A stretch of DNA of 45,764 nt from assembly GCA_900498245.1 (NCBI GenBank), contig LS998015.1:2048473-2094236 (forward strand), written 5' to 3'. The position numbers and the translations under genes are program-made. Origin of the DNA: Candidatus Zixiibacteriota bacterium (GTDB taxonomy: Bacteria > Zixibacteria > MSB-5A5 > GN15 > PGXB01). Below, in pieces: positions 1-45,764 of the stretch. The first letter of the stretch is position 1. Each line of letters starts with the position of its first letter. The notes beneath the pieces were generated by a model. The model was not told where the DNA came from and searched no databases. It saw only the letters and a program-made list of their open reading frames with translations.

Positions 1-5
1 TGAAG

Positions 6-33
6 TAACGTCATTTCGCCCGACCTGACGTTA
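6..33. repeat. 8-bp inverted repeat of unknown role
   Basis: TAACGTCA at 6-13 is matched by its reverse complement TGACGTTA at 26-33, with 12 nt between. There is no U-tract, so it is not an obvious terminator. It could be an operator or part of a structured RNA that continues outside the window. No coding sequence is visible in the first 120 bases. Confidence 0.3.
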
Positions 34-52
34 TTACAGGACACCACAACCA

Positions 53-80
53 AAAAAGCCCCCCAAAAAGGGGGGCTTTT
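53..80. terminator. Rho-independent terminator, probably bidirectional
   Basis: A GC-rich stem (AAAAGCCCCCC pairing with GGGGGGCTTTT) has A-runs on one side and T-runs on the other, so it could stop transcription from either direction. It lies downstream of the leftward tRNA genes and of whatever lies left of the window. Confidence 0.8.
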
Positions 81-126
81 ATTTTAAGAGAAAAAATCCG
101 TTAAGGCGAAAATGACGCCCTAATTA

Positions 127-150
127 AAAGGGCGCCCAAAAGCGCCCTTT
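127..150 (-). terminator. terminator of the tRNA-Thr/tRNA-Tyr transcript
   Basis: Perfect 9-bp stem AAAGGGCGC / GCGCCCTTT with a 6-nt loop. Read on the minus strand it is followed by TTTTAATTA. It begins 9 nt after the 3' end of tRNA-Tyr. Confidence 0.75.
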
Positions 151-158
151 CAATTTAT

Positions 159-240
159 TGGAGGGGGGAGGATTCGAACCTCCGAAGGCTTCGCCGGCAG
201 ATTTACAGTCTGCTCCCTTTGGCCGCTCGGGAACCCCTCC
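159..240 (-). tRNA. tRNA-Tyr (anticodon GUA)
   Basis: On the minus strand the acceptor arm GGAGGGG (5') pairs with CCCCTCC (3'). The anticodon loop reads CTGTAAA, giving anticodon GUA. A long variable arm, typical of class II bacterial tRNA-Tyr, and a TTCGAATC T-loop follow. The length is 82 nt. The 3' CCA is not encoded, because the discriminator A is followed by ATA. Confidence 0.95.
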
Positions 241-294
241 GGACAATTTCTATATCGGTCCAATCTGTTCCGGCTCGAGTCCATCCGTCAATAA

Positions 295-367
295 AGCCGG
301 CGAAGGGACTCGAACCCCCGACTGGCTGATTACAAATCAGCTACTCTACCAACTGAGTTACGCCGGC
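295..367 (-). tRNA. tRNA-Thr (anticodon UGU)
   Basis: On the minus strand acceptor GCCGGCG pairs with CGCCGGC. The anticodon stem-loop CTGAT-TTGTAAT-CAG gives anticodon UGU, and the T-arm contains GGTTCGAGTCC. It is 73 nt long with no encoded CCA. It precedes tRNA-Tyr by about 54 nt in the same transcript. The Thr-Tyr order is like the thrU-tyrU start of the tRNA-tufB operon in E. coli, but a terminator follows here. Confidence 0.95.
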
Positions 368-382
368 GTAACAAGTCGCCAT

Positions 383-410
383 AATGTATAACTTTCGACC
401 TCTCTGTCAA
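383..410 (-). promoter_or_regulatory. candidate sigma70 promoter for the tRNA pair
   Basis: On the minus strand a perfect -35 TTGACA (405-410) is followed after 16 nt by a weaker -10, TACATT (383-388). The predicted start is about 9 nt before tRNA-Thr, which fits a tRNA promoter. Confidence 0.5.
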
Positions 411-447
411 GACAAAATGCGGTGCCAAGAGCATTAAGCGGCGAAAG

Positions 448-1845
448 CTACAATTTCCTTTTCCATTTTGTTCCCGACGGAGTATCCTCAAGAATTATCC
501 CCATCTTGAACAGTTCCAACCTGATTCGATCGGCCTCGGCAAAGTTGCGGTTCTTCTTGGCTTCCGCCCGTTTTTGAATCAGAGCTTCAATACCGGTCTC
601 AGATGTTTCCTCTTTCTTGACTCTAAAATTCAAAACACTTTCAATTCTGTCCATTGCCGAAAGGGCCCGATTTCTTTCATCGCCTGACAACTTATTTTCC
701 GCCTTCAGGCGGTTTATATCTCGAATAAAATCAAAGACCTCTCCTAAGGCCTGAGAAATATTGAGATCATCATCGAGAGCCGTTTCGAATCCCAGCAACA
801 TTTTATCAATATATTCACCCGCCTCACCCGATGCGCCCTCGCCGCCGTAATCCAATAGATTTGAATAGAAGTCGTTATAGCGAACCAGGCCGTTACGCGC
901 CGCGTCAAGGCCCTCAAAGGTGAAATTCAATTGCTGACGATAATGAGTTGCCAGTAACAAGTACCGTACCGCGATTGACGGATATCCCTTTTCCAGAATA
1001 TCCCTGAGAGTATAAAAGTTCTTGAATGATTTGGCCATTTTGCGTCCCTCGACAATCAAATGCTCGCAATGCAACCAGAGATTCACGAACTTCTTCCCGC
1101 TCGCCCCTTCCGACTGGGCGATTTCATTCTCGTGATGGGGAAACATATTGTCGACGCCGCCAGTGTGAATATCAAAGGTCTCGCCGAGATATTTCATCGA
1201 CATGGCGGAGCACTCCAGATGCCAGCCGGGACGGCCCTTGCCCAGTTCTGTCTCCCAAAAAACATCACCGTCATTTTCGTCCCATGCCTTCCAGAGGGCG
1301 AAATCTGATACCGATTCCTTTTCATATTCATCCGCCGCCACCCGCGCCCCCGCTTTTAATCCGGACATATCCAGATGAGAAAGGTTGCCGTAATTACGGA
1401 ATTTCGCGATGGAATAGTAATAATTACCGCCGACTTCGTAGGCGTATCCCCGCGCCAGTAATTTCTTCACAATATCTACCATTTCAGGGATATGAGTCGT
1501 GGCCTCAGGATAAAATTCCGCCCGCTCGATACCGAGCCGATCAAGATCTTCAAAGAAGGCCTTTTTATAGACGGCAGTATAGTCCCTGAGTGATACATTC
1601 TGAGCAATCGATTTTTTAATAGTCTTATCATCGATATCTGTCAGATTCATCACCTGAGTGACTTTATATCCCTTAAATTTTAGGAATCTCCTGAGGAGAT
1701 CCTCAAATGTATAGGCGCGGAAATTCCCGATATGGGCAAAATCGTGAACGGTCGGACCGCAGGTGTACATTCGGACATGCCCCGGCTCAAGAGGATGAAA
1801 TTCATCCTTGGAGCGCGTCATGGTGTTGAATAATTTAAGTGCCAT
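448..1845 (-). CDS. cysS: cysteinyl-tRNA synthetase
   Basis: Charges tRNA-Cys with cysteine in the cytoplasm (class I aminoacyl-tRNA synthetase). The 465-aa length is normal for CysRS. Visible signatures are YTCGPTV near residue 28 (zinc-ligand Cys), the HIGH variant HIGN near 37, the central WHLECSAMS and HHENEIAQSE zinc and active-site segments, and the KMSKS variant KMAKS near 268. The ATG start has an AGGAG SD a few bases upstream. It is the last gene of the leftward housekeeping operon, 11 nt after the M42 peptidase, and is followed by the tRNA genes. Recognition is secure. Confidence 0.97.
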   Translation of the reverse strand: MALKLFNTMTRSKDEFHPLEPGHVRMYTCGPTVHDFAHIGNFRAYTFEDLLRRFLKFKGYKVTQVMNLTDIDDKTIKKSIAQNVSLRDYTAVYKKAFFEDLDRLGIERAEFYPEATTHIPEMVDIVKKLLARGYAYEVGGNYYYSIAKFRNYGNLSHLDMSGLKAGARVAADEYEKESVSDFALWKAWDENDGDVFWETELGKGRPGWHLECSAMSMKYLGETFDIHTGGVDNMFPHHENEIAQSEGASGKKFVNLWLHCEHLIVEGRKMAKSFKNFYTLRDILEKGYPSIAVRYLLLATHYRQQLNFTFEGLDAARNGLVRYNDFYSNLLDYGGEGASGEAGEYIDKMLLGFETALDDDLNISQALGEVFDFIRDINRLKAENKLSGDERNRALSAMDRIESVLNFRVKKEETSETGIEALIQKRAEAKKNRNFAEADRIRLELFKMGIILEDTPSGTKWKRKL

Positions 1846-1856
1846 CTCTCCTGTCC

Positions 1857-2930
1857 TTACATGGCCGTCAAAGCATCGACCGACTTTTTATTCAATTTCT
1901 TTATAAGCGCGATAATCAATTTCACGGTATTATCATAGTCGCCACGATAAATTATGCCGTTGTGCGAATGAATATAGCGGACCGGAACGCCAATCACGAT
2001 AGACGGGACTCCGGAGCGGCTCTTATGAATTTCGCCGCCATCGGTGCCGCCTCTCTCCATGGTGGTCAAATGGAAGGGAATTTTGTTATCTTCGGCGGTT
2101 TTGATTACCATCTGACGAAGCCGAACATTGGGAATCATTCCGGCATCATAAACTAGGACCGCCGGACCGGCGCCCAGTCTCTCGGCTTTGGTGAAATTTT
2201 CCGGCGGGACATCCTGAGCGATGCCGACATCGGCAATAATAGCCACATCGGGATCGGTCGCGTAGGCGGCCGTCCGGGCTCCGCGCAGACCGACTTCTTC
2301 CTGAACCGTACCTATCCCCAAAATAGTGTTGGGATGCGAAACTTTTTTAAAATGCCGCATCACATCGATAACGACCGCGCATGAAACCCGATTGTCAAAG
2401 GCTTTGGACAAATACATTTTTTCATTATTCATGATGGCAAATTGAGAATCGGGGACGATAACGTCACCAACGCGAATCCCCAATTTCTTTTTAATATCAA
2501 ATTTGTCCATGGTCCCGACATCGATGAACATTTCCCCGATCTCTAAGACCTTTTCCCGCTCTTTCTGCGGCAATATATGAGGCGGCTTGGAACCGACCAC
2601 GCCGAGGACCGGGCCATTCGCCCCCATTATCCAGACGCGCTGACCCAGAGCGACATGCCCCCACCAGCCGCCGAGTGGAAGAAATTTTATGAATCCTTCC
2701 TTGGTGATCTCTTTGACCATGAAGCCGATTTCATCAAGATGCCCCACGATGGAAACCCTGGGTGATTCCGCTGTCCCGGTCTTATATCCGATTACGGAAC
2801 CTAATTTGTCATAGCTAATTTTGGCAAATTCGCCCATATGGCGGGCCATGACGCGGCGGGCGCCATCCTCATAACCGGAGACTCCGGGAGCCTCCGTTAT
2901 TTCCTTCAACAGATTTTCCGTATAGTCCAA
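1857..2930 (-). CDS. M42-family metallo-aminopeptidase
   Basis: Predicted cytoplasmic dinuclear-metal aminopeptidase of the M42 family (FrvX / deblocking aminopeptidase / TET type), which forms large oligomers that trim peptides. The 357-aa protein shows the expected metal-binding series in order: GHLDEIGFMV, the bridging Asp in KAFDNRVSC, the catalytic Glu pair in GTVQEEVGLRGA, IIADVG, and the late His in RYIHSHNG. The start is TTG, supported by an AGAGGTG SD 6-7 nt upstream; no nearby ATG is better. Its physiological substrate cannot be read from sequence. M42 members have also been annotated as endoglucanases, which is less likely. Confidence 0.9.
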   Translation of the reverse strand: MDYTENLLKEITEAPGVSGYEDGARRVMARHMGEFAKISYDKLGSVIGYKTGTAESPRVSIVGHLDEIGFMVKEITKEGFIKFLPLGGWWGHVALGQRVWIMGANGPVLGVVGSKPPHILPQKEREKVLEIGEMFIDVGTMDKFDIKKKLGIRVGDVIVPDSQFAIMNNEKMYLSKAFDNRVSCAVVIDVMRHFKKVSHPNTILGIGTVQEEVGLRGARTAAYATDPDVAIIADVGIAQDVPPENFTKAERLGAGPAVLVYDAGMIPNVRLRQMVIKTAEDNKIPFHLTTMERGGTDGGEIHKSRSGVPSIVIGVPVRYIHSHNGIIYRGDYDNTVKLIIALIKKLNKKSVDALTAM

Positions 2931-2998
2931 AATTTCACCTCTGATTAAATTGAATAATTAGGCGGAATATATGACTTATATACCGTCCCGTCAAATAG

Positions 2999-3733
2999 CT
3001 ACTTTATTAGGGGAATCAATTCCGACAACTCATGAATAATCACTGTGCCATCAGGAATCGGTTCGGGATACTCCCGACCCGGTCGATATTTGAGAACCGC
3101 TTTGAGTCCGACTGCAGAAGGTCCGGAATAGTCCTCCAGGTAGCGATCTCCCACAAACAGCAACTTTTCTCGATCAATTTTTATAAGTTCTATGGCTCTT
3201 TCATAAATGGCGGGATGGGGCTTCCGGTAGCCGAATGACGACGAAAAGACGGCGAAATCAAGAAATTCGGCGATACCGAATCGCGCCAATTCGTCCCTAT
3301 GATATATCTCGGGGAATATGGTGTTAGAAACCAGCCCGATCTTGATTTTCATCTCTCGTAATCGATTCAGGACTTCGATAGTGTCATCAAAAATAGTCAG
3401 CTGCCTTCCCACCGGCTGATAATAAGCGTCAAAAAATCGATCGGCGAGGTTCTTGCCATGATTCAGTCCGGCGGTGGAAAATAGTTCGCTGATGGCATCG
3501 GTAATTGTCCATTCCTTCAACGTTTCTCGAGCGCGGGCGCGATATTTCTCTCTTATGTTGACATAGAGATCCTTGAACCGGGAAATATCAGGTAGTTCAT
3601 ATCCCAATCCGGAGAGTGCCGTTACACCGGCCTGAAAACTGGTCAGATTCATCAATTCCCAGGGGATATTTTCGTACTCTATCAAAGTTGATCCGAGATC
3701 AAAAATTATCCCGTCAATCTTAAATGTCGTCAT
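2999..3733 (-). CDS. HAD-family hydrolase
   Basis: Predicted haloacid-dehalogenase-superfamily phosphatase. Motif I reads FDLGSTL: the nucleophile Asp is present, but the second Asp of the usual DxDxT (the acid/base) is Gly. Such DxG forms occur in some HAD branches, and substrate and activity are uncertain. Motif II (GLVSNT), the motif III Lys (RKPHPAIY) and motif IV (GDRYLED) are present. A longer reading starts at 3769, inside ddl. I prefer the ATG at 3733 because GGGGA lies upstream of it and it begins 4 nt after the ddl stop. The protein is then 244 aa. Confidence 0.85.
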   Translation of the reverse strand: MTTFKIDGIIFDLGSTLIEYENIPWELMNLTSFQAGVTALSGLGYELPDISRFKDLYVNIREKYRARARETLKEWTITDAISELFSTAGLNHGKNLADRFFDAYYQPVGRQLTIFDDTIEVLNRLREMKIKIGLVSNTIFPEIYHRDELARFGIAEFLDFAVFSSSFGYRKPHPAIYERAIELIKIDREKLLFVGDRYLEDYSGPSAVGLKAVLKYRPGREYPEPIPDGTVIIHELSELIPLIK

Positions 3734-3737
3734 TCCG

Positions 3738-4769
3738 TCAATTCCCCAGTGCCGTCCGGCAGATTTCATCCACCAGCTGATCGAAATTCAATCCCGCTTC
3801 CCGGGCCGCCATCGGGGCCAGCGACAATTCGGTCATACCGGGCAGGGTATTTATTTCCAGAAAGAAAGGCCGATTATCGGCGTCGAGAATGAAATCAGCC
3901 CGGGCGAGTCCGGCACAATCTATTATCTCATAGGCTCTCGCGGCCAGACGCTGTATCTCTCTGGTTACTTCTTCCGAGATTTCAGCCGGGCAGACATAAT
4001 TTGACTTCCCCTTGGTATATTTGCATTGATAGTCATACAATTCATTAGTCGGTAATATCTCCACCAGCGGAAGAGGGCGTCCGTTCAGCACCGAAGCCGT
4101 TATTTCCCGGCCCTTCACATATTTCTCCACAAGGACTTCTTTGGAGACTTTTGATGCCTGCTCCAGCGCCGACGGAAGTGAAGATAATTCTTTGACCAGG
4201 GTGAGGCCGACCGTCGAACCGGAATTATTGGGCTTGATAATAATAGGTAGGGAAAACTCCTTCATGATAGATTTGGAGAACGCCGGAATGACCGCAATAT
4301 CCGTAATTTTTAAAAGTCTCCATGGGGGAGTAGGTATATTCTCTTTGCTGAGAATCCTTTTGGCAAAGGCTTTATTCATTGCAACGGCGGAGGCCAGGAC
4401 CGCCGAACCGGTATAATTTCGCCCGGCCATTTCCAGCAGGGCCTGTATGGTACCGTCTTCGCCGGCCCCGCCGTGAAGAGCCAGAAAAACCAGATCCACG
4501 TCCCGGAATTCACTCTGACTGAGAGTTGAAGAAAGAGCGTCACTCTTTCTATCAACCAGCGCAATTTTCGAATTTGATGATTCATCCCGAAGAAGACGAT
4601 AATGCCCCGATGGATCGAGAAGTGACTGACCGGATGCCGAGTCAATCACCAGAGTCTCGTGCCCCAAACGTTGAAGGGCCTCGGTTATGGCCTTGGCCGA
4701 CGCCAGCGAGACGGCTCTCTCCTCCGAAAGCCCGCCTGCAAGAACCAGTACTTTAATCCTTTTCTTCAT
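3738..4769 (-). CDS. ddl: D-alanine--D-alanine ligase
   Basis: ATP-grasp enzyme that makes the D-Ala-D-Ala dipeptide for peptidoglycan. The protein is 343 aa. Visible features are the N-terminal GGLSEERAVSLAS segment (a variant of the usual SxEHEVS), LHGGAGEDGTIQ, the ATP-grasp core around IIKPNNSGSTVG, and the C-terminal FLEINTLPGMTELSL that carries metal and substrate ligands. It overlaps the DedA gene by 17 nt and sits 4 nt from the HAD gene, so it is probably translated from one polycistronic mRNA. The Glu-His-Glu to Glu-Glu-Arg change near residue 16 is slightly unusual. Confidence 0.93.
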   Translation of the reverse strand: MKKRIKVLVLAGGLSEERAVSLASAKAITEALQRLGHETLVIDSASGQSLLDPSGHYRLLRDESSNSKIALVDRKSDALSSTLSQSEFRDVDLVFLALHGGAGEDGTIQALLEMAGRNYTGSAVLASAVAMNKAFAKRILSKENIPTPPWRLLKITDIAVIPAFSKSIMKEFSLPIIIKPNNSGSTVGLTLVKELSSLPSALEQASKVSKEVLVEKYVKGREITASVLNGRPLPLVEILPTNELYDYQCKYTKGKSNYVCPAEISEEVTREIQRLAARAYEIIDCAGLARADFILDADNRPFFLEINTLPGMTELSLAPMAAREAGLNFDQLVDEICRTALGN

Positions 4770-5388
4770 TTTGCTTCACACGATAAATTTTGTAGATCGC
4801 CAAGATAATTGCCAGTAAAACAATTATCGGCCAGACAATTTTTTCATACAGGTGGAAATACTCGGCAATTAATTCGAATTTGACAACAAAAATATAACTT
4901 CCGAACAGTAAAAGGCCGTTGAAGATCCAGAAAGAGATGGAGATAAGCAGTATCATTTTGACGCGATTGTAGCGGCTGATGCCGGTTATGAGAGCCACGG
5001 CGGTCCTGGCCCCGACAATGAAGCGGTTAAATATTAAGAGCCATCCGCCCCGTTTCTGGAACCATTGCTCAAGACGAAGAATATCGCGGTGCGAAAACCA
5101 GCGATAATTCTTTTTTATGAAAAATTCCCGGCCGTAACTGAAGCCGAATTGATAGACCAGTGCAAACGAGACCAGTCCGCCGAGATAAATACATAGAAAC
5201 ACAAGTCCAATATTCAGTCTGCCTGAGGCGGCCAGGGCACCTCCCCCCAGTGTAAAAAAATCGCCCGGAAAGGGAGGAAAAATATTTTCAATAAAGGCCG
5301 CAAGAAACAGCGTTAAATAGATCCAGAACGGTCCTAAAACGAAAATTCTATCCAGAAATTCACTGATCAGATGAAGTGAGTGATCCAT
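4753..5388 (-). CDS. DedA-family (VTT/SNARE-associated) membrane protein
   Basis: Integral inner-membrane protein of the DedA family. Family members are linked to lipid-carrier or phospholipid transport and membrane-potential homeostasis. The 211-aa sequence shows the family hallmarks: FPGDFFTLGGG after the first hydrophobic segment, a re-entrant region with FNRFIVGARTAVALITGISR (the conserved F/GRF..G.R pattern), and several transmembrane stretches. It overlaps ispF by 29 nt upstream and ddl by 17 nt downstream. Its substrate cannot be inferred. Confidence 0.88.
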   Translation of the reverse strand: MDHSLHLISEFLDRIFVLGPFWIYLTLFLAAFIENIFPPFPGDFFTLGGGALAASGRLNIGLVFLCIYLGGLVSFALVYQFGFSYGREFFIKKNYRWFSHRDILRLEQWFQKRGGWLLIFNRFIVGARTAVALITGISRYNRVKMILLISISFWIFNGLLLFGSYIFVVKFELIAEYFHLYEKIVWPIIVLLAIILAIYKIYRVKQNEEKD

Positions 5389-5872
5389 CGTCTTTATAAA
5401 TTAAAGATGTTGCCAGGGCCGCTATCCCCTCTTCCCGTCCGACAAAACCCATTCTCTCGTTAGTGGTGGCTTTTATTGATATATTTTCCTCAGAAGCCAT
5501 CAATATGCGGCCGATTTTCGCTTTCATAATTGGAATATGCGGCGAGATCTTGGGCTGTTCGGCAATTATTACGGCATCGACGTTTCCGACCCGATATCCC
5601 TCTTTGGTTAACATAACAAAAACCTCCGCCAGTATTTTTGTCGAGGCGACATCTTTCCATTTGGGGGAGGTATTGGGGAAATGAATGCCAATATCCCCCA
5701 TACCGGCGGCTCCGAGCAGGGAATCCGCGATGGCATGAAGCAAAACGTCGGCATCGCTGTGTCCCAAAAGCCCCCGGTGATACGGGATTATGACTCCGCC
5801 CAGCACCAGTGGTCGTTCCACCATAAATTGGTGGACATCATATCCGATTCCAATCTTAATTCCAGGAAGCAT
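5360..5872 (-). CDS. ispF: 2-C-methyl-D-erythritol 2,4-cyclodiphosphate synthase
   Basis: Fifth step of the MEP isoprenoid pathway: it cyclises CDP-ME 2-phosphate to MEcPP in a zinc-dependent trimer. Visible features are GIGYDVHQF (zinc ligands Asp and His), GLLGHSDADVLLHAI, GDIGIHFP and KATTNERMGFVGREEGIAA. The second ATG (5872) is chosen over 5878 because AAGGA stands 5 nt before it. The protein is 170 aa, about 10 residues longer than typical, with the extension at the C-terminus where it overlaps the DedA gene. It overlaps ispD by 17 nt. Confidence 0.95.
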   Translation of the reverse strand: MLPGIKIGIGYDVHQFMVERPLVLGGVIIPYHRGLLGHSDADVLLHAIADSLLGAAGMGDIGIHFPNTSPKWKDVASTKILAEVFVMLTKEGYRVGNVDAVIIAEQPKISPHIPIMKAKIGRILMASEENISIKATTNERMGFVGREEGIAALATSLIYKDDGSLTSSDQ

Positions 5873-6551
5873 TGTCATCCTTCAACAAATATTTGGCGAG
5901 ATTAAGATCTTCTTCGGTGGTAATTTTAAGATTAATTTTCTCCGGAATCACCGTCTTTACTTTGAAACCCAGCGATTCCACGAGGTAAGCATCATCGGTA
6001 GCATTCAGCTCCGAGCCGGCCCGCTCGTGCGCCGACATAATAAGATCGTACTGGAAAGCCTGGGGTGTTTCGGCTTGATATAGTTTGGCTCGATCCAGGG
6101 TGGAAATTATAAAATCACCTTCAACTCGTTTTATGGTATCCGTAATCGGCCGGGCCAGAATGGCGGCGCGATTCTTTTGCGCCGATTCTATTACCCTGTC
6201 GATATCGCCGGGGCTTACCAGCGGCCTGGCCCCATCATGGATAGCCACCAGACCGGTGGAATATGGCAGACTCTTCAGGCCGCGCCAAACGGAATCAATT
6301 CGGCTTTCTCCGCCGGCAACGATGTGGCTGACTTTCTTAAAGGCAAAAGGATTGACCACTTTCTCATTGGTATAAAGCAGGTAATCCTCCGGCGCCACGA
6401 TAACAATTTCGTCTATTTTCACGGCCCGTTCGTACTGATAAATGGTCCAGGAAAGCAACGGTCGGTTCCAAATGCTTCTGAATTGCTTGGGTATCTCACC
6501 GCCGAAACGGACACCGCGACCGGCGGCGACTATAAGGGCCACACTTTTCAT
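5856..6551 (-). CDS. ispD: 2-C-methyl-D-erythritol 4-phosphate cytidylyltransferase
   Basis: Third step of the MEP pathway: it transfers CMP from CTP to MEP. The 231-aa protein begins MKSVALIVAAGRGVRFG, carrying the CTP-binding AAGxGxRFG loop, followed by PKQF, the VAIHDGARPLV segment and ARPITDTIKR. A TTG 9 nt upstream (6560) is an alternative start, and neither start has a strong SD. The ispD-ispF pair is adjacent and overlapping, as in many bacteria. Confidence 0.95.
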   Translation of the reverse strand: MKSVALIVAAGRGVRFGGEIPKQFRSIWNRPLLSWTIYQYERAVKIDEIVIVAPEDYLLYTNEKVVNPFAFKKVSHIVAGGESRIDSVWRGLKSLPYSTGLVAIHDGARPLVSPGDIDRVIESAQKNRAAILARPITDTIKRVEGDFIISTLDRAKLYQAETPQAFQYDLIMSAHERAGSELNATDDAYLVESLGFKVKTVIPEKINLKITTEEDLNLAKYLLKDDNASWN

Positions 6552-6606
6552 GAATTTCAATATATCCGTTTAATAATCCGGTAGAAACAAGAATTTTGAC
6601 GCGAAA

Positions 6607-7647
6607 TTAGAGGATCAGCATGCAGTCGCCGTAACTATAAAAGCGGAATTTGTCGGCAACCGCCGCATTATAGGCACTTAATATGTTCTCCCGCCCTGCA
6701 AAAGACGAAACCAATATCACCAGCGATGATTGGGGAAGATGAAAATTCGTTATGAGATGGTCAACCAAACGGAATTGATGGCCCGGCTTTATATATAAGT
6801 CGACCGGACCGCTAAATGCCGTTATCTCTCCGTCGACATAAGGGGCCGATTCCAGGGCCCTGACCACCGTGGTCCCGACCGCAAATACCTTACCGCCTTT
6901 ATCTCTGGCCTTGTTTATAGAGGAAGCGGCCGATTTGGAAATCTCCACATATTCGGGATCGATGGCGTGCTCTTCAATTTCTTCAGTTCGTATGGTTTTG
7001 AAAGTCCCGTAACCCACATGCAGAGTTACCGGAACAATTTTGACCCCCATCTGGGCTATTTTGTCGAGAATTCTCTTGCTGAAATGAAGACCGGCGGTGG
7101 GCGCCGCCACCGCTCTGGCCCTTTTGGAATCGGCATACACGGTTTGGTAACGGCTCTCATCGCTTTTCTCATCGGGGCGGTGAATATAAATCGGCAAAGG
7201 GATATGCCCGAATTTGGATATTATTCTGGCCGCTTCGATTTTGCTCTTAAATTTGACGGCTGTTTTTCCGTCCGGCAATTTTCTAAAAATTGTCACATTG
7301 GATTTTTCATCAAATATGAGCGATTCGCCTTCTTTGATGCGCCGCGAGGGATGAGTCAGCACCTGCCAGCAATTTATGCCGTCGATTTTGATTTCCTCCA
7401 GAAGGAAAATTTCTACCTTCCCTCCCGACGGCCGCCGGGCAAAAAGACGAGCCTTAAAAACCTTGGTATTATTGACCACAAGGACATCCCCTTTGCTCAT
7501 ATAATTCAGGACAGCGGGGAATTTAGCGCACTTGAACTCCCCGGTTTCCCGATCCAGAATCATAAGACGGGATTCCTCTCGCCTTCGCGCCGGGTAATAG
7601 GCGATCAGTTCCTCGGGGAGATTATAATCAAATAAAGACAGTTTCAT
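6607..7647 (-). CDS. queA: S-adenosylmethionine:tRNA ribosyltransferase-isomerase
   Basis: Penultimate enzyme of queuosine synthesis: it transfers and isomerises the ribosyl moiety of SAM onto preQ1 in tRNA, giving epoxyqueuosine. The 346-aa length is normal. Visible are the N-terminal FDYNLPEELIAYYPA, the basic RRREESRLM, VVNNTKVFKARL, the AAPTAGLHFS motif, HVGYGTF and NFHLPQSSL. It is the first gene of the operon running down to cysS, with a candidate promoter just upstream. Confidence 0.97.
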   Translation of the reverse strand: MKLSLFDYNLPEELIAYYPARRREESRLMILDRETGEFKCAKFPAVLNYMSKGDVLVVNNTKVFKARLFARRPSGGKVEIFLLEEIKIDGINCWQVLTHPSRRIKEGESLIFDEKSNVTIFRKLPDGKTAVKFKSKIEAARIISKFGHIPLPIYIHRPDEKSDESRYQTVYADSKRARAVAAPTAGLHFSKRILDKIAQMGVKIVPVTLHVGYGTFKTIRTEEIEEHAIDPEYVEISKSAASSINKARDKGGKVFAVGTTVVRALESAPYVDGEITAFSGPVDLYIKPGHQFRLVDHLITNFHLPQSSLVILVSSFAGRENILSAYNAAVADKFRFYSYGDCMLIL

Positions 7648-7670
7648 TTTCTTTCACTACTTGGCCGCCC

Positions 7671-7699
7671 TAAAATGCAGTTTTTTAGAAAATTGTCAA
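7671..7699 (-). promoter_or_regulatory. candidate sigma70 promoter for the queA-cysS operon
   Basis: On the minus strand a perfect -35 TTGACA (7694-7699) is followed after 16-17 nt by an AT-rich but poor -10 (CATTTTAG, about 7671-7677). It lies between the HDOD gene's terminator and the queA ATG. Confidence 0.4.
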
Positions 7700-7728
7700 G
7701 TTGCCGGGCCGCCTTCTGATATAATTAT

Positions 7729-7752
7729 AAAAAAAGCCGGAATGATTCCGGC
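7729..7752 (-). terminator. terminator downstream of the HDOD gene
   Basis: GCCGGAA-TCA-TTCCGGC hairpin (7736-7752) is followed on the minus strand by a run of seven T. It separates the flagellar filament operon from the queA operon. Confidence 0.85.
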
Positions 7753-7776
7753 GCGCGGTCGGCAAGGGCATGTATA

Positions 7777-8670
7777 TCATCCTAATCCGGCAATTTTCAT
7801 GAAGGTTTCGGCTTTCATGTATTCTTCCAAAAGCGCCGATTTTATTTCCGTCACGTCCTCTTTGCCCATTTCAAAAAAGGCCAGTGTAAGGGGATTAATC
7901 ATATCGTCGTTGATCTCGATATCCTCTACTGGAAAGCAAATCAAAGCGATATAGTCGGCTAAATTGAGAAGATAGGCATAATTATCACTTTCGTTGGGCA
8001 ACTCGGGATTGTGGTGGTAACCGATACCGTCAGCCATGCGGACAGGCAGTTTCCAGGAGACGGCCAGTTGCCGGCCCAGTTGCGCATGATTAAAACCCAG
8101 CACCGCGACTTCCGCTTCGATTTCAGTAACCCCGGGATAATTCCTCCCATATTCGAGAATCATCTGATGTTCCCGGCTCATGAAACAACTAAAAACCATC
8201 TTGCCGATATCATGGATAAGGCCGGACGAAAAGGCGGGGTCGGGATTTAGCACTTTTCCGCCCTTAAATCTTTTGGCGATAATCCTGGCGCCGAAAGCGG
8301 CAGCGAGAGAATGTCTCCAGAATCGTTCATGATATTCACGATTGCTGTCATTGGCCTTAAACATGTTCAATACGGAGGCCGATAAAACCAGATTTTTGAC
8401 CGCCTCCAGGCCAATTATCATTACGGCGTGCTTGACGGAATCGACCTCCCGGGACAGACCGTAAAAAGCGGAATTAGTTAATTTAAGGACCTTTACCGAC
8501 ATGGCGGGATCTTCGGATAAAATACTGGCGACATCGGATACGGAAGTGTCCGGGTCATTTATTACTTTTTGGATTTGTTCAAAAACGATGGGCGGGGTCG
8601 GGAGATTTCTGATATTGGCGATAATTTGATTCAGTTTATTTTCCAGCGATGTCGTGATGACGGTCGTCAT
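7777..8670 (-). CDS. HDOD-domain signalling protein
   Basis: 297 aa, almost entirely one HDOD domain (an HD-related output domain without the full HD metal set). Visible are LPTPPIVFEQIQKVI near residue 22, the LSEDPAMSVKVLKLTNSAFYG segment, SGLIHDIGKMVF and GYHHNP. HDOD proteins bind partners or nucleotides in signalling and are common near motility and chemotaxis genes; no enzymatic activity should be assumed. It is the last gene of the fliD-fliS-flgN-flgM group, 31 nt after flgM, and is followed by a clear terminator. A motility-related role is inferred from position only. Confidence 0.85.
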   Translation of the reverse strand: MTTVITTSLENKLNQIIANIRNLPTPPIVFEQIQKVINDPDTSVSDVASILSEDPAMSVKVLKLTNSAFYGLSREVDSVKHAVMIIGLEAVKNLVLSASVLNMFKANDSNREYHERFWRHSLAAAFGARIIAKRFKGGKVLNPDPAFSSGLIHDIGKMVFSCFMSREHQMILEYGRNYPGVTEIEAEVAVLGFNHAQLGRQLAVSWKLPVRMADGIGYHHNPELPNESDNYAYLLNLADYIALICFPVEDIEINDDMINPLTLAFFEMGKEDVTEIKSALLEEYMKAETFMKIAGLG

Positions 8671-8701
8671 ACCCTGTTTACCCCGGTTTTAAATTGCTTG
8701 T

Positions 8702-9127
8702 TTATAGCCCGGCGGCATTTGCCGGCGCCTCTGGGTCTTTCTTATTCTGTGACGATTCTTCTTCCTCAGGTACTTCTATCTCTTCGTCCTTACCACTTTT
8801 GACTTTCGGAATCGATTCTACATCCGTTACGAAGTTGCCTTCGATAAGACGCTCCGCAACCTTGTCAACTATCTCGGGCCGATCATAAAATCCGTCGGCG
8901 ACCCGCTTCTTGATGGCCCTGATTTTCTCGTTCCGCAGGGCCGTCGCCCGAGCGGCCATGTTCTTTTCCTGAACAGCCCCGGCCTGAAATTGCCTGGCGG
9001 CCTCGGAAATCTCCAGACGGTCCTTTTTGGCCCGCTTTCGGGCCGCTTTCTTTTCGGCTTTGTCAGCAACCTTGGGCGATCCGGCCGACAAGGCCCCGTT
9101 CCTGTTAATGGGTCCTATTTCCGTCAT
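8702..9127 (-). CDS. flgM: FlgM-like anti-sigma28 factor
   Basis: Predicted anti-sigma factor that holds sigma28 (FliA) until the hook is complete and FlgM is exported. The central part has the FlgM pattern: DRLEISEAARQFQ, then a basic helix with IKKRVADGFYDRPEIVDKVAERLI near residues 75-100. The protein is 141 aa, longer than the usual about 90-100: a Lys/Ala-rich N-terminus and an acidic Glu-rich C-terminal tail are added. A longer reading starts at 9142. I use the ATG at 9127 because GAGGTG lies 3-5 nt before it and a sigma28-type promoter would start transcription between the two. Position between a FlgN-like gene and an HDOD gene in the fliD operon supports the call. Confidence 0.7.
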   Translation of the reverse strand: MTEIGPINRNGALSAGSPKVADKAEKKAARKRAKKDRLEISEAARQFQAGAVQEKNMAARATALRNEKIRAIKKRVADGFYDRPEIVDKVAERLIEGNFVTDVESIPKVKSGKDEEIEVPEEEESSQNKKDPEAPANAAGL

Positions 9128-9144
9128 TTTCACCTCTATCATTC

Positions 9145-9172
9145 CTATCGGCGGTGAAAAAGTGCTAATTTA
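9145..9172 (-). promoter_or_regulatory. candidate sigma28 promoter for flgM
   Basis: On the minus strand TAAA (9169-9172), 16 nt, then GCCGATAG (9145-9152). The -10 matches 7 of 8 consensus positions, and the spacing is one longer than ideal. It would initiate about 10 nt before the flgM ATG at 9127. flgM having its own late promoter is usual in enterobacteria. Confidence 0.5.
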
Positions 9173-9183
9173 CAAAATTCGCT

Positions 9184-9636
9184 CTAATTTTTGCCGTCCA
9201 CAAAGAGAGGCGCCGGTTCACTTTCCCTAATATACCGAAGTATCTTATGACTATGCTGCAATTCCTTGAGTTCGGTTCTTATTCGTTCATGCCGGCTTTT
9301 CAGATAATCCTCGTTCTCCTTGACCAGACCGATATTTTTCTTCACCAGCGTGATGATGCTGTTTACAAGTTTGCGAACCTCCGGTGCAGAGGAGGCAATC
9401 TGAAACAATTTGGGATTTTTCTCTTTGAGCGACGCAATTTTTTCCTCCGACTGCTGAATCCGCTGGTGACACCGTTCCATTTCCGTGAAGAGCTCCAGAA
9501 GTTTTTCATCCCGTTCAAATTTAACCATATCCTTCTGCTTGTCAATGAGGATATAGAGCGATTGATAAAAGGAATATTCCTCCTTCAAAACAAATATCAG
9601 TTCTCGTTCCAGCTGCGTAATCTGATTATATTCCAT
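9184..9636 (-). CDS. FlgN-like flagellar export chaperone (first copy)
   Basis: 150 aa, almost wholly helical and predicted coiled coil (LERELIFVLKEEYSFYQSLYILIDKQKDMV, then repeated Glu/Lys/Leu heptads). This is the shape of FlgN-type chaperones, which keep hook-associated proteins unfolded before export. A TAGGAGG SD stands 8 nt before the ATG. It lies between fliS and flgM, a known place for filament-type chaperones. A second FlgN-like gene is directly upstream of flgK (22157-22681), so this copy may serve another client such as FliD. Family assignment rests on shape and context, not on sharp motifs. Confidence 0.6.
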   Translation of the reverse strand: MEYNQITQLERELIFVLKEEYSFYQSLYILIDKQKDMVKFERDEKLLELFTEMERCHQRIQQSEEKIASLKEKNPKLFQIASSAPEVRKLVNSIITLVKKNIGLVKENEDYLKSRHERIRTELKELQHSHKILRYIRESEPAPLFVDGKN

Positions 9637-9647
9637 TTCAAGGCCTC

Positions 9648-10094
9648 CTATACGGATACCGAGACTCTTCCGGTCGGTGGTGTTATATCTAGCGCACTTT
9701 GATCATTTACAGAAGAAGGCTTTTTCCTCACCTCGTCGGCGAGCATTTTCCATCCCTCACGCACGTTTCTCAAGATATTGATGGAGCTTTCGATAGCCGC
9801 GACATCTTTTGTGGCCTGAACCAGGTTGATTTGCTCGATAACAAACGCATATAATTTGCCCAGGTTTTCGGCGACATCGCCGCCCTTTTCTTTATCGAGA
9901 GTCGCATAGAGGTGAACGATAAATTTACGCGCCTGCTCCATCGAATCATATCCGCCGGTCAGATTATTGTCCCGGTAGTTGGCGGCGGCCCGGCCCAGGT
10001 GATTGATGGCCCCGTCATAGATCGTCATGATCAATTCCGGCAGAGATTTGCCGAGAACATCCGCTGTTTGATAGCTGTCCAATTCTTTTTTCAT
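9648..10094 (-). CDS. fliS: flagellin export chaperone FliS
   Basis: Cytoplasmic four-helix-bundle chaperone that binds the flagellin C-terminus, prevents early polymerisation and delivers it to the export gate. In Bacillus it also competes with FliW for flagellin. The 148-aa protein begins with YQTADVLGKSLPELIMTIYDGAINHL, the family signature, then a conserved helix with ENLGKLYAFVIEQINLVQATKD. Its ATG overlaps the fliD stop by 4 nt (ATGA), a coupled arrangement. The C-terminal tail is slightly longer than usual. Confidence 0.93.
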   Translation of the reverse strand: MKKELDSYQTADVLGKSLPELIMTIYDGAINHLGRAAANYRDNNLTGGYDSMEQARKFIVHLYATLDKEKGGDVAENLGKLYAFVIEQINLVQATKDVAAIESSINILRNVREGWKMLADEVRKKPSSVNDQSALDITPPTGRVSVSV

Positions 10095-12436
10095 TTGTTG
10101 TTACTCGTCATTTGTTTGAAGTTGTTGGAAATTTGGTTCAATTGCGTTTCCAGGTAACTGCTCTCAGACTGATAGGATTGCAGAGCCGTTTCCATATTTT
10201 GGTATTCCGTGTACAGGTCCTCGCGGCGTTTGGCCAGACGATCGTCGATGGCCTTGATTTGTTCATCGATGTCGGCAATTTGATTATTGAGTGCCGTGAC
10301 CCGCCGCGCGATGGTGCCGTCAATGCTTTTGGTCATATTATCGAGGACCTTATCGAGACTCGATGCAATTCCCTTATTGATGGAAATGGTCCCTTCCGAT
10401 CCATCGATCAGATCATGCTCGCCAAGGGTGACTTTTATTTTCAAGCCTTCCGTGGTTGCGTTTTTCTCCTTGCCCGTCAGGATTTGGCCCGTCCCGGTGG
10501 CCGGTTCTCCGTTAATTGTCCCCGCGACATCCATCCCATAGCGGGATAATCCCTGCGAAAGTCCCAAAATATTGAAAGCAGTATTGGTAATAGATGTCAT
10601 GATCTCGACCTTCGAGGTGCTTCCATATGAACTGGCCGTGAGTTTAAGATAACCGGTACTGCCGAGATCGACCCACTCCACGGTAACACCGCGATTCCCG
10701 ATTTTGGAATCGGCATTGATGCGGGTCTGTAATTCGTTGGCCAATTCCGCACCGGAGTTATAGGTTCGCGAGGACAGAACAATATCATTGCTGACAACCC
10801 CGTCGATGCGAAACTTCAGGGTATTGTTGCTGCTGTCGATAGTCAACGGCGTTCCCGATGGATTATTTATGCCCATACCTTGAAGGTAGCCGTGCGTAGC
10901 CGCCTGGGTGATATTAACATCATAGTCTTCCCCGGCGATCGTTTTGGAGCCGGCGGATACGAATTCTAAATAAGGGGAAGAAGTCGAACCGCTATCGGTA
11001 AATATTTTTACGAACGCTTCGGCATTTTCCTGAATTGCCGACATCAATTTGGACGAATCAGAGACAGTCAAACGGCCGTTGGCATCGGAGCGGATCCCGA
11101 TCGAGGACAGACTGTTGAACTGTTTGTCCAACCCCTTTACGATTGATGTGGCCGCCGATCGAAGTGATGATTGCATTACCTGAAGCGAAAAATCGGAAAA
11201 CAGAACGCCCGATTCCTTAGTATCCTGATTATAGGTGTTCTGGTCATCGATAAACTTCATGGCATCGTTGTATTTATCTATGAATCCGGTAATCAGATTT
11301 TTAATACCGGTCGTATCGATATCGGTTTTTATTGTAATGGAACTCCCCGGATCGCTCAATTTTTTAATATCGACGCGAATCCCGGGAATAACATCTTCAA
11401 AAGTATTAGTATCGGAATTTATAATAATGGGGGAACCGCTGTCGGTATTGTCCGCCCCGATGGCGATTTGAGCGTCACCCGCTTTCTGCAATAAAGGCGC
11501 GAAAGTGTTTACCTGAAAACTATCGCCGGCCGTCAGATTTCCCGCGGAAAAGGTAAGTTTCAAGCCGTCGGCGCCGGTCCCGGTCAATTCATATTCGGTG
11601 TCGGCCTGATTGACCACAATCGAGCCGGAATTGGTGCCATCGGTCCAGTTCAATACAATATTGTCCGAGCCGATGGTCTGGACACCGTTTCCCGCCACTG
11701 TAAAAGTATAGGTCTTATTCTGATTACCGGTATAAACAGCGGTCGACCCGAGAGTCACGCCGGCAGTCGAACTTGACGAAAAAGAGGTTTCTTCGGGATT
11801 GTCGAAAGATGATCCTGTCAAGTCGATATTTTCACCGCCGGAAAGTGCCGTACTGATATTTATTTTATTTTTCGCCCCGGTTTTATCCGCAGTGAGAAGA
11901 AGTCTGTACGCTTTGGAAGAGGTCCCGTCATTTATAATTGACGCGGTCACCCCGATATGAGCATTATTGATAGCGTTTTTTATTCCAATGAGACTATTTT
12001 GCCCGTCGGCGATATTTATCGTGGTCGGACTCTTATCCCCGATAGATATCGTAATCGTCCCTGTACCCAGAATATTGGTGGTGGCGCTGTCAAACCCTTG
12101 CGTCGCCAGTTGATGATTGGTGGCAAGAGATAGAACCCTCATTCTGTAGGTCCCTGATTTCACCTGGCCGTCGGCCGTGGCCGAAAGGACGGTATCATCG
12201 GAGACATTTATATTGGCCAGATCAAAGGATCCATTTCTCATAAGCGAGGCCACACTGGTTTTGAGAGCCAGGAATTTAGCCGCGATGGCCTGATAAGCGG
12301 CCACTTGCTGAGTTTTCAGCGCCTTGTCCTTTTCCAGCAAGGTCGCCGGTTGACGTTCGCTCTTTATTATGGTATCAATGATGCTGTTGGTGTCAAGATT
12401 GGAGATAATGCCTTGTATTGATTGGGTGCCGGGCAT
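10091..12436 (-). CDS. fliD: flagellar filament cap protein FliD (HAP2)
   Basis: Forms the cap at the filament tip and chaperones flagellin insertion. At 781 aa it is longer than the E. coli protein (468 aa). The N-terminal D0 segment reads GIISNLDTNSIIDTII followed by SGTYRMRVLSLATNHQLATQ. Flagellin-hook IN-like repeats occur around residues 130-190, followed by a variable Ser/Thr-rich insertion. The C-terminal coiled coil (ALNNQIADIDEQIKAIDDRLAKRREDLYTEYQNME) closes the protein. SD AGGAG precedes the ATG by 5 nt. It heads the fliD-fliS-flgN-flgM-HDOD group. Confidence 0.95.
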   Translation of the reverse strand: MPGTQSIQGIISNLDTNSIIDTIIKSERQPATLLEKDKALKTQQVAAYQAIAAKFLALKTSVASLMRNGSFDLANINVSDDTVLSATADGQVKSGTYRMRVLSLATNHQLATQGFDSATTNILGTGTITISIGDKSPTTINIADGQNSLIGIKNAINNAHIGVTASIINDGTSSKAYRLLLTADKTGAKNKINISTALSGGENIDLTGSSFDNPEETSFSSSSTAGVTLGSTAVYTGNQNKTYTFTVAGNGVQTIGSDNIVLNWTDGTNSGSIVVNQADTEYELTGTGADGLKLTFSAGNLTAGDSFQVNTFAPLLQKAGDAQIAIGADNTDSGSPIIINSDTNTFEDVIPGIRVDIKKLSDPGSSITIKTDIDTTGIKNLITGFIDKYNDAMKFIDDQNTYNQDTKESGVLFSDFSLQVMQSSLRSAATSIVKGLDKQFNSLSSIGIRSDANGRLTVSDSSKLMSAIQENAEAFVKIFTDSGSTSSPYLEFVSAGSKTIAGEDYDVNITQAATHGYLQGMGINNPSGTPLTIDSSNNTLKFRIDGVVSNDIVLSSRTYNSGAELANELQTRINADSKIGNRGVTVEWVDLGSTGYLKLTASSYGSTSKVEIMTSITNTAFNILGLSQGLSRYGMDVAGTINGEPATGTGQILTGKEKNATTEGLKIKVTLGEHDLIDGSEGTISINKGIASSLDKVLDNMTKSIDGTIARRVTALNNQIADIDEQIKAIDDRLAKRREDLYTEYQNMETALQSYQSESSYLETQLNQISNNFKQMTSNNK

Positions 12437-12551
12437 AATGACTCCTATGAATTTGCGTTTTTATCCTTTTTATTGCCTTCCGCCAACATCCACCCGGACC
12501 TCCACAAGCGGCAATTTGTGCCATTTTATTAAGGCTACTTCGTCCTTATAA

Positions 12552-12578
12552 TTATCGGTAAAAACGCCTTGAAATTCA
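12552..12578 (-). promoter_or_regulatory. candidate sigma28 promoter for fliD operon
   Basis: On the minus strand TGAATTTC-N11-ACCGATAA: 5/8 and 7/8 matches to TAAAGTTT-N11-GCCGATAA with the correct spacing. The predicted start is about 109 nt before the fliD ATG. Weaker than the flagellin promoter but well placed. Confidence 0.45.
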
Positions 12579-12628
12579 GCGCTCTGCGAATCTGAATTTG
12601 GCCGGGGGGTTCGGTTTTTGATGAGAGT

Positions 12629-12654
12629 CGGTGGGGGGTTGAATCCCCCCACCG
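12629..12654 (-). terminator. strong hairpin after flagellin, no U-tract
   Basis: Perfect 10-bp GC-rich stem CGGTGGGGGG / CCCCCCACCG with a 6-nt loop, 14 nt after the flagellin stop. No T-run follows on either strand, so it may protect the 3' end of flagellin mRNA or act as a partial terminator. The rest of 12437-12668 has no ORF; it holds this hairpin and the fliD promoter candidate. Confidence 0.5.
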
Positions 12655-12668
12655 GATAGAGAAAAATA

Positions 12669-14840
12669 CTATTTGAAGAGCGACAGAACAACCTGCGGAA
12701 CCTGGTTGGCCTGCGCCAGCATTGAGGTGCCGGCCTGCAGCAGAATCTGGTTCTTCACGAAGGTCGACATTTCGGAAGCCATGTCGGTATCGCGAATATT
12801 GGATTCTGAAGAAGTCAGGTTCTGCGAAGCAATGCGGAGGTTTCTCAGATTTGATTCCAGGGTATTTTTCTGGAACGATCCGAGGGTTCCTCTGGTCGTC
12901 GAAACTTCATCAATAGCCTCGTCGATCACGGCCTGCGCATCCTGAGCGCCCTGGACCGTGGTCACATTGATCTGGGCCAGCGAGGTGAACAAATTGCCGG
13001 CGAGGTTTCTGCCGAGCGAAGAGGCCGACATATTGGGAAGGCCTATCTTGGCAGTCTGACCGACGTTGGAGCCAATCTGGAAGACCAATGACTGATCGGT
13101 ATTATTGATGGTTTCGGTTCCGCCATTGGAGGTCAGGCCAATGCTGATCTTCAATGACTGAGTTCTGTCGGCGTTGAAAATCAAACTGTCAACACCGGCG
13201 GTTACGGCTGAAGCCGGACCAGCGTCAAGGCGGACATCATAGCGGGCCGCGGTAACATCCAGAAGGAGATTGCCGAGGTTAAGTCCGTTGCTGGCGGTGG
13301 CAACCGTAAGAGCGATTTCGCCGCGACCAGTTTCGCCATCGGCCTTGTTGCCAACGGTGATACTGCGGGTTGAAGCATAGTTAACGGCCGTTACGGCGGT
13401 TGTATAGTTATCGAAACTCACCAGAGCATCGGTACCGGAAGTAGCAATTGAATCCGCGGAAAGGCTGAGAATGTTCTGAGCCTCGCCGGTTCCGGAACCG
13501 GTGGTCAATAACTGAACGCTGTAATCACTGCCTTCGTCAGCAGTGGTGAAACGAATCTGGTTGGTCCCAACCAGAGTGGCCGTCAGATTGTTCACGCCGG
13601 CGGCGGCGGTACCGAGTTCGGCGGCCGCTCCCAGCTGAGTGTTGATTTCATTGATCAGAGTTGACATTGAAGTGTACTCAGCCGCAGTGATAGCTATGGT
13701 CGCCGTGTGACCGGTAGGATTCTTGGCATCCTTAATCGTAAAGGCCAGCGAGTTGGCGGAAGCGCCGCGAGAATCGGCAGCCGCGTATGTGAACAGCGCA
13801 TCGGTGGCAGTGTTGCTGGAGCTGGTCAGAGCCACAGAATACTGGGCACCGGTGTTGACACTCTGGAACTGCACGTGAGTGGCGTCAACGGTCACGGCTT
13901 CGACTTTGCCGGTCAGAGCGGCATTGTTGGCGATGGCGGTGTTCCACTTTGAGGCTATCGTGGTGGAATCGTCGCCGAGCACGACGTCGATAGAAAGAGT
14001 CTGAGCGCCGGTTACGGCTTCGCCATTTTCCTGATAATTGAGAATGGCGGTATAGGTGCCGGCGTTGCTGGCGGTAGCGGCGGCGGCGGCAAAGGCCGCG
14101 GAGTTAATCTGAGCCGAAGTGGCCGCGGCGGCAAACGTGATACCGTTACCGAAAGCATCGACCAGGTCGATGGCGCCGCTGGTCTTCTGAGCACCCGCGG
14201 AGGCCTGAATGATGTCCAGATTATGGATACCTTCCGTCAGGTTGTAGGGCGTCACCGTGGAATCAACCGAAAGGCCGGCGGAAGTCGTGTTCAGAGTAGC
14301 AGTGGAATCGGCGGTCTTGGTGGCCGTAATTGAATGCGAACCGGTCGTCAGGCTGCTCTCTTTGATAGTGACGTCGGTCGAATTGCTGCTGGTGATGGTC
14401 GCAGTATTGGCCTTGGTACCATCGAGCAGTTTCTTGGTTCCAAACTGGGTGTTGGCGGCGATTCTATCAATCGTCTTGATAGCGTTGTCGATTTCCGCCT
14501 GATCGGCGGCCAGCTGGTTGGCATCATTGAAGCCTTCGTTGGCGGCATGAATGGACAATTCTCTCATGGAAACCAGAAGATTGTTGATTTCGGTGAGAGC
14601 GCCTTCAGCCGTCTGAATCATGTTGATTGATCCTTCGGAGTTATCAATGGCTTTGTTCAAGCCGGCGATCTGAGCGCGGAACTGCTCGGATATCACCAGA
14701 CCGGCCGGGTTGTCGGCGGCGCGGTTAATCCGATAACCGGATGACAACTTCTCCATCGACTTGGACAAGTTGGATTCGGTCAAGACGAGATTACGATGAG
14801 CATCGATAGCCGCAATATTGTTGTTGATACGAAGTGACAT
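12669..14840 (-). CDS. fliC: flagellin with large variable domain
   Basis: Filament subunit, secreted through the flagellar export system. At 723 aa it is large. The conserved N-terminal D0/D1 (about residues 1-140: SLRINNNIAAIDAHRNL, SSGYRINRAADNPAGL, NMIQTAEGALTEINNLL) and C-terminal D1/D0 (about 625-723: TRGTLGSFQKNTLESN, ANQVPQVVLSLFK) are canonical. Some 480 residues of Ala/Thr/Ser/Asn-rich surface domain lie between them. No Cys is visible. An AAGGAGGA SD precedes the ATG. Transcription is predicted from a sigma28 promoter at 15022-15048, and translation is probably controlled by CsrA through the leader hairpin at 14865-14882. A TPR-glycosyltransferase gene is next door and may modify it. 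Confidence 0.97.
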   Translation of the reverse strand: MSLRINNNIAAIDAHRNLVLTESNLSKSMEKLSSGYRINRAADNPAGLVISEQFRAQIAGLNKAIDNSEGSINMIQTAEGALTEINNLLVSMRELSIHAANEGFNDANQLAADQAEIDNAIKTIDRIAANTQFGTKKLLDGTKANTATITSSNSTDVTIKESSLTTGSHSITATKTADSTATLNTTSAGLSVDSTVTPYNLTEGIHNLDIIQASAGAQKTSGAIDLVDAFGNGITFAAAATSAQINSAAFAAAAATASNAGTYTAILNYQENGEAVTGAQTLSIDVVLGDDSTTIASKWNTAIANNAALTGKVEAVTVDATHVQFQSVNTGAQYSVALTSSSNTATDALFTYAAADSRGASANSLAFTIKDAKNPTGHTATIAITAAEYTSMSTLINEINTQLGAAAELGTAAAGVNNLTATLVGTNQIRFTTADEGSDYSVQLLTTGSGTGEAQNILSLSADSIATSGTDALVSFDNYTTAVTAVNYASTRSITVGNKADGETGRGEIALTVATASNGLNLGNLLLDVTAARYDVRLDAGPASAVTAGVDSLIFNADRTQSLKISIGLTSNGGTETINNTDQSLVFQIGSNVGQTAKIGLPNMSASSLGRNLAGNLFTSLAQINVTTVQGAQDAQAVIDEAIDEVSTTRGTLGSFQKNTLESNLRNLRIASQNLTSSESNIRDTDMASEMSTFVKNQILLQAGTSMLAQANQVPQVVLSLFK

Positions 14841-14864
14841 CTGTCATTTCCTCCTTGAAGTGAT

Positions 14865-14882
14865 TTGGGTTTCCTTACCCAA
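14865..14882 (-). promoter_or_regulatory. candidate CsrA-binding hairpin in flagellin leader
   Basis: On the mRNA-like strand, TTGGGT-AAGGAA-ACCCAA forms a 6-bp stem with a 6-nt loop that exposes GGA. About 20 nt downstream the SD AAGGAGGA gives a second GGA site. A hairpin site plus an SD site is the known architecture of CsrA targets such as Bacillus hag. csrA and fliW are in the same window. Confidence 0.7.
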
Positions 14883-14892
14883 TTCATATAAA

Positions 14893-14908
14893 ACCCGGCA
14901 TACCGGGT
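14893..14908 (-). promoter_or_regulatory. second leader hairpin upstream of flagellin
   Basis: ACCCGG-N4-CCGGGT, a 6-bp perfect stem in the flagellin 5' untranslated region, followed on the minus strand by TTTAT. It may be a structural part of the leader or a weak attenuator; the short T-run argues against a full terminator. Confidence 0.35.
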
Positions 14909-15021
14909 CACATCCGATGTCACAATTCCTATTAGACTAAAGAATAATCCTTTTTACTTATGCACCTCCCCTTTATGATTTTATTTCAAGCCTAATTATG
15001 GCATCATTATTCATAATTCCA

Positions 15022-15048
15022 TAATCGGCATAAAAGGACAAAACTTAA
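15022..15048 (-). promoter_or_regulatory. sigma28 (FliA-type) promoter of flagellin
   Basis: On the minus strand TTAAGTTT-N11-GCCGATTA. This matches TAAAGTTT-N11-GCCGATAA at 7/8 and 7/8 positions with exact spacing. It gives a leader of roughly 175 nt before the flagellin ATG, carrying the two hairpins above. Confidence 0.85.
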
Positions 15049-15056
15049 GTAAAATT

Positions 15057-15073
15057 GACTCCTGTCAGGAGTC
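15057..15073 (-). terminator. hairpin after the glycosyltransferase gene
   Basis: GACTCCTG-N1-CAGGAGTC inverted repeat followed on the minus strand by AATTTTA. It sits between the end of the flgF-to-glycosyltransferase operon and the flagellin promoter, so it probably insulates the two transcripts. The U-tract is weak. Confidence 0.55.
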
Positions 15074-15097
15074 CATTGCAGGAAAAGCCCGGCCCCG

Positions 15098-17755
15098 TTA
15101 AGTGATTGCCGGCTGTTCTGTTAGCCCTTTAATCCGCTCCCCGGCCAGTTTATTATCGGGATCGAGTTTCAAAATACGCTCATAGCCGATCAGGGCGGAA
15201 TCGACATGGCCCTGATGAAAATAACACTCAGAAATACCCAAAAGCCCCTCTATATTTTCCGGCCGTTCGGATAAAAACTTCTCATAATGAATTATGGCCG
15301 TACTATAATCCTGCTTGTGACGATATAAGGCGCCGATAGCCAGTTCAATTTCAGTATCGCCGGGCGCCACGGACCGATATCTGTTAAGCAACTCCAGCGC
15401 CTCATCGGCACGATTCAAGTGCATTTTTGTGAGCCCAAGATTTCTGAAAACGGCGGCCGGGGGTAATGATGTCGCCAGGGCCCTGTTATACAGACTCTCG
15501 GCGTTGTGATAATCGCCGGTCTTAAAATAGCAGTTGCCGGCATCGATCAGGGCATCGGCATCATTCGGATTACTTTCCAAATATTTGTTGAGAGGTCTTA
15601 AGGAATCGCTATAAAGACCCCCGTCATAATAGGCCCGCGCCAGAAGACGTCGACCGTGATCATAATCCGGCTTAATCTTAAGAAGTTCATTGAACAGATT
15701 GATGGCACTATTGAAATCAAGAATCCGGGCATAAAAGCAACCGGCCCGCTCAAAAACTTCCGGCATTCCCTTCGTTATTTCAAGAGAACGGACGACGCAA
15801 TTTTCGGCCTCCGCCCTATCGTTCGTGCCGCCATAATACTCGGCCAGATAAATATATGCCAGATCGGAATTGGGGTGCTGCGCCAATTCCCGGTCGATAT
15901 AACTGCGGGCCTCTTTATATTCGTGTCGGTCCAGATGAATTCGCGCCAATTTGAGGAAAGTGTCGAGATATGGTCCATGTTCTTTCACAATTTTCTCATA
16001 GTACTCAATGGCTCTGATTTCCTCGCCTTTGAGTTGGGAAATCGTGGCCAGCCCGTAATAAGCGACATGTCGCGCCCGCAAATATAAAAGAATCAAATTG
16101 GTGATTTCCTGTGATTCATCATAAGTCGATTGAACATCCAGATATTTTCTATAGTACTCTTCGGCCCGGTCAAATTGGTTTAGCCGTGTGTAGATATGGC
16201 CCAGCGACAGGATTGGATCAAGATAATCGCCTTTGACTTTAAGGGCTCTGAAGCATAATTTTTCCGCCTCTTCATAATTTTTGAGATAAATATGCGTTGT
16301 GATCTGCTGATGAAGGGACATTAAATAGGTATTGGTTCGTGCCGGCATATCAGCCGCAGACAAATCCGTCGCCCGCGACGCATGTTTCAAAATCAGCCGG
16401 GCCGTTTTCGCCTCCAATTCCTCACCCATTCCCCGAAGTAATTGCGCATAATTGAAATGGACATAAGGATCATCGGGTCGTTCCGCCAATTGTCTTTCCA
16501 GCAGTTCGCGGGAGCGAGCCATTTTTTGTTTCATTTTTTCCGGAGAAAGGCTGTACCCGTAATGTTTCAATCTGATACCGGCCCTGAGAGCCGGTTCTCC
16601 CGGCGGGAAATTCAACTGGTTATGGACAATCCCTTCATAATTATATCCCGCATCCCTTCTAAACAGCCGAAACGACGGCAAAAACGAGGTGCACTCTCCC
16701 GTCGCTCGGTTCATGTTGTAGACCGTGATGGAAACCAATCGGAAACGGTCTTGCGCGACGGCCCGGCGCAGGAGCGCAAGGTCATCTTCCACAAATTCCT
16801 CATCAGCGTCGATGATAAAAATCCAATCTCCGGTCGCTTGCGCGATCGAAAAATTGCGATGTTGGGAAAAGTCTCCCTGCCAGGGCTGTTGAAATACCTT
16901 GGCGCCGTACGAGGCGGCGATTTCCATGGTCCTATCGGTCGATCCCGTGTCGACCAGAATGATTTCGTCCACCCAATCCCGAATCGAGTGCAGGCATTGA
17001 GGCAGAAATTCCTCTTCGTTTCTGACAATCATGCAGGCCGATACAGTCGTCCGCTTCTCAAGGCTCTTCTTTAAAATACGCAGTTCCTGCACCTGCGAAC
17101 ATTTTTTTAACCCCCGTTCAATAACTTCGGCCGCCGACGCCAAATCCCGCCTAGATAAGTACAAATTGGCCAGATTTATGTAGGGGTGACAATGATCGGG
17201 TCTTAATAGAATTGAATCGTTGTAGGCTCTGACGGCGCTGTCGGACTCCCGCCGACTCTGGTAAGCCGAACCGAGGAAGTTTAAGAGAAGATGATACCTG
17301 TCATGGCTGAGCCATTTAGCCGCGACCTGCTCCTTACCGGCCAGGAGGAGCAATTCCCGATATTTCTGAGCGGCTTTTATGCATTTATCATAATCTTTCA
17401 AAATGTATTCGGCGTAGGCGATGACAAAATAAAAGTCTCCGTCGTCGGGATCAATTTCCAGTCCCTTGACAGCAAACTGCTCGGCTTCGGGAAAGCGGCC
17501 CAAAGGCGGCAGGGAAAATGACAGAAGCCGATAGAATTCAAGAAGTTCACTTCCGGAGAAATCGGTCTCATCGTTAAGATGATTGAGAATTAATTCCGCC
17601 GTCTCCTCAAAGGCATTATGGTCGAAATATTTTCTGGCGCGGCCGAGAATCGACGGTTGCTTTTTTTGGGATGGCCCTTTAGGAACTCGGCGCGAAGCGG
17701 GCGCTGCCGACTTCGCGACTTTTCGTCGCCCCATTTTTTTGCGGGTGACTTTCAT
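15098..17755 (-). CDS. TPR-glycosyltransferase (GT2), candidate flagellin glycosyltransferase
   Basis: 885 aa with a Lys/Arg-rich start (residues 1-35), TPR-like helices (about 40-230), a GT2 domain (about 235-430), and then many TPR repeats to the C-terminus (about 430-880). The GT2 core is clear: SACMIVRNEEEFL, ILVDTGSTDRTMEIA, and the DxD metal motif in IIDADEEF. The overall plan resembles SunS/TPR-type GT2 enzymes that modify proteins. It is 12 nt after fliW and is the last gene before the flagellin transcript, so flagellin O-glycosylation is a reasonable inference. Acceptor and sugar cannot be read from sequence, and a cell-envelope target is possible. Confidence 0.8.
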   Translation of the reverse strand: MKVTRKKMGRRKVAKSAAPASRRVPKGPSQKKQPSILGRARKYFDHNAFEETAELILNHLNDETDFSGSELLEFYRLLSFSLPPLGRFPEAEQFAVKGLEIDPDDGDFYFVIAYAEYILKDYDKCIKAAQKYRELLLLAGKEQVAAKWLSHDRYHLLLNFLGSAYQSRRESDSAVRAYNDSILLRPDHCHPYINLANLYLSRRDLASAAEVIERGLKKCSQVQELRILKKSLEKRTTVSACMIVRNEEEFLPQCLHSIRDWVDEIILVDTGSTDRTMEIAASYGAKVFQQPWQGDFSQHRNFSIAQATGDWIFIIDADEEFVEDDLALLRRAVAQDRFRLVSITVYNMNRATGECTSFLPSFRLFRRDAGYNYEGIVHNQLNFPPGEPALRAGIRLKHYGYSLSPEKMKQKMARSRELLERQLAERPDDPYVHFNYAQLLRGMGEELEAKTARLILKHASRATDLSAADMPARTNTYLMSLHQQITTHIYLKNYEEAEKLCFRALKVKGDYLDPILSLGHIYTRLNQFDRAEEYYRKYLDVQSTYDESQEITNLILLYLRARHVAYYGLATISQLKGEEIRAIEYYEKIVKEHGPYLDTFLKLARIHLDRHEYKEARSYIDRELAQHPNSDLAYIYLAEYYGGTNDRAEAENCVVRSLEITKGMPEVFERAGCFYARILDFNSAINLFNELLKIKPDYDHGRRLLARAYYDGGLYSDSLRPLNKYLESNPNDADALIDAGNCYFKTGDYHNAESLYNRALATSLPPAAVFRNLGLTKMHLNRADEALELLNRYRSVAPGDTEIELAIGALYRHKQDYSTAIIHYEKFLSERPENIEGLLGISECYFHQGHVDSALIGYERILKLDPDNKLAGERIKGLTEQPAIT

Positions 17756-17767
17756 TTTTGACCCGCA

Positions 17768-18253
17768 CTATCGGCTGTAAACCGGCTGTAACTCCGCATC
17801 CGCTTCGACAGGCTCTTCGGAACGCTCGATATCCGAGAGTAAATAATGTTTGACCCCGTATTCCGAATTTGCCAAGACCATTTGCTTGGCCAGCCTCGTC
17901 TCGGTATTGATTAGAAGCGGTCCCTGCAAATTGACCGTCATCTGAGACGGTTCCGATGGAATTGTGACTATTACATAAGTCTCCACGGCCCGCACATCGC
18001 TGATATGCAATTCTTCAACTTCTTTGGGATTGACTTCGATGCGATATTCGGAATAGAAGTATAGGGGGTTCACAATGATAAAGACTATGGTCGGATCATC
18101 GAGAGATTGAAACCACAGAAAAGGCGCGCAATCTTCCCGTTCCACGATACAGTACCTTTTCAGATTCTCGAAGCCGAGAATGGGTTTGGCCATAAGGACA
18201 ATTTTGTCCTCGGGGACGTCAATTTCTCCGAATTTCAATGACGTAATTCTCAT
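17768..18253 (-). CDS. fliW: flagellar assembly factor FliW
   Basis: 161-aa cytoplasmic protein that binds both flagellin and CsrA. When flagellin is exported, free FliW sequesters CsrA and relieves repression of flagellin translation. The sequence has the FliW pattern: FGEIDVPEDKIVLMAKPILGFENLKRYCIV, PFLWFQSLDDPTIVFIIVNP, VTIPSEPSQMTVNLQGPLLIN. It lies 24 nt after flgL and 12 nt before the glycosyltransferase. The csrA gene is two genes upstream of flgL, giving a compact csrA-(small ORF)-flgL-fliW cassette. Confidence 0.95.
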   Translation of the reverse strand: MRITSLKFGEIDVPEDKIVLMAKPILGFENLKRYCIVEREDCAPFLWFQSLDDPTIVFIIVNPLYFYSEYRIEVNPKEVEELHISDVRAVETYVIVTIPSEPSQMTVNLQGPLLINTETRLAKQMVLANSEYGVKHYLLSDIERSEEPVEADAELQPVYSR

Positions 18254-18277
18254 GAGGGTTATCCTATCTTAATGTCC

Positions 18278-20206
18278 CTATTCAAGAAAATCCATAAGAG
18301 ACGGTTGAATTATCTTCGAGGTCGCTATTAACGCTGCTTTGTAACTGTTTTCCTGTATCGACAAATCGCTTACCAGTTTTGTCAGATCGGCATCTTCCGT
18401 TTCGCTGAGAAGTTTCGTGAAATTATAACCGAGGCTGCTCAGTCGCGAATCGGTCGTTTCCAGGCGAATCACTTTGGCGCCGACAGCGGCACGGGTATTA
18501 AGAACACTTTGTTGTCCCGATTGCAGGTTGCCGATCAATTGACCGGCCACTTCACCGTCATTGCTGCGCAAAGCATCTATTAATATGAGCATGGAACCGA
18601 GGATGTCCGAGGAACCGAATATCCCCAGATCATGGGCGGTCCGCCCGTTGCCGACTTCTTTTATTAAAAAGGTGCTGTTATTATCGTTGGGAGTAATTTG
18701 AATCCCCGTACCGGCGTCATTGAGAGCGGCCGTAATATCCAGCCCACAGCTATTAATGGCATTGATAATGTCTCCTACTGTCTGGTAGGCAGTATTTGAC
18801 AGATCAAGAAAGGCCGTAGCATTGCCTTTACAGAGTTGAATCTGCCCCAAATCAAAGCCGGTGCCGTTATTGAGTAAGGATAATTGCGTGGAGGCCAGAA
18901 TGCGCGGATCCAGGGCACTGCCCGAACCGTCGCTGTGGAAATTTCCCACGAGCCCCAAATCGGCCGCCGTGGTTTCGCCCGCGGCCGCATCCGAAACGGA
19001 ATAATCCAATAGCGGGTTGAGCGGCGCACCGTTTAATTGCGGATTCACAAAGCCCAGGAGTCCCAGGTCGGTGGCCGTGGAACTCGCCGAAGAGACTTCG
19101 TCAATACCCAATCCCAGGCTGGTTCCATTGGTATCTGTTATGCTTATGCCGGTCCCGGCCGCATTTATTGCCGCCGCAACATTGCTCACTCCCGCCGACG
19201 TCAAAGCATTGTTGATGGCCGCAATGACGTCGCCAATATCGGCGGCGCCACTAAGATCCGCCTCCAGATCGATGGAATTGTCGGCATTATGAATTCTTAA
19301 TTTCCCGACCGAGAGATCCACGCCGTTTCCCTTGTTTAGATTGGAAAGGATGGTGCTCGCGGAGATCTGACCCGTATCGACCGTCTTCCAGGTCAGGTTA
19401 TTTCCTTCGGCGCCAAGCGCCAGGGTTATATTCCCGATACCGCCCGCCGCCAGTTGGTTATTGACTTGTGTAATTACATCCCCTACCGTGACGGCCGTGC
19501 TGATATCTACATTAATACTGATTCCCAGATTATTATCACGCACCACGATTGTACCCGGGACTTGATCAATCCCATTCCCCAGGTGCAGATCGCTTAGAAG
19601 TGTTCCGGCCTCGACGCCGACTTTCAAATTGCCATTTTCCCCGAGTATGCTGGTCGGCGTGAAAAGAACATCGGCACCGATCAGATTTACATCAACCTTA
19701 GAGCCCGATTCCATTTCCAACTGCAGTTTGCCCATATCGCCCATGTAACTGACACCGCCGGCGCTTTTGATAAACGGCTTGGTCTTTGTCCTGAACCCGG
19801 ATAGAATGTATCGGCCCTCGACCTGCGAATTGGAAATATCGATTATTTGATTGAAGAGCGATTCGACTTCGTTGGCCGCCCCCTCGCGGGAGGTGGCGTC
19901 ATAGGTATCGTTTGACAAGGACACCGCAATCTGGTAAGCGGACGATATCATATCACTGGCATCGCCCAGCATATTGTCATAGGTTGAAAGAACATTCAAG
20001 CCGTTGGATATATTTTTCTTGAACTGACTGATTTCTGTCAGAACCTTGCGATAATTCAGGTCCTTCTGGGTCCCGATAGGGTCATCCGAGGGCTGATTGA
20101 TGCGACGGCCACTCGACATCATGGTTTGAAGTTTCATGAACCGATCAAGGGAACGGCCCAGATTAAAGACCACCTGATTACTTATCATCTGATCTGTTAC
20201 GCGCAT
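18278..20206 (-). CDS. flgL: hook-filament junction protein FlgL (HAP3), enlarged
   Basis: Joins the hook to the filament. Conserved ends: MRVTDQMISNQVVFNL, SSGRRINQPSDDPIGTQ, and the C-terminal helix with ALIATSKIIQPSLMDFL. At 642 aa it is about twice the usual length. The extra central part (about residues 190-510) contains three related units of the flagellin-hook IN type, each with the pattern LLxxLxxGxGxD, a beta segment, then VGDxIxxINxxL and a GTGxxIT turn. Its ATG is 6 nt after the stop of the small ORF and is probably translated by coupling. Confidence 0.93.
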   Translation of the reverse strand: MRVTDQMISNQVVFNLGRSLDRFMKLQTMMSSGRRINQPSDDPIGTQKDLNYRKVLTEISQFKKNISNGLNVLSTYDNMLGDASDMISSAYQIAVSLSNDTYDATSREGAANEVESLFNQIIDISNSQVEGRYILSGFRTKTKPFIKSAGGVSYMGDMGKLQLEMESGSKVDVNLIGADVLFTPTSILGENGNLKVGVEAGTLLSDLHLGNGIDQVPGTIVVRDNNLGISINVDISTAVTVGDVITQVNNQLAAGGIGNITLALGAEGNNLTWKTVDTGQISASTILSNLNKGNGVDLSVGKLRIHNADNSIDLEADLSGAADIGDVIAAINNALTSAGVSNVAAAINAAGTGISITDTNGTSLGLGIDEVSSASSTATDLGLLGFVNPQLNGAPLNPLLDYSVSDAAAGETTAADLGLVGNFHSDGSGSALDPRILASTQLSLLNNGTGFDLGQIQLCKGNATAFLDLSNTAYQTVGDIINAINSCGLDITAALNDAGTGIQITPNDNNSTFLIKEVGNGRTAHDLGIFGSSDILGSMLILIDALRSNDGEVAGQLIGNLQSGQQSVLNTRAAVGAKVIRLETTDSRLSSLGYNFTKLLSETEDADLTKLVSDLSIQENSYKAALIATSKIIQPSLMDFLE

Positions 20207-20212
20207 ATCGAA

Positions 20213-20386
20213 TCACTCATCATAAAAGACGAAATCTTTGTCGCATCCCTGTTCCAAGAGTCCCTCCAGCGTAAGCCTGGAGCGATTCTTCCCGGTCTCC
20301 ATTTTATTCTTATCCGCATCAGAAATCTTTTTATTTATAGAGAACTCGGCGTCCTTATCTTCGTTCTTCTTTTTGCTCCAGAACAT
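20213..20386 (-). CDS. small charged protein between csrA and flgL
   Basis: A 57-codon ORF begins MFWSKKKNEDKDAEF and ends GCDKDFVFYDE. It is rich in Lys, Asp and Glu, with no membrane segment or signal peptide. An unusually strong SD (GGAGGGGGAGG) sits just before its ATG, 19 nt after the csrA stop, and its stop is 6 nt before the flgL start. The gap-free fit between two known genes and the SD argue that it is real. I do not recognise the family. The position in the csrA-flgL-fliW cassette suggests a role in secretion or translation control of late flagellar proteins, but that is only inference. Confidence 0.65.
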   Translation of the reverse strand: MFWSKKKNEDKDAEFSINKKISDADKNKMETGKNRSRLTLEGLLEQGCDKDFVFYDE

Positions 20387-20405
20387 TTTCCTCCCCCTCC
20401 AAAAG

Positions 20406-20720
20406 TTAATTGCTGGTTTCCGGCGGTTGTTTTCTTGTGGTTTTCTTATACTTAAATTCCGGCGTTTTCTTCTTCTGGGCGTCGCCGGAGATTTTGGTCT
20501 TGAGCAATTTCACAACGTTGACCAAATCCTGTTTCACCGATTTTGCCGCCTTCCGGTTTTCATTTTGTATCTTGACATAAATTTCTTCGCGGTGGACTAC
20601 AACGCGCGGCGGGGCGTCAATACCTATCCGCACCTGCCGGCCGAACACCCCCAACACGGTCACTTTTATGTCGTCCCCAATCGTTATCGATTCGCCCAAC
20701 TTCCTTGTTAGTATTAGCAA
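20406..20720 (-). CDS. csrA: carbon storage / translational regulator CsrA
   Basis: Dimeric RNA-binding protein that blocks ribosome access at GGA-containing hairpins. The first about 60 residues are canonical: [18 protein letters not shown] with the RNA-contact residues L4 and R6, and VVVHREEIY with R44. The protein is 104 aa, because a Lys-rich C-terminal tail of about 40 residues is added to the usual 60-70. The start codon is TTG, with GGAGGG 5-6 nt upstream. The leader itself has two GGA motifs (GAAGGACCACGGAGGG), so autoregulation is possible. It is co-transcribed with flgK upstream and with the small ORF, flgL and fliW downstream. Confidence 0.95.
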
Positions 20721-20762
20721 TCTACCCTCCGTGGTCCTTCAATCAGACCCTTTCGATTTAGG

Positions 20763-22157
20763 CTACCGGCCGACTATTCCCATTCCCTTGATCACAGTCT
20801 CCAGCGCCTGATCCATGGTTGTGATGACTCGTGAAGCGGCGTCGAACGCATGCTGATATTTCACCATTTGAGCCATCTCTTCGTCAAGTGATACTCCCTG
20901 GACCGACTGGCGGCTATTATCCAGCTGCTGCACCAGCAGTCCGTAGTTATCTTTCAAATTTCCGGCTTTATTAGTCTCTGTCCCGATTTCCCCGATCATG
21001 GAGTTGTAAAATTCGCTGAATGAGGCCGTCCCCCGCATCATGGCAGCGGCACTTCTCAAATCGGCGATCGCCAGGGCAATGACATTATCGCCCACTTCGC
21101 CGGATTGCGAAGCGGCAATCCTGTTGACGTCATTGGCTATGAGGTCATTCAGAGAAATGGTGGCGGCATTGGAATTGAGCGGATTGAAAAAACCCAAGCC
21201 CGTAGAGCCGTCCAGACCGTAACCGGTCTGGTGGACGGCGTTTACCTGTGACACCAGCGACTCCGCCAGACTATCCAGATAATTCTGATACTTGGGAATC
21301 AAATTGTCTCGGGTCTCAACCAGGCCTTTCAATTCCCCGTTAAGGTTTTTTATGGTCTTGGAGGTGCCCGCCCAGACTATATCATAGCTGGTGGCATTCT
21401 CCACACCGACCTTCTTGGTGCCCAATTTGAATGATGATGTTCCATCGACTATCGCCAGCGCTCCGATATAAACGGTCATCATATTATTCTTTTGCTCGAC
21501 CGAATTGACATCGACATATTGAGACAGTTGGTCGATCAGATAATCCCTGCGGTCACGCAAGTCATTGGCCTTTTGACCGCCCAACTCGAGACGCGCAATT
21601 TGCTCGTTTAAATTTCCGATTTCCGACGCAATGCTGTTGACCTTATCGACCGTGAGCTGGACGTCACTATCCACGGAATTTCTCATGTCGGATAATTGGG
21701 CGTATATACGATGAAAACTATTGGTCAATAAATTGGTTTGTTCCTTGAGAGCACTGCGGGCGGAGACCGATTCCGGGTTGTTGGCCAAATCCGACCAACT
21801 GCTCCAAAACTTATCAAGCAAATCGCTCAGAGAATCGGTATTCGGCTCGGAGAAGAGGGCCTGAATTTGATTGAGAGTTTTATCCAGAGTGGTCCATTGG
21901 CCGAGGGATTTATTTTCTTCCCGATACTGTTGATTTAGAAACAGATCACGAATCTGCAGAATGTTGGTGGCGTTGACGCCGGTCCCGACCAAACCGGCCG
22001 GGGTGCTTATGGCGGGAGAGGTATTGGTTAATACCCGCTGACGGGTGTAACCGGGCGATTCGACATTGGAAATATTGTGTCCGATCGTATTCAGCCAGAG
22101 TTGTTGAGTTGCCAGGGCCCTTTTTCCCATCTCCAGAGCATCGAACAATCCTGCCAT
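20763..22157 (-). CDS. flgK: hook-filament junction protein FlgK (HAP1)
   Basis: First of the two junction proteins between hook and filament. The 464-aa protein starts with the rod/hook family signature (LFDALEMGKRALATQQLWLNTIGHNISNVESPGYTRQR), has a central helical and beta region, and ends with the conserved SLDEEMAQMVKYQHAFDAASRVITTMDQALETVI segment. A strong AGGAGGG SD lies 5 nt before the ATG, and its ATG overlaps the flgN stop by one base (TAATG). Confidence 0.97.
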   Translation of the reverse strand: MAGLFDALEMGKRALATQQLWLNTIGHNISNVESPGYTRQRVLTNTSPAISTPAGLVGTGVNATNILQIRDLFLNQQYREENKSLGQWTTLDKTLNQIQALFSEPNTDSLSDLLDKFWSSWSDLANNPESVSARSALKEQTNLLTNSFHRIYAQLSDMRNSVDSDVQLTVDKVNSIASEIGNLNEQIARLELGGQKANDLRDRRDYLIDQLSQYVDVNSVEQKNNMMTVYIGALAIVDGTSSFKLGTKKVGVENATSYDIVWAGTSKTIKNLNGELKGLVETRDNLIPKYQNYLDSLAESLVSQVNAVHQTGYGLDGSTGLGFFNPLNSNAATISLNDLIANDVNRIAASQSGEVGDNVIALAIADLRSAAAMMRGTASFSEFYNSMIGEIGTETNKAGNLKDNYGLLVQQLDNSRQSVQGVSLDEEMAQMVKYQHAFDAASRVITTMDQALETVIKGMGIVGR

Positions 22158-22681
22158 TATACCCTCCTGTCCAGCGCCAGATTGGTCTGAGACGGGCTGC
22201 TCTCGCCGCGATTGCGGTAACCGTCATCGGGTGTCTTGAGGCGCGCCAGTAATTCCATGGTCTTCATAATTATTTCGCGGGAGCGATCAATCAGAAATTC
22301 ATTCTGCGATCGCATCTTCGCGATCCTATCATTCAGTTCCAATATCGTTTCGCGGAGCCGAGTCAGGATTTCCGCCTGCCCCGAGGTCGCTATTTCTACC
22401 AACCGCGATACCGTCAAATTTCCGCGGGAATCATAATCGTCGGCAATGAGCCCGACTATCATTTCCCGTTTCCTCGAGAGTATCCCCGCTTCGATTATTT
22501 TCTCCCTCTGTCGTTCCGTGACATTATTAATGGCCGTCAAATCGTTCCGGACCAGCGCCTCCTGCTGTTGTTCGAGCAATTCCAGGAATGTTTCAAAAAG
22601 GGACGCCTCCTTTTTGAGAATCTCAATCAGATCCTGCACCAGTTCAGAATTTGAACTCTTATCTGTAAATTCTTTCGGCAT
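22157..22681 (-). CDS. flgN: FlgN-type chaperone for FlgK/FlgL
   Basis: 174-aa largely helical protein: EILKKEASLFETFLELLEQQQEALVRNDLTAINNVTERQREKI is the typical FlgN N-terminal helix pair (the LEQQQEAL core is conserved in family members). It continues with SRKREMIVGLIADDY and a coiled C-terminal half. FlgN chaperones bind FlgK and FlgL before export, and this gene touches flgK. A second FlgN-like gene is at 9184-9636. Confidence 0.85.
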   Translation of the reverse strand: MPKEFTDKSSNSELVQDLIEILKKEASLFETFLELLEQQQEALVRNDLTAINNVTERQREKIIEAGILSRKREMIVGLIADDYDSRGNLTVSRLVEIATSGQAEILTRLRETILELNDRIAKMRSQNEFLIDRSREIIMKTMELLARLKTPDDGYRNRGESSPSQTNLALDRRV

Positions 22682-22708
22682 AATGATAAATCTCTTTAGT
22701 CCCCTGGT

Positions 22709-23734
22709 TTATTCATAATAGGTTGTCCCCTGCGGTAGACTGTCGATAATGGTTTTGACATAATTTCTGGTTTCACGGTATGGCGGAATCCCCTCATAAC
22801 GGGCCACCTTTTCGGGGCCCGCATTATAGGCCGCCAGGGCCTTCTTGATGTCCTGGAAACGGTCGATTAATTGCCGCAGATACCTGGCGCCCCCGTGTAT
22901 ATTCTCCTCCGGGTCAAAAACATCCTTCACGCCCATATCCGAAGCGGTGGTATCGGCCAATTGCATCAAACCTTTGGCGCCAGCTGGAGAAACCGCCCGC
23001 GGATTACCATTTGACTCCGTGCTGATAATCGATTCCAGAAGGGCCGGGTTGAGTCGGTACCTCTCCGAGGCGTTCTGAATTATTTCTTTATAACTACTGG
23101 CAATAGGTTTTGCCGGGACGGCGGCCTGATTCTTTTCGACAGAAATTGGACCCGTTTTATTGCCGGCGGTTTTTTCGGAATCTGCGCTATTGACTTGTTG
23201 GGAATTATTTACGGCGGCCTTTTGAGACAATGCGGCGGTGTCATGATTTATGAGATTTGGGTTTTTCGAACGGCTCTCATCAGAGGATAATTCCTGCTTT
23301 TCAATTTTGATCGCTTTCCCGGTATCACTCTGAATCTTTATATAATTTGCCTTGGGAAAGACGTCCTTAATACCGTCCGAAACCGGAGCCACCCCATTTT
23401 GCTTCTCCAGGACCCGCTCTAAAGAACGATAGAGCATGCTGGCGATACTTCGATCACCGTTCCCCGCCATCTTTTTGGCCAGTTCTTCATCAAAAATCTG
23501 AGTATAGACATCTTTACCGATACCGGCGCCCAGTCCCATTTCAGCGGCGCCTCCATTTTCCGGCACAGTCTTGCGCATCGCTTTCAAAACATAATAGAGG
23601 AAAAAAGACTCCAGGCCTTTTGAAGCCTCGGCCAGTTTCTTCTTCTGGGCATTCAGGTCATCGATTCTTTTGAGAGGAATACCCTGCCCGGTTCCGGAGC
23701 GGATATGCTTATTTGTTGTAACGGTCAAATCCAT
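22709..23734 (-). CDS. flgJ: FlgJ rod cap fused to an SLT lytic transglycosylase
   Basis: 341 aa with two domains. The N-terminal rod-binding domain (about 30-120: AEASKGLESFFLYYVLKAMRKT, GLGAGIGKDVYTQIFDEELAKKMA) scaffolds rod assembly. A variable linker (about 120-210) is followed by a C-terminal Slt-type lytic transglycosylase domain (about 215-341: catalytic Glu in SIISTESNGNP, then AVSPAGAKGLMQL and AAYNAGP). Proteobacterial FlgJ instead carries a glucosaminidase-type muramidase; here the peptidoglycan-cutting partner belongs to a different enzyme family. It lies 4 nt after flgI. Periplasmic export through the flagellar apparatus is expected, and no Sec signal peptide is visible. Confidence 0.9.
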   Translation of the reverse strand: MDLTVTTNKHIRSGTGQGIPLKRIDDLNAQKKKLAEASKGLESFFLYYVLKAMRKTVPENGGAAEMGLGAGIGKDVYTQIFDEELAKKMAGNGDRSIASMLYRSLERVLEKQNGVAPVSDGIKDVFPKANYIKIQSDTGKAIKIEKQELSSDESRSKNPNLINHDTAALSQKAAVNNSQQVNSADSEKTAGNKTGPISVEKNQAAVPAKPIASSYKEIIQNASERYRLNPALLESIISTESNGNPRAVSPAGAKGLMQLADTTASDMGVKDVFDPEENIHGGARYLRQLIDRFQDIKKALAAYNAGPEKVARYEGIPPYRETRNYVKTIIDSLPQGTTYYE

Positions 23735-23738
23735 GGTC

Positions 23739-24872
23739 TTATATTATTACCAGTTCTGCGCGGAGGGCTCCCGCCTGTTTGAGCGATTCGAAAATGGCAA
23801 TAATGTCACGCGGGGCGGCACCAATTTGATTGAGCGCCGAGGCGACATCGGCCAGTGAAACGGCCTCAGCCAGATTTATGACGCGTGCCTTTTCGGAGTT
23901 AACGGATATCTGATATTCCGGCATCACCACCGTTTCCCCTTTGGAAAAAGGCTCCGGTTGTGATATCACGGGCGTTGATTTTATATTGACCGTAATGTTC
24001 CCATGAGCGATAGCGACGGGGGCGATCGTCACGTTTCCTCCCGCCACTATAGTTCCGGTTCTTTCGTTGATAACTACTCGCGCCACCTGATCCGGATCAA
24101 TCTGCATGCTGTCGATATCGGCAATGAGATGCACTTTCTCGTTGGCATACTGGAAAGAGTCGGGAACATTGAGGCGAATCGTGGCGGCGTTATCGACGAA
24201 GGCTATCAGTCCATATTTCTTATTTATTTTTTCCGCGATCCGGGCTGCGGTTGTGAAATCAGGTGATTGCAGGGCCAATACGAAACTATTCTGGTCGGAT
24301 TTGGGCGCAATGGTGTTTACGATCACACCGCCTCCAGGTACTCTCCCGACAAGGGTGTAATTATTAATGATCTTGTTGCCGTCTTCGACCTGCACGTTGA
24401 AACCGCCGATCGATACCGGTCCCTGAGCATTGGCATATACATCGCCGCTGGCCGATGACAATTGCGTCATCAGAAGCAACCCTCCCTGCAAAGAGGAAGC
24501 ATCACCGACCGATGAGACGGTCACATCGATTCTATCCCCGATTCTGTTATTCGAGGTAATTTTTCCCGTCACAATCACGGCGGCGACATTTTTCACCTTC
24601 AATTTTTCCGGATCAACCGTCATTCCCATCCGGTGCATCAAATTAGCCAGCGATTGAGTGGTGAACTGGGTTCCCTTGCCGTCGCCGGTTCCATCAAGAC
24701 CAATTATCAGACCATAGCCGAGCAAATCAGCTTCATTTTCGCTCTGTAAGCGGGTGATGTCCTTTATGCGCGTCGAGGACTCCGCCGGCGGCGCCATGGC
24801 GAGGATCATTAAGGCGACCGCCGCGATTAGAAAAGACGGTATCGATATTCTGGTACAAATTAGACTATTCAT
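23739..24872 (-). CDS. flgI: flagellar P-ring protein FlgI
   Basis: Forms the P-ring in the peptidoglycan layer around the rod. 377 aa with a hydrophobic Sec signal (about 14-32) followed by RIKDITRLQSENEADLLGYGLIIGLDGTGDG, the family signature, and the conserved Ala/Val-rich MHRMGMTV and VNTIAPKSDQNSF stretches. SD AGGAG is 5 nt before the ATG. It lies between flgH and flgJ in the usual order. Confidence 0.97.
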   Translation of the reverse strand: MNSLICTRISIPSFLIAAVALMILAMAPPAESSTRIKDITRLQSENEADLLGYGLIIGLDGTGDGKGTQFTTQSLANLMHRMGMTVDPEKLKVKNVAAVIVTGKITSNNRIGDRIDVTVSSVGDASSLQGGLLLMTQLSSASGDVYANAQGPVSIGGFNVQVEDGNKIINNYTLVGRVPGGGVIVNTIAPKSDQNSFVLALQSPDFTTAARIAEKINKKYGLIAFVDNAATIRLNVPDSFQYANEKVHLIADIDSMQIDPDQVARVVINERTGTIVAGGNVTIAPVAIAHGNITVNIKSTPVISQPEPFSKGETVVMPEYQISVNSEKARVINLAEAVSLADVASALNQIGAAPRDIIAIFESLKQAGALRAELVII

Positions 24873-24880
24873 TTTTGCTC

Positions 24881-25468
24881 CTAAAACAGCCAGTTGAGAA
24901 ACCGCATGATGAAGCCCGGCCGGCTGGCGCTGTTAGTTGAGCCTTTCCCGGTATAAGTGATATCGGCGTCGGCGATAAGATAGGAATCGATGGTATTGGC
25001 GCCGGTCACATCGCGGGGACGAACCACTCCGGTCAAGGTCATCGTCTCTTTATCTTTGGAAATTCCGACCGTCCGGCTTCCCTTAATTATCAGATCCCCA
25101 TTTTCTTTCACACCGACAACGGTTACCGTTATTTTGCCACGCAGACTTTGGTTACGGGTATTCTGCCCCTTACCGTCGTAGGAATTTTTATTTTCGTGGC
25201 TGACGCTGAAAAAAGGAATGAAATCAAGTTTTCCTGCCCCGGGGCCGCCGTCGGTACTGAATGAACCGGTTTTTTCGGCCTTGGTTTGGGTCTGGCTGGA
25301 CGCATCTGACACCTCATATACCAGCACGGTCAAAATATCCCCGACCTTATGGGCCTTGATGTCGGTATATAATGATGTTCCCTGCCCGAAGTCTCCCGAC
25401 CAGACACGTAATGAAAACGGCAAGAGCAGCAGAATTATTATAAACAGCAATATCTTCAATATCTTCAT
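24881..25468 (-). CDS. flgH: flagellar L-ring protein FlgH, without a lipobox
   Basis: Outer-membrane ring of the basal body. The family core is clear: SLYTDIKAHKVGDILTVLVYE, then NGDLIIKGSRTVGISKDKETMTLTGVVRPRDV, with SASRPGFIMRFLNWLF at the end. The reading starting at 25510 is longer; I use the ATG at 25468 because GAGGT precedes it, giving 195 aa. The N-terminus is a hydrophobic signal sequence with no Cys, so the lipid anchor of classical FlgH (a lipoprotein in E. coli) seems to be missing. Ring attachment may depend on other contacts. Confidence 0.93.
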   Translation of the reverse strand: MKILKILLFIIILLLLPFSLRVWSGDFGQGTSLYTDIKAHKVGDILTVLVYEVSDASSQTQTKAEKTGSFSTDGGPGAGKLDFIPFFSVSHENKNSYDGKGQNTRNQSLRGKITVTVVGVKENGDLIIKGSRTVGISKDKETMTLTGVVRPRDVTGANTIDSYLIADADITYTGKGSTNSASRPGFIMRFLNWLF

Positions 25469-25478
25469 TGTTACTACC

Positions 25479-26177
25479 TCATAAACCTTCCACCGACACC
25501 GTCCTGTCATCGACCACCGTGCCGGATATTATTTTATTCGACTGTATATTTTGAACTCTGATTTTTTCGCCCGAATATCCCGATTGCAGGGCCTTGCCAC
25601 GGGCCGAGATTTCAAAAGTCGACGACCTATATAAAATGCTTATAGGTTGCCCGCTTAGAACGGTAGGGATTTCTTCTACCATGCCCGAAGTCAATATTTG
25701 CCCCTTCCTGATATATCTTTTCGACCACTTGCCTGGCAGTTGCGAAATATCGGATAAAGGCACCTCCGTCAGCCCCGTGATGTCGGCCCGTTCCAGGCGG
25801 CAATTTTGATCGGTGATATTTTCATTGCGCCTGATGTCGCTTGTCGCCACCAGTACATTATCAAATCGAGTAATTTTTAACTGCATTCGGCTTTCCAGGA
25901 TTGGTTCCCCGCGGCGCAGAAAGATAACCGGAATTGTGGTCAGATCATTTGACGGCAAATTGGCGGAAAGTTTGATTGCAACACTATCATAATCGGAAGC
26001 CTGAGGAATATTCGGCATCCTCCGGACGGATATCGCTATGTTCCCGGTGTCGAGTTGATATAAGACGATTACTTTGTTTATCAGCTCTTTTTCGGTCAAT
26101 TCGGATGCGGTCACAGCCGATACTGCAAATGACACAATCAATGTCAGGAAAAGACAAATCCATTTGCCTTTTATCAT
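25479..26177 (-). CDS. flgA: P-ring assembly chaperone FlgA
   Basis: Periplasmic chaperone for FlgI polymerisation. 232 aa: Sec signal (about 5-25), an N-terminal region, and a SAF-type C-terminal domain (about 110-232), with NITDQNCRLERADITG, KRYIRKGQILTSGMVE and the SGEKIRVQNIQSNKIISGTVVDD ending typical for FlgA. It lies 10 nt before the flgH start and 11 nt after flgG. Confidence 0.92.
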   Translation of the reverse strand: MIKGKWICLFLTLIVSFAVSAVTASELTEKELINKVIVLYQLDTGNIAISVRRMPNIPQASDYDSVAIKLSANLPSNDLTTIPVIFLRRGEPILESRMQLKITRFDNVLVATSDIRRNENITDQNCRLERADITGLTEVPLSDISQLPGKWSKRYIRKGQILTSGMVEEIPTVLSGQPISILYRSSTFEISARGKALQSGYSGEKIRVQNIQSNKIISGTVVDDRTVSVEGL

Positions 26178-26188
26178 AATTTCAGTTC

Positions 26189-26977
26189 CTATCTTTTCAG
26201 ATTATTGACGATCTGCGTCATATCCTCGCTGGTTTGGATGACTTTGGAGTTCAGTTCATAGGCCCGCTGGGCGACAATCATGTTGACCATTTCGTCGACC
26301 ACCCGGACATTTGATATTTCCAGATATCCCTGATCGATTTTCCCCATTCCCTCTTCGGTTGGGCCGGCGAGAATCGGCGCGCCAGACGCCAGCGTCTGGT
26401 TGTACAGATTATGTCCCACCGCGGATAGCCCGGCCGGATTTATAAATTTCGCCAATTCGAGTCGGCCAATGGACTGCGGTTCGTCATTTCCGACCAGCTT
26501 CACCGAGACATCGCCATCCATACTGACCGAGATCGATTCGGCGTTATCCGGGATAGTGATTTCCGGGTACAAAAAGAAACCATCGGATGTCACCACCCGA
26601 CCCTCAGCCGAAACTTTGAGGGCCCCGTCACGGGTATAGGAAGTTGTCCCATCGGGCATGGATATCTGGAAAAATCCGTTCCCTTCGATGGCGAGATCAA
26701 GAGCGTTGCCGGTCTGAGTCAAGTCGCCGGTAGAAAACTCGCGGACGGTTGAGACAGCCCGGGTTCCGTAGCCGACATCCAGATTGGTCGGGGCCGAGGT
26801 CCCCAGAGACGTAGCGGTTCCGGCGCGGCGGAGATTTTGATACAGAACATCTTGAAATTCGACCCGACTTCTCTTATAGCCGGTGGTGTTCACATTGGCC
26901 AGGTTATTGGCAATATTATCGACATTCATCTGCTGTGCCAGCATACCGGAGGAGGCACTGCGCATTGCTTTTATCAT
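26189..26977 (-). CDS. flgG: distal rod protein FlgG
   Basis: Distal rod subunit. The 262-aa length matches E. coli FlgG (260). The N-terminal rod motif MLAQQMNVDNIANNLANVNTTGYKRSRVEFQD and the C-terminal VRVVDEMVNMIVAQRAYELNSKVIQTSEDMTQIVNNL are diagnostic. It follows flgF and precedes flgA. Confidence 0.97.
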   Translation of the reverse strand: MIKAMRSASSGMLAQQMNVDNIANNLANVNTTGYKRSRVEFQDVLYQNLRRAGTATSLGTSAPTNLDVGYGTRAVSTVREFSTGDLTQTGNALDLAIEGNGFFQISMPDGTTSYTRDGALKVSAEGRVVTSDGFFLYPEITIPDNAESISVSMDGDVSVKLVGNDEPQSIGRLELAKFINPAGLSAVGHNLYNQTLASGAPILAGPTEEGMGKIDQGYLEISNVRVVDEMVNMIVAQRAYELNSKVIQTSEDMTQIVNNLKR

Positions 26978-27000
26978 AATCTTATCTCCTATTTTTCGCT

Positions 27001-27732
27001 CTAACGGACCCGGCCGACATTATTGATCAATTTATCCAGCGAATCATCCTGGGCCTTAACCGCCTGAGCGTCGGCCTCGAAATTGCGGAACGACACGATC
27101 ATATCGACCATTTCCTTGACCACATTGACATTGGATGATTCGAGATATCCCTGTTTGATGAGAAAATTCATTGCCCGGGGCAAGTCGATCCCCTGGGGAA
27201 CCTCAAAAGCATTATCCCCGATTTTTACCAGCGATGATTTGTCCGCGACATCAACCACCTGCAGCGTCCCGATCTGTGCATCATCAACCTGTACCTGCCC
27301 GTTTTCGGCAATCGAAACTGTCCCCTCTCCCACACCTATCGGGCCGCTGTCGCCGAGCAGACGATTGCCATTCGGATCGACCAGATAACCATCGGGGCTG
27401 ATCATAAACGAACCGGCTCGTGTCAGAACAGTATTTCCTTCGGCTGACTCCGCCACGAAAAATCCCGCGCCCTCCAATGCTACGTCAAGCGGATTGCCGG
27501 TTTGATCCAGCGACCCCTGATCATAATCGGTATAGACCTGATCAATCATGGGCGTTTCCCAATCGGATTTTTTGGGAACCAGTTTGGCCTGAGCGCGCGA
27601 TAATTCCTTCGTAAAAACCATATCACGTTTGAAACCGGGCGCCGAAGCATTAGCCAGATTATTGGCCGTAATCTCTTGTTCCTTTATTCGCGGCAACATG
27701 CCGGACGCGGAACGATATAGTCCTTTTATCAT
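27001..27732 (-). CDS. flgF: proximal rod protein FlgF
   Basis: Rod protein of the FlgF/FlgG family (243 aa), beginning MIKGLYRSASGMLPRIKEQEITANNLANASAPGFKRD and ending with VKEMVDMIVSFRNFEADAQAVKAQDDSLDKLINNVGRV. It is the first gene of a long operon that reaches the glycosyltransferase at 15098. A sigma54-type promoter ends only about 17 nt before its start. Confidence 0.95.
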   Translation of the reverse strand: MIKGLYRSASGMLPRIKEQEITANNLANASAPGFKRDMVFTKELSRAQAKLVPKKSDWETPMIDQVYTDYDQGSLDQTGNPLDVALEGAGFFVAESAEGNTVLTRAGSFMISPDGYLVDPNGNRLLGDSGPIGVGEGTVSIAENGQVQVDDAQIGTLQVVDVADKSSLVKIGDNAFEVPQGIDLPRAMNFLIKQGYLESSNVNVVKEMVDMIVSFRNFEADAQAVKAQDDSLDKLINNVGRVR

Positions 27733-27759
27733 AAATGGTATTTCTCCAGGAATATCTTA

Positions 27760-27775
27760 AGCAAGGCTTGTGCCG
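27760..27775 (-). promoter_or_regulatory. sigma54 promoter of the flgF operon
   Basis: On the minus strand CGGCACA-AGCC-TTGCT: GG (-24) and GC (-12) are separated by exactly 10 nt, and it matches TGGCACG-N4-TTGCW at all but two positions. The predicted start is near 27749, 17 nt before the flgF ATG. Confidence 0.75.
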
Positions 27776-27794
27776 CCATCTATCGACGCCCGGT

Positions 27795-27865
27795 TGTCGC
27801 GATATAACAGATTGCCAGACAGTTAAATACGAGGTCGATATGAATTTTGGCGCGACATCGCGACA
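27795..27865. promoter_or_regulatory. repeated TGTCGCG motifs upstream of the flgF promoter
   Basis: TGTCGCG at 27795-27801 and two inverted copies (CGCGACA) at 27851-27857 and 27859-27865. The outer arms extend to 9-bp perfect inverted repeats (TGTCGCGAT / ATCGCGACA). They sit 46 to 116 bp upstream of the predicted start, a normal distance for enhancer sites of NtrC-type activators. The rest of 27776-28183 shows no ORF I trust. Confidence 0.4.
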
Positions 27866-28183
27866 GATCGAAATCAATGGAATTCCGGAAAAAAATTCCC
27901 TGATTCCCATCCTCGTTTTCCCTTTATGAGAAATTCTAATCTGATTTATTGGATGACCTTTATTGAATCTTCAAGTGATAGGTCCAGACAAATAAATTGT
28001 GCAAAGATTTTCATAATTGGAAAACCGCTAAAATTCGCTTGTCCTCCCGCCTGCCCGCCATTATATTGTAATAGTTATAGTTACTTCGTTGTTTATGACT
28101 TCCTTCAGAGCCCGCCAGAAAGTTTATTGATTTGCATTGCTTTTGCTCTAATGCTTGACGCACTTAATATGGGATATGGAATT

Positions 28184-29437
28184 ATGAGAAAATTATCCGG
28201 TCTTCTATTATTATGTTTGATAATTACGGCCCCGGCATTCCCCGATCCGGGCATCCCCGATACGGTGAGAATAGATTCAGTATCGGCTTATCTGGGCGGC
28301 ACAGCCATACTTCCGGTCTATTTCTTTAACGATGAGCCGTTAAGCGGTCTGGAGTTGACGATACGACACGACTCCGAATTGATAACGCTGGATTCATTCT
28401 CGCTGGCCGGAGGACGGCTCAGTTATATTCCTTCAGGCGACCTGATTTCCCGCTCCGGTGCCGGCCTGTTTGATTTGCTTGTGCCGGATAACACGGGATT
28501 TATTCCGGTCGGCACAGGCTTATTTTGCAATCTCTATTTTTCCGTCAGTCGGGCCGCGGCCGGAAATACCTTTGTTATCGATACTACCTATTGGGCGCCG
28601 GCCTCAAGAACATTTCTAATTGACTCGGAGGGTTATTCAATTGATCCGAAGATTGTAAAAGGGTATATTACAGTCTCCGAACCGCCGCCGAGTAATGACT
28701 CCATCTGGATAGATACACTGACAGCCCGAACCGGAAAGACCGCCGCCGTGAATATTTATGGATATAATTCTGAGGATATATCAAAAATAGATCTCGCCCT
28801 GACTTACTCCTCAGCCGATTTAATATTCGATTCCGTATCATACGCGGGGACTCGCGGCGTTCTGGCTTCGAGCCGGACGGTCAGTCAGAATCCGGCCGAT
28901 CGGCAAGTTCTGGTCTCATTATCATTCTCCTCCGCATCCTTACCGGTCGGGGCCGGCCCCCTCGCCACCCTTGTTTTCACTGTGAATAATAATGCTCCCG
29001 AGGAAAGGGTCATAATCGATTCGGCCAGTTTTCTCGGGACCATCCCGCTAGAATTCACTACCGGGGGCGGACTGACCTTTGCGCCGTATTTCCGGGAAGG
29101 ATATGTCGACATCAAATCGGGAACCGCCGTCGAAGAAAGAAAGAGCCCCGTTATCCCGACCAAATATGCACTGGCGCAGAATTATCCCAATCCGTTCAAT
29201 CCCTCGACAGCGATAAAATTCGACCTTCCCCAGACATCGCAAGTCAAGCTGGAAATCTTTAATATCCTGGGGCAAAAAATCCGTACCTTAATCAACCGGG
29301 AGATGACTGCCGGTTCTTACGATATAACTTTTGATGGAAAAGGAGATGATAACAAGCAACTCGGCTCGGGTGTCTATTTCTATCGCCTGCGGGCGGGAGA
29401 ATTCGAACAAAGCCGTAGCATGATGCTGCTCAAATGA
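28184..29437 (+). CDS. secreted protein with cohesin-like domains and T9SS sorting tail
   Basis: 417 aa. Hydrophobic signal peptide (MRKLSGLLLLCLIITAPAF), two beta-rich domains of about 140 residues each (first starting near residue 25, second near 160) that resemble cohesin-type extracellular domains, then a C-terminal Por/T9SS sorting domain (about 330-417) with NYPNPFNPST, VKLEIFNILGQKIRTL and LGSGVYFYRLRAGEF. The open frame extends upstream to 27926, but I start at 28184, where the signal peptide begins. It is the only plus-strand gene inside the flagellar region. The target of the protein is unknown; adhesion or cell-surface assembly is likely. Confidence 0.85.
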   Translation: MRKLSGLLLLCLIITAPAFPDPGIPDTVRIDSVSAYLGGTAILPVYFFNDEPLSGLELTIRHDSELITLDSFSLAGGRLSYIPSGDLISRSGAGLFDLLVPDNTGFIPVGTGLFCNLYFSVSRAAAGNTFVIDTTYWAPASRTFLIDSEGYSIDPKIVKGYITVSEPPPSNDSIWIDTLTARTGKTAAVNIYGYNSEDISKIDLALTYSSADLIFDSVSYAGTRGVLASSRTVSQNPADRQVLVSLSFSSASLPVGAGPLATLVFTVNNNAPEERVIIDSASFLGTIPLEFTTGGGLTFAPYFREGYVDIKSGTAVEERKSPVIPTKYALAQNYPNPFNPSTAIKFDLPQTSQVKLEIFNILGQKIRTLINREMTAGSYDITFDGKGDDNKQLGSGVYFYRLRAGEFEQSRSMMLLK

Positions 29438-29463
29438 GACCTTTTTTGCAGGATTAAAATCTA

Positions 29464-29937
29464 TCATTCAGAAGGCTTGCGGTATCCCCGCGAGCCTTTT
29501 TTGTAATTGAAAAGATTCGAGGCCAGTTCGTCCTGTTCTTTCTGCATTGTCAATTCGGCGTTTTTCAGGTGCGCGGCCCGTTTCCGTTCTCTCAATTTCT
29601 CGTATATTTTTTTCTGCTTCGTCGCTTCGACCAGTTCCAAACGCTTTTTTTCCCGATCGGCCAGGTACGCTTTCAAGACTTCTTTCCCGGCCAGTTCGTT
29701 CTTATTGAGAATCATATAGTATCGCGAATACCCGGAAAGGACCTGGGGCTCGATTTTCCCTTCAAGAAAATTCCTTTGCCTCTCCTGGGTTTCAGTCCGG
29801 CTGAATATCAGGTTATCAAGCAATTGCTCCTGTTGCATCACGCGGTGCGACGCCAGAGCCAGGAATTTCTGCTTATCCCTCTCGTGATGGGCCTTAATTT
29901 GAAGAACTCTTTCCAGCCGAAAGCGGAACTTTTTCAT
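29464..29937 (-). CDS. fliJ: flagellar export protein FliJ
   Basis: 157-aa coiled-coil protein that links the export ATPase FliI to the export gate. It starts MKKFRFRLERVLQIKAHHERDKQKFLALA, the FliJ pattern, and continues with long Lys/Glu-rich helices. A longer reading begins with a TTG at 29970; the ATG at 29937 gives the canonical N-terminus and overlaps the end of fliI by 44 nt. Its last codons overlap the terminator of the convergent T9SS-tailed gene. Confidence 0.88.
   Translation of the reverse strand: MKKFRFRLERVLQIKAHHERDKQKFLALASHRVMQQEQLLDNLIFSRTETQERQRNFLEGKIEPQVLSGYSRYYMILNKNELAGKEVLKAYLADREKKRLELVEATKQKKIYEKLRERKRAAHLKNAELTMQKEQDELASNLFNYKKGSRGYRKPSE
29472..29502 (+). terminator. 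terminator of the T9SS-tailed gene, inside the fliJ 3' end
   Basis: GGCTTGCGG / CCGCGAGCC hairpin (29474-29482 and 29488-29496, one G-U pair) followed by six T. It is 34 nt after the plus-strand stop and lies inside the coding end of fliJ. Confidence 0.75.
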
Positions 29938-31273
29938 TATTGTTACCGGTAGAAGAATTTTCGCCCACAATCTCTGCCAACTGCTTCAGGGCGTCGTCGA
30001 AATTTGAATGCTCCTCGATTCTCTGGAAAAAGAAGCGATTGATATCGCCGATTTTGGAGATGGCATAATCGATATCGGGTGAGGAGCCTTTCACATAGGC
30101 CCCGATATTTATCAGATCCTCCGCTTCTCGATACACGGCCACAATCTTCCGTACCCGGGCCGCCAGCGCTTGATGTTCCGGCGATGTTACATCTATCATG
30201 AGCCGGCTAATGGAATCCAGGATGTCTACCGCCGGATATTGATTTAGTGAGGCCAATTTTCGCGATAACCCGACATGCCCGTCCAGAATCGACCGGACGG
30301 CATCGGAGATCGGTTCATTGAAGTCGTCCCCTTCTACCAGGACAGTGTATAATCCGGTAATCGAACCTTTGTCATTGTTTCCGGCCCGCTCCAGCAGTCT
30401 GGGCAAAGAGGCGAAAACCGATGGTGTAAAGCCTTTTGTCGCCGGCGGCTCGCCGACCGCCAGCCCGACTTCGCGTTGTGCAATGGCGATTCGGGTAATT
30501 GAATCCATTAAAAGCATGACATTTTTCCCTTGATCGCGGAAATATTCGGCTATGGCCGTCGCCAGATGTGCCCCTTTTATTCTAATCAGGGCCGGCTGGT
30601 CCGATGTTACCGCGACAACCACCGATCGTTTCAAACCTGCAGTCCCCAGATCCTTCTCAATGAATTCTCTCACTTCGCGCCCCCGTTCCCCGACCAAGGC
30701 GATGATATTGACATCGGCCGAAGATCCTCGGGCTATCATGCCCATAAGAACTGATTTGCCCACGCCGGAGCCGGCGAATATTCCCATTCTTTGTCCCTGC
30801 CCGCAGGAGGCCATTATATCTATGATTTTTATGCCGGTTCTAATCGGCTCTTTTATTCGTCTTCTCTTGAGGGCCGGAATTGGCGGACTTTCGACGACGC
30901 GGTATTGACGGCACATTAGCGGTCCGAGATTGTCGATCGGCTGGCCGAGGCCGCCGAGAACCCGGCCGATTAACTCCTCCCCCACCGCCACGCGAAGCTG
31001 CTCTCCCGTGGAAATAACGATTGAACCGGGAGTTATTCCGGAAATCGGACCGAGGGGCATCAATAGAATGCGGTTGTCACGAAAACCAACCACTTCCGCC
31101 TTTATTTTTTCGCCGCTCTCGGGATTCTCAATTTGACAGAGGTCACCGACCGAAACCGCCGGCCCGACTGACTCTACGACCAGACCGATTACCTGCACTA
31201 CTTTTCCCGATTGCTTTATCGTGCTGGTGCGGTCGATTCGGTCGGAGTAGAATTGATACGGAACCGCTTTCAA
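29894..31273 (-). CDS. fliI: flagellum-specific ATPase FliI
   Basis: Hexameric ATPase of the flagellar type III export apparatus, related to F1-beta. 459 aa. Walker A FAGSGVGKSVLMGM (about 170), VGERGREVREFIE, Walker B with VMLLMDSITRIAIAQREVGLAVGEPPATKGFTPSVFA, and the C-terminal helical domain. The start codon is TTG in a TTGA overlap with the fliH stop, with GAGGG about 7 nt upstream. The C-terminal tail is Ser/Asn-rich. Confidence 0.96.
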   Translation of the reverse strand: MKAVPYQFYSDRIDRTSTIKQSGKVVQVIGLVVESVGPAVSVGDLCQIENPESGEKIKAEVVGFRDNRILLMPLGPISGITPGSIVISTGEQLRVAVGEELIGRVLGGLGQPIDNLGPLMCRQYRVVESPPIPALKRRRIKEPIRTGIKIIDIMASCGQGQRMGIFAGSGVGKSVLMGMIARGSSADVNIIALVGERGREVREFIEKDLGTAGLKRSVVVAVTSDQPALIRIKGAHLATAIAEYFRDQGKNVMLLMDSITRIAIAQREVGLAVGEPPATKGFTPSVFASLPRLLERAGNNDKGSITGLYTVLVEGDDFNEPISDAVRSILDGHVGLSRKLASLNQYPAVDILDSISRLMIDVTSPEHQALAARVRKIVAVYREAEDLINIGAYVKGSSPDIDYAISKIGDINRFFFQRIEEHSNFDDALKQLAEIVGENSSTGNNNEKVPLSAGKSSSN

Positions 31274-31971
31274 GGCTCGCCCTCAACTTCACCCAGAGCT
31301 TCGCCAATAATCTCCAGTTGGGAATCGACTCTGGCGTCGACATCGCCCGTAGGGGTTTCGATAAAACACCCGCCGTTGCGGACGCGAGCGTCGGGCTCAA
31401 TGGCGATATCTTTGATCGCCGTCGAATCCCCTTTAAAACGCTCTATTTGCTGTTCAATCAGCGGAAGGTGATCGGGATGGACCTTCACTTTTATTCTGGA
31501 TTTATCCACCAGTTTTCTGATTGTACCGTCTATGATTCCGGCCGTGACCTCGGGATCGAGTCGCGCCGAATCAAACGTAACTTTGCGGGCGATACTGATG
31601 ACGAGTTGAAGAATCTTGGCTCTGGCGTCATTATAAAGTACTTCTCTCTGCTTGATGGCGTCTTTAATGGCCCCGGCGAAATTATCTATGACCTTCTGCG
31701 CTTCGGCATGTCCCCTGGCGATGCCGTGCGTCATCCCTTCGTCGTAGCCTCTCTGATATTCCGAATTTTTTTCATTTTCAAGGCGGGACTCGATTTTTAT
31801 GATTTCCTGAATAGGGATCAATTTCCGCCCTTCAATAGAAGTAATAACATTGATATCCGCGAATTTGGCCGCCAGGCGGGATTCGGCCAGACGGTCCGCT
31901 TCCAGGTCCGACCGATATTCACCGATAATGACTTTATCTGTGAGGATCGGACGGTGCAGCAGTTTAGACAA
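31270..31971 (-). CDS. fliH: flagellar assembly protein FliH
   Basis: Stator-like regulator of FliI. 233 aa: a variable N-terminus, a central helix with the GxxxG-like run YQRGYDEGMTHGIARGHAEA (about 95-115), and the C-terminal domain VHPDHLPLIEQQI and EPDARVRNGGCFIETPTGDVDARVDSQLEII. The start is TTG at 31971 with an AAGGAGG SD 6 nt before it. It overlaps fliG by 8 nt. Confidence 0.92.
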   Translation of the reverse strand: MSKLLHRPILTDKVIIGEYRSDLEADRLAESRLAAKFADINVITSIEGRKLIPIQEIIKIESRLENEKNSEYQRGYDEGMTHGIARGHAEAQKVIDNFAGAIKDAIKQREVLYNDARAKILQLVISIARKVTFDSARLDPEVTAGIIDGTIRKLVDKSRIKVKVHPDHLPLIEQQIERFKGDSTAIKDIAIEPDARVRNGGCFIETPTGDVDARVDSQLEIIGEALGEVEGEP

Positions 31972-32974
31972 TTATGTCCTCCTTGCCGCCGCGGCCGGAA
32001 ATCACGATCTGCCCGTCCTCTTCGAGTTTTCTGACCGCTTCCACAATTCTCTGCTGGGCGGCCTCAACATCCGACAGACGCATCGGCCCCATAAATTCCA
32101 TCTCTTCCTTGATCATGACCGCCACGCGTTCCGATACATTGGCGTATATCTTGCTTTTTACCTCTTCCGCTGCCGCTTTCAGGGCCACCGAAAGATCCTT
32201 TGTTTCGACTTCCTTCAGCAGACGTTGAATCGAGCGATCGTCAAGCAATATCAGATCGTCAAAGACAAACATCATGTTCTTGATTTCAGCCGCCAGGTCG
32301 GCGTTTTCGGCTTCCAGAGACTGCAGGATATTTTTCTCCGCGGCGCTTTCGATTAAGTTGAGAATTTCAGCCATGGTTTTCGCCCCTCCGGACACAGAGA
32401 GATCCCCTTCGGCCGAAGCCTGAAAATGCGCCTCCAGTGTCGCTTCGATTTCCTTCAAAATATCCGGCGATATTTTTTCCATAGTTGCTATTCGCAGAGC
32501 CACTTCGGCCTGCAATTCGGCCGGCAATTCAGATAGTACGGCGGCCGCCTGCTGGGGTGTCAATTGTGAGAGAATCAGGGCTATGGTCTGCGGATGTTCG
32601 TTCTGGATAAAACCGATCAATTGTCGCGAGTCGATATTTTTAAGCAGATTGAAGCCGGAGGTCCGGAATGAAGATTCCAGGCGCGATAAGATTTCGTTGG
32701 CCTTGGAGTTGCCCACGGCTTTTTCGAGAATTTCCCGGGCAAAATCGACACCTCCCTGCGAAATATATTGCCGGGCCATAAAAATCTGGTAGCATTCGTT
32801 AACCACTTTCTCTTCGACCGCCGGAGGAACATCCCGGAGATTGGCAATCTCCACGGTGAGCCTTTCGATTTCATTCTCGGACATTCCTTTGAGAACCTGG
32901 GCCGAGACTTCGGTCCCGAAGGCCACCAGAGCGATGGCCGCTTTTTGCGTCGGATTCAGATCTTCATAGTTCAT
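31964..32974 (-). CDS. fliG: flagellar motor switch protein FliG
   Basis: C-ring component that receives torque from MotA and sets rotation direction. 336 aa with the standard three domains: N-terminal LNPTQKAAIALVAFGTEVSAQVLKGM, middle EHPQTIALILSQLTPQQAAAVLSELP (the conserved EHPQ), and C-terminal FDDLILLDDRSIQRLLKEV plus MRLSDVEAAQQRIVEAVRKLEEDGQI with the charged residues of the motor interface. A GTG at 32989 gives a longer version; the ATG at 32974 has GAGGG upstream and the usual N-terminus. Confidence 0.96.
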   Translation of the reverse strand: MNYEDLNPTQKAAIALVAFGTEVSAQVLKGMSENEIERLTVEIANLRDVPPAVEEKVVNECYQIFMARQYISQGGVDFAREILEKAVGNSKANEILSRLESSFRTSGFNLLKNIDSRQLIGFIQNEHPQTIALILSQLTPQQAAAVLSELPAELQAEVALRIATMEKISPDILKEIEATLEAHFQASAEGDLSVSGGAKTMAEILNLIESAAEKNILQSLEAENADLAAEIKNMMFVFDDLILLDDRSIQRLLKEVETKDLSVALKAAAEEVKSKIYANVSERVAVMIKEEMEFMGPMRLSDVEAAQQRIVEAVRKLEEDGQIVISGRGGKEDIIV

Positions 32975-32985
32975 AATCCCGGCCC

Positions 32986-34554
32986 TCACTCAATCATCAT
33001 GGTTTTTATGACTTTGGCGATTTCTTCGGGCCGCCCTTTCGCCGCCACCTGCATCTGATCCACCAGTTTCGGTTTCCTGTTTTCCGGCACGATCGGGGGC
33101 AGATCTTCTTCGGACTCGCCGGGCATTTGATAGGCGGATAGGCCGGATGAAGCGGGACGCTGCGGCGGAGCGGGCATAATTCTTCCCAGAGAAGTGAAAA
33201 ACTTTTTTAACTTTTTTCTTAAGTACAGGAGAATCAGAAGAGCGCCGAGTATCAAAAGGACCTTTTTCCCGATATCGACATAAAATTCCTGCTGGACTAT
33301 TTTATCAAGTTTCTCCTGTTCAAATTCTATCGAGGTTCTATCGAAGGGCAAGTTAACCACTTCGATTTGGTCGTTGCGTTGAGTGTCATACCCGACGGAA
33401 TTCTTAATGATAGCGGTAATGCGATCAATTTCTTCCTGCGGCCGGGGTTCATAGACTTCCTGGGCCTCTGCCCCGACTCCACCCGACCCTTTCTTATGCA
33501 CGCCGTCAAGAAGAACCGCTATGGAAAGTCTCTTAATATTTCCGATGGAATTGATTATATGTTCAACCGTCTTGTTGATTTCATAATTGGTCACCGCCGT
33601 TTCGGTCTTATTATCATCCCTGGTCTCGGCGGCCTGTTCCTGCTTATCGGTAGCCGTCTTGGTCGAATTGGTTGTCTCCTGACTCCGTATTACGGCTGAA
33701 TTGGGGTCGTATAATTCATTGGTTTTTTCGACTTGCTGAAAATCGAGTTCAGCCGTCACCCGGACTACCGATTTCCCGCTCCCGATCACGCCGTCCAGCA
33801 TTGATTGGGCTTTACGCTCCAGATACTGCTCGACATTTTGGCGAACTTCCAACTGCGACGAACTCAATCCCGCCAGCGGGTCGGAGGCTGTGGCCGAAGA
33901 AAGGAGATTGCCGTCATAGTCCAAAATCGATATGTTTTCCGGTTTTAAGCCTTCGACAGAGGAAGATACGAGATGAGTTATACCGGCCAGCTGCGATTTG
34001 GCCAGCCCGCCGTTGTGGCGAAGCTTCAATACCACTGAAGCAGTCGCTTCTTTCTGATCTTCCTTGAACAGACGATCTTTTGGCATGACAATATGAACCC
34101 GCGCCGCTTCCACCCCGGACAGTTGCATGATAGTCTTCATCAGCTCGCCTTCGAGGGCGCGTCGGAAGTTTAAATTTTGAAGAAACTCGGTCATGCCGAG
34201 ATTGGATTTATCGAAAATGGCATAACCGACATTTCCTGACTTGGGCAGGCCCTGCGACGCCAGATTTATCCTGACTTTATAGACATCCCCGGCCGGCACC
34301 ATTATGGTCGTACCGTTATCGCTCAGCTTATAAGTGACATTCTGTTCAGTCAGTTGATTGACAACATCGCCGGCTTCGGCCGGTTCCAGATTGGAATATA
34401 AAACGGCATAATTGACGCTTTTTACCCAATTGGCGACAACCACACCGCCGACAATAAATCCCGCGACAATGGCGATAAGAAGCATGGCCTGACTCGGCGA
34501 CATGGCGCGCGCCGAACCAGACAGATTTTTGAATAGCTGTTTGAAGTATTCCAT
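32986..34554 (-). CDS. fliF: MS-ring protein FliF
   Basis: Base of the basal body in the inner membrane. 522 aa with two transmembrane segments (about 20-43 and 440-458), the ring-building modules between them (VLYSNLEPAEAGDVVNQLTEQNV; ALEGELMKTIMQLSGVEAARVHIVMPKDRLF; ASVVLKL) and a cytoplasmic C-terminus that binds FliG (PEEIAKVIKTMM). SD AGGA precedes the ATG. It lies between fliE and fliG. Confidence 0.96.
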   Translation of the reverse strand: MEYFKQLFKNLSGSARAMSPSQAMLLIAIVAGFIVGGVVVANWVKSVNYAVLYSNLEPAEAGDVVNQLTEQNVTYKLSDNGTTIMVPAGDVYKVRINLASQGLPKSGNVGYAIFDKSNLGMTEFLQNLNFRRALEGELMKTIMQLSGVEAARVHIVMPKDRLFKEDQKEATASVVLKLRHNGGLAKSQLAGITHLVSSSVEGLKPENISILDYDGNLLSSATASDPLAGLSSSQLEVRQNVEQYLERKAQSMLDGVIGSGKSVVRVTAELDFQQVEKTNELYDPNSAVIRSQETTNSTKTATDKQEQAAETRDDNKTETAVTNYEINKTVEHIINSIGNIKRLSIAVLLDGVHKKGSGGVGAEAQEVYEPRPQEEIDRITAIIKNSVGYDTQRNDQIEVVNLPFDRTSIEFEQEKLDKIVQQEFYVDIGKKVLLILGALLILLYLRKKLKKFFTSLGRIMPAPPQRPASSGLSAYQMPGESEEDLPPIVPENRKPKLVDQMQVAAKGRPEEIAKVIKTMMIE

Positions 34555-34618
34555 TTCAAATCCTATTTATGGGCGCCTGCCGATCCAATGGCAGACTGCA
34601 AAAAACCGAATTATTTTC

Positions 34619-34930
34619 CTACATCGGCATGCGGACCAGGGTCTGATAGGCATCCACCAGTTTATTGCGGATTTCCAGAAGAAGGTCCATGGAGATGCCC
34701 GCTTCTTCGACCGCAATCATTACCTGATGAAGGTCGGCCGCCTCGCCGGTCGCGGCCAATTGCTGAGCGCGGGCCGCTTCCGTCTGAAGATTATTCACGG
34801 AATTCAGCATCTTGCCGAACATTTCCGTGAAATTGGCTCCGCCCTCATCGCCGGTAACCGCACCGCTCTTCTCAATTCCCTTCTGCAGACCCGGAACCAG
34901 CCGGGTCACTTGACCGACAGTATTACTCAT
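34619..34930 (-). CDS. fliE: hook-basal body protein FliE
   Basis: Adaptor between the MS-ring/export gate and the rod. 103 aa: FTEMFGKMLNSVNNLQTEAARAQQLAATGEAADLHQVMIAVEEAGISMDLLLEIRNKLVDAYQTLVRMPM matches the family over its whole length. Its ATG overlaps the upstream unknown gene by 4 nt (ATGA). Confidence 0.95.
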   Translation of the reverse strand: MSNTVGQVTRLVPGLQKGIEKSGAVTGDEGGANFTEMFGKMLNSVNNLQTEAARAQQLAATGEAADLHQVMIAVEEAGISMDLLLEIRNKLVDAYQTLVRMPM

Positions 34931-35244
34931 AACTTGATATCGACTATATTACCCAGGCGAGGTTTGTCGCTCGCCCCGTTCTCTTCGTAAGATCGTCCTT
35001 CGGCACCACGGAATTTCTCAAAAATCATTTCCAGGGCCTGTTTCTCTTCCGGCGAAAGCATATCGGCAAAACTCCCGCTTTTCAAATTGACCCCCAATTT
35101 GGAACCGGGGGCCTTGTCTTGAACCGGTATTTGTACTTTCCCGCTCTGTTCGATTTTGTTTTCAGGTCCGACCTGCTTGCGGCCGACCTGGTTATCGCTC
35201 AAAATATTGCGATAAGCATCAATTCCCGTTGCGTTAATTTTCAT
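34927..35244 (-). CDS. unknown 105-aa protein between flgC and fliE
   Basis: I do not recognise this family. The N-terminus (MKINATGIDAYRNILSDNQVG) looks unstructured, a Gly/Lys-rich middle follows, then a helical part with FADMLSPEEKQALEMIFEKFRG (about 60-80), and the end is GNIVDIKL. No signal peptide or membrane segment is seen. A strong AGGAGG SD precedes the ATG, and the gene is overlapped by fliE (ATGA) and sits 14 nt after flgC. Normally fliE follows flgC directly, so this is an insertion of a flagellum-linked gene. It could be a rod-export or assembly factor. Confidence 0.7.
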   Translation of the reverse strand: MKINATGIDAYRNILSDNQVGRKQVGPENKIEQSGKVQIPVQDKAPGSKLGVNLKSGSFADMLSPEEKQALEMIFEKFRGAEGRSYEENGASDKPRLGNIVDIKL

Positions 35245-35258
35245 CTCTCACCAACCTC

Positions 35259-35753
35259 CTATATATTGAGAGCATTTTTCGCCATTTCTTTGGCCGACAG
35301 GATCGCCGTCGTATTGGCTTCATAGCCACGCGATGCGGCAATCATATCCACCATCTCATTCACGATTTCGACATCCGGCATCTTGACAAATCCCTTCTCG
35401 TCGGCATCGGGATGTCCCGGATCATAAACCAGCCTGTAATTTGAGGCCGGATCTTCGACTTGCTTACCCTCTACTTTGGAAACTTCCAGGTCTTCTTTGG
35501 ATACAATGGGGCTCCCGGGAAGATGTCGAGAATCGGTTTGGGCCAATTTGGTCTTCATATCATTCATAACATTCCGGAAGGGAACCTCATCTTCAGAGGC
35601 CGAAACCATTACCCTTTTGCGGCGATATGGACCGCCCTTTTCGGTCCGAGTCGTTTCGGCATTGGCAATATTCTCCGCCACTACATCCATCTTTTTCCGC
35701 TGCAGCGAAAGCCCGGTTCCGGAAATCTCAATAGAACTGAATATTCCTGACAT
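35259..35753 (-). CDS. flgC: proximal rod protein FlgC
   Basis: Rod protein of 164 aa, slightly longer than E. coli FlgC (134). N-terminal LSLQRKKMDVVAENIANAETTRTEKGGPYRRKRVM and C-terminal VKMPDVEIVNEMVDMIAASRGYEANTTAILSAKEM are typical. SD AGGTG 6 nt upstream; 8 nt after flgB. Confidence 0.95.
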   Translation of the reverse strand: MSGIFSSIEISGTGLSLQRKKMDVVAENIANAETTRTEKGGPYRRKRVMVSASEDEVPFRNVMNDMKTKLAQTDSRHLPGSPIVSKEDLEVSKVEGKQVEDPASNYRLVYDPGHPDADEKGFVKMPDVEIVNEMVDMIAASRGYEANTTAILSAKEMAKNALNI

Positions 35754-35760
35754 ATATCAC

Positions 35761-36177
35761 CTATTTGCTCTTAATGGCCGTCCGCAGGCCCTCGAATTTC
35801 TTTTGAAGCAGGGTGGCGCCGATGCTGTAATAAATTTGATTCGTAGCCAGGTTGGCCATCTCCTTATCGGCATCCACATTATTTATGCCGTTGCCTTCTT
35901 TGGCATGATTGACTTTGATTTCGGGCCCACTGTCCCGATTCTGGCCCAGCGGAATATGGGCCGGATTGGTGACCACCCCCTGAATATGTCTTCGATCATC
36001 GACCGCCTTCTTTAATTCCCCCTCAAAATTAATGTCCTTGCTCTCATACCCCGGCGTGGAGATATTGGCAATATTGCTGGAAATCAGTTTGTGGCGAACC
36101 GATGCCATATCCAGGAATTTCTGCATCAGCGGAATTCCACTCTTTTCAAAAACTGCCTTTTTCAATATATCAGACAT
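35761..36177 (-). CDS. flgB: proximal rod protein FlgB
   Basis: Rod protein of 138 aa and first gene of the flgB-flgC-(unknown)-fliE-fliF-fliG-fliH-fliI-fliJ operon. VRHKLISSNIANISTPGYESKDINFEGELKKA is the rod signature near the N-terminus, with DADKEMANLATNQIYYSIGATLLQKKFEGLRTAI at the end. A sigma54-type promoter ends about 12 nt before its ATG; no strong SD is seen. Confidence 0.94.
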   Translation of the reverse strand: MSDILKKAVFEKSGIPLMQKFLDMASVRHKLISSNIANISTPGYESKDINFEGELKKAVDDRRHIQGVVTNPAHIPLGQNRDSGPEIKVNHAKEGNGINNVDADKEMANLATNQIYYSIGATLLQKKFEGLRTAIKSK

Positions 36178-36199
36178 ACCATTATCCGCTTATCTCCAA

Positions 36200-36215
36200 A
36201 GCAAGGCCAATGCCA
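36200..36215 (-). promoter_or_regulatory. sigma54 promoter of the flgB operon
   Basis: On the minus strand TGGCATT-GGCC-TTGCT, with GG and GC separated by exactly 10 nt; it fits TGGCAYR-N4-TTGCW almost completely. The start is predicted near 36189, 12 nt before the flgB ATG. Its -12 side (GCC-TTGCT) is identical to that of the flgF promoter. Confidence 0.8.
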
Positions 36216-36223
36216 AAAGTTTC

Positions 36224-36257
36224 GTATTGTGTAAGTCGAAGAAAGTCAACACGATAC
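36224..36257. promoter_or_regulatory. inverted repeat upstream of the flgB promoter
   Basis: GTATTGTGT (36224-36232) and ACACGATAC (36249-36257), 16 nt apart, form an inverted repeat with one mismatch. It lies at about -35 to -68 from the predicted flgB start. It may be an activator site, though it is close to the -24 element for a sigma54 enhancer. The rest of 36178-36333 has no ORF. Confidence 0.3.
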
Positions 36258-36333
36258 ATAATGGCCGAACCGGAATGGGATAGGCGGTCTCGGTAATTAA
36301 TTCTTGGCCGATAAGAAAATATTTCCGGATTGA

Positions 36334-37065
36334 TTATGGTGTATAGAAATCTGAGGTCGGCTCGCTCTGGGTCATTTCCATGGTCAGTACGACAATATCA
36401 ACACGGCGGTTGCGGGCGCGATTTTCGTCACTGTTATTTGGCGATATGGGTCGATACTCTCCATAACCCAGAGCTGAAATCTGAGTCGGGCCGATATCGT
36501 GATTGTCGGTCAAATAACGGACGACTTCGGTGGCGCGAGCCGAGGAGAGTTCCCAATTAGACGGATAGCGAGATGTCCTGATCGGTTTATTATCGGTATG
36601 ACCCTCTATGCGAATATGATTCGGCATGCCTTTAATACTCTGCGCCACCATATCAAGAATTTCCCGGGCTTTCGGTTCCAGATCCGCCGAACCCTCTCTG
36701 AAAAGAGCCGATTCCATAATATGTATTACCAGCCCTCTTTCACTATTTTCGATATTTACCAGCTTTCCGAAACCGCTTTTATTGAGATTCTTTTGCACTT
36801 CCTCCCCGAGCGTCTTCAGATTTCCGATCTGAAGGACTCCCGAGCCGGGCACGACGCCGGGTTGATCACCTTTCCGAATGACCACGGTGCCGCCCTTAAG
36901 CGCGCCCGATAGGGCTTCGGCCATGCGGCCGAATTTCTTGGCATCAACTTTGGACATGGAATACATCACAATGAAGAAAGCGAGAAGTAGGGTAATCAAA
37001 TCGGCGTAGGTCAGAAGCCACCGTTCCAGATTTTCGTGATCGTCGTGTTTCTTGCGGCGAGCCAT
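36334..37065 (-). CDS. motB: flagellar stator protein MotB
   Basis: Stator subunit that anchors MotA to peptidoglycan. 243 aa: a short basic N-terminus, one transmembrane helix with the proton-carrying Asp (WLLTYADLITLLLAFF, D22), the plug region, and an OmpA-type peptidoglycan-binding domain (about 140-235: IRIEGHTDNKPIR, NWELSSARATEVVRYL). It follows motA by 6 nt. Confidence 0.96.
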   Translation of the reverse strand: MARRKKHDDHENLERWLLTYADLITLLLAFFIVMYSMSKVDAKKFGRMAEALSGALKGGTVVIRKGDQPGVVPGSGVLQIGNLKTLGEEVQKNLNKSGFGKLVNIENSERGLVIHIMESALFREGSADLEPKAREILDMVAQSIKGMPNHIRIEGHTDNKPIRTSRYPSNWELSSARATEVVRYLTDNHDIGPTQISALGYGEYRPISPNNSDENRARNRRVDIVVLTMEMTQSEPTSDFYTP

Positions 37066-37071
37066 AGGGGC

Positions 37072-37836
37072 TTACACCTCGGCCCCGCGTAACCTCGGAG
37101 CGATGAAGGAAAGAAGTTTGGTTCGGACCACCCGGGGATTGTCACCCGATTGAATGGAGATGACACCCTCCATGATCAAATCCAAAGTCGCCAGTTCCTC
37201 TTCGTGGCGCATTTTCAACTTATCGCTGATCGGCAGATAGCAAAGATTGGCAAGCGCCACACCCCAGAGAGTCGCAATAAAGGCGCCGGCGATTGCTTCC
37301 GCCATCCGGTCCGCTTCGCCGGTATTGCTTAAAGTATGAATGAGGCCCAAAACGGTCCCGATAATACCAAGAGTGGGAGAAAATCCCCCCAGTTTTTGAA
37401 AAAATAGAATGCCCCGTTTATGGCGATCTTCAATATAGGCGATTTCCGTTTCAAGTATGGTTTTCAGCACCGTAATTTCCGTTCCGTCAATGACCAATTG
37501 AATCGCCTTCCTGAAAAACGGGTCTCTTATGCTCTTAAGATTCTCTTCCAGCCCAAGAATTCCTTCGCGGCGGGCCTTCTCCGACATGGTAACGATGGTG
37601 TCGATTGTCCGAAGCGGATTGGCCGGTTTGGCCAGAAAGGCCAGACGAAGGTATTTGGGAATGTTCATGATGGTCTTGTATGAAGTGGTCACAATCGATG
37701 CGCCGATCGTGCCACCAATGACCAAAAGCATGGCCGGCGGCTGGACGATCATACTCAGCTGGCCCCCTTCCATTATAAATGAAATAAGAACCGCCCCGAC
37801 TCCCAAAAATAAACCGCCAATGGTTGCTATATCCAT
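37072..37836 (-). CDS. motA: flagellar stator protein MotA
   Basis: Ion-channel stator subunit, 254 aa, four transmembrane segments. The two conserved Pro regions are present (GFSPTLGIIGTVLGLIHTL, and TLWGVALANLCYLPIS). The cytoplasmic loop holds SEKARREGILGLEE with charged residues expected to face FliG. SD GGGA precedes the ATG by 6-7 nt. Whether it uses H+ or Na+ cannot be told with certainty. Confidence 0.96.
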   Translation of the reverse strand: MDIATIGGLFLGVGAVLISFIMEGGQLSMIVQPPAMLLVIGGTIGASIVTTSYKTIMNIPKYLRLAFLAKPANPLRTIDTIVTMSEKARREGILGLEENLKSIRDPFFRKAIQLVIDGTEITVLKTILETEIAYIEDRHKRGILFFQKLGGFSPTLGIIGTVLGLIHTLSNTGEADRMAEAIAGAFIATLWGVALANLCYLPISDKLKMRHEEELATLDLIMEGVISIQSGDNPRVVRTKLLSFIAPRLRGAEV

Positions 37837-37968
37837 ATAATTCCCAGTATGCAGGCGCCGCGGCCAAAATTATATGTTTAAAATGGCTGCTTCCGCCCAA
37901 TCAATAGAGATATCGGCAATTATGATGGTTTATGAACCGATTTCGGAAAGAAAATGCTTAATTTTTGA

Positions 37969-39324
37969 TCAGTCGCTATCTTGAGTCTCGATATTATATT
38001 CCGCCAGTTTATTGCGGATGGTTCGGGGAGTTATATCGAGAGCCTCGGCGGCTTTGGTCTTATTGCCGTCAAAACGCTGGAGCGCTTTCAAAATCAGAAA
38101 TTTCTCGCCTTCGGCCAGTGTCATGTCCGGATTCAGCCCGGCCGCGCCGGCCAATTTTCCCAAAACGAGTTCTTTCGGAAAGTCCTGCTGGGTTAAGACG
38201 GCCCCGCGCGTTGTTACCACCGCTCGCTCCATATAATTTTCCAGTTCGCGAACATTTCCGGGCCAGTGATATTTCATGAATAGAGAGAGCACATTCTCAT
38301 CTATGCCGTCGACCTTTTTGTTGTTTTCGCCATTGTATTTCTCGATGAAATGATTCACCAATAGAGGCAGATCCTCCAGTCTTTCCCGGAGCGGAATAAT
38401 ATGGACCGGGATGACATTAAGTCGATAATACAAATCCTCCCGGAACTTCTTTTCCTCCATGGCGCTCTTTAAATCGCGATTGGAGGTGGCGATTATCCGG
38501 ACGTCGACCTCGATGGAATTTCCCGACCCGATTCGTTCAAATTCCCTTTCCTGCAAAACCCGCAGTAATTTCGACTGCAGGCCGATCGGCATCTCGGTGA
38601 TTTCGTCCAACAGCAAAGTACCGGTATGAGCCAATTCAAATCGGCCCTTATGCTGACGCACCGCGCCTGTAAACGACCCCTTTTCATATCCGAATAGTTC
38701 GGCTTCAACCAGATTCTCGGGCAAAGCGGCGCAGTTCAACTTTATAAAAGGCTTTTCTCGCCGCGAGGACGCATAATGTATCGCTCTGGCCACCAACTCT
38801 TTGCCGGTTCCCGATTCCCCGGTGATTAGAACTGTCGAACGCGCATCAGCCGTCGTTTGTATCAGGTCAAAGATCTGCTTCATTTTATTCGACTTGCCGA
38901 CAATGTTCTGAAAACGATCCGCCAAATCGTTGCGAAGCATCTGATTTTCGCGCCTTAAACGAATAACTTCCGCCACTCTTTCCACAAGCATCTCAATGGC
39001 GTCCGGAGAAACCGGTTTCAAGAGATAATCATAGGCCCCTGATTTCATCGCCGTCACCGCTGTCTCGACCGTTCCAAAGGCGGTAATCATGATGACGACC
39101 AGGTCGGGGTGCGAATCTTTGACCTGCTTAAGAAGGGTAAGGCCGTCCATCCCTTTCATCTTAATGTCGGAAATCATTATATCATATTCGCGACTCTCTA
39201 TTTTCTCCAGCGCCTCTTCCCCCGACATAACCGATTCCACCAGGTACCCGCTTCGGGTCAGGGTTTCGGTAAGGAATTCATTGACCAGCTTGTCATCATC
39301 AACGACTAATAAATTCAATTTCAT
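37969..39324 (-). CDS. sigma54-dependent response regulator (NtrC family), probable flagellar activator
   Basis: 451 aa with three domains: receiver (about 1-120, phospho-site Asp in DIMISDIKM, Lys in YLLKPVS), AAA+ sigma54-interaction domain (about 140-370: Walker A GESGTGKE, the GAFTGA loop as GSFTGA, Walker B TLLLDEITEM), and a Fis-type helix-turn-helix (about 415-448: NKTKAAEALDITPRTIRNKLAEY). It fits FlgR/FlrC-type activators. The ATG at 39324 is used because GAGGT precedes it; a GTG at 39330 is possible. It follows its kinase without a gap and precedes motA. It is the natural candidate to activate the sigma54 promoters of flgB and flgF. Confidence 0.9.
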   Translation of the reverse strand: MKLNLLVVDDDKLVNEFLTETLTRSGYLVESVMSGEEALEKIESREYDIMISDIKMKGMDGLTLLKQVKDSHPDLVVIMITAFGTVETAVTAMKSGAYDYLLKPVSPDAIEMLVERVAEVIRLRRENQMLRNDLADRFQNIVGKSNKMKQIFDLIQTTADARSTVLITGESGTGKELVARAIHYASSRREKPFIKLNCAALPENLVEAELFGYEKGSFTGAVRQHKGRFELAHTGTLLLDEITEMPIGLQSKLLRVLQEREFERIGSGNSIEVDVRIIATSNRDLKSAMEEKKFREDLYYRLNVIPVHIIPLRERLEDLPLLVNHFIEKYNGENNKKVDGIDENVLSLFMKYHWPGNVRELENYMERAVVTTRGAVLTQQDFPKELVLGKLAGAAGLNPDMTLAEGEKFLILKALQRFDGNKTKAAEALDITPRTIRNKLAEYNIETQDSD

Positions 39325-39329
39325 AACCA

Positions 39330-40643
39330 CTACCTCTGAGCACCATTAAGGGTTGGCAGAAATATTGAAAATTTTGTTCCCTGTCCGATTTTCGATTCCA
39401 CCCGGATTTCGCCTCCGTGCCCCTGGATTATTTTCCAGGCGATGGAGAGCCCCAGCCCAGTTCCATTTTGCTTTGTCGTATAAAACGGAGAAAAGATCCG
39501 ATCCATATCATTTTCATCAATCCCCGGCCCGTCATCGATTACATCGATTCTTATTAAGGAATTTGAATTTCCCGGCTCCCATTCGTCGCCGAAATCATCC
39601 TTCATTTTACCCGGCTCCGTTCGGGAAACCCGGACCGTCACTTGCGAATCCTCACCCGATTCGAAACCGTTCTTTATGAGATTAAAGAGGGCCTGTCGAA
39701 ACAGGTGCGTATCCAGTTCCACGACGGTTTTATCATGCCCGGCGTCGTCCCACTCTATAAGAGGACGTTTGAGCCCATTTCCGTAATCATTGTCGAAAGA
39801 TTCCAGAATTTCCGGAAGATACTCTTCGAGGTTCACTCTATTCTTGTGAATTTCCTCGTGGCGTGCAAAATCCAAAAGAGTCTCAATGATCTTATTAATG
39901 TTGGCAACACCGGCGACCACCTTATCCGCCATGGCCTTCTTCTCTGAATCACCGGAAAGATCGCGGGATAAAAGAGCCGCAAAACCGCCGATCCCCCCCA
40001 GCGGATTACGAATTTCATGCGCAATTGTCGCGGCCATCTCTCCTAATGAGGCCAGAACCTTCATTCGCGAAAATTGCTCTTCCATGTTTTTGAGCCGGGT
40101 GATGTCGTGGAATAATTCTACCACGCCTATTATCTCCCCCTTGCGATTGGTCAAAGGTGCGGTGGAAACAGTCAGGGTTCGTTTCCGTCCGTCAAGGCCG
40201 ATGATGGTTTTTTCCACCTCGTCGATAAGGCAGCCTGTTTGCAGCGTTTCCCGTACGGCACTGTCATTCCCTTTCACGGCCCGCATCAAACTCGAATAAT
40301 CCGATATGGGGTATTTTTCCGATTCCTCCGCAATCCCCAAAATTCTCTTCGCCGCCGGATTGAGATTTGTGATTCGGCCCGCCTTGTCCACAGCTACCAC
40401 CCCGGAAGTCAGGGCGATCAATATATTGTTCAAAAGCTCCGATACGGCCTGATTTTCGGAAGCGACCGCCTGAAGGGCGCGGTTGACCGCTTGAAGTTCC
40501 TCGCTTTGACGGACATAGATTTCTTTGAGAGAAAGGTATTGCCGCTGGATTTTATTGACGATTTTACTGAACGAGGAATAGGCCTCCGTAAATTGGCTGA
40601 CCTCCTCGGCCATTTTAAGGTCGATCACCTCGCTATCATCCAT
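39330..40643 (-). CDS. cytoplasmic PAS histidine kinase, partner of the sigma54 activator
   Basis: 437 aa with no transmembrane segment. Order: N-terminal coiled coil (about 10-75), PAS domain (about 75-190: ALTSGVVAVDKAGRITNLNPAAKRILG), HisKA (about 200-265, phospho-His in ATIAHEIRNPLGGI) and HATPase (about 320-430: NLIKNGFES N-box, DDGPGID, GTGLGLSI). It resembles FlgS/FlrB kinases that sense flagellar assembly. The ATG at 40643 with GGGGAG upstream is used instead of a TTG at 40658. Its stop directly precedes the regulator start. Confidence 0.88.
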   Translation of the reverse strand: MDDSEVIDLKMAEEVSQFTEAYSSFSKIVNKIQRQYLSLKEIYVRQSEELQAVNRALQAVASENQAVSELLNNILIALTSGVVAVDKAGRITNLNPAAKRILGIAEESEKYPISDYSSLMRAVKGNDSAVRETLQTGCLIDEVEKTIIGLDGRKRTLTVSTAPLTNRKGEIIGVVELFHDITRLKNMEEQFSRMKVLASLGEMAATIAHEIRNPLGGIGGFAALLSRDLSGDSEKKAMADKVVAGVANINKIIETLLDFARHEEIHKNRVNLEEYLPEILESFDNDYGNGLKRPLIEWDDAGHDKTVVELDTHLFRQALFNLIKNGFESGEDSQVTVRVSRTEPGKMKDDFGDEWEPGNSNSLIRIDVIDDGPGIDENDMDRIFSPFYTTKQNGTGLGLSIAWKIIQGHGGEIRVESKIGQGTKFSIFLPTLNGAQR

Positions 40644-40751
40644 GACTTTTCTCCCCAACCATTACCTGCTCAAATTATCAAAATCGTCGCGAATGGCAAC
40701 AAAAAACTGATGAGAAAAAGATGAGTAACTATGAAAACGTTATTCTGTAAT

Positions 40752-41162
40752 TTACAGGGAAATCTGCTCGGCCTGTGCAGCCGAAGCCGGGACCGGCCTT
40801 TTTTCGACCAGTCCTTCAATGACCTTATATAATTTGTTAATGTTGAACGGTTTTACGAAATAGTCATCCACTTTGAGCCGCAACCCTTCTACTGCGTTTT
40901 CCACGCTGGGAAAGGCCGTCATCAGGACAACCGGCAAGGAGGGATAAATGCTTCGCAATTTGGAGGCCAAGGCGAGACCATCCATTTCGGACATTTTTAT
41001 ATCGAGTAAGGCGATATCGTAATTGCGGCTCCGAAGCGCTTCCAGGCATTTGTCGGCCGATTCATAGACCGAAACCTGCCAGTTTCTTTCGGAAAAAAAA
41101 TCATAGAGCAGGTCACGAATCAATAATTCATCATCAACGATTACGATGCTTTTCTTGTTCAT
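40752..41162 (-). CDS. single-domain response regulator
   Basis: 136-aa receiver domain only. Acidic pair (VDDE), phospho-acceptor Asp in IALLDIKMSEMDG, Thr in LMTAF and Lys in YFVKPFN are all present. There is no output domain; the tail is Ala/Glu-rich. It lies between the RsbW-STAS fusion and the kinase. It may act in a phosphorelay or bind a partner, and a CheY role is possible but not shown. Confidence 0.85.
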   Translation of the reverse strand: MNKKSIVIVDDELLIRDLLYDFFSERNWQVSVYESADKCLEALRSRNYDIALLDIKMSEMDGLALASKLRSIYPSLPVVLMTAFPSVENAVEGLRLKVDDYFVKPFNINKLYKVIEGLVEKRPVPASAAQAEQISL

Positions 41163-41201
41163 TTCGGCCCCTGATGTCCCTATTATCCGGTGTCCCTGAT
41201 A

Positions 41202-42002
41202 TTAATTGGGAACTACCGCCTGGTAGGAGTGCATCGCATCTTCTTCCGTAGGAAAGATTTCAAAAATATGCGAAAGCTGGGTTATATCAAAGATCTCCCT
41301 GACATAATCGGCCATATCGGAAAGCGTCAGGCGCCCGCGATGAATCCGAACTTCTTTCATAATGGAAACCAGCGCCCCCAGTCCGGAACTGTTGACAAAT
41401 TCGACGTTTTTCAAATTGAGATGAATAGACGTCTTTCCTGTAATAAGGATACTCTTGACTTCATCTTTCAATCGATTGCCGTTATTCAGATCCATCCGCC
41501 CGGAAAGATTAATGATAATCACGTTCCCGGCGTCAGTTCTCTGTATATCCATTTGACCCTCCAAATAGGACTTATTATTCTTGTCATTTTCATCGGCTTT
41601 TCGCAGGAACTTTAAGGAAATTACCATCCCTTCCCCCTGTTCCTTGCGGACAAATCTTATTTCATCTGCCATGGTCCGCATCAGACCGACCCCTCGTCCG
41701 CCTTCGGAGAGCAGGTCGAGAGCGGCTTGGCCCGGTTCCGCGGCGACAAAACCCTTTCCCTCGTCAATTATATCGGCATAGATTTCCTTATTATTAATCG
41801 CCAGCCGCAATTCAATTGACTTCGCGGGATTGAGTTCGTTGCCGTGAATCAGGGCGTTTGTAAAGGCCTCGGAAATTGCAACCATAATGGTGTTGATTTT
41901 CCGTCGGTCGAGCCCGGTTTCGGATAGAATTTTCCGAACATCTTCATACATGCGCCCTTCGGATTCCATCTCCGAACTATATGTGAAATGATACCTTTTC
42001 AT
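41202..42002 (-). CDS. anti-sigma-factor kinase fused to a STAS domain (RsbW-RsbV type)
   Basis: 266 aa. N-terminal half (about 1-135) is an RsbW-like HATPase: N-box ISEAFTNALIHGN, IIDEGKGF and GGRGVGLMRTMADE. After a charged linker (about 136-155) the second half is a STAS domain (about 156-266) with the phosphorylatable Ser region VEFVNSSGLGALV. These two are normally separate proteins that switch partners, so the fusion puts the kinase and its usual substrate in one chain. It overlaps the PP2C gene by 4 nt (ATGA). No sigma factor lies nearby; the target could be a remote sigma factor or FlgM. Confidence 0.85.
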   Translation of the reverse strand: MKRYHFTYSSEMESEGRMYEDVRKILSETGLDRRKINTIMVAISEAFTNALIHGNELNPAKSIELRLAINNKEIYADIIDEGKGFVAAEPGQAALDLLSEGGRGVGLMRTMADEIRFVRKEQGEGMVISLKFLRKADENDKNNKSYLEGQMDIQRTDAGNVIIINLSGRMDLNNGNRLKDEVKSILITGKTSIHLNLKNVEFVNSSGLGALVSIMKEVRIHRGRLTLSDMADYVREIFDITQLSHIFEIFPTEEDAMHSYQAVVPN

Positions 42003-43306
42003 GCTCTCTCCGGGATAATCTTGATTTCCAGGAGTGTAAAATCATCAAAAGTGTCGGCATCGGCACCTTCTCGAAACCGATCCACCCACTCCTTTACCCT
42101 CTCACAGAAACGGCCCGGCGGCAGCCCTTTTTCCGTGAGAAAGACTTCTTTCACCCGGCTAAGACCAAACAGGTTGTTGCGGTTATCGGCCGCCTCGGTC
42201 AAGCCGTCGGTAAAGGCGAACAGAGCGTCGCCCGGCTTAATATCTTCAACACCTTCGGCATATGAAATCCCAGGAAATTGACCTACGAAAGTCCCGCCCA
42301 GCCGGAGTTCCCGGATTTCACGCTTGTCGGCGTCCCAAAACAGAGGGGGCAGATGCCCGGCGTTGCAGTAAGTAATTTTGTTGCGGCCAAGGTCAAAATG
42401 AGCGATAAATAGAGTCACAAACATATCCCGATTTTTGATAACCCGATCGCAAAGAATATCGTTGAGACTGCCCATAAGGAGTGATGGATTAATTTCCGGT
42501 GACCAGGTCACTTGCGATCTTATTATGGCGGCGGTCGCCGACATGACCATCGCCGCCGGGATTCCTTTGTTGGAAACATCGCCAATTACCACAAAAAACT
42601 CGGAATCGCTCATTTTAAGGATATCATAGTAATCCCCTCCGACTTCCCGAGCCGGGCAATAAGTCATCCCCAAATTGATCCCGGCTATCTTAATCTCGCT
42701 GTCCGGCAATATTGTCTCCTGAACCTGTCTGGCCACCACCAGTTCCTGCTGAATTTTCTGCCGTTCCAGCGATTCCTTCAGAAGCAAGGAGTTTTCTATC
42801 GCTACGGCGGCATAGTTCACCAGAATTTCCAGATTCTCCTTATCTTCTTCCCCGAAGACCTGCCCCGTAGTCTTATTAATAATGATGATGACACCATGAC
42901 ATCTGGCCCGAGCCTTGATCGGCAGGGCAACAATAGAATTAATCATGGCGCCGTATTCAGGGACTTTTTCAAAAGTATCGGACACGATTCCGGCCTGACG
43001 ACGGAAGCAATATCCGGCCACATCTTCCCCGTCTCTGTATATGATATTTTTTGTAAGAGTGTCGTCTACACCCCAATTAATTTTGGTCACCAGTTCCCCA
43101 TCGACATTTAATTGAATGAGCCCGACTTCTCCTTCAACCGTGCGAATGGCCATTTCCATCACCACGGACAGGATTGTTTCAATATCAAGAATTGAGGTAA
43201 TTAAGGCCCCCATGGTGGCCAGGTCCCGCAATTTTAGCCGGGTCTCCTGAAGCCGGTTTTCAAGTTCGAAAATTTGATTGGCCGGAGAAATAGTATCCAA
43301 TTCCAT
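41999..43306 (-). CDS. GAF-PP2C serine phosphatase (RsbU/SpoIIE type)
   Basis: 435 aa from the ATG at 43306. N-terminal coiled coil, GAF domain (about 30-180: LDIETILSVVMEMAIRTVEGEVGLI, IVALPIKARARCHGVIIIIN), coiled coil, and a SpoIIE/PP2C phosphatase domain (about 210-430: REVGGDYYD and VVIGDVSNKGIPAAMVM, with metal Asp residues; NAGHLPPLFW; FTDGLTEA). It should dephosphorylate the STAS domain encoded next to it. An ATG at 43378 gives a 459-aa version; neither start has a strong SD. A sigma28-type promoter overlaps the upstream part of that longer reading. Confidence 0.85.
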   Translation of the reverse strand: MELDTISPANQIFELENRLQETRLKLRDLATMGALITSILDIETILSVVMEMAIRTVEGEVGLIQLNVDGELVTKINWGVDDTLTKNIIYRDGEDVAGYCFRRQAGIVSDTFEKVPEYGAMINSIVALPIKARARCHGVIIIINKTTGQVFGEEDKENLEILVNYAAVAIENSLLLKESLERQKIQQELVVARQVQETILPDSEIKIAGINLGMTYCPAREVGGDYYDILKMSDSEFFVVIGDVSNKGIPAAMVMSATAAIIRSQVTWSPEINPSLLMGSLNDILCDRVIKNRDMFVTLFIAHFDLGRNKITYCNAGHLPPLFWDADKREIRELRLGGTFVGQFPGISYAEGVEDIKPGDALFAFTDGLTEAADNRNNLFGLSRVKEVFLTEKGLPPGRFCERVKEWVDRFREGADADTFDDFTLLEIKIIPERA

Positions 43307-43313
43307 AGTCTCA

Positions 43314-43340
43314 TAATCGGCAGTCCGGGATGCAACTTGA
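43314..43340 (-). promoter_or_regulatory. candidate sigma28 promoter at the PP2C gene
   Basis: On the minus strand TCAAGTTG-N11-GCCGATTA: 6/8 and 7/8 matches with exact spacing; the -10 is identical to that of flagellin. The predicted start falls at or next to the ATG at 43306, so the mRNA could be leaderless. The neighbouring stretch 43382-43734 holds no ORF I can support. Confidence 0.5.
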
Positions 43341-43734
43341 TATTTGGGAAACAAGCATGTCGCCCCGACGCCAAACATGGCTCATTCAATTTTATGGTAG
43401 AACTTTGCACATCGGGATGGTGCAGTTTGCAGGGTGCCATGATTGTCTGGACACCCGGATTCTTGAAATTGACAGCGACCCATTGCCAAAAAAATATTTT
43501 TCTTGGGCGCCTTCGGCCCTTTCAATGCCTGTGGCGCGAAATTCCCCGGAGATCCGGATTCAGTTGCCGTTGAGACGATTGAGGCATTACAAATTAATCT
43601 TCGTATGTTATTTCTATGCAATGACATCGGGTCTCGAAAGGAACGGATATAAGATTAACCCACTATTTTAAACGGGGGTATTGAATCAATGGATTATCCT
43701 GTTTACCCAAATCATCTTTTGCCGGAGAAAAATC

Positions 43735-43748
43735 GGCATTTCTTTTGC
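43735..43748 (+). promoter_or_regulatory. sigma54-type promoter of the first PEP-CTERM gene
   Basis: GGCATTTCTTTTGC: GG (-24) and GC (-12) separated by exactly 10 nt, followed by CAATAT. The predicted start is near 43760, about 39 nt before the ATG. Closely similar to the promoter at 44719-44732. Confidence 0.65.
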
Positions 43749-43798
43749 CAATATCCTGCATAGAAGTTTAAATTTAATGATTCACTCATGAGGCGCAT

Positions 43799-44470
43799 AT
43801 GAAGAAAACCTTGTTGCTACCCCTGCTTGCGGTCTTCATTATTAGTGGTTCGGCCTTTGCGGTTCCCGATTTGCAGCTCTTTATTGCCGGGGCGACCTAT
43901 GATAATGTGACCGACACCTGGGTCACTCATTCCAGCACCTTCGACCTGTATGTCATTGGAGCCAATCAGGTTATGTCAAATGTTCAGGTAAGCATGGCGC
44001 TTAATCTGGATCAATCGGTTGACCCGAACGGGACCGCTTCGATTGGCGTAAATGGAACCCTTTATGACAGCTGGATCTATGGAACACCCAATTTCCTGCC
44101 TACCCACGATATTTTCCCGGCCTGGTATACGACCTTCAACGCCGGCAATTTCGGCTTTATTGGCCGTGTGGGTGATGTCGCTCCTCCGTACAATTATGAT
44201 CCTTCCGCCATGGGTTATCTCTCCACAGGAAATGCCTGGGGGCAATATAAAAGATATTCGATTTCTCTTTCCGGAATCGATTATACTCATTTTGACAGTT
44301 ACTTTTATTACAATAACTCCTTTGGCTCGAGCGGGCACACCAAAATAAAATTCGCTCCGTTTTCACACGACGCCGAATCCAGTAATAATGTTGTCCCCGA
44401 ACCGACAACTTTGGCTCTTTTTGGAATAGGCACGCTTGGAATGGGACTCGTGCGTAAATTCAGAAAATAG
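43799..44470 (+). CDS. PEP-CTERM sorting-domain secreted protein (223 aa)
   Basis: Sec signal peptide (about 1-21, ending SAFA), an extracellular body rich in aromatic and small residues (Tyr/Trp/Phe, Asn, Ser, Thr) and a C-terminal PEP-CTERM signal: VPEP, a hydrophobic helix, and the basic tail RKFRK. PEP-CTERM proteins are cut by exosortase (EpsH) and usually go with exopolysaccharide production. Function of the body is unknown; no Cys is seen in it. GAGGCG stands just before the ATG. A clear terminator follows. Confidence 0.85.
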   Translation: MKKTLLLPLLAVFIISGSAFAVPDLQLFIAGATYDNVTDTWVTHSSTFDLYVIGANQVMSNVQVSMALNLDQSVDPNGTASIGVNGTLYDSWIYGTPNFLPTHDIFPAWYTTFNAGNFGFIGRVGDVAPPYNYDPSAMGYLSTGNAWGQYKRYSISLSGIDYTHFDSYFYYNNSFGSSGHTKIKFAPFSHDAESSNNVVPEPTTLALFGIGTLGMGLVRKFRK

Positions 44471-44486
44471 GCTTATTGCCAAATTG

Positions 44487-44515
44487 AAAAGGGAGACTCT
44501 CAATCTCCCTTTTTT
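44487..44515 (+). terminator. terminator of the first PEP-CTERM gene
   Basis: AAAAGGGAGA, 7-nt loop, TCTCCCTTTTTT: a 6-bp core (GGGAGA/TCTCCC) extended by A-T pairs and followed by T-run, 20-odd nt after the stop. Confidence 0.85.
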
Positions 44516-44718
44516 GTTGCCTTCAGGGAAATGACAAATTTGAGCACATTATTTCACGCACAAATATGCAAATTCGATGATTATGCGGAATGGCGATCTC
44601 GAAAAATCAAGACGATCGTTTTAGACAGCCTTCTGTAACAGAGATAACTTATTGATTATTGGTCATTTACTGCCACCGGGAGTTGTGGACTGAGACGATT
44701 TCCATAATTCCCTCAAAG

Positions 44719-44732
44719 GGCATATTATTTGC
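44719..44732 (+). promoter_or_regulatory. sigma54-type promoter of the second PEP-CTERM gene
   Basis: GGCATATTATTTGC with exact GG-N10-GC spacing, followed by CAATAT. Predicted start near 44744, 37 nt before the ATG. The rest of 44521-44780 has no ORF. Confidence 0.65.
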
Positions 44733-44780
44733 CAATATATTTTTCAGTAAGAAATAATTTTAAGCAACGGTGAAAATAAA

Positions 44781-45101
44781 ATGAAAAAGAGTTTGGTCTT
44801 GTGTGGTTTGTTTGTGGTATTGATGGCCAGCTCGATTTATGCCCTGCCCTATAGTCAACTTACGGTTCATATGAATCGCTACAGTTCGGGCACGGAATCC
44901 AGTACCTTTGGAGCCCGCTCGCAATTCGATAAAGGCATAATGCCGGGCACTATGGAGCATAATCGCTATCAGGTGATACCTCAATCATACCCCAGTCAAA
45001 TCCCGACTGAAACCAAAAATGTGGTCCCGGAACCCGGAACGATGATACTTTTGGGATTGGGCATTTTTGGTCTGGGATTGAAAAAGAGATTCGAAAAATA
45101 A
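44781..45101 (+). CDS. small PEP-CTERM protein (106 aa)
   Basis: Signal peptide (about 1-21), a short Ser/Tyr/Thr-rich body of about 55 residues, and a C-terminal PEP-CTERM signal: VPEPGT, hydrophobic helix, basic end KKRFEK. It is one of the shortest forms of such proteins. The sorting tail resembles that of its upstream neighbour, but the bodies are unrelated by eye. It has its own sigma54-type promoter, so the two genes are separate transcripts under shared control. Confidence 0.8.
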   Translation: MKKSLVLCGLFVVLMASSIYALPYSQLTVHMNRYSSGTESSTFGARSQFDKGIMPGTMEHNRYQVIPQSYPSQIPTETKNVVPEPGTMILLGLGIFGLGLKKRFEK

Positions 45102-45169
45102 CCCTATCGACCGCGATATATCCCTTATGCCTTTCCCCATCACCCCACTGCGGCCTGGCAAATAATCCT

Positions 45170-45764
45170 TTATTTCTTCCTGACTTTAATCCTCAGTGGG
45201 GCTCCCTCAAATCCGAATTTCAGCCGTAATTGATTTTCAATGTACCTCAGATAACTCCGCTGGAGCAAAGTCGGATAATTACAGAAGAATAAAAAAGTCG
45301 GGGGACAGGTTTCGGTCTGCGTCACATAATAGAACTTGATATATTTGCCGCGTGCCGCCGCCGGCGGCTGCTTGTTCACGGCTTCTTCGAGAAAATCATT
45401 TAATTCCGAAGTGGATAGAGTCCGGTTCCAATTTTCGTAAACCAGATCAATAATCTCAATCGTTTTTGCCACCCGCTGCCCGGTCAGACTGGAAATATAA
45501 ACAATCGGAATAAAATCGAATGTCCGCGCCAGTTCCTTAATCCGGGCGGAATATTGATCCGCCGTCCGGCCGTCTTTTTCTACCAGATCCCATTTATTCA
45601 CCGCGATCACCAGGCCCCGTCGCGCCTCGACCGCGTCTTCGATAACTTTCATATCCTGTACTGTAAGGCCCTCAATGGCATCGATCAGGATGACGGCCAC
45701 GTGGCTGTTCTCTATGGCGCGGATCGTTCTCAAAGTCGTAAAATACTCAATGTCTTCGGTCACC
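45170..45764 (-). CDS. der: ribosome-assembly GTPase Der (EngA), C-terminal part
   Basis: Partial: the frame is open to the right window edge, so the N-terminal G domain and part of the second one are outside. Visible are the second G domain's switch end (EYFTTLRTIRAIENSHVAVILIDA), the G4 motif NKWD, G5-like ISSLTGQ, and the KH-like C-terminal domain (GKYIKFYYVTQTETCPPTFLFFCN, LRYIENQLRLKFGFEGAPLRIKVRKK). It functions in 50S subunit assembly. Confidence 0.93.
   Translation of the reverse strand, partial: VTEDIEYFTTLRTIRAIENSHVAVILIDAIEGLTVQDMKVIEDAVEARRGLVIAVNKWDLVEKDGRTADQYSARIKELARTFDFIPIVYISSLTGQRVAKTIEIIDLVYENWNRTLSTSELNDFLEEAVNKQPPAAARGKYIKFYYVTQTETCPPTFLFFCNYPTLLQRSYLRYIENQLRLKFGFEGAPLRIKVRKK

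Follow-up and report, generated by a model that had tools for sequence, protein, structure and literature searches.

The window (the whole stretch of DNA that was analysed, 45,764 nucleotides) is part of a Zixibacteria chromosome (a MAG). A flagellar cluster on its minus strand encodes FlgK, CsrA, FlgL, FliW, an 885-aa protein, flagellin, FliD and FliS, as assigned by Pfam and NCBIfam (Table 1), and weak matches on the same strand point to FlgN- and FlgM-like proteins within the cluster. The csrA, fliW and fliS genes that the original prediction had read from the sequence are all three matched by these profiles, as is the flagellin gene. The 885-aa product, encoded between fliW and the flagellin gene, is a TPR and glycosyltransferase family 2 protein and a candidate flagellin glycosylation enzyme. 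A terminator-like hairpin (Table 1) suggests that the flagellin gene forms a separate transcription unit. A second, short flagellin-domain gene (280 aa; locus L003, G000:C1:1156895-1157323) lies in the same genome far from the cluster; by eye, its leader carries no GGA hairpin. Short flagellin-domain copies of this kind are present in most flagellated relatives.

Table 1. Features of the flagellin locus and of the flagellin leader, in window coordinates.
Feature	Coordinates	Strand	Evidence
FliS, flagellin chaperone	9648-10094	-	Pfam FliS 1.6e-23
Flagellin, 723 aa	12669-14840	-	Pfam Flagellin_N 1.8e-35, Flagellin_C 6.2e-23
Shine-Dalgarno (SD) AAGGAGGA, contains GGA; predicted CsrA site that overlaps the ribosome site	14849-14856	-	AAGGAGG present in the 69 leaders with one exception
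Proximal hairpin UUGGGU-AAGGAA-ACCCAA, ANGGAN hexaloop, predicted CsrA site 1	14865-14882	-	Covariation, loop conservation
Spacer hairpin ACCCGG-UAUG-CCGGGU, no GGA, between the two GGA elements	14893-14908	-	Predicted fold
Distal GGA element ACATCGGATGT, small hairpin with GGA in the loop, predicted second CsrA site	14910-14920	-	CATnGGA conservation
Additional GGA, ATAGGAAT	14925-14932	-	Conserved in leaders of the window's own family (f1), by reading sequences
SD-like element AAAGGGGAGGTG without an ORF behind it	14963-14974	-	GGAGG enrichment in relatives
Predicted sigma-28 (FliA-type) promoter TTAA-N15-GCCGATTA	15022-15048	-	Sequence reading
Terminator-like hairpin	15073-15057		
885-aa TPR and glycosyltransferase family 2 protein	15098-17755	-	
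FliW, 161 aa, predicted CsrA antagonist	17768-18253	-	Pfam FliW 5.3e-38; PDB 5dmb_A 3.8e-23
CsrA, 104 aa, TTG start, C-terminal extension	20406-20720	-	Pfam CsrA 1.1e-24; alignment to 2jpp, 5dmb_D

Transcription of the flagellin gene is expected to start near position 15015, which would give a leader of about 175 nt. The proximal hairpin lies exactly at the coordinates first proposed for it, with six base pairs, the loop AAGGAA and its GGA at 14874-14872, and the spacing to the SD, put at about 20 nt, was found to be 20 nt from the loop GGA to the first GGA of the SD. The distal GGA element (14920-14910), whose GGA is at 14915-14913, and the SD-like GGAGG (14974-14963), which is about 110 nt upstream of the true SD, had been missed. 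At the position of the spacer hairpin several relatives within f1 have other stems, as judged by eye. With 3 nt added on each side the proximal hairpin has a folding energy of -7.4 kcal/mol, which 4 of 200 shuffled sequences match (z -2.5); the fold of 113 nt of the window's leader is unremarkable (z -1.4). Rfam at the gathering threshold reports two tRNAs only in the window and no described RNA family over the leader. Since the fold statistics of the window sequence alone are not strong, the case against a chance hairpin rests on relatives.

A set of 69 distinct flagellin leaders was gathered from relatives, and a GGA slot was picked in them by position only, without use of pairing or complementarity. 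In 64 of the 69 leaders a GGA lies 17-25 nt upstream of the AAGGAGG, and the letter two places before this GGA is A in 63 of these 64, as in the loop letters ANGGAN. When the arms flanking the slot were exchanged between leaders, own arms scored 473 against 256.5 ± 16.5 for permuted ones (maximum 323), and 0 of 20,000 permutations reached the observed value; without the common GGGU stem (27 leaders) the scores were 196 and 85 ± 12. These permutations do not take out kinship entirely, and independence rests on the different stems of different families. Clades differ completely in the sequence of the stem and still keep its complementarity; examples of stems are UUGGGU/ACCCAA, GUCGGAUA/UAUCCGAC, GCAAACA/UGUUUGC, UGCAGACA/UGUCUGCA and ACUUC/GAAGU. 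When 76 distinct hairpins are placed in a single, fixed hexaloop register, the share of paired cells is 65.1%, compared with 53.4 ± 1.5 after shuffling, and the covariation score of 0.403 (shuffled, 0.220 ± 0.020) exceeds that of every version with a slid partner. The fixed register understates the pairing because in some families the arms pair around a loop of 5 or 7 nt instead of a hexaloop. The check named in the original prediction, conservation of hairpin and GGA loop in relatives, was therefore run with a favourable outcome: the stem covaries, and the proximal ANGGA hairpin and the SD GGA are kept in 11 of the 12 flagellated families sampled. Two leaders have the stem with GGG in place of GGA (L094, loop AAGGGC; L049, loop AGGGTA), and the proximal hairpin is absent from family f3 (three genomes). 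Two loci titled Ignavibacterium and Calditrichaeota (L039 and L060) carry a Zixibacteria-type flagellin and leader and are probably mislabelled MAGs.

The association of the hairpin with GGA and with flagellin is specific. Among all 64 triplets GGA is the best loop content, with a strong stem in 56% of leaders against 3% of dinucleotide shuffles. A strong stem together with the A was found in 44 of 60 flagellin leaders and in 3 of 191 other SD-bearing ORFs, the latter being a background drawn from the same loci. Of the three background ORFs with an A-N-GGA hairpin, one is a flagellin read with another start, and a second is a FliD. The FliD-like ORF of L044 (near 3517), which has a GGA hairpin leader of the GCAACGGATGC type, is a possible second CsrA target. 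Among 18 loci of Planctomycetes and Armatimonadota, the planctomycete leaders L096 and L101 carry a strong GCGGC-AAGGAA-GCCGC hairpin 35-41 nt before the start. Most of the 18 have no such hairpin, and the claim is for this reason confined to Zixibacteria.

The leader had been described as a two-site target. The hairpin and SD sites of that description stand, and it is incomplete, as more than two GGA elements are conserved. In 56 of the 69 leaders, against 4.6 expected, the motif CATn(0-2)GGA occurs about 70 nt (approximately 60-85 nt) upstream of the SD, and its flanks match their own partner better than a swapped one (234 versus 158 ± 11; 0 of 20,000). Further upstream, 39 of the 69 leaders have [AG]GGAGG between 180 and 95 nt ahead of the SD (6.8 ± 2.5 in shuffles); when short leader ORFs were sought behind it, there was mostly no start codon at a usable distance. 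This SD-like GGAGG could be bound by CsrA, could work as a standby or decoy site, or could be an SD with a stabilising function. The two kinds of GGA hairpin are not always found together. In f3 the distal element is a perfect hexaloop, GAAC-AUGGAU-GUUC, and the proximal hairpin is lost; in f16, f17 and most of f15 the proximal hairpin is present and CATnGGA is absent. At least one GGA hairpin and the SD were seen in every leader read. FliW is present in the three genomes of f3 and CsrA was detected in at least two, so the two-site geometry is not obligatory. A link between loss of the hairpin in f3 and loss of csrA or fliW was tested and rejected, given the FliW of the f3 genomes and the CsrA of G016, G019 and G022.

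Of 132 Zixibacteria genomes, 116 gave a match to FliW and 124 a match to CsrA, and fliW and csrA belong to the same flagellar cluster. The RNA-binding residues L4 and R44 of CsrA, and N55, occur without exception in 22 CsrA sequences and are present in the CsrA of the window; the C-terminus of the 22 proteins extends 18 to 60 residues past position 62. The change N55D in Bacillus subtilis CsrA was used to remove a FliW site (PMC6529632). The window CsrA aligns with 5dmb_D over residues 2-75; the PDB entry whose FliW is matched by the window FliW also holds CsrA. Restriction of csrA and fliW to flagellated members of the phylum was tested and rejected, the pair being present in some aflagellate genomes. 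Several near-complete genomes without Flagellin_N and without FlhA have csrA next to fliW (G072, 96%; G074, 99%; G115, 98%; G133, 100%); draft genomes can miss genes, and the arrangement without flagellin repeats over several families. Adjacent csrA and fliW without a Flagellin_N or FlhA match were observed at L166 (G072), L168 (G073), L169 (G113) and L171 (G115), as well as in G074 and G133, with an FlgN-domain gene just upstream in L166 and L171. At L167 (G107, family f12) FlgN, csrA and fliW are adjacent in a genome with the flagellar export gene for FlhA and no Flagellin_N match. In the aflagellate genomes flagellin homeostasis of the known form cannot be the task of the pair, and its retention in some of them indicates a use beyond flagellin, in the form of another client or another CsrA target.

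Proteins of the RsmE/CsrA family contact ANGGAN hexaloops. In many cases a hairpin holds one such site and the SD another, and a single CsrA dimer can bridge two sites (PMC7652899). In Campylobacter, FliW relieves the repression of flaA by CsrA (PMC4894983), and CsrA control of flagellin in Borrelia is cited in the same paper. The flaA leader of Campylobacter jejuni likewise has an ANGGA hairpin followed downstream by a GGA at the ribosome site, with compensatory changes and with FliW present; the spacing of 20 nt in the window compares with an optimum of 18 nt and with 21 nt in C. jejuni flaA (PMC4894983). In contrast, the Campylobacter flaA 5'UTR is 45 nt long and its SD GGA lies inside a second stem-loop (PMC4894983), whereas the predicted leader of Zixibacteria is about 175 nt long, has the distal GGA element, and does not have its SD GGA in a clearly conserved hairpin. 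The hag system of B. subtilis is similar in its two CsrA sites (predicted here), one of them overlapping the SD, in the sigma-28-type promoter, in the grouping of csrA, fliW and flagellin, and in the extended C-terminus and N55 of CsrA. It differs in that the Zixibacteria leader has one more conserved GGA element upstream as well as an SD-like one, and in that the csrA of the window is separated from fliW by flgL. Several GGA elements with one on the SD are also known from the multi-site CsrA leaders glgC and cstA of Escherichia coli, although the genes differ; to our knowledge, Gammaproteobacteria have no FliW.

The ANGGAN preference of CsrA/RsmE, the parallel with Campylobacter, the 20-nt spacing, the CsrA residues and the presence of FliW and CsrA lead to the proposal that the flagellin leader is a CsrA target in a CsrA-FliW-flagellin homeostasis loop, which is likely. 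Binding of CsrA, repression, antagonism by FliW and the holding of FliW by flagellin are modelled on the homologous systems. The flagellin gene would be transcribed from its own sigma-28-type promoter, and a CsrA dimer would bind the proximal ANGGAN hairpin and the SD GGA about 20 nt downstream and so block the ribosome; the distal GGA element, approximately 40-55 nt further upstream, would be an additional or anchoring CsrA site. Export of flagellin would free FliW, which would then bind CsrA via the CsrA C-terminal region; CsrA bound by FliW would leave the leader and flagellin would be translated. Accumulating flagellin would hold FliW again and CsrA would repress.

Other explanations account for parts of these data. 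A chance hairpin in a single A+G-rich leader, with which the z of the longer fold in the window alone would agree, is refuted by the arm-swap and fixed-register tests, given conservation and covariation across 11 of the 12 families, and deserves practically no credence. Highly expressed mRNAs often carry 5' hairpins. The hairpin could thus stabilise the 5' end of the mRNA in a general way or act in translation standby, with no relation to CsrA and with GGA as a tolerated purine-rich loop, and the SD-like element upstream would suit such a role; an invariant ANGGA loop on freely changing stems is not needed for stabilising, however, and GGA outscores all other triplets, which makes this explanation very improbable.

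Two further alternatives accept that CsrA binds the leader. CsrA activity might be governed by sRNAs or by the abundance of CsrA itself, as Gammaproteobacteria control it by sRNAs (PMC7652899), with FliW acting as a flagellin chaperone only. Against this, fliW and csrA share the flagellar cluster and co-occur across the phylum, CsrA has kept N55 and the extended C-terminus, and fliW anti-correlates with the sRNA-controlling BarA-UvrY genes (PMC7652899), so that such control is regarded as quite unlikely. Somewhat less unlikely, and still improbable, is a leader that serves mainly as a sponge, its GGA elements titrating CsrA from other flagellar mRNAs and repression of flagellin being secondary: the GGA elements exceed the need of a single dimer, and the Campylobacter flaA leader acts in part in this way (PMC4894983). 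The most conserved geometry, however, is a hairpin some 20 nt from the SD, an arrangement that suits repression, and sponge action and repression can coexist. As a more tentative elaboration of the homeostasis loop, possible though doubtful, the leader may be a platform for several CsrA dimers on which the distal hairpin can take the place of the proximal hairpin, as in f3, and the FlgN-CsrA-FliW module of aflagellate genomes may report on a client other than flagellin.

The original prediction had placed the same homeostatic loop in a lineage far from Firmicutes. The conserved leader and the near-universal csrA and fliW bear this out in Zixibacteria; it is not the first case outside Firmicutes, since CsrA-FliW control of flagellin is established in Campylobacter. 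No paper linking this control to Zixibacteria was found in the literature searched. Compared with the two textbook cases, the Zixibacteria leader appears longer and richer in GGA elements. With the conservation, covariation and invariant loop letters obtained here, and the proteins and key CsrA residues present, the CsrA-FliW feedback on flagellin would be extended to a phylum that is uncultured and distant from both Bacillus and Campylobacter by RNA-level evidence beyond gene presence. The covarying stem round an invariant ANGGA loop amounts to a natural experiment on CsrA recognition in 11 families, and the families that have lost one site, together with the aflagellate genomes that keep CsrA and FliW, are test cases for the parts that the loop needs. 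Judged from the leaders and proteins of the phylum, Zixibacteria probably limit flagellin production by CsrA-FliW feedback, as Bacillus and Campylobacter do.
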